Shown: piece by piece, positions 1 through 64,000 of the stretch
Layout of the letters: each line of letters begins with the position of its first letter
Position numbering within the stretch: position 1 is the stretch's first letter
Source: Pascua guehoae
Taxonomy: Eukaryota > Basidiomycota > Tremellomycetes > Trichosporonales > Trichosporonaceae
NCBI GenBank assembly: GCA_001600415.1
Contig: BCJX01000013.1
Coordinates: forward strand, 600,777-664,776
Reading direction: 5' to 3'
Length of the DNA: 64,000 bases
The notes under the pieces: model-generated
Seen by the model: the letters and a program-made list of their open reading frames with translations, nothing else
Told to the model about the DNA's origin: nothing
Databases searched by the model: none
Translations under genes and position numbers: made by a program

Positions 1-309
1 ACTGCGCGGAAGTGGATGGGTGTTCAACGGGTGCCCGTGGCAGGCAAGCGGGTCAAGAGCGGCACAGGAGGTGAGGGCAGCGTCGTGTCGAGTTGGCAGT
101 TCCACCGAGGTACGGGGACTGGAGACGAGAGACGGCAAGGGGCAGATATGTGGTGGAGACATCGGAGGAGAAGGGCAACGGGGTCACCAGTAGAGGGTAC
201 AGCCAGGCCTGGTGTTTGGCAGCCATTGTGTGCGAGGATGTGCTCAATCTCAACCCCATCTATCCCCCCTCCCCCTGCCCCCAAGCGCATATACACCCGC
301 TAACCGCAG
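1..309 (+). other. Upstream intron or unresolved exon of the PCID2-like gene
   Basis: The bases up to 309 end in a good branch point and acceptor (gctaaccgcag), so at least the right end is intron. A GTGAGG donor-like site follows ggcacaggag near position 70. I could not place a conserved PCID2 segment in any frame here, so the extent of intron versus exon is unresolved. Open frames in both strands across this stretch look like chance ORFs. Confidence 0.4.
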
Positions 310-833
310 ATTAATCCTCACCTACCTCATCCCCCTGCACATGCTGCGCGGGTCCTTCCCCACCGCGGCGCTGCTCGACGCGCACCCGCGCCTCGCCGCG
401 ACATATGGCCCGTTCATCGCGGCCATCCGCGCCGGCGATGTGGCGGCGTACGACGAGCGCCTCGAGGCCGCCCAGGCCCGCCTGGTGGGCATGAACACGT
501 ACCTCGCCGTCGAGCGGGCGCGGGAGGGCGCGCTGCGTGTCCTCTTTAGGCAGGCGTGGGTCGCGAGCGATAAGACGAGCAGGGTGCCCGTGACCACGTT
601 CCAGGTTGCGCTGCGCTTGCATGGCGTCGAGGTCGGGACGGACGAGGTCGAGTGTATGCTTGCGAATATGATTTATCGCGTAAGTTGGCGTCGGGGGGAG
701 GACGTAGCGCGGGTTAGTTGGAGAGGAGCTGACGCTGCAGGGATTTATCAAGGGCTACATTTCGCACGAAAAGCTCATGGTCGTGTTGGCAAAGACCAAC
801 CCGTTCCCAGAGCTCGCGTCTGTGCCACGATAG
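310..833 (+). CDS. PCID2/Csn12/Thp1-like TREX-2 PCI-domain protein, C-terminal part
   Basis: This is the 3' portion of a gene for the PCI-domain subunit of the TREX-2 mRNA export complex (PCID2 in animals, Thp1 or Csn12-like in fungi), which couples transcription to export at the nuclear pore. Two exons are visible: 310-679 and 741-833, with an intron 680-740 (GTAAGT donor, CTGACGCTGCAG acceptor). The first begins after a clear acceptor (gctaaccgcag) and reads LILTYLIPLHMLRG, the family's conserved LxYLIPxxML motif. The last exon reads GFIKGYISHEKLMVV followed by KTNPFPEL, the diagnostic C-terminal signature of the family. The 5' exons are not identified: they lie in or before the first 309 bases. 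It is convergent with the gene on the minus strand ending at 1253. Family assignment is firm. Whether it is the Thp1 or the Csn12 paralogue cannot be told from this fragment. Confidence 0.85.
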
Positions 834-1252
834 CAGTTGCACACCTCCTGCACTGCCCGTGTTGTCCGTGTTGTCCGCGTCGACCACGCTGATCGCGTCG
901 TTGTTGCCCGCCTCTATACCCTCCGTATTCACACCCTGCATCTCGGCGACTTGGTGCTTGCCCAGTCGCCCCTGTACAGTATTCAGCATGAATGTCATGT
1001 CGTGACGCTACCCTGCCTGTCGAGCCTATGTACAGCATACTCGTGCCTTGCACCGTGGGCATCGTCTCTCTGCCCTCTCCATCGTATCTTGTAATCGTAT
1101 CTCGCCTCGCACGTCCCCATCGGCTTTCTCCACTGTATCTCTTCTCCCATCGTTCCCCTCGCTCCCATCATTGTCGTCTTCTGCGGAAACATCGTCTTGT
1201 TCAACCGTATTTCGTATTACCGACCGCGCTCGTGTCCGCCTCCGATGCCAGC
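834..1252. other. Convergent 3' intergenic space
   Basis: About 420 bases lie between the stop codons of two convergent genes. No conserved coding signal was seen; the plus-strand ORF crossing 992-1501 is the antisense shadow of the minus-strand coiled-coil exon. Presumably it holds both 3' UTRs and polyadenylation signals. Confidence 0.6.
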
Positions 1253-4200
1253 CTAGAAGAGCGTCTTCGGAAGGCCCAGTGTCGTCACCTCGTTTACACG
1301 GTCCACAAGGGTTGCGTGGCGCAGCTTGCTCTCGTTGACCGTCGTCTTGAGCGCGTGCTTGAGATCGTCGTGCACTTCGCGCCGAGCGGCGGATGCATCA
1401 CGAAGCATCTGCGTGTAGACCTCCCTACCTGTCAGCGTCAGTCTGATACACGACTTACGTCTCCTTGGTCCACTTGGTCGCGGTGGCCACCATGGACCTA
1501 GCCAACGTGCGGCGCTGAATCTGCATCTGCTTGTTGGGCGCCTGAATGCGCTCCATCATAATGTCCTCGAGCACCTGGTATCAGCACCACCTGTTAACTG
1601 CAACGCACCGAGGTAAACTTTCCAAGGCTCTGCTACGTCAGCGTTGTTGTTAAAAGGAGCGTACCTCATGAAGCGTCTCGCGATCCATCGAGTCGGACCG
1701 CGTCTGCCTGCGAGAGGGCGTCTGGAAGCGGATACGCTTAACAGGGCGCGGTTCAGAGTCGTCAAGAGGACGCTTCAATGCACTCTCCCGAGAGCCGAAT
1801 GCAATCGAACGCTTGGGCGGGCGCTCGTCCAAGTCCGAGTCTGGCGCAGGACGCTTCAGCAGCCTCTCCTCAGCCGCCTCTTGATCCCACATCGGCTCGT
1901 GTTCCGGGGCATAGCTGGCTCGGTTCGACGGCCCCGCCCCGAACGGAGGCGCCGGAGGGGCGATCGGGGTCGGGGCAACCTTGATCTTTGGAACGGCGTA
2001 ACGAGGGGTAGACGTCGTTACCGTGTCAAAGCCGTGCTCAGTGGGAATGGAATCCTCGTGGAACAGTGAGGGGGAAGTGCGAGAAGGGCCGGGGGGATCA
2101 TCATGAGGCAACGAGGAGGGTGCTCGAGTCTCGGCATTCTCCCGCCCCAGGTGACGCCGTGAAGGCGGCGGTGGAGGCTGCTGTCCTTTAACACGACGGT
2201 TCGAGGTCCGGCGAGGCGGTAAGTCAACTGAACGATTCGCCGTACGATGAGGCGACGACTCTGCCGAACGGTTGGGTGAGCGATGAATTGGTTCCTCAGC
2301 TGAGCGGTTCAAAGTGCGACGAGTTGCTGCGGCGGTCTCATGGCGTGAGGGTTGGGTCCGTTTGGCCGGAGATTTGTCGACTTTAACGTTGAGCTCTTGG
2401 AGTGAAGCATCGACGAGGGTGGTTTCCTCGGCAGTACCCATGCTCTCGTCCTGCAGAGTCAGTCGAGCCATGCTCATAAGAAACACCCAGCTCACTGAAA
2501 ACACATCCGGCTGGTCCACAAGGGTAGGCGTGGGACGAGACTTTGCCTGCGGCTTGAGAGTAGCACGAGTGCGTGGGGCAGGGCCCACCTCCTTGGGTAA
2601 GGACACTTTCTTCGACTGCCTGCTGGCTTTCGGCGGCTGAGTCTTTCCAGGAAGGGGCTCAGCTTCAGGCTCCTCGTCGATGGGACTGTCAGGTTGTTTC
2701 GCCTTCCTAGCCCTTGATGGCGCCTTCTTGGCAGGAGGCGGCGAGTCAGCCTTGATGGTCGAGGCCTTCTTGGCCTTTGTCGCTCCTTTCTTCTTGTCCG
2801 TGGCCGCTTCTGACACGTTGGTATCGGGGGCGCTAGCCCGCGTCCGTTGCTTTGAGGGCGGAGGCCGTGTCTCAACATCATGTTGCGACGGCGAGCTTGC
2901 TACAGTACCGACAACATCGTCGGTGGGTTCTTTCGTCTTGGCCCTATTCTTCGATGCAACTTGCGTCACAGGAGGAGGCGAAGGGCTGGAGGACGCGTGT
3001 GCGGTAGCGTTGGGGGATGCAGCATCGGCCGGCGTCTCAGGAGCAGGTGGAGTTTTCGGTGATGGCGACTGTCATGGTCAGCCAGAGATCAACGGGGTGC
3101 TCACCTCCTGGTCCTTATCCATCACGGGAGAGTCGCGCTTCCGTGGAGAAGCAATCTTTGACTTGGTAACCTTGGAGGATGCCTTCCTGACGGCAGGCTT
3201 TGAGGGTAGCTTTGGAGAAGCAGCTGTTTCGGATGGCTCCTCTGATGCGACGCGCTTCTGGCTTGGGGGTGGTTTGCGGTTTGGGGCAAGGATGCGCTGT
3301 TTGCGTATCCCTTTCAGAACCGATGGTGGGCTGCTGTCCTTTGAACTCTTAGTGTCCCCGTTGGGAACGACTTCCGGGTCCGGTACTGCCCCGACCGATA
3401 GGTCTTCTCCAGCGTCAGCCACCTCATCCTCTCCAGCGTCAGCCACCTCATCCTCTCCCTCCTCTTCGTCGGACAGCTTTTCCGCCTCCTGTGCTGTGCC
3501 CTGCTCAGTCTCCTGCTCCTCCTCGTGCTGTGACTCCTCATCGTCATCGCTGTCGTCGACAACGGGCCGCTTGGGTGGGTGACGTGGTTTCCCAACTGGA
3601 TCGGTCAGCCAACAAACGTGCTTGCTCAACTCACATGTCTTGGTCGGCGTCTTGACAGGAGGTGCTTTCTCTTGGGCGGAGACGGGAAAGTGAATGTCGG
3701 GATCGTCGCCGACCGAGTCGGGTACGACGGTCCCTGTGGTTTGCAGAGACTCTGCGCGAGTCTTACTGGCAGCATTTGCCTGTAACTTGCGCGAGGAAGA
3801 TTGTGTTGAGTTGCGCACTTCCTCAGCGGCAATCTTGGCTGTTGCCTTCTTGGCAGCACTGGCCGATGCACGGGCCGACCGACGAGGCTGTTTGTCGTTG
3901 ACGGTTGCACTGTCAGGGGCAGGAACGCCATTGCCGTTTTCAGTCGTCGAGGATTGCAGCTTGCCATTCTTCGTCGGGGCCTTGGCGAGAGTGATCTTGT
4001 TGGCCTTAGGAGTTTTTGTTGAACGGGGTGAAGACTTCTTAGCCTTGGGCTGGGCCGTAGACTCTGGAGGGTTGTCAGCACGGTCTGATGTTGGGGATCA
4101 GCACTGCTGGAGCCCGTTAGAGCGCCAGGTGGTGCGGAGCCGTTTGCCATGCGCTGAGCTTACCATTCTGTGGGACTAATTCCTCAACAAGAACGTCCGT

Positions 4201-6294
4201 GTCCCGCAGGCTCTCCGCCTTCTGCTTTCCCTTGGCTGCCACTTTGGCTTCGACGTCGTCTAACACCCGAGCTAACTCGGATAACTCCTCTTCATCGCAC
4301 TGAGATGCACCCGCTGCACGTTAACTTGGTCATGTTATGCTGTTGAGACAACTCACAATCATTCGGAACCTGGTCGCGCGTGACAGACTTCTGAGTAGAC
4401 TTCTGAGTAGACTTCTGAGCAGACTTCTGAGCAGACTTCTGAGTGCTGTACTGTGGTTGTTGTCAGGTCCAACCATGATAGCGGCCTGTGACGTACCGTC
4501 GCATTCCGAGCTCGGAAGAGCTCCTCAAACTCGTCTGCCTGCTCCTCATCCCACAGCGTGATCATCAGAGGCACCTTGGTCTTCGGGTTCTGGGACGGCT
4601 CCAAGTTAAATGTGAATGCTAAACGAGAGGTGAGCAACGAGCCAACTCTAATAACCCACTGCACTTATTCCGTTGAAGTGCGCTCAGCTGGCGGAACGTA
4701 ACAGGCGCATCTTCTTCACGACCAGATTCATCGAATAACTGCTCTTAGCATCTGTCAAGAGACCGTTGCGACAAACCTTGCAGAGAATTTGGTCTCGTTC
4801 GAGGTAAATGATGATGTCCCCATCCTGCAGGCGACGGCGAGACTTGCCGGCATTGAGCCAGTCGGCACCGTTACGTTCGAGTGCTGAAATCTGAAATCCC
4901 TTGGGTCGGTCCAGACGCTTATCTTTGAACGCCATGTTGACAAGCGACATGTATAGCTTTGGTTCGCAGTTAGCCATCTATCCACGCTGGAATATTGACA
5001 TACCCGGGGATTAAGGCTCTTCGGGTCTGGTTTGGCCTTCTTGAGCTGGCTGCAGAGCTGATCACCAACTGTTCCCTCCCAACCCTTGTTGCTGGTAGCG
5101 TTTTTCAACACGCTGTCCTTGATAGCAACGTTACCTGGCGTGGTATACAAGACACCAAGGATGCGAAGGATGTTGACAGACATTGCGCCGTCTGTGGTTT
5201 GTCAGTGCAAGTCTAAGGGCGGTAACTTACACATTGATCCGCAAAGGAAGTCGCCAAGACGGGATCTAGGAGTCAGGCATGTCGTGTGAATACCAACGCT
5301 CACGGTCCACACGTCTCGTTCTTGAGGATGAGCACCCTTCCTTGATCATTGGCCTTGTCTGTAACGATCTCATACAGAAAATCGGAAAGCTAGACGCATT
5401 AGCTGTGAACCTGGGGTGATACTCACGCAGGCAGTGGCATCATGACCACCAATTTCGCCACCACGGACCACATCAAGGAGGAAGACGATGAGCTCAATCC
5501 ACTCGCGCGAGTGCAGCTCCTTTGGTCGGCCTTTAGGTAAGCGCCGTCTTACTCAACACACTCACTGAAAGCGGTGCCACTGTTCATTGTCTGTATGTCA
5601 GCCTGTCATAGTGTTTCATGAACACGACAGCATGGCCCTACATTAACACTGTTGCTTTGTCAGCCAATACTTTGGTTAATAGCCCCAAGCGACTCACTGC
5701 GCGACAAGGGGACAGATCATCTGGGCCGCGAGCTGGAGAGTACCATGGGCGCCGGGACGCCTCTTTGAAGGCACAACTGGTAATGGCGTGCGCTCGTTTT
5801 CTGTGGCCTCTATCGCAGGTTTGATAATCTTGGCCACGATGCATTGGAGGGCCGCGTAGTGATAGTTTACGACCAGAGTCGGGGGAATGTCGGCGACAAG
5901 TTCGTCCAGCTGATCATGAGACTAGCAGCCTTGCGAGGGGGAGTGACGGTGCTTACCTCGTCCTCACACCATTCACACCAATCCTTTGACGTATTATCGG
6001 GAAGGTCGGGGTGTTGCTAACACGTCAGCTGAATGCTTGCTTGTTTCCGAGGAAGGAATTACAAGCAGATGAGGTGGGCCCATACCCCACAGCTCAAGAC
6101 GTCGTTGCCACTCACAAGTAACTTGTGCAAAAGGTCCTTCCCAACCCTGAGTGCAGTCTGTTTGTCTTTGTATCCCCGCTTCTTTATCTTCTCAAAATGG
6201 TTGCGAAGAGCATTGTTGGCGATTTCGAAGTCGGCCTCCTCCTTGGCGGTGGAAGGAGTCCTCGTGGGTTTGAGTTTCTGGCGCGACGGTGGCA
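1253..6294 (-). CDS. Candidate meiotic chromosome axis core protein (Red1/Rec10/SYCP2 architecture)
   Basis: A multi-exon gene of roughly 1,300 residues starting at 6294 (MPPSRQKLKPTR) and stopping at 1253. Exon limits checked by phase include 6116-6294, 5957-6016, a third starting at 5909, 1459-1574 and 1253-1424; middle ones are approximate. Order of parts: an alpha-helical N-terminal domain (ALRNHFEKIKKRGYKDKQ, then SREWIELIVFLLDVVRGGEI, then NILRILGVLYTTPG); a beta-rich segment (RRRLQDGDIIIYLE, MNLVVKKMRLL, then FTFNLEPSQ and VPLMITLWDEEQADEFEELF) that resembles a PH/Spt16M-like fold; about 700 residues of Lys/Pro/Ser-rich disorder with acidic patches; and a final helical segment (VHDDLKHALKTTVNES, TLVDRVNEV) that reads as a coiled coil. 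That order (helical domain, PH-like domain, disorder, coiled coil) is the known layout of Red1, Rec10 and SYCP2 axis proteins. No single motif proves it, since these proteins diverge fast. Alternatives: another large chromatin protein. A stop-free 45-nt intron lies near 2465-2509. Confidence 0.5.
3407..3454 (-). repeat. 24-bp tandem duplication in an acidic patch of the axis-like gene
   Basis: Two exact 24-bp copies in tandem encode EDEVADAG twice within a run of Glu/Asp. It is length-neutral for the frame. Confidence 0.8.
4377..4444 (-). repeat. 15-bp tandem repeat inside the axis-like gene
   Basis: Five near-identical 15-bp units (plus strand acttctgagtagact / acttctgagcagact) encode a QKSTQKSAQ-type pentapeptide array directly after the PH-like segment. 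Unit sequence drift is minimal, suggesting recent expansion or contraction. Confidence 0.85.
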
Positions 6295-7335
6295 TCGCGC
6301 CAGGTTGTTGCGTGTGTGGCGAAAGGATAAAGATAGGGGGAAGAGGAGGGGGGGAGGGTTTAGATAGTGGCTGTTGCAACTTGTGGTTGTCAAACGAAGG
6401 GGATGGTGGCGGCGGTGAATGAAGATGTGAGATGTGAGAATGGGAGAGAAGGTGAAAGAGACAAAGAGAGAGGATTGAAGAGTAATGGAAGGAAGGAAGG
6501 TGCTTTTGGGATACTTTGATGTTTCCTTCCCTCGTTGCTGACCTCCAAAACAAAAGCGAGCGCGCGCAAGGAAGAAAGCGAGGAAGATCGCTGCGATCGC
6601 TGCATGAGTTGAGTGTACCAGTCCTCAAAAGGTCTGTGCTCTGGTACAACTTGGGGGTGGACCACATCCACTTTCTGCACGTGACTCGAGGGCCCCACAA
6701 ACTGATTCCGTGTCTGACAACGGCGGGTGGCGCCATGGCATGGGGAGTTTAATGGGGTGTGACTAGGGGATGTAATTGGTTAATCGAGGCAACCCTAATG
6801 AGCGGCCGATGGCGGGTAATGAGGCCATGGATATTGCTCTTCTGGGCAGGGTGGCGAGGCAATGACGTTTGCGTAGTTGTGGTGCGCGTGGGTGTGGGTG
6901 GTGTGGGGTGTGCTGGGCATTGAGCACAGCGATACGCGAGTGGCTTGTCGCCCTCATCCGGCCGGCTCTCGTCTAGCGTGATCGCGCCAGTCCAGTCCCA
7001 GCGCTATCCAGCCGAGGTTCAGGGGCGGCGGGGGCAGGGCCCGATGATGATGGATGAATGCGGTCAGTGCGGTGCGGCCCACAGTAGTGCCACAGTGGTG
7101 GTGGACGCATCACCCGTGTTCGACCAACTGCTATTAGTGTCACGGCCATGCCCAGCCAGCCACACCCGGCCGGGTCCCCCTCCCAACCATACTCACCCCC
7201 GTCGTCTCCATCTCGTCTTGACTCCATCCATCTCTCCTTCCACAGCCTTTATAGTCAACCTATAGAGGTCACATTCTTTGCTCTTCCACTCTTTACTTTG
7301 CCACCCCCACCACACCCAACGTTGTACACTCCACG
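6295..7335. promoter_or_regulatory. Divergent promoter region (axis-like gene / subtilase)
   Basis: About 1 kb between divergent start codons at 6294 (minus) and 7336 (plus). The plus strand becomes strongly CT-rich from about 7160 to 7330, the usual core-promoter/5' UTR texture in this window, and has a TATA-like tttatagtc at about 7250. No conserved ORF was recognised. Confidence 0.5.
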
Positions 7336-9160
7336 ATGCGTCTCACTCCGGCCATCCTCTTTGCCCTCCTCCCGGCCATTGTTGCCACCCCTATCGAGAC
7401 CCGCAACGGTCTCGCGCCACTGAGCGTCACTGGCGAGTCGATCCCAGACTCGTACATTATCGTCTTCAAGAAGGGCGTCTCGCCAGACCAGATTGCGCTC
7501 CACCTCGACTCGGTCGCGGGCTTTGCCGCCGCCAGCGTGAGTACTACCGCAAGAGATAGTAGGGGCTGCCTAACTCGGCAACGTCCGCCACGCTGGGGCC
7601 ACGCACGCGCGGGAGATGGGTGGCGTAACACCTCTCCCAGTGTCACACACATTCACCCATCCATCCCGCGCTCCAGTCCCGGCTATCGTTACTGGCACGA
7701 GTGTTGTGATCATGCTGCACCCCCCCAATCCACCTTCCTTGATCCCTGTTGCCGCCCGTCACCGGGTGGCAACAACTAACCATTGGCACGTGCTCACGCG
7801 ACCCAGCCCCTGCGCGGTGACTCTTCTGGCATCAACCACGTCTGGGGCAAGGACACGAGCCTTGTCGGCGACAGCGTCCAGTTTGCTGGCTACTGTAAGT
7901 GCTATCGCGGATCGACATTTGGGTGGATGCTCGACGCTGACTCGCTAAGCTGGCCAGTTCTCGGCCGAAGCCCTGGCGCAGATTCGTGCTTCCCCCGAGG
8001 TGGCGTACGTCGAGCAGGACCAGACTGTGCACACACAGGAAGTCCTCCACGGCGTCGACGATGCGTTTGCCACGAGCGGCGACATTGTCGACCAGAAGGG
8101 TGCGCCATGGGGCCTCGCGCGCATCTCGCACCGCCCCCGCCTCACGTTCGGCACATTTAACAAGTACATTTACGACAAGCACGGCGGCGAGGGCGTGACT
8201 GCCTATGTCATTGACACGGGTGTCAACATTGAGCACGTCGAGTTCCAGGGCCGCGCGCGCTGGGGCAAGACGATCCCCAAGAACGACCAGGACATTGACG
8301 GCAACGGCCACGGCACGCACTGCGCCGGCACCATTGCGTCGCGCAAGTATGGTGTTGCCAAGGCGGCCGAGATTGTCGCCGTCAAGGTGCTCGGCACCAA
8401 CGGCTCGGGCACCATGTCGGACGTCATTGACGGTGTCCTCTGGGCTGCCGAGGACGCTATCAAGAACGCAAAGGCCCAGGCAGGCACCAGCGCCTCCCGC
8501 AAGGGTTCCGTCGCCAACATGTCGCTCGGTGGTGGCAAGGCCAAGTCGCTCGACGACGCTGTCGACGCCGCCGTCGAGAGTGGTCTTCACTTTGCCGTTG
8601 CCGCCGGTAACGACAACAAGGATGCGTGCGACTACTCGCCCGCCGCGTCCGCCGGCGCCGTGACCGTCGGCGCGTCGACCATTACCGACGACCGCGCCTA
8701 CTTCTCCAACTATGGCAAGTGCGTCGACATCTTTGCGCCCGGTCTCAACATTCTCTCGACCTGGAACCGCAGCCCCACCGACACCAACACCATCTCGGGC
8801 ACGTCGATGGCGTCGCCCCACATTTGCGGTCTCCTCGCCTACCTGCTCTCGATCGAGGGCACCGAGACGTTCCCGGCCTCGGCCTACCTCGAGTCGACCT
8901 CGGACGAGGCTCACGTCGAGATGATGGACGAGCCCTCGCTCTACTCGCAGGCCTACAACCTCTTCCCCGCCGTCGTCAAGGGTCTCCTCCCCGAGCCCGC
9001 AAAGGTGCCCGTCATCTCGTCGCCCGAGGCCACCAAGGGCAAGAAGATTACGCCAAAGCAGCTCAAGAAGGCCCTCATTGCCCTCTCCACCCCGGGCATG
9101 CTTTCCGACGCCGGCACCGGCTCGCCAAACCTCCTCGCCTTCAACAACGCCACCGCTTAG
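7336..9160 (+). CDS. Cerevisin-like vacuolar subtilase (proteinase B type, S8)
   Basis: A 499-residue subtilisin-family serine protease in three exons: 7336-7536, 7807-7894, 7950-9160 (phases agree; the last acceptor must be the TAAG at 7949, not the CAG at 7957, to keep frame). It has a signal peptide (MRLTPAILFALLPAIVA), an I9-type inhibitor prodomain (SYIIVFKKGVSPDQ, ending VAYVEQDQ) and a catalytic domain with Asp185 (VIDTGVNIEH), His217 (GNGHGTHCAGT), oxyanion Asn317 (AAGNDN) and Ser382 (SGTSMASPH). The closest known families are cerevisin/Prb1, the vacuolar protease B that matures other hydrolases, and secreted proteinase K-like enzymes. About 110 residues follow the catalytic serine. 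Vacuolar rather than secreted location is inference from the cerevisin-like prodomain and tail; no vacuolar sorting motif was identified. Confidence 0.93.
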
Positions 9161-9239
9161 GGGGTCCCCAGATTGAGAGTGTAGGCATCTGGATGTTGTC
9201 TGAAGTGTACCAGTACCATTGTGCAGAACATGTCATTTG

Positions 9240-9460
9240 AATGCAAAGTTGGATGTGATACAGAGCACACGAGCGGAGCCACACGAGCGGAGCGAGTGTG
9301 CGGAGCGAACGTGCGGAACTGGCATGTTATGGAACGCAAAGGTGGATGGGATGAGGAGTGATGCTGGGTGCGCAGTGGCGACTGATGCTGAGCGAGTGAG
9401 GCAATGAGCGGGTGGGGCAATGAGCGAGTGGGGCTGAGCGAGTGGGGTCTTTAAAGATCG
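9240..9460 (+). repeat. Degenerate GAGCGAGTGGGG repeats after the subtilase
   Basis: The stretch is built of imperfect 8-15 bp units such as cacgagcgga, gcaatgagcg and gtggggctgagcgagtgggg. Minus-strand ORFs here are products of this repetition, not genes. Confidence 0.6.
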
Positions 9461-9841
9461 AGTCGGGCAGAACGAGGGCAACAGAGAAGCCGAATGGAGC
9501 GAGGGCGGGACATGACTGGAAGGTGAGCCGACCAGGACACGCACCTCCGCCGCCCCCCTCCAGCTGTCGACAAGTGGTCGAGAGTCGGGCACAGGAACAA
9601 GCTGCGAGTGCCGGGGTGCGATATGCCGCCGCGATAAGTCCAGAGCGTGCCGAGGGCATCGATACGGGGACGCACTCGATTCCGACGAACCAATCTTGCC
9701 TTGGGGAGTCTTCTCCCCCTCCCCACCCCGCCCCCGTGCACCGCACCGCATCGCACCGCTGCGCAGCGCAGCGCCGCCGAGTCCCGATGACATTGACCTC
9801 GCTCTCGCGGCCCGGTATCCGGAACCTCCGGAACCCAACAG

Positions 9842-10777
9842 CTATTCGAGGCGCTGCGCGACGACGGCAGCGACGACGACGCCCGCGTCGTGGCTGATCG
9901 TCACGAGGAGGTGGACGGGGACGGGGTGGGTGAACCATGCCCCGCCCGCGGGCTCGCTTGGGGCTGGGGATGGGGATGGAGCTGGGTGTGGGGCTGGGGC
10001 TGGGGTAGGAGCAAGGGCAGGGGCAGTGGAGCCCGGGGGCGGCGAGGACGTGGTTGTCGAGGACGCGGTGTAGACCTCTTGGGGTGTGCTCGCCTCGTGC
10101 CCATTGCCCGCCCGAGTTTGAGTTCCAGGTGCGGATCCAGTTGCAGCCGGCACCATCTCTCCAGCCCTCTCCCCCCGCCACTCCCCCGGCCCCGCTCCCG
10201 GCCCCGGCCCCGGCCCCGCTCCCACCCCCGGCCCCGACCCCGCCCGCGCCGCAGCTGCAGCTGCGGCTGCAGCGACGTCGCCAGTGAGGACGAGCACGGG
10301 GCGTCCGTTCGGCGCATACCGCAGGTCCAAATCGCGCCACGAGCGGACGCGGAACGGGAGCGCCTTGTACGCCGCCTCCTTTGCGGCCCAGCTGGGGTCA
10401 GCGGGTGTATTACAGGTGGCGAGGACGTACCGGGACGAGAGGAAGCGGAGCTGGCGGGCGTGTAGAGCTGAGTTGGGGTTGGTTGTGGAGTGGGGATTGC
10501 TCCGGATGTTGGTGTTGGTGTTGTTGGTGGTGTTGTTGCTCGCGCTTGCACTCGTGTTTGCCGCGCTCGCTTCCCCCGGGTCCAATGCACAAAACTCGGC
10601 ATACTCGCGCGCACAGCAGATGCGGTCAGCGAGACGACGTGCGCCGCGCCGGCGCATGACGCCTTCGAGGCGAGCGACCGAGAGAATATCGACGCCAAGG
10701 CCGAGGAGCATGGGAATGGGGTTGGAAGCAATGTTGACTTTTGGGTGGACCTCAAAGTGGAGGCCGCAGGTGGTCAT
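9842..10777 (-). CDS. AcpS-type holo-acyl-carrier-protein synthase (phosphopantetheinyl transferase)
   Basis: This enzyme moves 4'-phosphopantetheine from CoA to a serine on acyl carrier protein; in fungi the AcpS-type member (Ppt2) normally serves mitochondrial ACP. Two exons, 10431-10777 and 9842-10391, flank a 39-nt intron and give 298 residues. The motif GLGVDILSVARLEGV carries the Mg-binding Asp, and splicing restores SSRWAAKEAAYKAL with the catalytic Glu; VTISHD sits near the C-terminus. AcpS proteins are usually about 120-150 residues. Here the extra length is an Asn/Thr/Ser-rich insert before the RWAAKEA motif and a Gly/Pro/Ala-rich insert of about 110 residues before the VTISHD strand. 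The start at 10777 adds about 23 residues before MLLGLGVDIL that may act as a short presequence; starting at that inner Met is possible. Confidence 0.85.
   Translation of the reverse strand: MTTCGLHFEVHPKVNIASNPIPMLLGLGVDILSVARLEGVMRRRGARRLADRICCAREYAEFCALDPGEASAANTSASASNNTTNNTNTNIRSNPHSTTNPNSALHARQLRFLSSRYVLATCNTPADPSWAAKEAAYKALPFRVRSWRDLDLRYAPNGRPVLVLTGDVAAAAAAAAARAGSGPGVGAGPGPGPGAGPGEWRGERAGEMVPAATGSAPGTQTRAGNGHEASTPQEVYTASSTTTSSPPPGSTAPALAPTPAPAPHPAPSPSPAPSEPAGGAWFTHPVPVHLLVTISHDAGVVVAAVVAQRLE
10040..10280 (-). repeat. Gly/Pro/Ala low-complexity insert in the AcpS-like gene
   Basis: Imperfect GC-rich repeats (ggccccggccccg-type) encode GPGPGPGAGP and poly-Ala. It interrupts the conserved fold between two predicted strands and makes open frames on all sides, which explains the cluster of long overlapping ORFs here. 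Confidence 0.75.
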
Positions 10778-11068
10778 GACCCTTCAGCCACATGGCGTGC
10801 CACGGCAACAACCTGCAATCTACAATCTGCAATCTGCGACCTGTCTGCAAGCGGGACATGGGATGCATCATCGACAGGTACTATGAAAGAGGGTGAGGCA
10901 GACACAAAGCACCCTCAAACGGGAACATGCGTCGCGGGTAGAGTACAGAGATGCCGTCGAGATGATCCCACGGGGATGGTGGGCTGTGGCGTTGGCGGGG
11001 GTGGAGAGGAAGTGGCACGGTTCGGGCTCGGTGCGGGCCCGGTCGGGGGAGCTGCTCCCGCTGTAGTA

Positions 11069-14000
11069 CTACATGTACCAAGCGACGCGGTTGACTGTGT
11101 ACGTTAGCGTCCGCCAGCACGCGTGTTAGCAGGGGCAGGATGACTCACTGGCCGCGTTCTGGAAGCGACGCGCTAAAGGAATGTCAGCAAAGATCGCATA
11201 GTGCCATGACTTGGTCACTCACCAATGAGCAGAGGGTTGAACTCGCGTGTCTGCTGGCGACCCGATACCGTGGTAGCCTCCTCCGAGGCGTCGTCCTCGA
11301 CGTACGCCATGTAACGCGCCTGGGTCGCGATGATCTGTGGGGTGAGCAGGGTGCCGCGTGTGATGGTCGAGACAACGTACGTCGGCGTAGTACGCCACGG
11401 GAATGAGCTGCGCTGTTAGCGTTGATCTACGATACGCCTCCACTGGAGTTACTCACCGAGACCGAACGCGTCGCACGCGCAAAGGTGTAGCAGAGCTGGT
11501 GGACGAGCGTCTGCATGCTGTCGGCCGTAAACTGAAAGTCAGTCATCCAACCAAGCCAGTAGAGATCAAGGCGACTCACGGCGTTTTCATCCTTGAGCAC
11601 CACGCTGGAAAGAGTTAGCAATGACGCGTCCCAGCACGAGCAAACATATACGTACTAGTGAGTCGGGCGCGCCGTACCCTGGAGACCGGCATGAGCCTGC
11701 AGGTAGAAATCGAAAGCGCGCGGGTGCGTGACGCCCTGGTCGACGACGGTGCCAGCCTTGAGATTGCCGGTGCGGTCGATCGAGTTTTGATCATTAGGGT
11801 TGGCGAAGAAGCGCATGTTATGCTGTGAGCCGTCAGCGACAGGGCAATGGTATACGGGTGCTCGATCGTCTGACTCACGCGCTTGGCGCAAATGGTGAAC
11901 GTCACCTTTGGCTTGATGTTAAGTTTGGCGGCGGCCTTCTTGATGGCCTCAACCTCCTTGCTAAACTTGTTAGCGGCCAAACAGGTCGCAGCGGACATGA
12001 ATCACTCACTCGCAAACCTCCTGGTACTGGCCCTCGGAAACACCGTCGCGGAAGAACAAGATCTTGGCAGGGTAGTTCTTCGTGTTGGCTTGGAACGTTT
12101 TGAGATGGTGCTCCATCATCGCCGCCAGATCGTTGATGATTTCGCTATCAAGTCAGCATAGCGCATGCTGGTTCAACACGACGGCGCAGTGACACGTACA
12201 CGCGACCCTCTTGGAGGCGCACCGAAGGCTCGAACTTGACATTGTCGCCGTTGACGGCTGACACGGTGACGGCAATGGATGGCTGAAGGAGGCCGCGGCC
12301 ACCAGGAGGGTGCGTGACCTAGATGGTATCAGCTCTGTTCTCGTTGCCTTGGGTGCCACTCACATCCGCGCCGATGAGCATCGTCGTCTTGTCCAGCTAG
12401 AGGCAGTCAGTATTTTGTCCACACGGGTGATGGGAAACCAAACACTTACGACTGGGCTCGGTACCTCGTGGGTAACGCCGCCCAGCTTTTGCTGGATTTT
12501 CATTGCGACTATTGTCAGTCGCCGTTCTCTCACGGACAAGAAAGCAGACTCCTCACCGTTGCCACAGTACTGGTCGAGGCCGCGTTCGTTCTTGAGCTTC
12601 TGCGCGACGAGGCACTGCGTCACGATCGGCTGTGCAAGTGTCAGAGCAGTGGGCACAAGAGGTTTGAGTAACATACCGCCTTCAGTTGCATGGCTGTAAT
12701 GTCAGCAGTGTCGAACGGATTAACCAACTACTTACCTGCAATGTGCTTGATCTCCTGATACATAAAGGTATCCTTGCGCTGGGGTCTGTCAACTTGGCCA
12801 CCTCCACCGTCGAGACACGAATGTTGTTACTTACCGGGAGAATAACTACAATCAACTGCGGGTCCATCTTGGACTGCTTGAAAGCTTCGCGCGCGCCGGC
12901 AGTAAGAGCCTCCCGGATGGACGTGCGTCCTCCCTCAATCAGAGGAGGCTGCTTGTTTTCAATGCGCACGCCTACGCTTGTCAGCTGAATCGCAAATCTA
13001 GTGCACCCACCATAGCGCTCGACCTGGCCCACAAAGCTGGCGGTGGTCAGCGATGCAAGGCGTAGTCAGTAAGGGGACGTACAAGCGGATAAAGTTCTCT
13101 GCAAATGTCAGCTGCAAGTCTAGAGCGGGCGGGACTCACGCATATCCTGCGTGCGGAAGTAGTTATCCAGGCTAACGACGGACCAGCACTTGAGGGCAGC
13201 GCCCGGGCGGCAAAACTGTACGTCTCGGAGGTTCCAACCGCTGCAGTGTCAGCACTCGCCATGGTTCGTCAAACTCACCCGTTCATGCAGCGAGCCTTCT
13301 TGCCACGGGCGTACGAGACCTGGGGCTCGGGGAGGATGCGGGCGTTGACCTTCATCATGTTCGCATTCACCTCGAGGCCCCACGCCTTGAGCTTCGGCAA
13401 GCTGCTGTAGTCGAGCTTGCGGCGCCAGTCTTTGATGCCCATGCAGCGCTCATGGGGCTTCTGCGCGGCGACCTTGATCATGTCCGCAGCCTGGTTCGAG
13501 CTGAGTTGCGAGAAGGGAACGGCGTTGAAGTCATTCATCATGACCAGCTCGATACTACCCTGTCAGCGCAGCCCTCGTGGGATGCTTGCATGCTTGGTCG
13601 GTGTGGATGGTGTGACTCACGGGACCATGAAGCGCTTGCCGTACACAACGCAGGGAAGACGAGGCTTCTGAATCGTAATGTTAAACTGCTGCTTGAAGTA
13701 CTGGATAAGGTTGACTTTGCGGTCGGGAGCTCCATCCTGGCCGTTAACGACAAAGGTGATCTCCGATGCAGGCTGCACGGAGAAGCTCTTGAGCGTGAAC
13801 ACGCGGTCCGACTTCTTGTACGGCAAGGTAAACTTGGCGTTGTAGAGGAGCTTGCTGAGGCGCTTGGTCTGCATCGGGCTCAGCTCGTTGATCTCTTGGT
13901 GACCGCCACCCGGTGGCGCGCCACCGCGCATCCCACCACGACCACCACGGCCTCCACGGCCGCCGCGACCGCCGCCGCCGCCACCGAGGCCGAGAACCTC

Positions 14001-15343
14001 TGGGATCAGGCGCTGATGATGTTAGCTGTCACGCACCAACAGGCATTGAATACTCACCGTAAGGGGGCCCGACTTGAAGAAGGCCGTAAAGGCGCAGTCA
14101 AGCTGAACGGCCGGGAAACCGCTACCGGTCGGGCGGAACGACCTGCAAGTGTTAGTTAGATGCCAAACTGTGAAAAACGGTACCACGTACTGCATGAAGC
14201 CCTTGCCCACCACGGCTCCATCCGAGATGGGCTGCGCGCCGTCTGCACGTTAGTTCCGCCTACATGCACACACTGGACTTACCGGCGCCAAAGAAGCGGC
14301 CACGAGCACCCATGGGGGTGTACTGGCGCGAGGGGGCGTCGCGAAGGAGAATGTTGACGGCCTGGACGGCGGTTTGCTGCAAGTGTGTGAGCGTGCGAGT
14401 GAAAGATAGTCAAGGAGGACTTACCACAATCTCCTGCTCTTGGGTGGATTGGCGATTGTCGGGCTTGCAGAAGCGCATCACCGAGTCAAGGTCGATAGTC
14501 TGCGCGTACTGGAGGACGACCTTGAAACGGCGCTTGTCATCAAGCTCGCGACCAGGCTCGGGGAGGGCGACCACAATCTCCTTCTTGCCGTTCGGGTTTA
14601 ACGTGAACTTGACTGGGGTGTACACGTTCTTCCTGTGAAGGGTGTTAGCGTGATCCCCCGTGTACTGGTCGTCAGGCACACTCACTGGAGGTCGTATGCC
14701 GAGCCCGTGAAAGCCAGCTTGTCCGGCGACGACTCGCCGTCACGGCAAGCCTGAGCCCAGATCTTGCCAGCGAGAGGCTTGGGCATCCTGACGGTCAGTA
14801 CATGTCAGGCCAAGTCTGCACCTACTTCTGGTTGGCAACTTTGACGACCGGCACGATGTCCACGTCGTAGTGGCTGGTGTTAGCAGGGAAGAGGTACCAT
14901 GTTGTTCGAGGAACTCGAGGAACTCACTGGATCTCCACCGGCTTGGTGGTGCGAACAGCGTACATGTTCGCCTCGACCTGGATCTTGGTCCCCTTGGTGC
15001 CGAAGCCTAGATTGTGTCAGCAGCGTAGTGGTTGTCAGACGGTCAGTGGACGAACCGGGGCGAGGCGCAGCATCTGTTGGGCGTCAGCTTGTCGAGCGGT
15101 GCGGTGAGCGTTGACGACAGCACGTACCGGTCAGAAGCAGGTCGTGCTTCAGGGTGAGAGCACCCATAGCCTGGTGGAGATGCTCCACCTCGCCCGGGGA
15201 GGGCTATTGTATTGTCAGCACAAGAGCAGTCGGGTGCGGGGATGTTGTTGTGGGCTCGTTGGATGGCACTCTACGAGTCGCGCTGAGGAAGGAGGGTGTC
15301 GACAAGGAAGCGTACTCACCGGCTTGGGGGCCTTGGGCGGCAT
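11069..15343 (-). CDS. Argonaute (RNA interference effector)
   Basis: An Argonaute of roughly 945 residues spread over about 30 exons, from MPPKAPKP at 15343 (24-nt first exon) to VAWYM then stop at 11069. In order: N domain, linker 1 (ArgoL1), PAZ region (FKQQFNITIQKPRLPCVVYG), MID (ALKCWSVVSLDNYF), and PIWI with IGADVTHPPGG, EIINDLAAM and FFRDGVSEGQYQEV. These supply Asp, Glu and Asp of the slicer tetrad. The fourth position is in LIPVAYYAD, so it is Asp where human AGO2 has His; Asp is accepted there in other slicing Argonautes. An RGG box (GGRGGRGGRGG) lies at about 13930-13985, between ArgoL1 and the PAZ region, an unusual site. At least two exons are only 16-17 nt (around 13085-13098 and 12678-12694). 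It acts with small RNAs in transcript and transposon silencing; the window does hold inactive-looking transposon fragments. Confidence 0.92.
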
Positions 15344-17831
15344 TGTGTCGTTGCTTGCAAGTGCTGGTGTGGTCAGTCTCACTGTGCAGGCGGAGGGAAG
15401 GTGTGGCATGTTGGCAAGGCGCCGCGTCAAAGGAAGGAGCACGGTCTGTGGTGAATGGTGACATACTCACGGAGCTAGCCAGGAGCTTGGTAGCGGCAGG
15501 CGTGGTGAGGACGACCAGTGAACAGGTGGTGTCGTCGAGGGGTATGATCGCAAGTAGTGAACAAGTGAAGAAGAGAGGAGCGGTTGCGCGGTCGTGAAGT
15601 GCAAGCTGGGGAGGAGGGGAAGTGAGTGAAGGGGAAGTGGGTTGACGAGGAAGAGGGCGCGTCATGGCCATTCTTAAAGCCAGCTCCCACGGCCAGCCCC
15701 GCCCAGCCAAACCCAAACAAAGTGTGGAGTGTGGCACTTTCGCCCTCCCAGTTGCTTCCGTCTCGCCACACCTTCCTTTGCCTTGCCCCGTGCAGACCGC
15801 AGTCTCTGGGTTGACTACGCCCGCTGCGCCCGTGTGCTGCGTGCCCATGCTAGGAAAACGAGGGTACCCGAGGTGTGTGTGTGCATGCCGCGTGTTCCCC
15901 CAGAATGGTACATGGTCGTGAGGTCGTTGTCGAGTTTCTCTGCACTAGAGGTCTGAGCGCCACACGCCGCCACCGACAGTCCGCCGCGGGGGGGCGACTA
16001 CGATCACTTTGGCAATCCAGCGTGTCGCAGAGTGACACCCAGCACAGTGATCGATCATTCGATAACCTCCGATGCGCGCGGCGTGCGCCATCATTTGGGG
16101 GTGGCACTCCTGCTGGCCCAAAGGTGCCAAGGTGCGAGCGTGGATGATGGGCGGACGACAAGGGGATCTGGCATATCGTGAGAATCATTCTTTCAACGCC
16201 TAGCTCGGATACATTTCGGCGCGGCGCACACGTTATCGCGCCTCACACACACAAGGCAGTGCGGGAACTAATGTGCCCTGATCCAGGCAATGAGGACGGT
16301 GCAGGGGGTGGAGTTGTGCGGGAGGCTAGTCTGCCTCTGGCACCCGTCAGCACACCAGACCATCAGGTGATCAGGGAAGCTGATACACCAACACCACACG
16401 TCCGCATGTCCGCACAGGTACATACCACGCGCCACGACACACTTTCACAGGATCAAAGGACCAGTACCGTACCATGGCATACAACATAATGTCATCCGTC
16501 GTGGGCGGTCTTTGGGACTCTAGCAGGTGGTGCCCGTCGCCTCGGCACTTGTTGGAGTGGTTCGGAGCTCAGCTGCCGGCGACCATTCTGGGTCCGAGTG
16601 TGCGGTCATGCCAGAGGCAGTGGTCGTGCAGATGATAGAGGGAAAGGGAGGGCAATCGTGCAAGGCAACCTCATGTGTGCCCAGGCACAGAACACATGGA
16701 CGAAGCACACACAGCTCGCACACCCGCCCCATTGCGCCACACGGGGACCAGAACCAGGAGTGTCGGGCACGGTGAGCGCCTCGCTGCCTGGCCATGGTAG
16801 AAGCTTGCCACTAAGCTTGTGAATCCGTGAGGTAAACGCCACAAAAGTTTGTCGCCAACGGGAGAGGAAAGCAGAGGACCGCTACCCAGCCCCTCTGTCA
16901 CTGTTCATTGAGCGTCCTAGCGGCCATTCCGTATCTGTGTATCGGTAGTGTGAGGTCCGTCCATGGTCGGGAAGCTCCGCACTTGCCAGTGAACATCAGT
17001 TACAACTGTACACGGTCGCTTTCAACGAGTGACGCGAATCGGGGTGCGCACATCATGAGATCATAAGGGGAGGCCGCGACGCGTCTGGCAAGGCTCCTGT
17101 GGATCAAGCTTCTGCGGCACGTGCGGCACGGGAGACGCGAATCGAGGTCCATGCCATGGATCGGGGTAGACCATCGACTCTGCCTATCCTGGCGTGAGCT
17201 TTGGGAGGGGCTCAAGCAGCCACGTGGGGCCTGGTCCAGTCAACTGCATTCATGCATATCCAGCTTTCGCTACCAACAAGAGTGAGAGCTCTCGCTACGC
17301 TCCCTTGCATCCTTTGAGATCACTCCTCCGGTGGGAGGCTGGACTGGAGACAGGCCCGGACTGGATCAACGCATCTGCAGTGACTGGTTCCGGTTCATCG
17401 ATCATCCTTGAACGTGGAGAGAGCATCAAGCAGCGGCTACAAGCCACCAGGCACGCCGAATGCGGAGAGTCTGAGTGTGCCATGCCAGGACCGTTGTTTC
17501 CCTTTCCAATGCACCCTCAAGTCTGCCTTCCCGATTTGTACGACATCAGATTGTAGTAATGTGAGAACAGATCTGCAGGTTTGGATGGTGGTAGAGGACC
17601 GTCGCTCGATCGATGTTTTGAACCGTGAAGCGAATCGCGTTTACCTCTCGATGGGAATTAGGATGGTTGTCATATGGATTCGTGTGGGTCAGTGCTTCAG
17701 CAGCATGACAGTGCAATGTATTCGGTCCACCAGAGAAAAAACGCCATCCACGTAGAGGTCAACAGCCACACGCCCACACTCTTATCCATTTCATCTTCGA
17801 CATACAATACCCATACCCATGACTCCCACGT
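15344..17831. other. Argonaute upstream region and gene-poor spacer
   Basis: About 2.5 kb without a recognisable gene. The first 500 bases are the likely Argonaute promoter and 5' UTR; the plus strand has a CT-rich block near 15620-15800. ORFs such as 17194-17556 (plus) show no conserved motif, poor codon structure and no good splice partners. I see no RNA gene or repeat family here. Confidence 0.5.
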
Positions 17832-20090
17832 CTACTCGTCACCAGCTGCCTCTGCCATACGCTTCCGCCAGCGCTTCTGAGTCTCTATAGCCTCGAGGAA
17901 GATGTCATACTTGGCATCGAGGAGCCGGCGCTCGGCCTTGCCCAGGTCGCCCTTCGCGGGTTCGATCCGTGTGGCGGACGGTGTCATGTCGACCATAATG
18001 TCCCAGAGCTTTGTGCCATTTTCAGCCTTTTTCGCGGCATCCTGGGTCGTGATCGGCTCGGGGGATGCGGTGTGCTGCTCGTATGCGAAGCGACCCAGCA
18101 TGGCGGATCCGAGTACGACGGCGGCGGAGGGGTGAGGCGGGATAATGACTGGCATCTGGAGGACGGTGGCGAGGAGGTTCATGAGGGCGAGGTTCTTGGC
18201 TTGGGAACCTGGGTGTTAGAAGGTGGCGCCAAACCGCAAGAGACGTGGGCTTGGAGGAAACTGGATGGGGAAGTCCCCTGCACATTTGTACACCAAGAGA
18301 ATGAAAGTGAGGCGTGTGTAGGGTGCGAAGGCATTGCACTCATAGGTTGGCAGAGATGTAGTATAGTCAGGGCAGGATAATAACACTCACCACTCATATA
18401 GATCGAATCAATCTGGTGGCCCTTGGCGTTCATCGTGTCCACAATGTGGCGCGTCTGCAGTGCGATCGCTTCGAGTGTAGCGTGGAACTTGGCAGCAAGG
18501 TCGTCAATGCCGTCCGCGAGTTCAAGGCCACAGATCATGCCACGCATCTTGGGGTCGGCGAGGGGCGAGCGGTTGCCGTGCAGGTCTGGGTAAAAGTGGA
18601 GATCTTTTGTGAGGTGAGCTGGTGTGTGTCAGCACGCTGGCGGTGGAAGAAGCGACCGTTCATGAAGACATACTCTGCGTCGGGACGCCTTCAGCCTTTT
18701 GCATGGCGTCGAGGCGCTCGCCGAGAAGATCATATGTGCTCTTCCCCTCCTTCTTGGACATTTCGACCAGGCGCGCATACGCCGGATGGGTGGTCATGAC
18801 AAAGTCAATGAGCTGGCCGGTCGACGACTGGCCGCCCTCGTTCATCCAGTACCCAGGGAAGATGGCGTCGCGGTAAGGACCCCAGACGCCAGGGACAAGC
18901 ACACCGTCCTTGCTCTGGGCGAGGTGGCACGAGCTCGTGCCTGCGACAACTGCAAGGCGGCGCGCCGCGTCGTCGAGCGTGGGCGGCTTCTCCTTTGTGC
19001 CGTCTGCAGATGTAGCCGTGGCTGCGACAGTGCCGATCCATCCAGAGTAGGCATCGATCACGCCACTTCCAACAGCAGTACCCTCCACGAGACCAAGGTC
19101 GGCCGCTGCCTCTTTGCCCAGGCCTGAACCCACGGGCTGGCCAGCAGTGAGGACCAGTCCGTTCTTGCCTGGGATGCCACCGAGCTGCTCAAAGTCACTC
19201 TGGACGAGATCTTCCAGCCCAATCTTGTTCAAGAAGCGCGCAGACCACCCGTCTTTGCTGATTTCCTCTTTGCCGCCGTCGCATGCGTGCGTCATCGTGG
19301 TGCCTGGAGGGACATACGAGTATTTGCAGGCCAGGGAGCAGTTGGAGCGCGCGAGTGATCCAGTGGCGCGATACGTGAGATAGTCTGGCAGGTCGAAGAA
19401 CATGCACTCCTTGAATTTGTCGGCCGACATGTGCTTTTTGAGCCAGAGTGTCTTAGGTGCCTCCATCTCAAGCTGCGGTGGTCAGAGACACAGCACCTGC
19501 AGGCTCAACTGATTGGCTGAATCCAGTACCATACGAGACGAACTGGGGTAGCCATGAACTCACGCTCATGGTCCCTCCAACAAACTCGAGGACACCCTCG
19601 CCGGTGCTGTTGATAAGGGCGGCCTCATCCTCGGCACGATGATCTGCCCAGAGAATAACGTTCCATTCCCCCTCCTTGCCAAGGTTGCTGTCGCTCTCCT
19701 TGCCCGCCTCTCCGCGGTTGATGCTAATGGGCGTTCCCTTGCGATCCACGACGGCAAGGGAGCATGTCGCGTCAAAGCCAACGCCTTTGACGGCGGCGGG
19801 GTCGACGCCAGTCTCCTTCAGCAGTGCGCGACAGCACTTTGCCAGCGCGTTCCAGATGTCGGACGTTGACTGCTCAAAGATCCGGTGGTCGGACTGGGAT
19901 CTGTTCGTCTTGGTTGCCTCTGTAGAGTCAGGCGTGCCATCATGAACAGAGACATCGGCACGCACGCGAGTGGTCGGCAATGAGCTTGCCATTCCGGTCA
20001 ACTAGGCAGGCGCGACCCGAGCCAGTGCCGCTGCATGTGAGCCCAGGTCTGCCGGGGAACGTACACGTCAAAGCCGATAAAGTACTCCAT
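17832..20090 (-). CDS. FGGY-family carbohydrate kinase, D-ribulokinase type (YDR109C/FGGY-like)
   Basis: A 616-residue sugar kinase in six phase-consistent exons: 20065-20090, 19966-20030, 19564-19919, 18674-19472, 18391-18618, 17832-18208. The short first exons join to MEYFIGFDVGTGSGRACLVD, the N-terminal nucleotide-binding phosphate-1 loop. Later come FEQSTSDIWNAL, GVGFDATCSLAVVD, WADHRAEDEA, the ATP-fold AVVAGTSSCHLAQS, and FYPDLHGNRSPLADP with SIYMSGSQAKN (the GGG/adenosine region). These match the YDR109C/FGGY subgroup, which phosphorylates D-ribulose to D-ribulose 5-phosphate and has been described as a metabolite-repair enzyme. The intron at 19920-19965 is stop-free in one frame, so naive prediction would start the protein late. 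Cytosolic location is inferred from the lack of targeting signals. Confidence 0.9.
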
Positions 20091-22823
20091 TTGTGCGGGC
20101 GGCTGGGAGGGAGGTTGGGTCAGAACTGGGCGGACTTTGAGTGGGCGGCTGTGAAGGTTCTCGCTGTTCTGGACTCCAATATTCGTCAGCCGGCGTTGAG
20201 ATTCGAGGGTTGTGAGTCTTGCGAACAAGATTAGAGGTCAAAAGTGTGCTTTCAGAGGTTGTGGTGTGGGGGACGAGTTGAAGTAGTGGGCTGCGAGTTC
20301 AGACCGGCGGCTATGGGGCGGCAATGGACGCCTTCGGCATCTCCCGGTGCCGGTCGGCGACCTGCCGACATTCCTCAAGAGCGGGAGTATGATATTGATG
20401 CTTCCGCCACGTTGCTCTCGTTCCTGAACTATCCAAGAATGACACGAGATGGTGTGAGGTTGTTCTTTAAATGGGTGACCCGTTCTAATTGCTGATGACG
20501 TGGGTGCGTGGGATGAAACATGAATATCAGGGAAAATCAGGGCCCACGGGAGAGGGTTGCAGTCCCTGGCGTCTCATGTGGCATCGCCATTTCGGACAGC
20601 CCCAGAACCTACACACAGGAAGCTCCATTCGGTACGCCACCGCAAATGCACGTCCATCAGGCTTGGCGGTGCAATTAAAACGAAGTTTAGCTTTCGGGAC
20701 GAGGGAGACATGGGGAAATGGGGGAGAGTTTGACATTGCATTGCCATGATGCTTCAGTTTGCATTGCCATGTCTTGAAGAGGGGGTGGCGGTGGGCCTGT
20801 GGGAAGGCTGGAAGGTTAGTGTTCCACGGTTTTGGCCAAGTCGGCTGACAGCTGCCCAGCATGTTCAGCTGGGTCCAAGAACAATGCCCCACCGCCGTTC
20901 TTAGATCATGCTCTAAACGCAATGTACTGTAGCCTGTAACAGGGAATGCGCACTTTTCCCAGTCCCGTTGCTCCACAGTTTATGGTATCGAGGGTACCCT
21001 CCCAAAAGGTAACTAAAGCTGAGCTTGCTGAATTGCTGAGACGGAAGCAAAGAAGATTGTAGACGCACCGTCCCGGCGGCCGAATGAGACAGGGTCGTCA
21101 AAATGGCACATGGCCGGCCACTCGTTCAGGAAGCCGAGAGCAAAAAGTGTGCATACTGTACCGACCACCTCAGGGGCCTCCATACGGTGCACCGGGACGG
21201 ATACGCCTCTCCTTCCTTCGGCCTTCTGGTAATGCACACTCACACTCCATGGAGTCATGACAGGAGCATAGCGGAAGAGCAGGTCAGTCTCGTGTCTGCT
21301 CTACGCTCTACATACCTACCGCCGTACTGTGATACCGGGAGGACCCGCTCGGACGTATATGACCACCGCCACCCCCTCCAGGAGACCGTCCGATATCGCT
21401 GAACCCCTGTCGGCTGCCCCTGTTGGTAGAGCAGTATCACCTAGCGGTGCAATGCTGCACCAAAGGAGCAACAGCAGCTTTGCCCCTGTCTACATACTCT
21501 GGATGTAACGAGCCCGCACGTTGATGGTCTTGGCAGTCTAACCCAGCCTTCAAAGCGCTGAACACCGAGCCGCATTTATCTCCATCACTCGCTCGATCCA
21601 AATACCATACCCAAGCACACAAGAGTGTGCGGTGTGAGCACTGCACGAGCATTTATTTACAGTAGAAACGCGCCACACGAAGCTTAGGCCGGGTGATTAG
21701 GGGTTTAGTAGTGTCGATATGGGTCGACTGTAAGTGAGCCAAGCCCTGTTGCGTTTCGGTCGCGTCGTCAGGTCGTCAGGATCAGGGGTTGGCAGTCCCT
21801 GAAAACAGTCGAGCAAGCTGCAAGCTGGCTGCTTTGGCATGTGTGAGCGTCTCTCCCTCCCTAGCTTCCCTACCTTCCGCCCCCCCGGCCGCCACACCCA
21901 CCCAAGAACCACCCTTCCGCCCCCCGCCCCCTTTCACTCAAGCCACCCAAGCACCACCACCCCCTGGCATTTTATTTCTTCATTTGCACGCCCCTGCCCA
22001 AACCTTGCTCCTCGTTGCTCCACTCAAACGACCCGCCGCTCGCTCGACGGGCAGACTCCAGTTCCTCGTGTTCCGTGTCGCAAGAGAGCACCGCTGTGCA
22101 CAGGTCTCCTTAGTCCTCAACCCCCAAGGCCGAGCACGCGCGCAACAAGCGAACGGCCGCCTGCCGCCTGCCGCCTGTCGCCTGGCTAGTCGCCGAGCTT
22201 GTTCACAGACGTCGACCGGTCTGGATCGTGGGTATCCATCACTTGCCATCTTGGATACGTACAAACTATCATATACGCCATTTACTCCCCCCCAACCTTC
22301 TCCGCGAAAGAACATAACTCAAGTCCCTCTCGCGGCCGTCACTCTTTTTCCCCCACACTCCACACTCCACGATCCCGACGTTCATTACCTCCTCCCAACT
22401 CCTTTTCTTGCCGACCCCTTTCCGTCGAGTGCCCACCCCCCCCGGCACTCCGTTTACGACCTCCACAGTGAGTCACACAACCGCCACACAATAGGCCGAT
22501 CCCGCCCGACTGCGCCATCGCTGCCCCCCTAACCACTTCAGCCTTCTCCTTCTTCACACCCGCATACTGGCAACAAGACGTCCATCTGTTTTGTTCAAGT
22601 TGCATCGCATTTAACGTGAGTGGCGGCGTCTCCGGTAGACCGGAGGCCACGAGGGGGCCCAGCGCGCACGAGCCCTCTAGTGGCTCCGCTTGTGATAACA
22701 GGGGTGCAATTGTGCCCCAGTGCGACGCACGTACTTAGGCAGACCCCTGAGCGCCACTGACAGTCACAGTCCTTTCATCACTCTCCTCTCTCCCCTCCCT
22801 CCCCCCTCCTCATACTCCTCCAC
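20091..22823. promoter_or_regulatory. Divergent spacer with CT-rich promoter and probable 5' UTR intron of the aspartic protease
   Basis: About 2.7 kb between divergent genes. Most of it (20.3-21.7 kb) shows no coding signal. From 21.85 to 22.6 kb the plus strand is strongly pyrimidine-rich, typical of promoters here. A probable 5' UTR intron runs 22616-22769 (gcatttaac then GTGAGT; branch cactgac, acceptor agtcacag) just before the start codon at 22824. The 247-residue plus ORF at 21789-22532 is Pro/Ser-rich translation of that CT-rich DNA and is not called. Confidence 0.5.
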
Positions 22824-24565
22824 ATGCTCTCCGGCCTCATCTACCTCCTCACGCTGTCGAGCGCGCTGGCTCCCACTGCGCTCGCCAAGCCATTTGTGAC
22901 TTTCGAGGACAACCCGGACAACCTGGCCGACATTCAGGTCAATCATCTGCCCGACCATGAAGTGCAGACGACAAAACGCGGCATCTCTGTCCCCTTGCGC
23001 CGCACCCGGTCGGAGATTGAGCGTGAGGTTGTCAAGCGCGACGGCGTTGTGGGCGATGGTGATGTTCTGAGCGGCATGCTGGCCGGCGTGAGTGCCAAGT
23101 ATGACCGCCGCGACCTCGGCAAGCGCCAGAATGGCGCAGCCCCTCTTCAGTGAGTGTACTGTCTATCTCACGTACGTTTGAAACAACTGACGATACAAGG
23201 GACATCAACTTGGACGCGTCCTACGCTGGAGAAGTCTCTATCGGTACCCCGGCTCAGAAATTCATGGTCATTCTCGACACTGGCTCGTCTGACCTTTGGG
23301 TCGAGTCTGCAGACTGCTCCGGCTGCTCTGGCAACTCGTTCGACACGGCCGCGTCATCGACCTACGTCGACTTGAAGTCGACGTTTTCCATCAACTATGG
23401 TTCGGGCAACGCGTCTGGACACATCGTCCAGGACACTGTCTCGCTCGGCTCATTCTCTGTTGCCTCGCAGACTTTGGCGCTTGTCGACAAGATGAAGGAG
23501 AACCTGATCTCGCCTCTGTTGAGCGGTATCTTCGGCTTGGCTTTCCAGCCCCTTGCACGCTCTGGCGGTGTGCCATGGTGGATGACCTTATCCCAGGCGG
23601 CCGGCGTGTGGGACACCCCCGCGTTTTCGTTCTACCTTCGTCGCTGGCGCGATGTCCCCGGTGCAAAATCCCAAGAGGACGGCGGCCTGGCGACATTTGG
23701 TTACCTTGACGACTCCCTGTACACTGGCGACATTGTCTACATCAACACCCCAGAGAAGCCCCAGTACTGGGAGATCCCCATGGCTGAGCTCAAGTCCCAG
23801 GGCCAGACCATCGACATGGGCGGCAAGACTATGTGCGCTATCGACACGGGCACCACTCTTATCGGTGGCCCGTCCGAGGTTGTCCGCAACTTTTATGCCG
23901 CCATCCCCAACTCGCGCCCCATGACTGGCAACCTTGCCAACTACTACGAGTACCCGTGCGATACCGAGATCAACATGGAGATGAAGTTTGGCGACCATGT
24001 CCTCAAGATCACGACCCGTGACTTCAACGTGGGCCGCTACAACGACAAGGCCCCCGACTACTGCACGGGTGCCATCTTCATCCAGCCTCTTTCGTCGTCG
24101 TCGCCCATCCAGTGGATTGTTGGCGCAACTGCTCTCAAGAACGCCTACACTGTGTTCCGCTACGACCCCAAGTCTGTCGGCTTTGCCGATCTCGCCAATG
24201 ACAGCAAGGACACGCCCTCGGCCAACCCCACGGCCGCCATCCCTACGGGCGCACTCCCTGCTGGTGACATTGCCACCGTCACTGAGCCTGTCCCTGCCGT
24301 CCCCGCGCCTTCGGGCTCTAGCTCGTCTGGGTCCATGGCCGCCGCCGCAGTCGTCACCACCACTGCAGGAAGCGCTCCGGCTGCAGTCACGGCCGTCGAC
24401 GCCACCAACCCTGGTGGCGCAATGTCTGCAGGCTCTGAAGCAGCCTCCTCCAAGGCGGGCACTTCCGCCGACCCCTCGAGCGCCTCGTCTGCCGCTCTCC
24501 CCGTGTCCGCGCCCGTCCTCACGGCCGTGCTCGGCGCCGCCGCCGCGCTCGTCGCGCTCTGGTAA
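22824..24565 (+). CDS. Yapsin-like GPI-anchored aspartic protease
   Basis: A 563-residue pepsin-family (A1) protease in two exons, 22824-23149 and 23200-24565, with a 50-nt intron. A signal peptide (LIYLLTLSSALAPTALA) is followed by a propeptide with dibasic KR sites (TTKRG, VVKRDG, LGKRQN) suited to Kex2 processing. The catalytic aspartates are Asp135 (ILDTGSSDLWV) and Asp324 (AIDTGTTLIGG). The last about 130 residues are Ser/Ala/Thr/Pro-rich and end in a hydrophobic tail (APVLTAVLGAAAALVALW), the form of a GPI-anchor signal after a glycosylated stalk. Yapsins act at the cell surface in wall remodelling and shedding. The tail could instead be a simple membrane anchor. Confidence 0.93.
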
Positions 24566-25647
24566 CCTCGTTACTGTACAGATCTCTCAGCAGGGCATCA
24601 AGTATTTTTACTCTACGTCCACTCAAAGATCACTTGCTCTTCAACCTGTTCTACCCATCGCCCTGACAACTGTGCAAACATGGATACCCGTCACGAACAT
24701 TGTAGCAACGTGCATAGGACATTCACATCGCCATGCATGGACACTTCTTTTTATTCCAAGCATCCGTGATCCGTAGTCTACCGTCGCACTGGTGTGATGT
24801 AGACGTGCCGCAGCAGTGTCAAGAGTGTGCAGAGGGGGGCAGAGAGAGGCGCTCAAAGGGAGCGGATGAACGTGTGTGTTGGACCCCAGAAACGCGTCCA
24901 GAATACGGGGAGCTCGCCATTCATGTTCCAGTTGCACATGCCCCTTCTGATACGATGGCTGCAATGCGCAAGCGCAAGCGTCGTGGCCGCCCCAGAGGGC
25001 CAAGCGCCAAGACACACTTGACCCCCAATGTGCCGTGCCGCGGCAGCGTGTCGCGACGCGCGGCGACCGCAGCCAGGATCCAATTTACCGAACCGACCAT
25101 TTGGGCGCCTCGGACGTTGGGTCGGGTTGCGATGCCGTACAGCATTTCATGAAATCGCGGCCCTGGTGGGCCAGCCCCAGCTGTGGCTCCCACCCAAATG
25201 CCAACTTAAACCCTACCAGACGGCGGAATGGCCGAGCATCCCGGGCGCGTACGGCACGAGGAACAGACAGATGTGGCACATGTACACGGGTTGAGGCACA
25301 GCGGTGCAACACGAAACGCGCCGACGTGTTGGACCTCGCGTCGACCTCGCGACGCACCGCTGTGCGCCGTGCCGTGCTGCCTGTCGCGTTGCACCCCAGC
25401 CTTGGGTTTCGCCGCATGGTGTACTTCAAGCGCCGAGCCCAAACGCGCGCGCGCACAGGATGGGCATGGTGGAATTCTTCGGGTGCAACTCTGTCTTCTG
25501 CTTGTTAAAGTTGGAGTGCGAGACGAGTGGACGCTATGAGACAAGGGCAGCGCGCGCCAAGCTCAAAGGCGATGGAGAAGGTAAGCTTTGACATCAGGCG
25601 ATGCTTCTGCTAGGCGAGGCTAGACTGCCCTCGTTACATTTTCACAG

Positions 25648-25980
25648 TTGTGGGCGGTGCGTTGATAACTGTATCCGACCCGGGCATGATTCTGCACTCC
25701 TGCAGTTTCGCCTTCTGCCATGGGGCCAGCACAGCAAAACGGGGTAATGTAACTTTGGTGTGGCAGGTCGAGCTGATACAGCTTGCAAAAGGGGAGGGCA
25801 CCAAGAAGGTACAGTCGTACAATTCGTGGGCGGTGCAAAGATAATTGTATCTCCGGGGATGCACAGCTCACAATATTGTGGTTTCATGGTCTGTCACGGG
25901 ATCCGCTTGTGTTTCCCTGACACACCGATGCGCCATCCATTGCGAATGGGGGGTATGTAACATTGGTGTCCCACCTCCAT
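25648..25980 (+). repeat. Divergent direct duplication, about 150 bp, 176 bp apart
   Basis: Unit 1 starts gtgggcggtgcgttgataac at 25650 and unit 2 gtgggcggtgcaaagataat at 25826. Each ends about 100-130 bases later with a shared ggggta(a)tgtaac(t/a)ttggtg block. The interiors have diverged. It may be a decayed transposon or an old tandem duplication. Confidence 0.55.
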
Positions 25981-26415
25981 GGCTAGATAGGGTTCGAAAC
26001 AAGGCTCAACAAGCTAAGAGTTGCAGTGCTTTCTGCGGTTCGAGGGGGAGGCAGTGTAGCGCGGAGGCATTCCGAGAGGGTTACCAAGGTGCGGTGGTGC
26101 GACGCAGACCGGTCTTGTAGCAAAGAGAACGGGGCTGAAGGTGGCTACGTAAGAAGTGGACGGACGAAGGGAGGGTGGGAGAGAGACGAAGGCTGTTTTG
26201 CTACTCAGCTCACACCCGTCACTGTCCCCTCAAGGCTTCCACACGAATTCCGTCGTGGATTCCGTCGTGGATACAATCGACAACCCATACCAACCATGAC
26301 ACTCGCCCTCCATGGCGGGGTTTAGGTGGACACGCCCATGCTCATCACACTACCATTCAGCTGGTGCTGGTTGAGACTTGATCCGCTTCTCTGCTCTCCG
26401 GGACAGGTACAAATA

Positions 26416-26677
26416 CAGGTGCGATCAGAAAGTATGGAGACTGCCACGTTGAGCTCGGTCGCATGCATGCAGGGTCTGGTGCAGTACAAGAAGGGCCATC
26501 TCCCACCCTTGTCTTGAGGCTGTAGTCCCTGATGTGCATGGTGTACGATATGGGAGAAGTTACCCTGATGCACGGCTTCCTAGTGGTACCATCGGATTGA
26601 TGAAGAGAGTGTCCATGCTCAAGATAGCGTGCGATCGAGCTCATGGTGACAGCCTCAATACTTTACGGCCGCGCCTG
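26416..26677. mobile_element. TA-flanked MITE, copy A
   Basis: A 262-bp element starts CAGGTGCGATCAGAAAGTAT and its right end, read on the other strand, starts CAGGCGCGGCCGTAAAGTAT. The inverted repeats continue through gagactgcca / gaggctgtca and a gagctcg(g/a)tcgca block. A TA dinucleotide borders each side, the target duplication of Tc1/mariner-type elements. There is no coding capacity. Confidence 0.7.
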
Positions 26678-27050
26678 TACCTACTGACAGAAGGGAGGAA
26701 GGGCACAGCACAGATACACGGTCGCTTCTGCATGGTACATATACTCGCCGTAATGTGTCGTGATCCCCCGACTCGTACGCGCCCACGCGTCCACGGTAGT
26801 GCAGCCGCACAGATGAATGTGACAGGGGGCACGTTGGAAAGCTACATATGAGCCATCTATGCAGCTGCAAGGCTGAAGTACAGGAGCTATATAGACAGAA
26901 TGGTCATGAGATGTGCACATGAAGGGAGGAGCACATGATGGAGGTGACAGTCAGAGAGGCGACCATCAAGGAAGTGGACATCAAGGAGGTGCGCAGCAAG
27001 GAGTCCTGATGATCAGGATGTCATACTGTGCGTCACACATGGAGAGGAAT

Positions 27051-28983
27051 TCACCGCCTCTCCCATAGGAGCTCGTTAACACGACGCATTTCCTCTTCGC
27101 AATTGCGAGCCCATGTCGTGTCATCTTCGTCGGAGCGGATAATGGCTCGATCAAAGTCGATCAGTGCCAGCGTGCCATTGTTCCTCCTACGAATGTGTCG
27201 CCATTCGATGTCGATGTGCAGTACACCACGAGCATGGATGGCTCTGTATAGCTCACGGATGGCTCGTCTGGAGGTGCGTCAGCCCTGGAAGTTGTCACGA
27301 GGCAGGGCGTGTTTGCCAGACTGCTACGTACCGTGTAACCGGGCTTGCTCGTTCGGTACGATGCAGTCTCCGATCCACGTCCTCCATGACCGCACAGAGC
27401 CCCCGGGCGAATTCACAGTCAATCAAGGGTGCTGGAGGGTCGGGACCCTCGTCCGCTACCTTCTTCACGTCGCCGAGTCCGTAGTAGCGCGGTACAACTT
27501 GTCCTTGAAGCTCTACGAGCGCACCCATGGCTGCTGCTTCGTTGAGCGCCGCGTCATGTGCCTCTTTGCGCGAGTATTGGCTGTCGCCTTCGGTGGGGAA
27601 TAGTCCGAGGTCCAGGATTTTGGCCACAACGGGTATTGGCGTTTGTGTCCCAGGCGGAAAAAGAAGAGCACGGGACGCTTGCCACAGTGCACTCTCGCCG
27701 AGACTATACAGCAGAGCAATAGTACCGCGAGAGGGATGGGTCAAGTCCATGGGGTTATCGTTGGGTGGTGCTGAGAAAAGGGGGCCGTGTTCACAATCGA
27801 TGATCCAGACGAGGGTCCGACCAGCGTTCACCTGCGTGGTCGGACGATGTGTATTGGCCGAGGGTGACGTGGGGCCAGGAATGGACAGAAGAACACTTCC
27901 AAAAGAGAACCCAGAGCTTGGGACAGTTCGTACACGCTTAGGCGCCCGATCTCCGTAGCTCGTTGGATCCTGCTCGGGAAAGCCGAGCAGAGGACCGAGG
28001 ACAGGATCGTGCGAAACGGCCAGTACAGTGATGCCAACAAGAAGCCCGCTGGGGTGGGATGCCAGCATATTCCGCATTGACAATTTGCCAACCCGGGCAG
28101 GACTGTTAAACTCCACGATTGGAATGACCGGTTCGCCTACTTCATCATTCCCCACCGAACCCGTTGTCGCTGCTTGCCCCGTGCCATCGTTGTTCGAAAT
28201 ACGCTGGCATACCATAAAGTGATGGTAGTTGGTGACAATGCCAAAATGAGCGTCGTGCTTGTACATTTCTAACAAGACCTGCCAAGTTGTCAGTAGCTCC
28301 AACTCCCACATCCCACGCACCTGTGCGAGCGGGAACGTGTCGACCCCATCGTCGCTCTCATCGACCATCGTGCCAGAGTCATCAATATAGACATAACCAT
28401 TGTTGATAGCCGACCCAAGCGACGATACGCGGCTTCTGGTGGTATCGGTTGACACGTCGTCAGAGTGGACCACCAACACAGCCAGTATGAGTTGGCAATC
28501 TACCGGCGAACGTCTGCCGCGCGCATTCCCATACATTTCGTCTTCGGGTAGGTCGTGCTCGTCGTCTCTGGGTCGCTCCCACACGAGATGAAACCCGGAA
28601 TGGTCAGCCGAGGCTCGCCAGTACAGCGCGTGTCCGAGGTGCCCAACCAGGGACCGGAGGTACGCATTGACCGGTGCGACGAGGAAGGTGCCAATGAACG
28701 ATGCAACGCCTTGGTCGCCCATAATGGTTTGAGAGCCCGCAGCATCCCTCGCAAGCATGCTAAACGATGCCCACTTGCTACGGAGAGCAGCAACGTCCGT
28801 CGGGCAGATATGAAGGCCAGCAGGCGAGAGTGGCAATGGGCCCCGCGAAGAGTCGGTGGCGGGTTCAGAAGCAGGCGGACCGAGGGCAAGGTAACGTCGG
28901 CCATTTACATCAGAGGAGAGAGGGTCAAACGGGAGGATGGCGGATGCGGCTGTCGAAAGCGTGCCATGCAATCGCTGCACCAC
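27051..28983 (-). CDS. Divergent fungal kinase-like protein
   Basis: Reading starts at 28983 (MVQRLHGTLSTA) and ends at 27051; the last exon is 27051-27267, after an intron 27268-27331. A second, stop-free 42-nt intron is likely at 28279-28320 (GTGCGT donor, ACTGACAACTTGGCAG end); removing it gives 608 residues, keeping it 622. Kinase-like features lie in the C-terminal half: PVVAKILDL (candidate Lys), NEAAAMGALVEL, then IHARGVLHIDIEWRHI in place of the HRD loop and LALIDFDRAII in place of DFG. This order and spacing resemble fungal FunK1/RIO-like kinases, which keep an HxD loop and an IDFD-type magnesium motif. The N-terminal 300 residues have no recognised domain. Catalytic activity is uncertain, and no substrate can be inferred. 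Confidence 0.6.
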
Positions 28984-29329
28984 TGGGCCTGCGCGAATGT
29001 CCCATCATGGCAGCTCGGCTACCTGGTTGACGCGCGTTGTGGGGCTTGGAGAGTGTAACCCAGCCCGACGGCAGTCGAGGGTGTCCGGTAGGACTAGAGT
29101 ATTGAAAAAGTTTGAAAGGCGCGACTGGGGAGTGGGCGTGGCCTTCTTACGACCTATAGGATTGTGCATGCTATCGAGAAAGGACGTTTGGTCGAGTGCA
29201 TGAGGATGGATGGTGTGTTGATGCCAACAAACGTCCCTTTGGCACTTCGGGAACGTACATATTTCCATCTCCCCATATTGTGTTTAACCGGAAAACTCCC
29301 GCTCTCCCTCGCCGTGCCTCAAGAACATA
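28984..29329. other. Upstream region of the kinase-like gene
   Basis: No gene seen. Presumed promoter of the minus-strand kinase-like gene; it borders a MITE copy starting at 29330. Confidence 0.4.
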
Positions 29330-29521
29330 CAGATGTATCCCAAAAGTCGTGAGACTGCCAATTGAGCTTGGGTGCACGCACACGCACGAAATGCAGGGTG
29401 CGACGAGAAGGGAACACCAGTGTGGTCACTTGACATGCCATTGTTTGGTCAGTAGAGTGCCTATGCACATTTTCGCCGAGCCCCAAGCTCAACATTGTAG
29501 TCTCATGACTTTCCGGACTTG
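29330..29521. mobile_element. TA-flanked MITE, copy B
   Basis: A 192-bp element. The left end reads CAGATGTATCCCAAAAGTCG then tgagactgccaattgagctt; the right end, on the opposite strand, reads CAAGTCCGGAAAGTCATGAG then actacaatgttgagcttggg. TA flanks both ends (29328-29329 and 29522-29523). It matches copies A and C in both repeats, and has no coding capacity. Confidence 0.75.
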
Positions 29522-29523
29522 TA

Positions 29524-29952
29524 GTTGTCCTGGCCGACCATACCATCGTTCAACATTCTATCGCCGCATCGAGTACATGCGCACAGAGTACACTTGCGGG
29601 CCACGGATCTCTTTGTGACGTCGGGCTTGTACTGCCTCGTCGTCAAGGGGATCGCGTGTGTTGGCAGGTCTGCTGTTGTTGCCGTGTTTTGCTCACTATC
29701 TCCACTTATGCGCTGACACATTCACTTCTTGGGGGTGAATAGGCTCCTCTGACCGCTCCTTTGACCTTTTTATCCCCTCCCTTTATTGGCTACTAGTGGC
29801 GAGTCCACCCTTCGTCCCCCCCCCCCCATCAGCGTTGGTAACGAATTGATATTACAGAGAGCCTTGTCTCTACAGCGGCAATACCACATTATACTCTACT
29901 CCCATATCGTCACTAACAGACTACATCAGGTGTGCGCGTTCCTGCTGGTCAG
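29524..29952. other. Spacer between MITE copy B and the surface-protein gene
   Basis: Nothing coding was recognised. A run of about 14 C lies near 29816-29829. Confidence 0.4.
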
Positions 29953-32567
29953 TCAATGCGTGGTCGTCGGTGGGATGTCGTCTCTTGCGCCGATGTCCGA
30001 ACCGTACATCATACCACTACCATCGGCCAACACCTCCTGTCCCGACACCTGCGTCCCCGCCTGCGCCTGTGACTGCGACGGGCCGCGGCTGAGCGTCGTC
30101 TGCGGCTGAGGGATTGGAGGAAGAGGTCGATGCCGCTTAACAACTGATTGAGCACGTTCAAGTCGCAGCGAGTCGTTTGATCCTCTCGTCGTAACCGCGG
30201 GTTGTGTCTCGTTGGGGGTGGTCGTGGTGTCGGGGCTGTTGGTGCTCAATAATGGAGTGGCCAGCGATTCTTGGACACCGGGGCTGTAGTAAAGGTCGGA
30301 GAGCGGCTGATCGCTGGTTGGGCTAGCATGGTCGCCTGGTGTAGCGCGTGGAGCGCTCGGAGAGGCTCCCACCGTATCGCCTTGCGAGCCTGGTGAAGGG
30401 CCGGGAGCATCGCCAGCCACTGGGGATGTTACGTCCCCCTGGGGTGCAGATGTTAGGTAGGAGGTGCTGATACCGATATTGTTGGAGGCCGAGGCTGACG
30501 ATGTGGACATCGGGGGCGCTGTGAGTGGCGATCGTGCCGTCTGCGCGTCCATCGAGTCGTTGCTGACCTCTGGTTGGGCGGCTCCAGTGTTTTGCCGGCG
30601 TTGTTCCATCCACGCTGGGTTGTAGGTGGGCGGGAGCGTGGGCGGGAGGGCCTCCATGGGGCCTGCATCTTCTTCGATAGCGGGCCATTCCTCGCGGCGA
30701 GCGGGTGGTTGAGCTCCTTCCACCCGACGGGGGTTGATCAGACGTCTGGGTCGGCTCTGGTTCGGGCGAGGTCCTTTGCGGATAGAGGCATTGCGGATAG
30801 AGGCATTGCGGACAGAGCCATGCCGCGTTGCGTCCGCCCACGACGAGCTGCTCGCGCCGCTGGTGTCCACCGGCGCGAAAGGGTTCCACGTCATACTCGA
30901 AAACGACGGTGCGGGGAACGAACGTTCCTCCTGAGCCGCGGCAGACTTGAGAACGGCGCCAGGTGAACTGAGCGTTAGTTTTTCTTGCTGCATGGCGTAC
31001 ACGTACGCAACGGAGGACATGGTCCCGTCCAGCTCGTCGTCGACGACCAGGGAAAAATCCGTTCGCTCCAACACGCGCTGCGGTTTTCGTCTATGGCGAC
31101 GGCACAAGCAACACAGGAGCAGTCCCAGAAGTGCAAGACCGACAATGCCACCGACCTGAAGTTTGTTTAACCCACGAAAAGCACCACCACTAATAGCACA
31201 ATACGCACCACACCGCCAGCAACCGCACCCTTGTTGATGCTCTTTGGCTTGTCAGGAGGGCTGTGCTGTCAGATTTCACGTATACTACACATACCACGTA
31301 CTGATAGATGCTGGAATATACTGTCCAGCCTGTAATACGTATAGCTGCGTCGGGCGGGGCAACTGCCGTGCTGTTGTCCGCATACATCCAGGGCGGGTTG
31401 GAGTCGATCACCAAGGTTTGCGCCTGTGAGTGATCGACCACCTCGGCAGAGAGGGTGGCGCGCGCGTACCAGGGTCTGGTCGCATTGAATGCATCCTCCG
31501 CACTGTAGCTTCGCGGTGTGATTTTCGTAGTACCCCAGCCAATGTCGGGCCCGACAAAGCCGTCGACAGAGACAAATGAAGTATTCAGGGGCAGATTATA
31601 CGACAGCCAAGCCCCGCGTGGCAGGATCAAGTGGTCGGCAACAATGGGCTCTTGTCCCGCTAACTCGTCAATGCCGGTCATGGGGTACCAAGAAGGGTGT
31701 GCTTACCTACTCCCCCACCGACTTCGGTTCCAACGCCATAAGTGTTCCCACCAACTAAGTTTCCGAGGTTATTCCCGCCATTGACGCCGACGCGTGTGTT
31801 TAGTCCCCCGTTCACTATCGCAGGAACATATTCTGCCACTTGGGACATGTCTGATCTATCGACGTTGTCAGTTTATCCGTCTAGTGTGTCCCAATTCCCC
31901 TGTGAAACACCGCAACCCCCTCTTTCCCCACAATATGAATTTGCAGCTCATTCGACGGCAGCCTTTTCGATGGCGGCAGCTTGCGTAAATTCCTGTGGAT
32001 ATCCAATTCCAAGGACACGAAGAACACTCACGCATTGGTCCTGATCCCCCATGTCGTCTTTATGGACGTGACCGTGACATTGCCTCCTGTTACCGTCCAG
32101 ACGATAGTGGAGAGGTTTGCCGGCGGGTCCGAGCTGCCATACGCAAGGATAAGGTCGTCCGCTGGTGGCGGGACAGGTATTAAATGCTCCGGATCAAGAC
32201 GTTCAAAGACAAATGACGAATTGTCTGGGACGCTCGCATTGCCATAGATGTATATTGCGTGGGCCATTGTGCCGACCATGGGCGTGATTGCAACCCCTTG
32301 AGTTTCAAGGTCGATGAGATCGGGGAGGGTGATGCTCATGCTAGCGTTTCCAATCCCCACCATGCCTTCTTGCCATGTTGACAGTGGTGTCTCGGTGAAT
32401 GTGTATTCCCACTCGGGTCCTGGTGGCCTTATGGGCAAGTCATTCGGGAGGTGCATGAATACCGGGTCCATGACGCTGTACGTCTGATTGATCCACAGTG
32501 TTGGAACGTCGTCGTCGACCGTCAGGTTCACAAATGGCGGCGCGAATTTGCCGTCGTCAACTGCCAT
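29953..32567 (-). CDS. Single-pass cell-surface glycoprotein with disordered cytoplasmic tail
   Basis: A multi-exon gene of roughly 800 residues. I take the ATG at 32567 (MAVDDGKFAPPF); no signal peptide is visible, so an upstream exon may be missing. The N-terminal part is an extracellular-type region with many N-glycosylation sites (NLTVDD, NQTYS, NASMS, NASVP, NLSTI) and is continued in exons around 31640-31860 (Gly/Asn-rich NGGNNLGNLVGGN) and 31275-31640. Splicing across about 31170-31210 gives NKGAVAGGVVGGIVGLALLG then LLLCCLCRRHRRKP: a Gly-rich transmembrane helix with a basic stop-transfer, the form seen in fungal SKG6/Axl2-like and related surface proteins. The tail (31107 to 29953) is Ser/Pro-rich with a VRNASIRNASIRKG repeat. 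Function is unknown; a role in wall or environmental sensing would be speculation. Exon limits are approximate. Confidence 0.6.
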
Positions 32568-32964
32568 TCTGGAGTGAGCGGTCACAGCAGCTGGTAGAGT
32601 CGGTCTGGCGTGCTGAGGATGACGTGTATTGGGTAGGTGGTCTTTCGAGGGGCATCACAATGGTGTCAAGGTGTCAGGAAGAGAAGAAGATTGTGCGCTC
32701 GTCATGGAGATAGTAGTCTTTATGTGTCAGTTCAACCCCGCCCCGCGTCCTGGTCTGCACGATATGTGTGGTTGGACTCTTGGCGTGGTCGTCGGCTGAG
32801 CGTCGGCTGAGCGACAGCGAACCAAGAAATCAGTCAATCAGATGACCATCCAAAGGGCCGACCACATACCCTACTTTCTTACCCGCATAACGTTACAGTT
32901 TGGAACGCGTTGGAGGCACAGGGACAGGCACCTTCAACAACCGTTGGCCATCTGTGTAGTGTGA
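32568..32964. other. Upstream spacer of the surface-protein gene
   Basis: Likely promoter and 5' UTR of the minus-strand gene. I looked for an upstream exon with a signal peptide and found none that joins in frame. Confidence 0.4.
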
Positions 32965-33363
32965 CCAATTTTTTTTCTGAAATAGCACAAATAAAACGTA
33001 TTATGGCCAAAGCAGGACAAAAGGTTTCTTGTTTGCTAAAACTACTTCGCACAAAATGGCCTGTACTGGCACGGAATATCCCCCACGATCACCTCACCCC
33101 CTAACCTTTGTAACACGGTAACCTGTAAGCCCCTAAGTCCCGAACCCTAAAACCCTCTAACCCTCTAACCCTCTAAGCACATGCATGCATGTCTAGAGAC
33201 CTTGTTTCCTCTTTCAATGCACGAAAAGAACAATGCACGGGATACTGCGAGAGCATGTTTCTTGACAAAGCGGATGCAAAAGGTGCTAGTTTAGCAAATA
33301 GGAAACCCTTTGTGCTACTTTGGCCATAATAAGTTTTGTTGTGCTAGACTCGCAAAAAATTGC
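32965..33363. mobile_element. Inverted-repeat element of about 400 bp with telomere-like core
   Basis: Left arm 32966-33043 and right arm 33287-33362 are imperfect inverted repeats of about 75 bp. Left reads tagcacaaataaaacgtatt then atggccaaagcaggacaaaa; the right arm on the opposite strand reads tagcacaacaaaacttatta then tggccaaagtagcacaaagg. Both then share ggtttc(t/c)t(g/a)tttgctaaa. It is AT-rich compared with the rest of the window. The centre carries CCCTCTAA repeats. No ORF of note. It is most likely a nonautonomous transposon unrelated to the CAGGTG-type MITEs. Confidence 0.65.
33126..33177 (+). repeat. Telomere-like CCCTAA / CCCTCTAA repeats
   Basis: Units ccctaa(gt), ccctaaaa, ccctctaa, ccctctaa and ccctctaa follow one another between 33131 and 33173. 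They resemble degenerate fungal telomere repeats read on the C-rich strand and lie inside the inverted-repeat element. Confidence 0.6.
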
Positions 33364-34248
33364 CCTGTGACTCGTCTCTCACAGGTACAGTACAGTCACG
33401 AACATTAGAAGAGGAAAGTGGACGAACAGTGTGCTTTGTGCGGAAACAACATGAAGGTGAGAGAGGAACCTGTCTGTGGCTCTGCATACACCGTCAGCAG
33501 GCACCCGCCCTTGTACGGCGAGCGCCTTGCCGAGTCACATCAAGAACAACCATCCCAGAAGAGGAAAAGTCAGTGCCTAGTCAAACACCGAGCTCCGTTT
33601 ACACTTTGCAGCTGATGAAGTAGCATTGTTCCAAGGAATGATGACGCAGGTTAGTGTGGGAGAGAACGTGGGTTTGAATTGTCAGACTAAACGAAATGTT
33701 GGTGCGACCGGCAAATCTTGGGTCTGCAACACTGGGTTGTGGTTCCCACCAGATACTGTAGAGCGCGATGAGATGACGTATGCAGGAGAAGAGGCAAGGA
33801 GACATGGTACATGTGGTGATCTCGAGACTGCCATGTTGAGCCTCGATCACGGGTTGAGCACTTCAATGGCCGTACAAATCCTCCATGCCCTGCAGTTGGG
33901 GCCCTGGAAAGTCATCTTGCACCCTCCCAAGCCAGACTCTGTGGCATACCTGTGCTACTGTTCAGCAGAAGAGGGAGCTCCGATGCAGTCCGTGCAGAGC
34001 CTGATGCCCTGCACACATGCCTGGTGACAGCCCCCGAGCTCAACCGGACATGGTATTCCGGGAAAGTGGATACTACCGAGGAGCACACAAAGAGACCGGT
34101 CTTGAGAAACGATACGAATGTGGCAGATAGTCAAGTGTGCTCAGCACCCAGTTCCCATGCGATATTTACAGTACAGTAGCCAAGCCCACAGTCATACTCC
34201 TCACCCAGTCCAGGTCCGCGGCGCACCCAGACGGTCCACAGCGAAGCT
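33364..34248. other. Gene-poor spacer before the decarboxylase
   Basis: No conserved gene was seen. At 33810-33850 a segment (catgtggtgatctcgagact then gccatgttgagc) resembles the left end of the CAGGTG-type MITE, but no clear right end was found. Part of the right side is the 3' region of the minus-strand decarboxylase. Confidence 0.4.
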
Positions 34249-35847
34249 CTAGTTTTCAAACACGACATGCGCATCGATGAGGACAGGCCCCTTGTCCTCG
34301 AGCGCGCTCTTGTACGCCGCCTCAAACTGGTCGCGGGTATCGGTGCGGGTGGCCGGGACGCCGTAGCCTTTAGCCAAAGCGACGAAATCGATATCGGGCA
34401 CATCGAGCCCCGGTGCATTCGTGGCGTTGAGACGCTTTGCAAACCCGCGGAGTGCGCCATAGGTGCCATTGTTGACAATGACAAACACGGTGCGGGTGCC
34501 CCGCTGGGCGGCCGTGTAGAGCGCAGTGATGCCGTAGTTTGCCGACCCGTCGCCGACGGCGGCGACGACGGTGGCTTCGGGACGCGCGAGGGCAATGCCG
34601 ACGGCGGCAGGGAGGCCAAAGCCGAGCCCGCCGACGCCGGCAAAGTGGTAGCTGTCTGGCTTGGACATGTGGACGCGGTCGAGAAAGGCGAGGTCGAGGG
34701 TGGTCGCTTCGTTGACATAGGTCACGTTGTCGTGGGTGTGTTTATTGAAGATGTCGAGGATCTCTTCGCCCTTCATGCGCCCGTCCGCCGAGGGGGCGAG
34801 CGGGGGCACGTCGCGGGGCTCGAGACGCTCGCCGCGGTCCTTGACTGCGCTGGCGAGGTCGCGGAGCGCGGGGCCGATGGACGCGACCACCGCGTCGCCG
34901 TAGGGTGCGCGCGTGGCCTCGCGCGGGTCGCATGTAATGTGCAGCACGTCGGCGCCGGGGGGGAGGTACGCGTCCGGCTCCCAGCGGTGGTACCGGAGCA
35001 CGGGGGCGCCGATGACGAGCACGCCGTCGTGGCCCTCGAGACGTTCGCGGACAGACTGGATCCCCGGCGGGAGGATGCCGCGGTAGTGAGCGTGGGTCGT
35101 GGGGAATGGGCAGCGGGGAGCCGACGGCGCGACCCAGACGGGGGCACCGAGGCGCTCTGCCAACCTCACGGCCGACTCTTGAGCGCGGGCGGCGTCCACA
35201 TCAGGCCCAAGAACGAGCACAGGCGATGAGTATGCGTGGAGCCGCTCGGTGAGCTCGGCAAGTAGCTCTGGCGACAGGGATCCTCCGGTGCGGACAGTGC
35301 GGCGAGGGAGAAGCGCATCAGACTCGAGCGCATCGACCCCCCAGTCATCGTAGGGGACGGAGAGGTAGACGGGCCCCCGCGGCTCGGTCGTCGCCTCGAG
35401 GATCGCCTGCTTGACCGACCTCGGCACGTCGGACGGACACAACGGCTCGTGCGAGTACTTGACCAGCGGCTGGGGCAGGACCGGCGCGTCCACATTGGAC
35501 AGCATCACCTCCTGCCCCACGGTGCGCCGGATCTGCTGCCCCGCAAGCAGGACGAGCGGCGAGTGCACGTTCCATGCGTTGGCGAGGCCGCCCATGGCGT
35601 TTCCCGTCCCCGACGCCGCGTGCAGCGAGACAAGGACGGGCTTCCCCGACGCCTGCGAGTAGCCGTCCGCCATGCCCATGACCGCACCCTCGTGCAGGCC
35701 TAGGACATAGTCAAAGTCCGCACCGAGGGCGGCGAGGAACGGCAGCTCGTTCGAGCCAGGGTTGCCAAAGATGGTCGTCATGCCGTGCGCCCGCAGGATG
35801 GCGAGCGTCGACTCGACGACCGTCGAGACTCTCTTGGCTGCGGGCAT
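34249..35847 (-). CDS. Benzoylformate decarboxylase (ThDP-dependent), bacterial type
   Basis: A single-exon 532-residue thiamine-diphosphate enzyme that converts benzoylformate to benzaldehyde and CO2 in the mandelate pathway. Ser32 (GNPGSNELPF), the ThDP-activating Glu53 (GLHEGAVMG), His76 (SLHAASGTGNAM) and His287 (VLRYHRWEPD) match the catalytic set of the Pseudomonas enzyme. The cofactor motif VGDGSANYGI at about 431-440 and NNGTYGALRGF follow. Length equals the bacterial family norm (about 528), and whole blocks are shared, for example WVAPSAPRCPFPT. No intron is needed, in contrast to most neighbours, and no mitochondrial or peroxisomal signal is seen (ends VVFEN). It could serve aromatic catabolism; other 2-oxo acids may be the real substrate. 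Bacterial origin by transfer is inferred. Confidence 0.9.
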   Translation of the reverse strand: MPAAKRVSTVVESTLAILRAHGMTTIFGNPGSNELPFLAALGADFDYVLGLHEGAVMGMADGYSQASGKPVLVSLHAASGTGNAMGGLANAWNVHSPLVLLAGQQIRRTVGQEVMLSNVDAPVLPQPLVKYSHEPLCPSDVPRSVKQAILEATTEPRGPVYLSVPYDDWGVDALESDALLPRRTVRTGGSLSPELLAELTERLHAYSSPVLVLGPDVDAARAQESAVRLAERLGAPVWVAPSAPRCPFPTTHAHYRGILPPGIQSVRERLEGHDGVLVIGAPVLRYHRWEPDAYLPPGADVLHITCDPREATRAPYGDAVVASIGPALRDLASAVKDRGERLEPRDVPPLAPSADGRMKGEEILDIFNKHTHDNVTYVNEATTLDLAFLDRVHMSKPDSYHFAGVGGLGFGLPAAVGIALARPEATVVAAVGDGSANYGITALYTAAQRGTRTVFVIVNNGTYGALRGFAKRLNATNAPGLDVPDIDFVALAKGYGVPATRTDTRDQFEAAYKSALEDKGPVLIDAHVVFEN

Positions 35848-36465
35848 CGTGGGCGGTCGAGCACGCTGGAGGGCCAGTTATGAAGGCGGCGAAAGTGGTG
35901 TAGAAGCGCCGAAACTTAGGATCTAGAGGACGTACAGGCAGATCAACGGCTCGTACACCGTCGCCGTCGAGTGTTCAGTGTGTGTTGAGCCTGGCGAATG
36001 TTGCCAAGCCGTGAGAACGGGTCAGTAACATGGACGAGACTGTTGGCGGTTATCTCGGCGACTAACCGCCCGACGGCGCCGGCGGCGCCGGTGACTCGAG
36101 TTCCGGCCGAGGCACGCAGCATCACACCACCACAGAATATGTAACTCGGAACCGAAACAGGTAGCCCCCTGCCAGCTCGACGTGTTATGGAAGTACGAGA
36201 GTGCCAGATACGGGGATAGGCATCATTTGCTTGTAGTGGAAGGAATGGAGAAAGTAGACCCAACAACGGCAGAGACGGCTTGATCTCCCTCCGTAAAGGG
36301 ACTTCATGAAGGAACACACTGTGAGCCTGGCATATGACCTGCTGCATGAAGCTGTCCGCCGTCACTTGAAGATACATAAGCAGGATCGCTAGTCGTGTGT
36401 CTAGCAGTGTCCTTGTTTGTACAAAATCTACGTCGTCTTGTATCCTCCGCATCACAGCCACCACT
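35848..36465. other. Spacer between decarboxylase start and phospholipase C stop
   Basis: About 620 bases hold the decarboxylase promoter and the phospholipase 3' UTR. The 395-residue minus ORF reaching into this space from 37130 is an out-of-frame shadow of the phospholipase gene. Confidence 0.6.
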
Positions 36466-38214
36466 CTACGCATTCTCGATGGTAAGCTGCACAAGGACCG
36501 TGCACTTGGTCTCGTCGCCGTGGAGATCCAGGAGACGGATAAAGTTCCACCCCTGCTGGGCATACAGGAGCCGCACGGCACCAGCCGCCAGGACGGGGTT
36601 GCGCGCAAAGCGGTCGTCACTCTTGACGAGAATGCGGAGGAAGACGAGCTCGTCGTCGTCATACTCCCACTCGAGCGTTTCGTCCCAGATCGGATCCGTG
36701 GGCGTGGGCTTGTAGCTGCCCTTGACGGCGTCGAGGAAGGGCAGCTTGTCCTTGTGTCGCGAAGAGCCAGTCTTGCGTTTGGGCGGCGTGTCCGCGAGGT
36801 CGTTGGGGTGGACGAGCGTGCACGTGACGTACGCCTTGATGTCGTCACGACCTCCCGGGACGTCGGTCGCGCCAGCGACGCGCAGGCGGAGACGCTTGCG
36901 CTGCACTGGGGGCCGAGGAGCTCCGCGCAGGTACGCGGGCTTGAGCACGTAGCCGTCTGTGCCGGTGAAGAGGGCCTCGTTGAGCTGCATCCCTGCGCCA
37001 AACGTCTGCCAGTTGAGCGCGCAGACCTGCGCTCCGACACCCCAGAACGGGACGGGGCGGAGGTTTTGACTCCCGATACGCGTGCCCTTGGGGTACACAC
37101 GCATGAGGTGCATGCTGTTGTGGGCGGCAATCTTGTCCGTCGCGGCAGGGAGGTGGGCGCCGAGGCCCGACTCGGACACGTTGATCAGGTGGTTGTGCGG
37201 GCCGTTCTGCAGCGTGTCCTCAAACCACGAGTTGTTGAGCGGCTTGACACTCTGCGCGTACACCCCCATTGCAGCGAGCTCAGGGATGATGACTGCCCCA
37301 GCAGCAGCCTTCTTCTTCTCATCGGCATACTGCTTGCGTGCCGCCTTTTCGTCGTCGTTCTCCTTCTCCTCGTCGTCGTCGCCGTTGTCGTCTTCATCTT
37401 CCTCGAGCGGCGCCTCGTTTGTGAGGTGGTATTCGACCATGACGCAGATTTTGGAACCCAGCTGGGCAAGGCGCACGTCCTCGCCGTGGCCCATTTCCTC
37501 GTTGTGGCCCTTCTGCCGCACGGCCTCGCTCAGGAGGCGGTCGCCCCACACCTCGTTCATAATCTGCACGAGCCGCAGCTGGCCCGCGGGACTGCAGTGG
37601 TTCTCGAGCGAGAGGAATATGGGTGCCGGAGTGTATCCCCGCGAATTGCGGGCCATCTGTGCTTCTCTGTCGACCATGTCCCGGATCGTCTCGCACACGG
37701 CCCGGAAGGGAATGTTGGACACGAGGGTGTACCCGTGAGTCACCTTGGGCTCTTCGAGATTCGCCGGGTTGTCCCACGCGTCAATCTCCACACACCGCGC
37801 GCCCGCTTTGAGGACACTCTCGTACCCCGACGGGCACGACGCGCCAAACAGCTGGTGTGTGAGGAGGTACGTGTTGTGGCTCGACGAGATAAAGTAGTGG
37901 CTCAGCGGGTGCGACCGGTCCGTGAGCTGTGGCGGGACGACGGCGTGCGGGCGCACAATAAACTCGTGCAGCGCCCGCGAAGTCGCGTCCGTGTTGAGGC
38001 CTGCGTCCGCGGGCGCGAGGATGCCCTCGTATGCGAGGAACGCGCGCAGCGGCCGGCTCACACGCAGCTGGTCCCAAGTCGGTGTGTGCAGACCGGCATG
38101 TCCACCACCGGCCAGTGACGTAGGGCTTAACGGGGAGCCCTTGTCGTCTTCATCCACCTTGGCTTTGCGGCCAAAGGGCTTGAGAGAGGCGAGGCGGCGT
38201 GTAATGTCGGCCAT
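36466..38214 (-). CDS. Phosphoinositide-specific phospholipase C
   Basis: A single-exon 582-residue PI-PLC that cleaves PIP2 to IP3 and diacylglycerol. The X domain has HYFISSSHNTYLLTHQL (His113, Asn114), ARCVEIDAWD (Glu143, Asp145), VTHGYTLVSNIPF (His160) and IFLSLENHCS (Glu204), so all catalytic and calcium-binding residues are present. An acidic linker (EDEDDNGDDDEE) separates it from the Y domain (SWFEDTL region through GYVLKPAYLRG). A C2 domain follows, from LRLRVAGATDVPGG to the end. No PH or complete EF-hand domain is present, which makes it a short form like some fungal PLC2-type enzymes. It likely acts at the plasma membrane in calcium signalling. The absence of introns in a gene this long is unusual here. 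Confidence 0.93.
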   Translation of the reverse strand: MADITRRLASLKPFGRKAKVDEDDKGSPLSPTSLAGGGHAGLHTPTWDQLRVSRPLRAFLAYEGILAPADAGLNTDATSRALHEFIVRPHAVVPPQLTDRSHPLSHYFISSSHNTYLLTHQLFGASCPSGYESVLKAGARCVEIDAWDNPANLEEPKVTHGYTLVSNIPFRAVCETIRDMVDREAQMARNSRGYTPAPIFLSLENHCSPAGQLRLVQIMNEVWGDRLLSEAVRQKGHNEEMGHGEDVRLAQLGSKICVMVEYHLTNEAPLEEDEDDNGDDDEEKENDDEKAARKQYADEKKKAAAGAVIIPELAAMGVYAQSVKPLNNSWFEDTLQNGPHNHLINVSESGLGAHLPAATDKIAAHNSMHLMRVYPKGTRIGSQNLRPVPFWGVGAQVCALNWQTFGAGMQLNEALFTGTDGYVLKPAYLRGAPRPPVQRKRLRLRVAGATDVPGGRDDIKAYVTCTLVHPNDLADTPPKRKTGSSRHKDKLPFLDAVKGSYKPTPTDPIWDETLEWEYDDDELVFLRILVKSDDRFARNPVLAAGAVRLLYAQQGWNFIRLLDLHGDETKCTVLVQLTIENA

Positions 38215-40273
38215 GGTGGATGGAGTGATAGTAAGCGTGGATGCATAGCGTTGATGGTTGTTGACTGCCTAAAGGAGACCATGGACTGACGAGGGAGCGA
38301 GCGAGGTACCAAGGTCAGTTCCGCAGCCGTAAACGCGCGGTCTGTGCGGCACAGCCGCTCCTTGACTCCTTGGCAGATCATCCCCCGACTGTGCAACCTG
38401 GAGACCCCAGTCGTGCAGCCACGTGGATCTGTGTCACCATATGTGACGTCACCGCATCTAAACGCTACCAACTCTCCTGCCACTTTGGATGACTCGCTAG
38501 TGGTGATCTCGACGTCTTGCGGATTGTGACTCTGCATATTGAGATAGAATCTGAGACCCTAGTCGTATCGGCTAACTGTATTTAACGATGTTCAGACTCT
38601 GTTGTCATCTCCTTGGTATTCTTTGACACACCACCCTCCTCGCTCTGTGTTGGTAGGGGGGTTGTGTGTGTTCAACAGTCGACAGGGCGTCAGGCAGCCA
38701 TTGCTCCGTGTCTCCTTGCTCTGACCAGTGAAGCACAGCACATATTGACCCGCTCTGTTTCATATTTCCGCCCAGTTTGCGACCCTTAACAACTATCTAA
38801 CGACAGCACGCAGAGCAAGGCGACCTCTACCATATGGTCAGGTAGCCATGTAAAGGGGGAATGCTCTTGATGCGAGCTCAGACCGAGAGAAAAGGACCCA
38901 GGTTTTGGAGTCTTAGATGAGAGGCGAGGCCTCCTTGATGGAGAAGGTGGCATGTAGAAGGCGTCCAGGTCACTCGACAGCCATTACAGGTGAGTCCGGA
39001 AAGTCTTCAGACTGCCACTTTGAGCTCGGTCCAGTCGAAGGTGCTCATGGACACTCCATAGACCAAGGCAATGGCACGGCAAGTGGATATAGGGACCATT
39101 CCTGCTTGCTGTATCCCACATGCCCTGCGCGCTATACGCACTGTGCGCGTACCCTAGCTTAATGTGATACTATCGTCTCATGACCTTTCGGGCACACCTG
39201 TCGTTGCATTCTTCCGCGGGGGGGGGGGGGGGGCTTGAATGGCGATGTAGATTCAAGTGGAAGTACCGCCTCTTTGGTCTCCCAAGGGCTGAAAATGCGA
39301 TGAAGGCAATAACATGGAGGATCATGCGCATAGAGAAGACACGATTGGCATCGTTCACCCCATATGTCTCCCCACGAACAAGACCGCGAAAAGTAAATGA
39401 CGGGAAGATGGAGATTGTACCGACGGGCTTTTGTCCCCTCGTCCAGCTCCCTCCCCAGCAGCGACAATGGAACGCTATTGATAAACGTATCCCGACCTTT
39501 GCGCGCTCAACCACCACGCAGCAAGCTGGTCTGTCGCCTACCTGTGCCTGAAAGATTCCAGAAGGTGATCGAACAGGGCGACAGACAGCGCACAGACATC
39601 AAGCTGAGTGCCATTTGCGTGTCTGCAATGCTCAGGTGTCGAGATCCGGACCGCTTTGATGGGGTGAGACCCTGCCCCATTATGTGTACAGCAATGGGGC
39701 GACGCCGTCGTACCATGCTATCCACATCCACTGTTGCTTGTTGGTGGGGTCGGTCACAATCCGTCGCCCTCGATGTGGAGGTGGAGGTGGAGGTTGAGGA
39801 ACGTGGCACGAGAGTTGTAAAGATGGCACGATGGTACTCTTTGCTACCCCTCTTCTGGGACATCTGCCACTACCATTGAACCTCTGTGATTTGCTGTGTG
39901 GCCTGCTACGTGCGTGTGCGGGATCTGGGATCTTGCAATGAGTAGAGAGAGAGAGTTGCAGAGTTGTCGGGGATGAGCGGGTGGCGTGGCGGTTATGTCA
40001 TTGTCTGTCAGGCACCACAGCCGGCTCTACCGGGCCCAATATTTTCGACGAGGGACGGAGGAATGTTAGAAAGCAAGTCTTTTAGTCGATAGTCTGCCTG
40101 CAAATCACGACTGGTCATGTCTCATCCGTCCATTCCACCATCAACATACCTCTTGGCACTACGACCCACAACCTCCACAACTCCCCATCCGACTCACCCG
40201 CGACGGCTACTGTAGCCGCTCGCATCTCATACAACTACAAAAAGACGGCAGCTAGCTCGTACTTTGCTCAACC
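38215..40273. promoter_or_regulatory. Divergent spacer between phospholipase C and Rsm22-PanB
   Basis: About 2 kb with no recognised gene. It holds MITE copy C (38987-39200), a 16-G run at 39218-39233 and a ggaggt repeat near 39775-39800. The stretch 40110-40270 just before the start at 40274 is CT-rich and is the likely promoter. Confidence 0.5.
38987..39200. mobile_element. TA-flanked MITE, copy C
   Basis: A 214-bp element. The left end CAGGTGAGTCCGGAAAGTCT then tcagactgccactttgagct pairs with the right end read on the other strand, CAGGTGTGCCCGAAAGGTCA then tgagacgatagtatcacatt. TA precedes the left end; the right flank reads TC, so one side of the target duplication has changed. No coding capacity. 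Confidence 0.75.
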
Positions 40274-43200
40274 ATGCTCCGCCTCCCACTTGCGCGCGCG
40301 AGCGCGCGTTGCACGCAAGCTCCATGCCGCCACCTCTCGCAGCTCACCAAGCCGAAGCCCGCCACGGCCAAGAAACCCATCGTCATCCCCGCCGCCCCGG
40401 CCATGGACCCGAGCTTTGCACCATACTTCGCCGTGGGGGACATGCAGCTCGGCCGCCGCCCCCGTGCCGCTGCCACCGGTGGGCCAAGTGAACCTCGGGC
40501 TCCAGCAGAGACGCCGCCTCAGCGGCCTTCCAGCTCGGCCCTCGCCGAGGCAGAAAACGAAGACGGAGACGATGCAGAGGACAACTATGAACGGCGACCG
40601 GAGCGTCGTTCGCCCGCCGCCGTCCTCGGGACCAAGAACCTTGGCATGGTCATCCTGCCCCGACAGCTCATGACCAGCGTTCAGGACTTGATTGATGGTG
40701 CGTGTTGTGGATTGAGGAGGCTGAGTCTATTGTGGAAGAGGGCGTAGGCTATTGCCATTGGAGACACGGCCCTGTTCAGGCCTAGGCAAGGTCGGGAGAG
40801 CTGTAGCTCGACCAGAGACTACGAGACGAACTGAGATCCTTCCATCTGGTTCGCCTCTGGTCCTTTCCCATCATTACTGCAGACATCTCTGGCGTCATTC
40901 TGGCCTGTCTCTGTCTCTTGATTTCATTCTCAGTCTCTCAACAAACCCACACCTTCCATCGCTGTCGCCACCCTCTTCCAGTAGTCCCGTCATGTTCCCA
41001 CGGCTCCAGATCCCCTTCCACTGGACCAGCACTCGCTAACCACCAGAAAGCGACAGCCCCAAATGGGTTCGCGCCGCGTACAAGGAGCTCCTCGCTCCTC
41101 CGAAGCGGAAGGAGCCGGGCGGCTCACTGAACCTCCCCGATCACGCTGTCGCACGCGCCGCCGCCATCCTTCCCGGACAGTATGCGGCTATGCGAAGTGT
41201 GCTTGGTGAGATGCGTGCTCGACTCGGTTTTATTCCGGGACCTGTGCTCGAGGTCTCCGCAGGGCTGGGCCCCGGACTTTGGTGAGTGGGCTTGCTGGAG
41301 GCGTTGGGCAGTGGTATGGCGTCGTTGAAAATGGGGTGGCGATGTGGACGCAGCCGTCTGTCTACTTGAGCGAGTACTCGCGATTACACAGGGGCGCCAG
41401 TCTGAGACTACGATCTCCTGTGTCGTCGGTCATCTGCGTCATACAGCCCCTGGGTTCCTAATTTCAGCACCCAACTGACCTACAGGGCAACACACGAGAC
41501 GTTTGGGACGGATATCACTGCCAACTCCCAGCTTGTTCACCACACCCGACACGGCCTAGAAGTCGCCGAGCGCCTTGCCGCGCCGCTCAACGACAACTGG
41601 TCGTTCAGGCGTGACATGTCAAAGTCGGACGTAGCACCCGGAATCGTGCTCTCGACCTTCCACTTGTCAACACTACCCAAGCCCGCCAACCGGATTGCGC
41701 ACCTGCGCCAAATTCTTGCGACTGATGCACAGTACATGGTCATTGTGGACCGCAGCACCCCGGAAGGCTGGGCAGCCATCACCGAGGCGCGCGACTTCTT
41801 CCTCACCGGGAGGAAGAAGGGTGCACCGCCCATGGGTGACTGGCACGTCATCGCCCCGTGCCCACACGACGGAACCTGCCCGCGCACGACGATTGACAGC
41901 GAGGAGGGCTGCGTATTTGCGCAGCGTCTGCAGCGTCCGACGTTCCTCCGTAAGACAAAGCACGGCAAGCGTGGCGAGGAGTCGAGCGGGTACGCATACC
42001 TCGTCGTCGCGCGTGGTGCGCGGCCACAGACGAAGCGTGGGGACGCGTTGCTGCGCCGTGCCGGCCGTGTGGGCGGGATCGGGAACGATGAGGCGGCCAA
42101 GCAGGCGCGCATGGGACACACTGAGCTCCGCGAGGTTGAGGGCGGAGAGGGCGAGTTTGAGATGGTCGCGGTTGTCCCCGAGGGCGTCGAGGCGGCCCTC
42201 CAGACCATCGAGGACAAGAAGGAGGATCCTACAAAGGTCGACAGCGCGCTCAAGGATGAGGCGTATGGATGGCCACGTCTCGTGGCCCCGCCCATGAAGC
42301 GGAGCGGACACGTCGTGATCGACGCGTGCATGCAGGATGGTGAGTTGCGTGTGCATGACTTCTCACTGGGTGTGGCTAGCACTCTATCCCTTCGTTTTCG
42401 TTGTCAATAAAATCAAGTCTGACAGCAGGCACCATTTCGCGCTTCCGCGTCGCCCGCTCGCATGGCAAGCAAGCATTCTACGACGCACGCAAGTCAGCCT
42501 GGGGCGACCTGTTCCCGCACAAGGCAAAGGGCAAGCTGGAAGTCCGGACGCGTGGCGTGCGGGACCTCGCGCCGCAGACCGCGGAGGAGATTGAGAAGGA
42601 GGCCGAGAAGAAGGTTGAGAAGGAGGAGGAAAGCGTCGAGGACATTCTTAAGCGCTTCGGGGCCAAGCCAGTGTTCGCCGAGCTCGTCTCGGAAAACGGT
42701 GCTGCGGACGAGCCGACGTCTGGTGAAGCCGGTGACGTGCAGGGCACTGAGAGCAAGGCTACATCTGGAACGTCATCGAGTACCACCATGGAGGTCCCGG
42801 AGACCGCGGCCGAGGGTGGCGCAAGCGATGCGGCCAAGCCACAACCAGGCGTCGGACGTGGGCGTCGCCGTCGCACAAGCTCGACACTGTTGACAAATGT
42901 GCGGAGAGAATACTCGACTTCTGCGGCGCTTTCGTCACTCGCTCCGTTCTCACGCTCATTCTCCACGTCACCCTCGGTGGGCTCGGTTCACGGCCCGATG
43001 CAGATCGGCAGTGGACCTTCTGCTCGACCAAAGTTGACAGTGGGCGCCCTGCAGGCCATGCACGACGCAGGCACACCCATCTCGGTGTTGACTGCGTACG
43101 ACTACGGGATGTCGCTCGTGTGCGCGCGTGCTGGAGTGGACATTTTATTGATCGGCGACAGCCTGGCGCAAGTCCACCTCGGCCACGCGACGACCGTACC

Positions 43201-43951
43201 TTTAACGCTGGAGGAGGTCGCGCACCACGTCCGAGCCGTTGCCCGTGGAGCAGGCTCGAGCTTTATCCTCGCCGACATGCCGTTTGGGTACGCCGAGGCG
43301 TCGGTGGCTGATGGCGTCAAGGCGGCGGTGACGCTGATGAAGGCGGGCGCGGACGGGATCAAGCTCGAAGGAGGCCTGGAGCACGTGGCCCTCTTCCAGC
43401 GTCTGGCCGAGTGCGGCATCCCGGTCATGCCTCACATTGGCCTCATGCCCCAGCGCGCCACGGTGACGGGATACAAGGCGCAGGCGCGGCGTGCGTCGTC
43501 CGCACTCGAGCTTGTCGACACGGCCGTCGAGCTCGCCGAGGCCGGCGCGTTTGGCTTGCTGCTCGAGGCGATCCCGCCCGTCGTCGCGCGGGAAATCACC
43601 CAGCGCGCGGGCATTCCCACAATCGGTATCGGCGCCGGAGCAGACACGAGCGGTCAAGTGCTCGTCACCACCGACATGTGGGGCACATACGACATGCGCA
43701 CCGACGCCGAAGCGGCCGCCGACGTTGTTGACGGCGTCGACGGCGGCAAGCCCCAGGTGCCCAAGTTTGTCCGTGAATTCGGCGCTGTGGGCCGCGAGAT
43801 GCGCCGCGCCGTCGACGCATTCAATGTCGCCGTCCGCGATCGCTCGTTCCCACAAAAGGGCGCAGAGACGTACGGGATGCCAAAGGCCGAAGTGGAGGCG
43901 TTCCTCGGCGCGCTCAAGCAGAGGGATGCGGACGGTGCCGCACCCGAGTGA
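40274..43951 (+). CDS. Rsm22 (METTL17) - ketopantoate hydroxymethyltransferase (PanB) tandem protein
   Basis: Four phase-consistent exons (40274-40697, 41047-41281, 41486-42339, 42429-43951) give one 1,011-residue protein. Residues 1-545 are the mitochondrial ribosome small-subunit assembly factor Rsm22/METTL17: presequence MLRLPLARASARCTQAPCR, SPKWVRAAYKELL, a methyltransferase-like fold (GPVLEVSAGLGPGLWATHET), the Cys cluster CPHDGTCP / EGCVFAQR linked to an iron-sulfur site, and SHGKQAFYDARKSAWGDL. Residues about 705-1011 are PanB, which adds a hydroxymethyl from methylene-tetrahydrofolate to ketoisovalerate in pantothenate synthesis: LLIGDSLAQ (Asp748), LADMPFG (Asp787), IKLEGG (Glu818), LLLEAIPP (catalytic Glu884). 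The 160-residue linker has no stop and carries a second presequence-like stretch (LLTNVRREYSTSAALSSL) with an R-x-Y/S processing-type site at about 669-672. Two separate proteins by internal cleavage are likely. Confidence 0.9.
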
Positions 43952-44638
43952 CCGGCGCACGCGCGGGCGACAAACTAGGACTCGAGAGGCGATTTAATTG
44001 TACCTACACCACCCAAAACGTACACACGTACGATACTACCACCATCAGCACGGATCATTAGCACTGTTCATGCATCGCATCTTTCTTGAGTGCCCCACGG
44101 GATGCGGCGGGCCATGAGTGACGGGTAGGCGTGGACACGTCGCCTTCCGCTGCCTTGTTCAAATGGCCGTAGACGTGGCCGCAGTGATGAGTACGGAATT
44201 AGCTGTCGCTGTGCTCGATATGCGCGACATCGATAAAGTCCCACCCATGTCCTGCCGGGACTCCCGAAGACATGAATGAGATGCGACCAGCCTGGCCGAT
44301 CAGAGGAGCAAGTGGTGCGCTCTACGCAAGGCGTCTGTCACTACCGTGGACAAAGTTGCAAAGCGTACAATGCAGCAATACCATACTCCACACTCACCAC
44401 ACCAGAGGCCTTGCTCTCCTCCTTTGTACTTTGTTCACCTTCAGACCTGATCTATCCTCGGTCGCATGCGGCTCCCTCTCACGCCCTCAATCGCGCCCTC
44501 GCCTCTGCACTACCAACAACGGCGATGCCAACCCCACAACCGGGGTTGTCCGCATCACCGGGCTCACCGGCCTGTCCCGGCCTCCAGGCTTGTCTCCGCC
44601 CCCTCCCCTTGGATTAGGGGGGAGCAGCAAAAAAAATA
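43952..44638. other. 3' spacer after Rsm22-PanB
   Basis: No gene was recognised. Plus-strand ORFs at 44272-44673 lack motifs and run into the tRNA. A T-run on the minus strand (44630-44637) ends the adjacent tRNA transcript. Confidence 0.5.
44629..44637 (-). terminator. RNA polymerase III terminator of tRNA-Lys
   Basis: A run of eight T on the minus strand begins two bases after the tRNA 3' end. Confidence 0.8.
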
Positions 44639-44731
44639 AGCCCATTATGGGGCTCGAACCCATGACATTTTGATTGCTTACACGCTGTTGGTAGTAAGAG
44701 TCAAACTATCTACCGACTGATATAAACGGGC
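44639..44731 (-). tRNA. tRNA-Lys (anticodon CTT) with a 20-nt intron
   Basis: On the minus strand the 5' acceptor arm GCCCGTT pairs with AATGGGC. The D arm TATC/GATA encloses AGTCGGTA; the anticodon stem TTTGA/TCAAA encloses CTCTTA plus A, with a 20-nt intron directly after position 37. The T arm ATGGG-TTCGAGC-CCCAT is perfect. The discriminator base is U, as in yeast tRNA-Lys(CTT). A TTATTTTTTTT tract just after is the RNA polymerase III terminator. Confidence 0.93.
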
Positions 44732-45148
44732 TTGTTAAAGAGGGCCGTTAGGGTGTATATGAGGAGATGTGTGGGTGTGCCTGACATTTCGAGTGGACGT
44801 CGAGACCGCTCTGGTCCTCATGACGACTTTTTTTGGGCGAGTCAGGGCTAGGCCGGAAGGCTGGCTCCGGCTGCTGGCTGGCATGGCTCGATCTGGTTCG
44901 AGCACCAGACAGGCCAGCACCAAACAGGTCCTCTTTCACGGATTTACTCCCTGGCTGGCCATTGTTAGTCTTGCGCGGCTCTCCGCTGCACCTTGTTCTC
45001 GTCCCATGCAAGCGAGCATCAGACAACCCCTCGCCGCATCCACAATACTTGCTAGACATGCATCAGGTGAATGACACGTACAAAAACATATGTTGAAAAC
45101 CTCACTGCTGACCCGAGCTCGACTGTACTCTATTTTGGGGGGGTGCGC
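44732..45148. other. Spacer between tRNA-Lys and serine hydroxymethyltransferase
   Basis: About 420 bases with no gene seen; includes the 3' UTR of the minus-strand hydroxymethyltransferase gene and a G7 run near 45136. Confidence 0.5.
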
Positions 45149-46830
45149 TTAGTCGAAGCGCTTGATGTTGGCGGTGTCGGGGACACCGGGCAAGGGGTAT
45201 GCGACGGAGACTAAGAAACGGCGTCAGTGGATGGGGGAGAGAGTAGTAGGGTTGCAAAAACTCACAGTCCTTGACCTCCTGCTTGAGCTGAGCGACGTCC
45301 TTGGCAATGTCGCCCTGCTGGTAGGCCTTGATAAAGTCCTTGAGGAGCCTGGAGCCGGCGGCCTTCTGGGCAGCGAGCGAGATCTGGACGACGCGGTGGA
45401 GGAACTCGGCAACCTTCTCGACGTCGGCCTCCTTCATGGAGCGCGAGGTGAGGGCGGCAGTGCCGACACGGACACCACCGGGAACGGCGGCCGACGTGTC
45501 ACCGGCGACGGCGTTCTTGTTGAGGGTAATGTGGACGGCGTCGCAGATCTCGGTGACCTTGGAGCCGGTGAGGCCAATGGGGCGGAGGTCCCAGAGGATG
45601 AGGTGGTTGTCCGAGCCGTCGGTCTGGAGCTTGTAGCCGTGCTTGAAGAGGACGGCGGCCATGGCGGCCGAGTTTGCGCGGACCTGCTTGGCGTACTCCT
45701 TGAAGGCCGGGGTGGCGGCCTGCTTGAGGGCGACGGCGATACCGGCAATCGTGTTGTTGTGGGGGCCACCCTGGCAGGCGGGGAAGACGGCGTTGTTGAC
45801 GCGCGACTCCATGTCGGCCTCCTTGTCCTTGCGGAAGAAGATGAGACCGGCACGGGGGCCACGGAGCGTCTTGTGCGTCGTCGTCGCGACAACGTCGCAG
45901 ACCTCGAAGGGCGAGTCCTGCTCGGCGGCAGCAACGAGACCCGAAATGTGCGCCATGTCGCACATGAGGTAGGCACCCTGCTTGTCGGCGAGCTTGCGGA
46001 GACGAGCATAGTCCCAGTCACGGGGGTAGGCCGAGCCACCGCAGACAATCAGGCGGGGCTTGTAAATGTTGGCGTTGGTCTCGAGCTGCTCGTAGTCAAT
46101 GTAGCCAGTCTCGGGGATGACGCGGTAAGGGAACGACTGGAAGTAGATGGCCGAAGCGGTAATCTTCTTCTTGGCAGTGTAGTAGCCGTGCGTAAGGTGG
46201 CCACCGTCGGGGAGACCAAGACCCATCACGCGCTCCTGGGGCTGGAGGAGGGCGGTAAAGGCGGCAAAGTTGGCAGTCGAACCAGAGTAGGGCTGGACGT
46301 TGACGCCCCACTTGGCAGGGTCGAGGTTGAACGCCTTGAGGGCGCGCTCGCGGGTAAGGTTCTCGAGCACATCAATGTGCTCGTTGCCGCCGTAGTAACG
46401 GTTGCCGGGGAGACCCTCAGAGTACTTGTTGGTGAGGATCGAGCCGTTGGCCTCCATGACCGCGAGCGAGGTCAGGTTCTGTGCGGGGCGTCAGTGCACC
46501 GCGGGTGGGTTGGGTGGGTAGGCGACGTGACGTCGACACCTAAAAAACGGAGTGACAAACTCACCTCGGACGCAATGAGCTCGAGACCCGAGAACTGGCG
46601 CCAGGTCTCCTTCTCAATGAGGTCGTTGATCTCGGGGTCGGTCTCCGAGAGAGGCTCGTAGAGCATCTTGTTCTGCGGGGGGGTGTCAGCATACTGATAG
46701 CACGTAGTCTGGTGGGTGCCGAGCACATGGTGCGCAGTGTGGGGGTACGGGGGTAGGGTCAAGGTGACGCGGGCAGGGTGTGTGTGGTAGGACTTACAAA
46801 GTCGTTGGGGACGGGGATAGAGGACGACAT
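45149..46830 (-). CDS. Serine hydroxymethyltransferase, cytosolic form
   Basis: A 471-residue PLP enzyme that interconverts serine and glycine while forming 5,10-methylene-tetrahydrofolate. Four phase-consistent exons: 46798-46830, 46565-46672, 45266-46478, 45149-45210. It shows the family landmarks [59 protein letters not shown] and [16 protein letters not shown] with the PLP lysine at 250, then [18 protein letters not shown] and [11 protein letters not shown]. The N-terminus ([15 protein letters not shown]) has no presequence, so it is the cytosolic isozyme. Size is normal for the family. It is convergent with the gene encoding PanB, an enzyme that uses its folate product. Confidence 0.97.
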
Positions 46831-49013
46831 CCTGACAAAGGGCCGAAGGGTGTTTGCAGAGAGAGAAGTACGGAGGGGAGTGGTGATAGCCTTGAGGAGT
46901 GGCATTTATGTAGATGAGATTTGGGACAGTGTGGAAAAGTTGAGGGGGGTTGAAGGCGGACGGGGACCCGAAATCGATTCAAAATGTTCTCTTGGGCAAT
47001 TTGGCGTGCAAAGGCGGGGGGTACGTGGACTGGCGGCCTGGCGGGGGGNGNGGGTGGGTCGTACCGGGGCAAAGGGTACGCGGGGCTGGGAAAAAAGGCG
47101 AGGCGAGAGAGGCTGGCTGGCTGCGAGGGCCAAAAGGGTCGAATCAGAGGCGTTTATCGAATCTGCGCGTAATTCCAGAAGGGCACGCAACAGACAATAT
47201 GGCGAGCTGGCAAGCAACGACTGGCGAGGCGAGACAAGATTCGAGGGCAGCGAGAGGGGGGCCACCAATAAACTAGGCGTTCCTGAGGGTGAGGGGCAGC
47301 AAGCAAGCAAGCCTGGCGTCAGTTCAGTTCAGTTGGCTGGACCCGAACGAGAGAGACAAGACAGGACAGGACAGGACAGGAACATCCGTCCATACCAATT
47401 CCACCACCCCCGCCCCCGCAACCTCCTGTGCCGCTCTCAACCGCCCCCCCGCCAGCCGCCAGCCAGTCGCTGCTGCTTCGGCGACTGGTCCCTTCGGCGC
47501 TGCTAGCCTCGGCGTTGTCTCGACTACCACCATCCCCTCACGGCAATACGTACTGGCAGTTTCAGACAAGCTGGCAAGGGGGGACCTGGTTTGCGGCGGC
47601 AGGGCAAAGTCGACAGCGACAAGGAACAAGAGTAGTGTGTGGGCGGGGAGAGGAGCAAGGGAGGGCTAGCATTCTTCATTCTTGGTCAACGGCAACGCTA
47701 TATATGCACCTTTGCATCCCATCAGTCAGTTGACCGGAGATGGGCGCGCCAGGATCCCGGCGGTGCCGGTTGTTGGAAAACACGCCTGGTGTGGAAATTG
47801 CTTGCAGACGAGCACAGGTACCGATCTAGGCGAGGGCGCGAGCAGCCAGAGCTTGTAACCTCGGAACACAGGGTCCGGAAATGCAGACAGCGGCCAAGAC
47901 GACAACTCTGAACTGGCCAGTCTGTCTTTGGTCACGAGGCCTTGGAAATGACTTGCATACCTCTTGGAAAATACACTCTCCACACGCCATCCAATCCAAC
48001 CAACCCCATCCAAGTAAACCCGCCTCTTGCCCTCTTGCAAGCCTCTTGGCAGCCCAGACTCTGCCACTGCTCGTCGTCGTTTCCAACACGCTAGCCGTCT
48101 AGTGGATAAAACCCATTCAACCTACATGCCCGATTTCCACACCAGGGCGTGCACCGACTTGTCCCGCTGCACGTCGCAGCCACCCACTATCGCTCTGTTC
48201 TCCCCGCGGCCGCCGCACCGCTCTCACACACTAGCACATGTACTCGTCCTGTCTGTACCTCAAACTCCCGCTTCTCAATGGGACCAGGTCGTAATCGTCG
48301 GACACGTCCCAGGATGCATCAATGCATGCACCGCAGCAGAAATCTGGATGTATGATGAGAGGAAGTGTGCCTAGGAACAAGATCGCCCAGAACTGCATCA
48401 TGTCGTCAGTCTCCCGAATGTCCAGCCACCGGCCCACAGGCCACAGGCCAGAGCCCAGGTCCAACTCAACAGGACCGCCGCCGGCGGCTTCTGCAGCCTC
48501 GCTGCCACCCTTGCCGAGGGTGCGGATGGGCGGGATCTTGCCATCCTGGGCCGCTAGTGCCGCAAGGAACGCCGAACGGCCTGGCTGACACTCTGCGAAG
48601 GCAGATCTCTCTTTGGGCCAGAGATATCACGTGATGTCCATGCGCCGCTCGCGTGGCAGCTTTGGGCATTTCACCACGTGGTCCTGAAGCGGAACCAAAT
48701 TCCACCTCTGCTTTCCACAAACAATCTCGAGGTGGAGGAAGGTCAGGACAATGTTGGCGTAAAGCTTACGCGACTGTTGTCTGCGACCGCCCGCTCCATC
48801 GCATCGCATCGCTCCTTGCTCTACTTTTCTCTTCTCCATCTCACATTCTCTCATCTCGTCGACAAATCTCCCGTGATCACAGGAAATACCATCACTCCTG
48901 CTTGCGCTTCTCCTCGTGGCGGCGCTTCAGACTCCACCTACACTCAGAGCTACGAGTGTGGCCGCCCCCCAACTGACAGCAAAGGAAGGCGTAGCCTTCC
49001 GGTGGACCCGAGA
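46831..49013. promoter_or_regulatory. Divergent spacer between hydroxymethyltransferase and topoisomerase III
   Basis: About 2.2 kb. It contains two ambiguous bases (47049, 47051) in a G-rich run, an acagg pentamer repeat near 47361-47380, and CT-rich stretches near 47400-47520 and 48800-48900. A minus-strand open frame at about 48235-48635 has ordinary-looking composition but no start, no splice partner and no motif; it is left uncalled. Confidence 0.45.
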
Positions 49014-49028
49014 ATGTCGGCGCGATGA
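49014..49028 (+). promoter_or_regulatory. Four-codon uORF overlapping the topoisomerase III start
   Basis: ATG TCG GCG CGA TGA: the stop TGA at 49026-49028 overlaps the main start ATG at 49025-49027 by two bases in the sequence ATGA. If the transcript starts upstream of 49014, ribosomes would first meet this MSAR reading frame, which could tune translation by reinitiation. Confidence 0.55.
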
Positions 49029-52000
49029 AGGTGCTCTGTGTAGCGGAAAAGCCCAGTATTGCCAAGAGCATTACGGGTATCCTTTCTGGAGGACAGTCCG
49101 AGTCGCGCGACGGCTTTCACAAGTACACGCGCAACTTTGACTTTAGCTACCACCTTCCTCCACCACTCGGCCCGGCGCGCGGAGAGGCAGACTTTACAGT
49201 CACCAGTGTGCTGGGCCACCTCACTCAGAATGTACGTGCTGAACACCGCGTACCGCTGACAGCTCGTCAGGACTTTGACGACAACCACCGCAAGTGGTCG
49301 TCGTGCGACCCGTTTGCCCTCTTTGATGCCCCGATCGTTACATCGGTCTCTTCGGTGGGTAGGATGTTGAGAGTTTTGTCTTACCCACACAGGACTTTAA
49401 AAAGATTGAGCGAAATCTCCAGACTGAGGCGCGCCGTGCAGACCTGCTCATGATTTGGACTGATTGTGATCGCGAAGGCGAACATATCGGTTCAGAAATT
49501 GCCACGGTGTGTCGCAGGGCTAACCCGCGCATCGTGGTGAAGCGAGCAAGGTTTAGCGCAATTATCGCAGCGTAAGCTACCATTACTCTGCAAAGCTTAC
49601 ATCCAGCCAGATCCACAAGGCATGTCGCGAAGCAGACGATCTCGATCTGCGGCAAGCCGACGCAGTTGAGGCGCGCATCGCGCTCGACTTGCGCATTGGT
49701 GCAGCATTCACGCGACTCATGACCATGTCCCTTCAGACCCGAGTCCCAGAGCTGATGGAAAAGCTCATTAGTTATGGTGCGTCCATTCCTAGCGACATTG
49801 GTCTGACAACTCTAGGCCCATGCCAGTTCCCCACTCTGGGATTCGTCGTCGACCAATACAACCGCGTCCAGGCATTCGTCCCAGAACCGTTCTGGTACAT
49901 TTCAGTGTCGTCTGAACGAGAGAGCGACGAGGAAGACGGCGAGCCTACGGTATTCACCTTTACCTGGAAACGCGGTCACATCTTCGACCTCCCCATCGCC
50001 ATGCTGCTCTACGAACAGTGTGTTGAGCGCCCCATGGCCACTGTCACCCGTGTGCAGACATCACCAACCACGAAATGGTGGGTTCGAAATGGTTCTGTTG
50101 TTGACCCACCAGGAAACCACTTCCATTGACCACTGTCGAACTGCAAAAAGCGGGGTCACGACTATTGGGAATGACACCCAAGCGTGTACTTGATGTGAGC
50201 GAAACGTGATGGGTGTTTGCTGACCATTTCAGCTAGCCGAGAAACTGTACCAGAAAGGATTCCTCAGCTATCCTCGTACCGAGACGGACCAGTATGACAA
50301 GGCCTTTGATTTCATGTCATTGATTCAAAAGCAAACTCACGATAACGTCTGGGGCGCGTATGCTCAAAGGTGAGTACCACAATCTCACAATAGTCTCTCT
50401 AACTCCAGACTCATCGACGGCGAGTTTCAGACACCACGGAACGGCAGGAAGAACGATAAAGCCCACCCGCCCATCCATCCCACCAATGCGGCAAACAACC
50501 TCGACAATGACGAAAGACGTGTGTACGAATACGTCTCGCGTCGATTCCTCGCCTCGTGCTCCAAGAATGGCGAGGGAAGCAACACGACGGTTGATATTGA
50601 GATTGCTGGCGAGCACTTCTCCACCTCTGGTGTGTAACAAACGGAAACTATTGCTGACTCTAGGCCTTGTTGTCCTCCAGCGCAACTATCTCGAAGTGTA
50701 CCCATATGACAAATGGTCAAGCACGCCGTTGCCAGATTTCCAAGAGAATGAACAATTCATGCCCTCGGCATGTGAACTCAAGGAAGGCTCGACGACGCGC
50801 CCCAACCTCCTCACGGAAGCCGACCTCGTCAACCTTATGGACTTGAACGGTATCGGTACCGATGCCACGATCGCCGAACACATTGCCAAGATCGTTGAGC
50901 GCGAGTATGTCATTCTCAGGGACAAGTACCTCGTTCCGTCCTCGCTCGGTGTGGGTTTGGTCGAGGGCTACGATGCGATCGGATTTGATCTGTCGCTGAG
51001 CAAGCCCCATCTTCGTCGAGAGGTGAGATCTTGCTGTCCATTGCACGAGTTGACAAAAGACCGAGCACCGGATGCAACTCATCTGCGTCGGCCGCCAGAG
51101 GAAACGCGAGGTGATCGACGCCAGCATCCACGAATACAAGGAGGTATTCATCAAGGCTCGGCGCGAGTTTAACACGATTATCGACTCGGTGTTAAGCTAT
51201 CTCCATGGACAAGGCGAGGCTCAAGAAGCGCTGCGCGCAGCTGCTCGAGGTGGACGAGGGGCGAGGGGTGCGCGGGGTGGTCGAGGAGGAAGAGGGGCTG
51301 GGGGACGAGGAGGTGGTGCCGGTGGGCGTGGGGGCGGGGCTGGCGGCCGGCGCGGACGGGGCAATAACGACGATGAAGACGATGATGATGACGACGATGG
51401 TCCTCCAGCTGGTGGCGGAGCCAGAGCCGCTCGAGGTACTCGTGCGGTACGTGGCACCCGAGGGCGAGGGGCGAGCGCGAGCGCGAGGGGTCGTGGCCGG
51501 GCAGCAGCTGCAGCGGATGATGGCGACGCCCCGCGTCAATCACGCAAACGCAAGAGTACAGGTGGGTGCGCCAAAACGCTCCATAACTCACCCACCAGAT
51601 GGCGGCTCGAATGGCCCAGGTGATGATCCTGACTGTGGCTGCGGCTCGTCTGCAGTGTTGCGCACTGCCGGTCCTTCAACTGCAAACCCAGGCCGGCAAT
51701 TCTACACGTGCGCCAAGCCCAAGGACGAACAGTGTGGCTACTTTGTGAGTGAACTCGTTTGTCCCTGTCTGACGTACAGGAGTGGGCCGACGAGGCGGAC
51801 GGAGGTGGCGGGGGCGGGCGTGGCTCTCGCGCTGCAGCACCGAAACGTCCAAAGTCGTCAAATTCAAGCGTGGTCCGCTGCGACTGTGGTCTCGAGGCGT
51901 CGTCGAGTACAGTCAGCAAGGAGGGTCCGAACAAAGGTCGCCGTTTCAAGTTAGTTGTGTGGACCTTCATGGTCAGCTATCATACTGATTTACAGGGCAT

Positions 52001-52541
52001 GCCCAAACAACCCCAAGGCGCGATGCGGCTTCTTCGAGTGGGATGAAGATGGCGATGACGAACCTCCAAGTCGATCCTCAGGTGGTGGAACCACGGGTGG
52101 TAAGCTTGGGCATAGCTGTTGGAGCTAAGCTTACTCCAGAATGTTTCAAGTGCGGCCAACCAGGACACTGGTCAAGCGACTGTCCCAACGATGGCTCTGG
52201 CCAATCACGATCCCGGAGCCGCGCCAAGACCACGCGCAAGAAGTCTGGCGGCGGCGGCGGTGCGGGTGGTTCTGATGGTGAGCTTTCTTCGGCATGGTGG
52301 TTAAGCTGACGCCAGCGTGTTACAAGTGTGGCGAGTCGGGACATTGGGCAAGCAGCTGCCCGAACGACGGCGGCGGCGGCGGAGGAGGAGGAAGTCGAGC
52401 AAGCGGAAGCCGGGGTGGAAGAGGCGGGACTGGCGGCGGCACTTCTGGAGGTGAGCTCACAAACTGGGATCCTGGCTGACAACAGATTGCTTCAAGTGCG
52501 GCGAGCCCGGGCACTGGTCCAATGCGTGCCCGAATGAGTAG
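49025..52541 (+). CDS. TOP3: DNA topoisomerase III with GRF fingers and zinc knuckles
   Basis: A type IA topoisomerase that works with RecQ helicase and Rmi1 to dissolve recombination intermediates. Sixteen phase-consistent exons give 983 residues: 49025-49231, 49271-49354, 49393-49571, 49607-49776, 49816-50077, 50113-50194, 50233-50369, 50409-50629, 50664-51022, 51060-51561, 51599-51744, 51780-51949, 51996-52099, 52140-52277, 52316-52450, 52486-52541. The Toprim domain begins KVLCVAEKPSIAKSI and has WTDCDREGEHIG; the active tyrosine is in GFLSYPRTETDQYD. The intron 49777-49815 is 39 nt without a stop; removing it restores ISYGPCQFPTLGFV. After the core come an Arg/Gly/Asp-rich linker, two GRF-type fingers (CGCGSSAVLRT to CGYF; CDCGLEASSST to CGFFEW) and three CCHC knuckles (CFKCGQPGHWSSDC, CYKCGESGHWASSC, CFKCGEPGHWSNAC). 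This resembles animal TOP3-alpha more than budding-yeast Top3, which lacks such a tail. Confidence 0.95.
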
Positions 52542-53242
52542 GCTAGATGGTGGGTGTGGTCAGCCGACTCGCTAGCTAACCCGTCAGTGTATTAAGGCTG
52601 CATAATAGATGTAGATGAGAGATGTATGTATGCATCAGTCTGTTGTGCAAGCAAGGAACGAGGACGGGGCCGTGTTGTTTCGTGGCTGATTTTACTCTTG
52701 GTGGTGGCCGCGATGGCTCCACACTGGGCACCTTCGGCCCTGGCCGACGGTTCAGTCCTACACCGCCATTGCACCATTCCACGCCTCAGCGCCAGTCCTC
52801 ACCACTACCCTCTGGTCGCCCAATGCCAAACTTGCTCTTCCCCATCCCTCCCAGTCCTTCCGCTACCCCTGAAACCACTCGCCTTTGTGTTCGTAACGCA
52901 CATGACATGCACTCTAATGTCCTAATAACTATACGATTACCCTAAAATACACGTGCGCGGCCAAGATTTGCAGGACAGGGCGCACCCATGTCCTGATATT
53001 CCAAGGGCAAGAGAGAAAGTCCAAAAAAAAGGCGGGCCGGAGGCGGGGGGGGGGGGGGGGGGGGGGGGAAGGGAAGTGACAGGGGGGATTGGTTCTACGC
53101 GCTACTGTACTGTTACAATAGGATTGATGTCTCGTGTTCTCGTGTACGTCTGATCGTTGTCGCGTCTTGGTTTGTGCAGTTTCCAATAGTGTTGCTGGAC
53201 TACTGGCGGGGTCGGATCAACTTCCAGCTGGCTCCTAGCGGC
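52542..53242. other. Convergent spacer with a 24-G run
   Basis: The 3' ends of topoisomerase III and the large minus-strand gene face each other here. Bases 53045-53068 are a perfect run of 24 G, followed by gaagggaagtgacaggggg. No coding signal was found. Confidence 0.6.
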
Positions 53243-56200
53243 CTAGTTGGCAGTGACCTCGGACACACCATAATGGAGTGGCCTGTACGCGCGAGCACCC
53301 TGCTGCTGCGCGGGCTGCAGCTTTCCGACGGCGCGGAGAGCGGGACTTGGCGAATTGGGGGACGGGGCGACGAGGGCGTCGAGGTCGGGCGTGCGGGGCG
53401 TGCACGGCGACGCGATGCCGTCCTCGGAACTACTCTCGTCGAGGGACGAGTTGAGGGACACGTCGGGGTCAACGGGGGTGGGTGTGCTCGAGCCCGGGGT
53501 GGGGGCAAGTTCCTCTGCCGACTCGGCCGACGAGTCGAATGACAGGTCACCGGGTTCGTTTGTGAGTGGCTGACCCGTGAGGCTCTTGGCGCTCGGCAGG
53601 TCGCCGTACTCGCTCTCGGGAGTCGAGCCGAGAGCGAACATGGGCGTTCCGGGCGAGGCGGAGCCAGAGCCGTCGTCGGCGTCGACCCATACTTCGTCGC
53701 CCGACGACGCGGCAGTCGAGTTTGACAGGCGCGAGCGCGAGCGGTTCCGTCCCGCGTAGCTGTATGTCGAGACGGAGACCGAAGAGGCGCTCGGCGACGA
53801 CGGCGCGTCGCTGTAGTCCATGACGATGGGGATGCTCTGGCGCGACTGGGGCTGGAAGCGGGCCGTCGTGTTTCGGTTCTGCACCATCGTGCTCACACTC
53901 ATCTCGGGGCGCGCAAAGCCCGCAAGCCCCGCCGCCGAGAGCGCCGAGGTGATGCCCGACGAGCGGCGGCGGTGCGAACGTGGACGCGTGGTGTTTGCGG
54001 CCTCCACGAGCGGCGAGCGCGACCGTTCCGTGTCTGGGAGCGGAATGATCCACGGCGTGCTGAGGCCCAGCGCGAGCGGCGAGTCGGGTGGAGTCTCAGC
54101 CGTGGGCGAGGGGAGCGAGACGCTGCGCGTTCCAGAGACAGTGATCGGGGACGGTGCCCGCTCGCCCACCATGGGCAGAGCGGTGCTGGAGAGCAGGGGC
54201 GAGCCCGAGCCAGCAGATCTCAGTGGCACTGTCGGGAGAGTGGGAGAGAGGCCACCCGCGACACGAGCGCGGTCGTTCCCAGGCTGGGACGTGCTGCGCC
54301 TCCGCGCGGCGGTCTTCGCAAGTGCCGTCGGGACGCGGCTCTGGCGCTTGGATGTCTTGGATGAAGTGTCTGGAAGAGGCTCCGAGTCATCCAGGGTAAG
54401 AGGCGGGGCCGCGGGAGGGGTGTAGTTGGGAGGGCTGCTGAGGAACATCTTCTCGGCTGGCGTCTCGGGCGGGAGGGGAACGGACGCGGGCTCAACATCG
54501 GGCTGAGGAGGCGACTCGGGGAGCGGGACAGAAGCTGCCGAAGTGGGCCAGCGGAGCTGTCCGCCAAGACGCGGGGTCATGGCCTCACCGAGGGTCGAAT
54601 TGGATAACGCGCCAGAGACGGCCGAGGCAACACTGGACGCTGCAGACGCCATTGTCGCGCGCGCCGACCAGAAGAAGCTTGTTGGCCCACTAGACGCTGG
54701 GAGCTCTTCGGCGGGGTCGGCCTTTGGGGCCCGAGGACCCTTGGTCGCCGAAATCGTTTGGCTCCGCTCGACGCGGTCGGTTACTACGAGGTCGTGGGTA
54801 CCGCCACCGCCTACGTGGGTCATACTCTTTGCGCGCCTAAGGCGCTCCGCTTCGGGGGTACGAGGTCGTGCGGGGACTGCAGCCTTGGCTACGGCCGAGG
54901 TCGCAATGGCACTGGTAGAGGGCACCTTGGCAACCTCGCCGGCGGGAGCGTCGACAGCAGCGCCCCCAGACTGAGGAACAGACGAGCTACCGCTGGCCGA
55001 GGCTGCTGCCTTTGGGGTAGATTCGAGATCAAGCAGTGTTGGCGTGTTGGCACCGGTAGGCGTCGCGGGCTCAGACTCGCCAAGGATGGATAACTCTGTG
55101 GCCGCATCGACTTCTGCGATCGCCGCAAAGGTCGCCTCCCTCGCAGCCGCATTGCCCAGCACGCCGACGTGGGGCATAGACAGGTGGGAGCGACTGGCAG
55201 TCTTGACCTCTGCCTTGTGAATCTCGGTCATGGACACGACACTGGGCGCAGGCGACGGTGGCTCTGGGGTCATTGTGCCAGTTGACTCGCGGTTCCGGGT
55301 TTCCTTTTCGGGAAGAATGACCTCGACGGCATCGTCGTCATCGTCCGCGGGGGATACTGCCAGTACGGGTGGTGCCGTCGACTCCTTGACCAACGTGAGA
55401 GGTGCGGGCGCCACGGGGCTGCCCTTGTTCTTCTTCTCTACACGTAAGGGCGCAGTCGCCTTGAAGTCCATGCCACTCATGATGTCATCGTCGAGCACGG
55501 CTGTGTCGTTGCGCGGCGACCGGCGGGTAGGGCTAGCGGGCGGCTCGTTCGACGGCGCAGACGACGACGGCCTGGGCGGCGATGGAATAGCGTATGCGAG
55601 CTCGGTATGCTCCGTCCTACCCCTGTGCTTTGTGGGCGAGGTCGGTGCGGATGCCGGCGATATCGGCTCTGGCATGCGCAGCACGATCTTGGGCCCGGCA
55701 GCTCCAGTGTTGGTCGACGCAGGCTGTTGCAATACCGTCGCAGGCATGGTAGCGCGCTTCAGCGAGACAGGCGTCCCACCAACGGTAGGCACCGGCATCT
55801 TCATATGTCCCGTCGGCGTCACAGGCGACCACTTGTCAACCTTGCGCGTCAAGGACGTGTCAACGGTTGGCTTGGGCTTGGCGGCCGCTGCAGCCTTGTC
55901 CTGTGCAGGTGGTTGCGTGGAAGAAGCCACAGAAGCCTCTGGCTTGTCACTAGCAGTGACGCTCGATGCACGCTCGCGCGGGGGCCGCACACGGCCGACC
56001 TTGAACTCCTTGGGGCTAGGCGGCTTGCGCGGGACATTAAATGTCTGGGGCTTGGCCGCACCAGCTGCCAATGGTGTCGGGAACTTGGCAACGTCTGGTG
56101 TGCTGGGCGTTTGGATCTCTGGCATCTTGAACGCGGTCGTCTTGGTCTCTGGCAGCTCGGGGGGCTGCGAAAACTGGGCCGGCATGGCAGGGAGTGCGGG

Positions 56201-58590
56201 CACATCATCCTTTTGCTTCTTGCCAAACATGTTGAGCGCAGTCATGGAGATACGCTTTCCGATGCTCCTGCGCTTGTCCTTCTTGGACTCGACCTTGAGG
56301 CTCTTGTGCGAGTCGCTGCCGACCGACGACGTGCCGCTCGCATCGCGGCTGTGGCTACCAAGCACAGGGGTCGACGCCTGCTTGCGCAGCGTTCGGGACG
56401 CGGCAGCCTCGCTCGTAGCGAGGGCAGTCGTGCTCCCGTTCGCGTCCCGTGCTTTCGAGTACCCGAGCGCCGAGCTCTTGCGGAAGCTGGCGTTGGGGTC
56501 CGAAGGGCTGACGGGCGCAGCCATGCTCCTGGGAACGGTAATAACAGGGACCTCCTTTTCAAAGTTGGAAGGTGACGTTTCGAATGCCGCAAACACGTCG
56601 GGCACAATCTCAACCTTTGGCTGGGGCGGTGATGCCTTTTTGCCTGTGAGCGCCGCAAGGGCGTCGGGTACCACAGTGGGCGGCTTGGCGACCTCGAGCG
56701 GCTTGGGCGACTCTGCAGGCCATCCGGCAGCTGTCGCTGCCGTGGCGGGCGCGGCCGACTCCATGGGCGTCGGCTTTTCGGCGGGCCAGCCTGCAGCCGT
56801 GGCGGTAGCGGCCGAATCGAGCTTGGGAGTCGAGGGGGTAGGCTGCGTCGACACTGCCGCCTTTGCAGCGGCGACGTTGGCCTTGGCTGATACCGGGAGG
56901 GGAGGAACAGGAGGAACGTCTGCCTTGGCACCGCGCAAGTTGGGCTTGCTCTGGGTGCGGCGAACATTCTTGTCGGGGCCAGGTGCGGTAAACAGGTTGC
57001 TGAGGTTGCTGAGCGACACTCTGTTGGTGAGTGTCCTGCGGCGGCTCTGCTTCTCCTCCTTGCTGGGAGGCGCGGGGGCGACGGGGGCAGGCTCTGCCGG
57101 CGCGGCCGGCGCGGGAGCCTGCTTGGGAAGGGCAGGGACCGGGGGGACGTCATCCTGCTTTGCCTCGTGCTTCTTGCCTTTGCGCGAAAAGAGTGCCGAC
57201 AGCGAAAGTGTCCGCCTGCGCCCAGCCTTGGGGTTCTCGGGTGCCGCCTTTGTCTTCTCCTTTTGTGGGAGCGGCGCTTTAGGTGTTTTGGGAGTCACAG
57301 CGGCAACAGCAGCAACAGCAGCTTTAGCTACGGGATTCTTTGGAGCACTCGCAGGCGAGGGGGCGGGGGCAGCATCAATCTCGTCGGGGTTGGGCAGGTC
57401 GCGCATGAGCGAGTGGAACTCGTCGTCAAACTTGCTGCCGCGCTGTTGTGTCCTGTCCTGCATGTCGGCAGCACGCTTTGGCATCGGGATATCGCCATTG
57501 CCCGAGCGACGTGCAAACGGCGGGGTGGGCGTTGTGAAGCTCATCGGCTTGGTTTCCTTCTGCTGGGGAGCGGGCTGTGTCGGCTGGGGCGGAGCGCCAT
57601 CGCCGTTCACGGGCGGCATTGCGTCTGCGTCCCCAATGAGACGGGCAGGTCCACCAAACGACTCGCCCGACGCACGAGGATACAGGGCGACCGGAGTGGT
57701 GTCCATTTCGTCTGTGTGTCAGCAAACGCCGGGTCGAGGATCAGGCACGTACCGTCGGGTGGGTGGAGGACGACAGTGGGCATGGGGATGAGCGAGTCGA
57801 CGCTTCGTGATGCAGCGACAGTGCGTCCGCCGAGGTAGGGCCTCTGGGGAACGGGGTCGGTGACGAGACGGAGAGGGGGTGGGGGCGCACGGCGAGAGGA
57901 CGTCGAGGGATAGTTGGGCGTGTGCGGAGCCGAGGGGTTGCTCGGTCCTGCGGTGGTGTGCGATGCTGTGGTCGCCTGAGCGCCAAAAGCAGCACGGGAA
58001 GGTGAGGGCGGGGATGCGGACTGCGCCTTTGCACTGTGCGACTGTACCCTCGGCGGAGGGGTTGCAAGGGGCGGCGACGGCGGTGGAGGTGACGACAGCG
58101 CTGGGGCCACTGATACTCGTTGCCTGGACGAGCTGTGAGTGGAGCCCGAGCTGTAACTCGACGTCGTGCTGGCGCTGCAGACCGACGAGTCGACAGACGA
58201 GTTGCGCAGTGTGGCGCGCATGGCCGCAATCTTGTCGGCGTACTGGTCTGCCCCTACAATGTTTGCTGCGGGTCCGACGGGGTGCGAGTGCTTGAGCTGG
58301 GTGGTGACATCGTCCATCGTGGGCCAGGTATCGGGTGCCATTGCTGCAGGATGGGGTGCGTACATGGGCTGGGGCAATGGCGGTTCTGGCTCCTTTACGC
58401 GTGACCGCGATCGCGAGAGAGAAGAAAGAGAAAGCGTGGAAGAGTACCGTCGTAGTGCTGGTGGCCGTGAGGGTGGCAGATAGCTCGAGGAAGACGACGA
58501 CAATGAAGACGTCTCTGTCGACGGCAACGAAGTGGTTGATGGGGAGAAGCGCATGTTGGAGAGCTGCCCCGTGGGTCTGTTTGGGTGCAT
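53243..58590 (-). CDS. Large disordered Ser/Pro/Ala-rich protein with repeated basic-hydrophobic motifs
   Basis: Two exons, 57753-58590 and 53243-57711, joined by a 41-nt intron give 1,768 residues from the ATG at 58590 (MHPNRPTGQLSN); an earlier start in a further exon is possible. Nearly all of it is low-complexity Ser/Pro/Ala/Thr with many SP/TP sites. No catalytic domain was recognised. Three related segments recur in the middle: RRRTLSLSALFSRKGKKHE, RRRTLTNRVSLSNLSNLF and RRSIGKRISMTALNMFGKK, each followed by a proline motif (DDVPPVPALP, ADVPPVPPLP, DDVPALPAMP). The extreme C-terminus RPLHYGVSEVTAN looks constrained. Candidate roles (scaffold of polarity, septation or actin) are speculation. 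The 853-residue antisense ORF is a codon-bias shadow. It has no close recognised family. Confidence 0.75.
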
Positions 58591-59513
58591 ACGTGGGGCC
58601 TGGTTGCCGTCTAGGTTGCTCGCGACTCGGTTGCGTGCCGTGTCTCGTGTCGTTTGTCGTCTCGTGATCGTGGTCGTGGTGGTGGTCAAGGGGCGGGCGG
58701 CGTGGGGGGTGAGGTGGCACTCTGGGTGGTGGCAGTTTAACTATAGACCGGGAACGGGCTGGGTTTCGGGGAGGTCGAAATTGATCCCAACTGGGTGAGA
58801 AGCAGGCGCGAGACCAGAGGGTCGCGAGGGTGTAGAGTTGTTGAAAACGAGTGTTGTTGTGCCGTAAAGGCTGTTGGGCGTGAGATAGGAACAGAGAGGA
58901 ACAAGACGGAGAGACGCAACCACTGCACCAGATGGGCAGTATACGATTCAAAATCGCGGCCAGCGGTCTGCGGCAGGGCGGCAGCGTATGGGTTATGGGT
59001 GAGGGTGGTCGAGCCCGAACGACGTAAGGCAACGGTATGACCGACAGGGCTCGGGCCGTGCCGCGGAGCGTCGGCGATGGTAAAAGAGCCGACAAAGGTA
59101 AAGGGAACAGGGGCAACCCAAAGCGAAAGCGAAAAGGAAACAAGAAAGGAACAGACGAGTTGAAAGTTGATAGAGGGAGGGAGGATCACCTTGCGGAATG
59201 ACCACGAGGAACGAGGTTTTGAACACGAGCAATCCACTCACCCTCGAGCGCATGCACAGGATTGCATCGCACACAAGAGAGAGAGAGAGGCGCAAAGGGT
59301 GCGTGCATGCGTAGGTTGAGCAGGCAGGCGGGCAGTAGGGAAGGTGGGGTGACAAAGGGACGATGGGGGAGCGCCCATGGCATACGTCCGTGTCCTAGCC
59401 AGTTGGGCAGACTCTGTCTGTCTGATTGGATTGGATTTCATTTACATTGGGATAAAGAGGGCTGTTTCATCCCTCTGCGCTCTGTCAATCATCGTCGGTT
59501 GGGAAAAAAAAAA
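58591..59513. promoter_or_regulatory. Upstream region of the large disordered-protein gene
   Basis: On the minus strand the DNA is rich in CT and CCTTT tracts (58690-59400), the usual promoter/5' UTR texture. Minus ORFs across it are translations of these tracts. Confidence 0.5.
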
Positions 59514-59537
59514 AGGCTTCAGGCTTCAGGCTTCAGG
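59507..59537 (+). repeat. Poly-A followed by GGCTTCA repeat
   Basis: After a run of about 12 A come three perfect copies of ggcttca and a partial fourth. Confidence 0.8.
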
Positions 59538-61103
59538 TAGCTGTAGGCAGCGCAGGCTTGTAGGATGTGTTGCAGAAGGGCCATGGCGGCGGCTGTTTGT
59601 GACTGTGGCTGTTGAGAGTGGGTGGCATGGGTGGGTGGGCATGTGAAGAATAGGGACAACATGGACCATGTTTGCGGGACAACTGCTAGCTAACAGCTGT
59701 CCCCCGGGGGCCGTTGAGTGTTGTTTTCAGGGAAAAGGCCAAAGTCGCTTCGGGTTCCTGTCTACTGCCGCCATCCGCACAACCCTGTAGGCCTTGAGTC
59801 TGGTCCGCAAAACTCGCCTGCTTCGAATGGCAGCATAAACCTTATGGCGTATGGGACTGCCTGTATCGAATACGGGCACACGAGCCCAGACTCATACCCA
59901 AAACGGGTGGCGGGTTAATATGCTGTCATGCAGTCGGGTTCCGTGGCTTGGCAAGGACGTTGACAGAGGACAAGAGGACGCGGCTGTACGGCAGACACGG
60001 CAACAACAGTGGGACGCGCGACGCGACCCAAACAACCATGGCGTGCCTGAACCTTGGTTTGCTGCCCAAAACATGCAAAACATGGAGCAAAAACATGATG
60101 GTTTGAGAATGCAAAAACAACAGGTGTAAACAAACACTGATGAGACTGGTTCAGCAGCCCGGGGTGTGTCGGATGTCGGATCGACATCGCGGTATCGTCA
60201 GACATGAATTAAACTGAAACGCGGCTGTTGCCGACCACCCAATTCGCTTCAAGTGTGGTCTAGACTCGGCCAGACCTCTAGTCTGCGGTTCACATGCACT
60301 ATGTGCGGCAACTACCAGCACTATCGATGAGCTAGTCACTCTGCTGCCTCGTCATTTTCGGTCCAGGAAACCCGCCCCCACCAGGGTACAACTACTGATA
60401 ACTTGACACTTGCTCTCCTGGACATGACCGCGGCCGATCAGGACCTGTCAGCTGCACCAGTACCTGCCCGCCACCAGACGTTTCATTCCCACCGCCCAGT
60501 CGACATTGTCCGACAGTATGTCTGCGTGACAACATGAGACATGAGACGCAATGTAGCCAACGCAAACGGTTATGAAAGAGGTCCAGTTGAGACCCGCCCC
60601 ACGCAACTGTGGTGTTGGCATGAGGCGACCAGAGGATGACGGCCGAGATGGCCAGATGATACCGGTACACGGTATGTGAGTTCCAGTTTGTGGTTCCCAC
60701 GTTTGTCTACGCCCGACCCGCCACTTTGTCAAACCGTCTCGTGCATCATGTTACGTCCGACAGCCACTACCCACTCGCCATCCGCCCACCCGCCATCACC
60801 GGTCGTCGCGGAAACGCAACAAGGCACACACGTCTTCAAAGCGTGCTGCCCGATACGTCTTGCCGGATCGCTTGTCCCACATGTTGCACCTCGCTGGTTG
60901 CAGCCACCGGAACCGCCGGAACCACCCCATATTTCTTGTTTACATGCTTGTTTGCAACAGACTTGGGCGGACCCACGACCCCAACATATGTCCAGGCCGT
61001 CAACATCGACTTGGATCCTGGAACCGACATGTGCCTACTGAGCCGACCAGCTTGGCAGACCCCAAAAGGGACCGCACGACATGTTCACCAAGATTGTGCC
61101 GAC
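59538..61103. other. Gene-poor stretch
   Basis: No conserved gene on either strand. The plus ORFs starting at 60690 and 60860 overlap each other in different frames, lack domain motifs and run into tandem repeats, so neither is called. Confidence 0.5.
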
Positions 61104-61208
61104 ATGTTTACAACATGCGGTTTGACTTGGGATCAACGGTACGTCCACTGGATCCTGTTCTTACAACACGGGAGGAAGTGGGGTCAACGGTACGTCCACC
61201 CAGATCCA
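61104..61208 (+). repeat. Tandem pair of about 52-bp units
   Basis: Two adjacent units share ttacaaca-c-g, g(g/a)tcaacggtacgtccac and a gatcc end, with scattered differences. Confidence 0.65.
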
Positions 61209-61489
61209 ATGTTTACATGGGACGGTATGTTTCACCTCGGACCCAGAAAGCTCAGCTCTGCCCAGACCCAGAAATGTCAGCTCGCCTGTTCCTGCGGAGG
61301 GACCTGATTGCGGGGAAGACATACGACGAGCAGGGAGGGCACGGAGTCGTCTTGTTTGGGTCCATCTTTACGGCTGTCGTACTGATCTGTGCTATGGGGA
61401 CGCTGGTGGCTGATCGCAGACCGCACCAGCAACCCACGCCTTGGTAGGCATTTCGTGTAGCTTGGCACGCTGCATGTCTCAGCAACATG

Positions 61490-61960
61490 GCCAAACGTGC
61501 CCAGACACGACCAAAGACGATCACCATGACCAAACTCGCCCAAACACGGCAGAACACGATCAACATGACCAAACATGAAACTGGCACCGACCCACATGGT
61601 CAACCCAGCCATATGCCAACATGTTCAACCTGGTCAAGATGACGAAAGTGGCCAACATGACCAACATGCAACATGACCAACGTGACCAACCTGTTCAACC
61701 TCATCGACCTCATCAACATGACAAACTAACCAACGTGACCAGCATGATTAACGTGGCCAACATGGCTAACGTGACCAACGTGGTTAACGTGGCCAACATG
61801 GCTAACGCGGCCAACACGATCAACATGACTCCGACCAACATGGACCAACGTGGCTAACGTGGCCCGTGGCCAACATCAACGCGACCCCGACCACCACGAC
61901 CAACACCAAACCCCACCAACACGACCAACACGCCCAGCCTACCCAGCCTCACCACCCCGC
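61490..61960 (+). repeat. Degenerate 9-bp satellite (consensus RYYAACRTG)
   Basis: From about 61640 to 61870 the DNA is built of 9-bp units such as gccaacatg, gctaacgtg, accaacgtg and gttaacgtg, grading into looser cca(a)aca/cgacc repeats on both sides. The period of nine keeps every frame partly open, which explains the VANMTN-type ORF. Confidence 0.85.
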
Positions 61961-63643
61961 CATGAGCCCAGCGATCCCCCGCAGAAAATGACCCTCCCGG
62001 GATCCCCGAGCAGATAGCGCCCCACATCGCACACACGCCTGCCGGGTCGTGAGTACGCCCAACCCCGCCTGCCCCCCGTCCGTCCTCGCACATTGCGAAT
62101 TCCGTAAAGCTCGCCGCAAGCAGGCCTGCGCTCCTCACTGTAGTCGAACACCAGCATGAGCCACCGTAGACTCTCTTCGGATGCAGGCTCTACCTTGCAG
62201 CTTTGCAACTTTGACTTTGTCCCCGGCATACTCCGCCCGGGCACAAAGCGTACAGCTAGACCGAGGTGGCCCCAGATTGATCCAGCTCGTCTCCACCCAC
62301 TCTTACGCTGTTGAACAACCGTTCTGCACAAGTACAGACAGATGGTGATATGCTGCGCTCCGTTATATGCCCCCCAACACACCGAACCGCCCGCTGCCGC
62401 CTCGCGAACAGGGCCAAGCCATGCGCAACCCTTCCCACCGCAGTCTGTTGGCGCCGCGGGCAGGACCCAATTGGCAGGATCGGTGGGGTGACCGTTACGA
62501 ATGCGCGCGGGGACTGCGAGCAAGGTCCCTGCGAGTGTGGGGTTTGGTTGTGGTTGTGATTGTACTTGTGCTTGTGCTTGTGCTTGGTATCTCCACCTCG
62601 ATGGCGATAGCGAGGGACGACGCCAGAGCCCCGAGGTTACGTGGTAATCTTCGGTACGGGCTGGGGTGCGTCGTGTCGTGTGAGTTTGCGCTATCGCTCG
62701 CAACGGCGTCTGTTGGTGCCCCAGCGCCCAGGGGGGATGGGGGGAGAGGAAATGTGGGGACGACCGCGGCTAAGTGGGTTGAGTGAGGGATGTGCGAGAG
62801 GCCAGGTACACTGTCTGCGTGCCGTGCGTGTTAGAGTGCGGACGTGGTTTGATGGCGTGCTGCGGAATAAGTAAACCTGACCAATGTGGGGCGTTGACTG
62901 TATCCGCAGGTGACAGGACTGATCTCGGTGCTAGCTCGTGAAACGCAGACGGGCCTTGCTGTAAGCATGTGGCTGACGTGACCTGGTGCGTTCCCAGTTC
63001 GACGGAGGTGACGACGAGATGGAGCGGCTCGGTGGGAAGTGGACTGGATAGTCAGATCCGGACGGGACGAGTAAGAACGGGTGCGTGATGGGCTCAGCCG
63101 GTGAGGAATGTGCCCAACTAGAGCAAGACGACCTACACCAAGCCGAGAGCACCACAATGCAAAGCTGCAGATGAGTAACACCCACTTGACTGTTACACCC
63201 ACCTGCCACGACACGGCACAGCTGCCGACGATCCCACTCTGGCGGCACCCAACTGCCCGCGGCCAACATGCCAACGTCGGGCGAGCAAGGACACGATTAC
63301 TGTCGGCGTCCCAGGAAGAGCGGTTCTGACCCCTTGGGCGCGTTCACGTTGCTCTCCATCGCGCGCCAGGCAGGTTCGCCAGCGATCCGAAAGCCCCCAA
63401 TGGCCCCAACCGATTTCGGTGCGTCGTCAGAGTTGGCCGACGTGTCGGACGCCAACACCCCCCTCACCCCCTCACCCCCAGCCCCTCACCCCCTCACCCC
63501 CAACACCCTCCTCGCCCTCTTCCCCACCGCCCTCTACATGACCACGACCACGACCACGACCAGAACCATGACCCGCACAAGCTCCAACGCCGCAGCTACG
63601 TCCCCCACCGTCCCAGACCCCGCGCACGCGGTCAACCAGCACC
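61961..63643. other. Gene-poor stretch with an unassigned minus ORF
   Basis: A 254-codon minus frame (61939-62703) includes ASEESLRWLMLVFDYSEERR, faintly like the end of a protein kinase domain, but start, upstream motifs and splice sites are lacking. It may be a gene remnant or chance. A cacccccctcacccc tract lies near 63459-63500. Confidence 0.4.
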
Positions 63644-63763
63644 TCTTCGCTAGTATATCGGCTAGTATAATCGCCTCTCAACACAGAGTCCCCGCGGCGA
63701 GCGACCTCGGTCGCTCGGTGCTGGACATCGCGATAGAGCAGGGTTCGACTCCCTGGCGGAGAA
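63644..63763 (+). tRNA. tRNA-Glu (anticodon CTC) with a 48-nt intron
   Basis: Acceptor TCTTCGC pairs with GCGGAGA (one G-U). D arm GTAT/GTAT uses wobble pairs, as in other tRNA-Glu. The anticodon stem ATCGC/GCGAT encloses CTCTCA and C, with an intron (63681-63728) after position 37. The T arm CAGGG-TTCGACT-CCCTG is perfect, the discriminator is A, and GCTTTTT follows as terminator. The mature length is 72 nt. The intron contains the hairpin CGAGCGACC-TC-GGTCGCTCG. Confidence 0.88.
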
Positions 63764-63916
63764 GCTTTTTGGGCCGTGGGCGGGGGCGTGTGCGTTGAGC
63801 GCTGGACGTGCGCGTCGAGCGCCGGACGTGGAAGGACGTGGAGCGAGTGCCGTGTGGGGGGGTGCGTGGTGTCGTGCGGGGCAGTGTCGTGCGGGGCGGT
63901 GTCGCGCGAGGCGCGG

Positions 63917-64000
63917 TGTGCGAGGCGCGGTGTGCGAGGCGCGGTGTGCGAGGCGCGGTGTGCGAGGCGCGGTGTGCGAGGCGCGGTGTGCGAGGCGCGG
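63917..64000 (+). repeat. 14-bp tandem array reaching the window end
   Basis: Six perfect copies of tgtgcgaggcgcgg fill 63917-64000, preceded by looser gtgtcgtgcggggc units from about 63870. The array is cut by the window edge. Confidence 0.9.

What the first reader, a model, noticed from the sequence alone, without database searches (positions are those of the whole stretch)
40274..43951. Rsm22 and PanB encoded as one tandem mitochondrial precursor with an internal presequence
One uninterrupted frame (exon 42429-43951) runs from the conserved C-terminus of Rsm22 through a 160-residue linker into a complete PanB with all catalytic residues. The linker holds an Arg/Ser-rich, acid-free segment with VRREYSTSA and PFSRSFSTSP, which looks like a second targeting sequence with a processing-type site. 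Known parallel: in fission yeast Rsm22 is fused to Cox11 and the tandem precursor is cut inside mitochondria. A second, different partner would suggest Rsm22 repeatedly serves as an N-terminal carrier, and would tie mitoribosome assembly to pantothenate/CoA synthesis by fixed stoichiometry.
Basis: partly seen in the sequence, partly recalled or inferred. Interest (0 to 1): 0.9.

Follow-up and report, generated by a model that had tools for sequence, protein, structure and literature searches.

The report
Rsm22-PanB fused mitochondrial precursor protein
In a group of basidiomycete yeasts, one gene encodes a mitoribosome assembly factor and a vitamin B5 enzyme as a single chain that still carries what looks like a mitochondrial signal and cut site between the two, much like a known tandem protein of fission yeast.

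Summary
A four-exon gene (40274-43951) encodes 1011 residues: Rsm22, a linker and a complete PanB, with no stop between them. It is not a one-off: 41 of 45 hits of a full-length search carry both domains, and the named ones are Tremellales or Trichosporonales, Cryptococcus neoformans, Tremella and Kwoniella among them. Naganishia, Phaffia and Agaricomycetes show PanB as a separate protein. Many unfused PanBs have a presequence ending RxMSVRP; 26 of 40 fusions keep the same element inside. R-x-[FYLM]-[SAT] sites occur in the last 70 linker residues of 39 of 40 fusions, against 81 of 464 other 70-residue windows. So the linker is most likely PanB's old targeting and processing signal, kept after the fusion, and the product one imported precursor cut into two enzymes. 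The cut is inferred, not shown. Stoichiometric coupling of mitoribosome assembly to CoA synthesis is untested. A further find: in two sequences of unnamed sources Rsm22 is fused to an acetylornithine-aminotransferase-like enzyme, with a similar site at the joint. That would be a third Rsm22 partner, after Cox11 in fission yeast and PanB here. My searches of a partial library found no paper on the PanB or ArgD fusion.

The parts
40274..40697 (+). exon 1: start codon, N-terminal presequence-like stretch (residues 1-44 without D/E; R-H-L-S at 19-22), start of Rsm22
   Evidence: gene model; acid-free run and hydrophobic moment; RHLS position
41047..41281 (+). exon 2, Rsm22
41486..42339 (+). exon 3, Rsm22 core incl. 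cysteines C345, C351, C362 and C501
   Evidence: the four Cys columns are invariant in 21 aligned fusions
42429..43951 (+). exon 4: Rsm22 C-terminus, linker, complete PanB, stop
   Evidence: the same stretch is open in a near relative, P0163
42554..42829 (+). acidic, variable Rsm22-side tail (about residues 547-638)
   Evidence: indels, and 71 of 91 identical to P0163 over residues 553-659
42836..43024 (+). internal presequence-like segment, residues 641-703, rich in R/S/T, one acid (E665)
   Evidence: residues 641-671 identical in P0163
42902..42916 (+). candidate processing site 1, R-R-E-Y|S (663-667)
42953..42964 (+). candidate processing site 2, R-S-F|S (680-683)
43025..43948 (+). PanB (ketopantoate hydroxymethyltransferase), residues 704-1011
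   Evidence: Pfam PF02548 706-980; solved PanB structures matched

Best explanation
The gene is a fusion of RSM22 and PANB shared by Tremellales and Trichosporonales. It makes one mitochondrial precursor. The N-terminal presequence of Rsm22 imports the chain (inferred). The former N-terminal presequence of PanB remains inside as a linker with, as a rule, one to three R-x-[FYLM]-[SAT] sites, where the matrix processing peptidase cuts (inferred), freeing Rsm22 with an acidic tail and a normal mature PanB. Shown here: the single open frame, both domains, the conservation of the fusion, and the kept site-bearing segment. Not shown: the transcript, the import and the cut.
For: 41 of 45 hits of the full-length search carry PF09243 + PF02548. 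Of the 120 listed PanB-profile hits, 8 run from the Rsm22 C-terminus through a linker into PanB and 7 more have 100 or more residues before PanB. R-x-M-S-[AV]-x-P lies in the last part of the linker in 26 of 40 fusions; of the 61 listed hits P0222-P0282, 36 have nearly the same motif in their first 110 residues, and 34 of the 37 of these with at least 45 residues before TAYD (N-termini printed). R-x-[FYLM]-[SAT]: one or more in the last 70 linker residues of 39 of 40 fusions and two or more in 25; mean 1.77 against 0.20 per 70 residues elsewhere in the same proteins; in 31 less similar representatives 54 sites, against a mean of 8.9 and a maximum of 19 in 2000 shuffles. A near relative, P0163 (PanB 293 of 305 identical), keeps 641-671 unchanged while the acidic part has indels. 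The only Met of the window linker upstream of the sites, M625, is missing in P0163, whose only other upstream Met lies far back in the acidic tail. Over the linker the coding frame scores best of the six frames (+0.16 per codon) and alone has no stop. The model of the Saitozyma fusion has two folded parts separated by 527-625 with pLDDT under 50. One Rsm22 and one PanB found in the genome.
Against: No RNA or protein data. Segment 641-703 taken alone has poor codon log-odds (-0.20 per codon; parts of the trained coding sequence +0.09 to +0.43, noncoding -0.35 to -0.40), and GC3 is lower in the linker. No amphipathicity beyond shuffles in the internal segment (p 0.47), while the acidic tail scores high. 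The site pattern was chosen after seeing the linkers. 14 of 40 linkers have one site and one (P0028) has none; in P0004 and P0007 one of the two counted sites sits among acids upstream. By the same pattern only 18 of 40 of the proteins' own first 60 residues have a site, though several of those models are partial. 14 of 40 fusions, the window included, lack the RxMS[AV]xP form.
Confidence: 0.82

Rival explanations
1. The fused chain is imported but not cut: it works as one bifunctional protein, with PanB tethered to Rsm22 and so to the assembling mitoribosome.
For: Both domains are recognised by Pfam and, in the Saitozyma model, separated by a disordered linker. A long-kept fusion would fit a joint function.
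Against: Site-type motifs are kept in 39 of 40 linkers although the rest of the linker varies, and many match the presequence end of unfused PanB. The S. pombe Rsm22 tandem is cut (passages).
Confidence: 0.08
2. Besides the tandem precursor, an internal promoter or downstream AUG (M695 here, the M of RxMSARP in others) makes a short cytosolic PanB.
For: R-x-M-S-[AV]-x-P, with its Met, is in 26 of 40 fusions and in 36 of 61 listed hits P0222-P0282. M695 is kept in P0163.
Against: 14 of 40 fusions lack the motif, the window included. A Met next to the cut site is equally explained by the processing site.
Confidence: 0.2
3. Gene-model artefact: two adjacent genes whose frames happen to be joined.
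For: Annotation can merge neighbours (P0007 carries an extra bZIP domain). Codon signal is weak in 641-703.
Against: The exon is one open frame in the raw sequence. The same stretch is open in a near relative with in-frame indels, and the fusion recurs in 41 hits from several sources.
Confidence: 0.03

Closest known systems
Rsm22-Cox11 tandem protein of Schizosaccharomyces pombe (Khalimonchuk et al. 2006, not held, nothing of it seen; described in passages of PMC12375894 and PMC4381221)
   Same: Rsm22 with a second mitochondrial protein in one chain; by those passages cut after import. That Rsm22 is the first half there follows from the name and recall
   Different: Partner is PanB, a vitamin enzyme, not the membrane protein Cox11; distant clade; cut not yet shown. 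Cox11 is a separate unlinked gene here
Arg5,6 tandem precursor of yeast, cut internally by MPP (Friedl et al. 2020, not held; passage of PMC8847149)
   Same: Two mitochondrial enzymes from one precursor through an internal processing site
   Different: Arg5,6 joins two enzymes of one pathway (recalled); here the two functions are not known to be linked
Rsm22-ArgD fusion (P0042, P0046; unnamed sources; found here)
   Same: Rsm22 first, metabolic enzyme second, R-G-F|A-T at the joint
   Different: Partner is an acetylornithine-aminotransferase-like enzyme; the joint is only a few residues long
Unfused PanB of Agaricomycetes, Naganishia and Phaffia
   Same: Same enzyme; in many, the same RxMS presequence end (not in Phaffia)
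   Different: Separate protein, presequence at the N-terminus

Membership tests
Mitochondrial tandem precursor of the Rsm22-Cox11 kind | Two mature mitochondrial proteins in one uninterrupted reading frame, Rsm22 first | tested here: met
Mitochondrial tandem precursor of the Rsm22-Cox11 kind | N-terminal presequence on the whole precursor | tested here: met
   residues 1-44 without acid, charge +7 over 1-45, hydrophobic moment above shuffles p 0.03; by sequence only, no predictor was at hand
Mitochondrial tandem precursor of the Rsm22-Cox11 kind | Internal presequence/processing site before the second protein | tested here: met
   site motif in 39 of 40 fusions and likeness to PanB N-termini; amphipathic helix not significant
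Mitochondrial tandem precursor of the Rsm22-Cox11 kind | Cut inside mitochondria into two proteins | not testable with these tools
   needs import assay or N-terminal proteomics
Mitochondrial tandem precursor of the Rsm22-Cox11 kind | One transcript across the junction | not testable with these tools
   no RNA data
Rsm22/METTL17 | PF09243 domain and the four-Cys motif | tested here: met
   E 1.6e-44; C345, C351, C362, C501, columns invariant in 21 fusions; a four-Cys motif binding a [4Fe-4S] cluster is from the passage, the match of these four to it is my reading
PanB | PF02548 over the profile length | tested here: met
   positions 1-258 of 259, E 3.2e-83; five solved PanB sequences matched
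PanB | Catalytic and metal residues | tested here: met
   D748, D787, K816, E818, H840, E884 located by motif; the matching columns are invariant in 21 fusions. Their roles are recalled from E. coli PanB work, not from a call

The most novel reading that the evidence does not exclude
Rsm22 is a recurrent N-terminal carrier: at least three fungal lineages have hung a different mitochondrial protein (Cox11, PanB, ArgD) on its C-terminus, each time with a cut site at the joint. Something about Rsm22 (import route, tolerant C-terminus, or regulated supply during mitoribosome assembly) would favour this over other mitochondrial genes.
Probability: 0.35. Interest if true: 0.75.

Novelty: new variant of a known kind. 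Interest (0 to 1): 0.6.

Why it matters
It would turn a curiosity of fission yeast into a pattern that can be tested: the same ribosome assembly factor leads tandem precursors with three unrelated partners. It also shows how a gene fusion can survive when the second protein's old targeting signal becomes an internal cut site. In this genome, where one PanB and one Rsm22 were found, PanB could not be deleted or silenced through this gene without touching mitochondrial translation, so single-gene phenotypes need care. Database names are already affected: many fusions are listed as PanB alone, and an Rsm22-only protein bears the PanB name (P0144).

Tried and rejected
Considered and set aside. (1) Artefact of neighbouring genes: rejected on conservation. 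(2) A hidden intron in the linker: a scan of 42429-43100 for GT[AG]NG[TC] gave three GTGGGC and no GTAAGT or GTGAGT; other donor forms were not scanned. (3) A separate PanB start upstream of the presequence: M625 is not in the near relative, and 19 of 39 linkers with a site have a Met within 40 residues upstream. (4) Amphipathic helix test of the internal segment: negative. (5) Fusions as one clade: the free PanB tree puts Naganishia, Phaffia and an unnamed separate PanB inside the fused set with weak support (93/82), but one clade of all fusions is not rejected (p-AU 0.384). One origin, one origin with a later split, or two origins remain open. The tree also draws Cryptotrichosporon, by taxonomy a member of Trichosporonales, among Tremellales with weak support. 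(6) Papers: Rsm22 + ketopantoate hydroxymethyltransferase 0, Rsm22 + Cryptococcus + pantothenate 0, Rsm22 + Cryptococcus neoformans 0, pantothenate + mitochondrial + gene fusion + Tremellomycetes 0, Rsm22 + acetylornithine aminotransferase 2, on other subjects by title; listings only, passages for five papers. The library lacks most subscription papers.

Limits: one search scored 7994 candidates; one search listed 120 of 254; one search listed 120 of 7928. Of 42 fused proteins (41 hits + window) 40 entered the site statistics; P0003 and P0006 were dropped because the boundaries could not be located. The PanB tree used 47 rows, a chosen subset. No fungal DNA of relatives was fetched, so no dN/dS was computed. 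A denominator of 50 wrongly counted the window itself; one search gives the right counts.

Full report
The gene. Joining 40274-40697, 41047-41281, 41486-42339 and 42429-43951 gives an intact 1011-residue protein with Rsm22 (PF09243) and PanB (PF02548). In the genome (33.6 Mb, 28 contigs) no other copy of either was found (six-frame search, best candidates only). PanC and Cox11 are on other contigs. The Rsm22 part keeps four cysteines and the PanB part its active-site motifs. Those columns are invariant over 21 fusions.

The fusion is shared by two orders. Full-length search: 41 of 45 hits have both domains. Named ones are Cryptococcus, Kwoniella, Tremella, Naematelia, Saitozyma, 'Tremellales sp. 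Uapishka_1', Cryptotrichosporon, Trichosporon, Vanrija and Cutaneotrichosporon. Taxonomy for four of them is looked up (Saitozyma and Naematelia Tremellales, Vanrija and Cryptotrichosporon Trichosporonales); the rest is recalled. The other four hits are Rsm22 + aminotransferase (P0042), Rsm22 only (P0043), PanB only (P0044) and PanB + PanC (P0045). Outside this set the proteins are apart in what I saw. 116 of the 120 listed Rsm22-profile hits carry Rsm22 only; the other four are P0042, P0046, P0047 and the fusion P0022. PanBs of Naganishia (Filobasidiales), Phaffia (Cystofilobasidiales) and Agaricomycetes are short proteins, most of them with their own N-terminal presequence; two of the three Naganishia entries start too late to show one. 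Rsm22 of Naganishia and Phaffia was not among the listed hits, so I did not see it. In seven Agaricomycetes that I matched by eye between (Obba, Phanerochaete carnosa, Cubamyces sp., Rhizopogon vinicolor, Heliocybe, Artomyces, Paxillus ammoniavirescens) the listed longest contigs of the two genes differ, so they do not look like neighbours there. In the PanB tree the window groups with the Trichosporon/Vanrija/Cutaneotrichosporon set (100/99). One clade of fusions is neither shown nor rejected.

The linker looks like a kept presequence. Unfused PanBs begin, for example in Ceratobasidium, MLPRVFVSLARRSQVRWMSVRPEAKE..RKKIT. Fusions have the like inside, for example ..GQKRSYSTLTSTRSTSRPKASPLVQTRSMSARP..KPKAT in C. 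neoformans. Upstream lies an acidic, variable tail. R-x-[FYLM]-[SAT] occurs in 39 of 40 PanB-side 70-residue stretches, and 25 of 40 have two or more. Elsewhere 81 of 464 windows (17%) have one. The pattern was set after reading the linkers, so the exact enrichment is somewhat flattering; the shuffles of 31 representatives (54 against at most 19) leave room, though related sequences are not independent. In the window the two sites are RREY|S (663-667) and RSF|S (680-683). A near relative, P0163, is identical over 641-671 while the acidic part has indels. Against: no amphipathicity beyond shuffles, noncoding-like codon use in 641-703, and only 18 of 40 own N-termini match the same pattern.

Mechanism. 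Import by the Rsm22 presequence, then matrix processing at the inner sites, giving two proteins. This is inferred from anatomy and from the S. pombe Rsm22-Cox11 case, of which I saw passages in two later papers, and from internal MPP cuts as described in a passage of a third. The model of the Saitozyma homologue shows two folded regions and a disordered linker (mean pLDDT 63, pTM 0.40, so only the broad picture counts).

A third partner. P0042 and P0046 (82.8% identical) join Rsm22 to a class-III aminotransferase. For P0042 the best NCBIfam match is acetylornithine transaminase, TIGR00707, E 1.6e-113 but below its cut-off. The joints read ..VVRRRGF|ATAS.. and ..VIRQRGF|ATSA... Two different sequences with the same joint argue against a chance merge, but their organisms and transcripts are unknown. 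P0047 (Postia) has Rsm22 with a weak mL40-type tail (E 3e-7); this may be a merged model.

Verdict. A real, conserved, and in my searches undescribed tandem precursor; a new variant of a known kind. The stoichiometry idea is untested.

Noticed in passing
P0042, P0046, unnamed sources: Rsm22 fused to an acetylornithine-aminotransferase-like enzyme with an R-G-F|A-T site at the joint: a further Rsm22 tandem.
   Followed up: partly
P0047, Postia placenta: Rsm22 with a C-terminal MRP-L28 (mL40) match: a further partner or a merged gene model.
   Followed up: partly
P0007, Cutaneotrichosporon sp. HIS471: The fusion model is 1722 aa and carries an added bZIP domain, probably a merged neighbour gene.
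   Followed up: no
P0015 and P0034: The Trichosporon asahii model lacks a stretch of linker, with sites, that a near-identical sequence keeps: possibly a false intron in the annotation.
   Followed up: no
P0144, Favolaschia claudopus: An Rsm22-only protein is named 3-methyl-2-oxobutanoate hydroxymethyltransferase, perhaps a name carried over from the fusions.
   Followed up: no
PMC5955198, passage: A table describes a Candida albicans PanB-type gene (C1_00510W_A) as having orthologs with a role in both pantothenate synthesis and respiratory complex IV assembly; I do not know where the second role comes from.
   Followed up: no
window 44638-44732, minus strand: A tRNA-like gene with an unclear anticodon, perhaps containing an intron.
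   Followed up: no
window 45102-46490, minus strand: A long open frame that looks like serine hydroxymethyltransferase (read, not searched).
   Followed up: no
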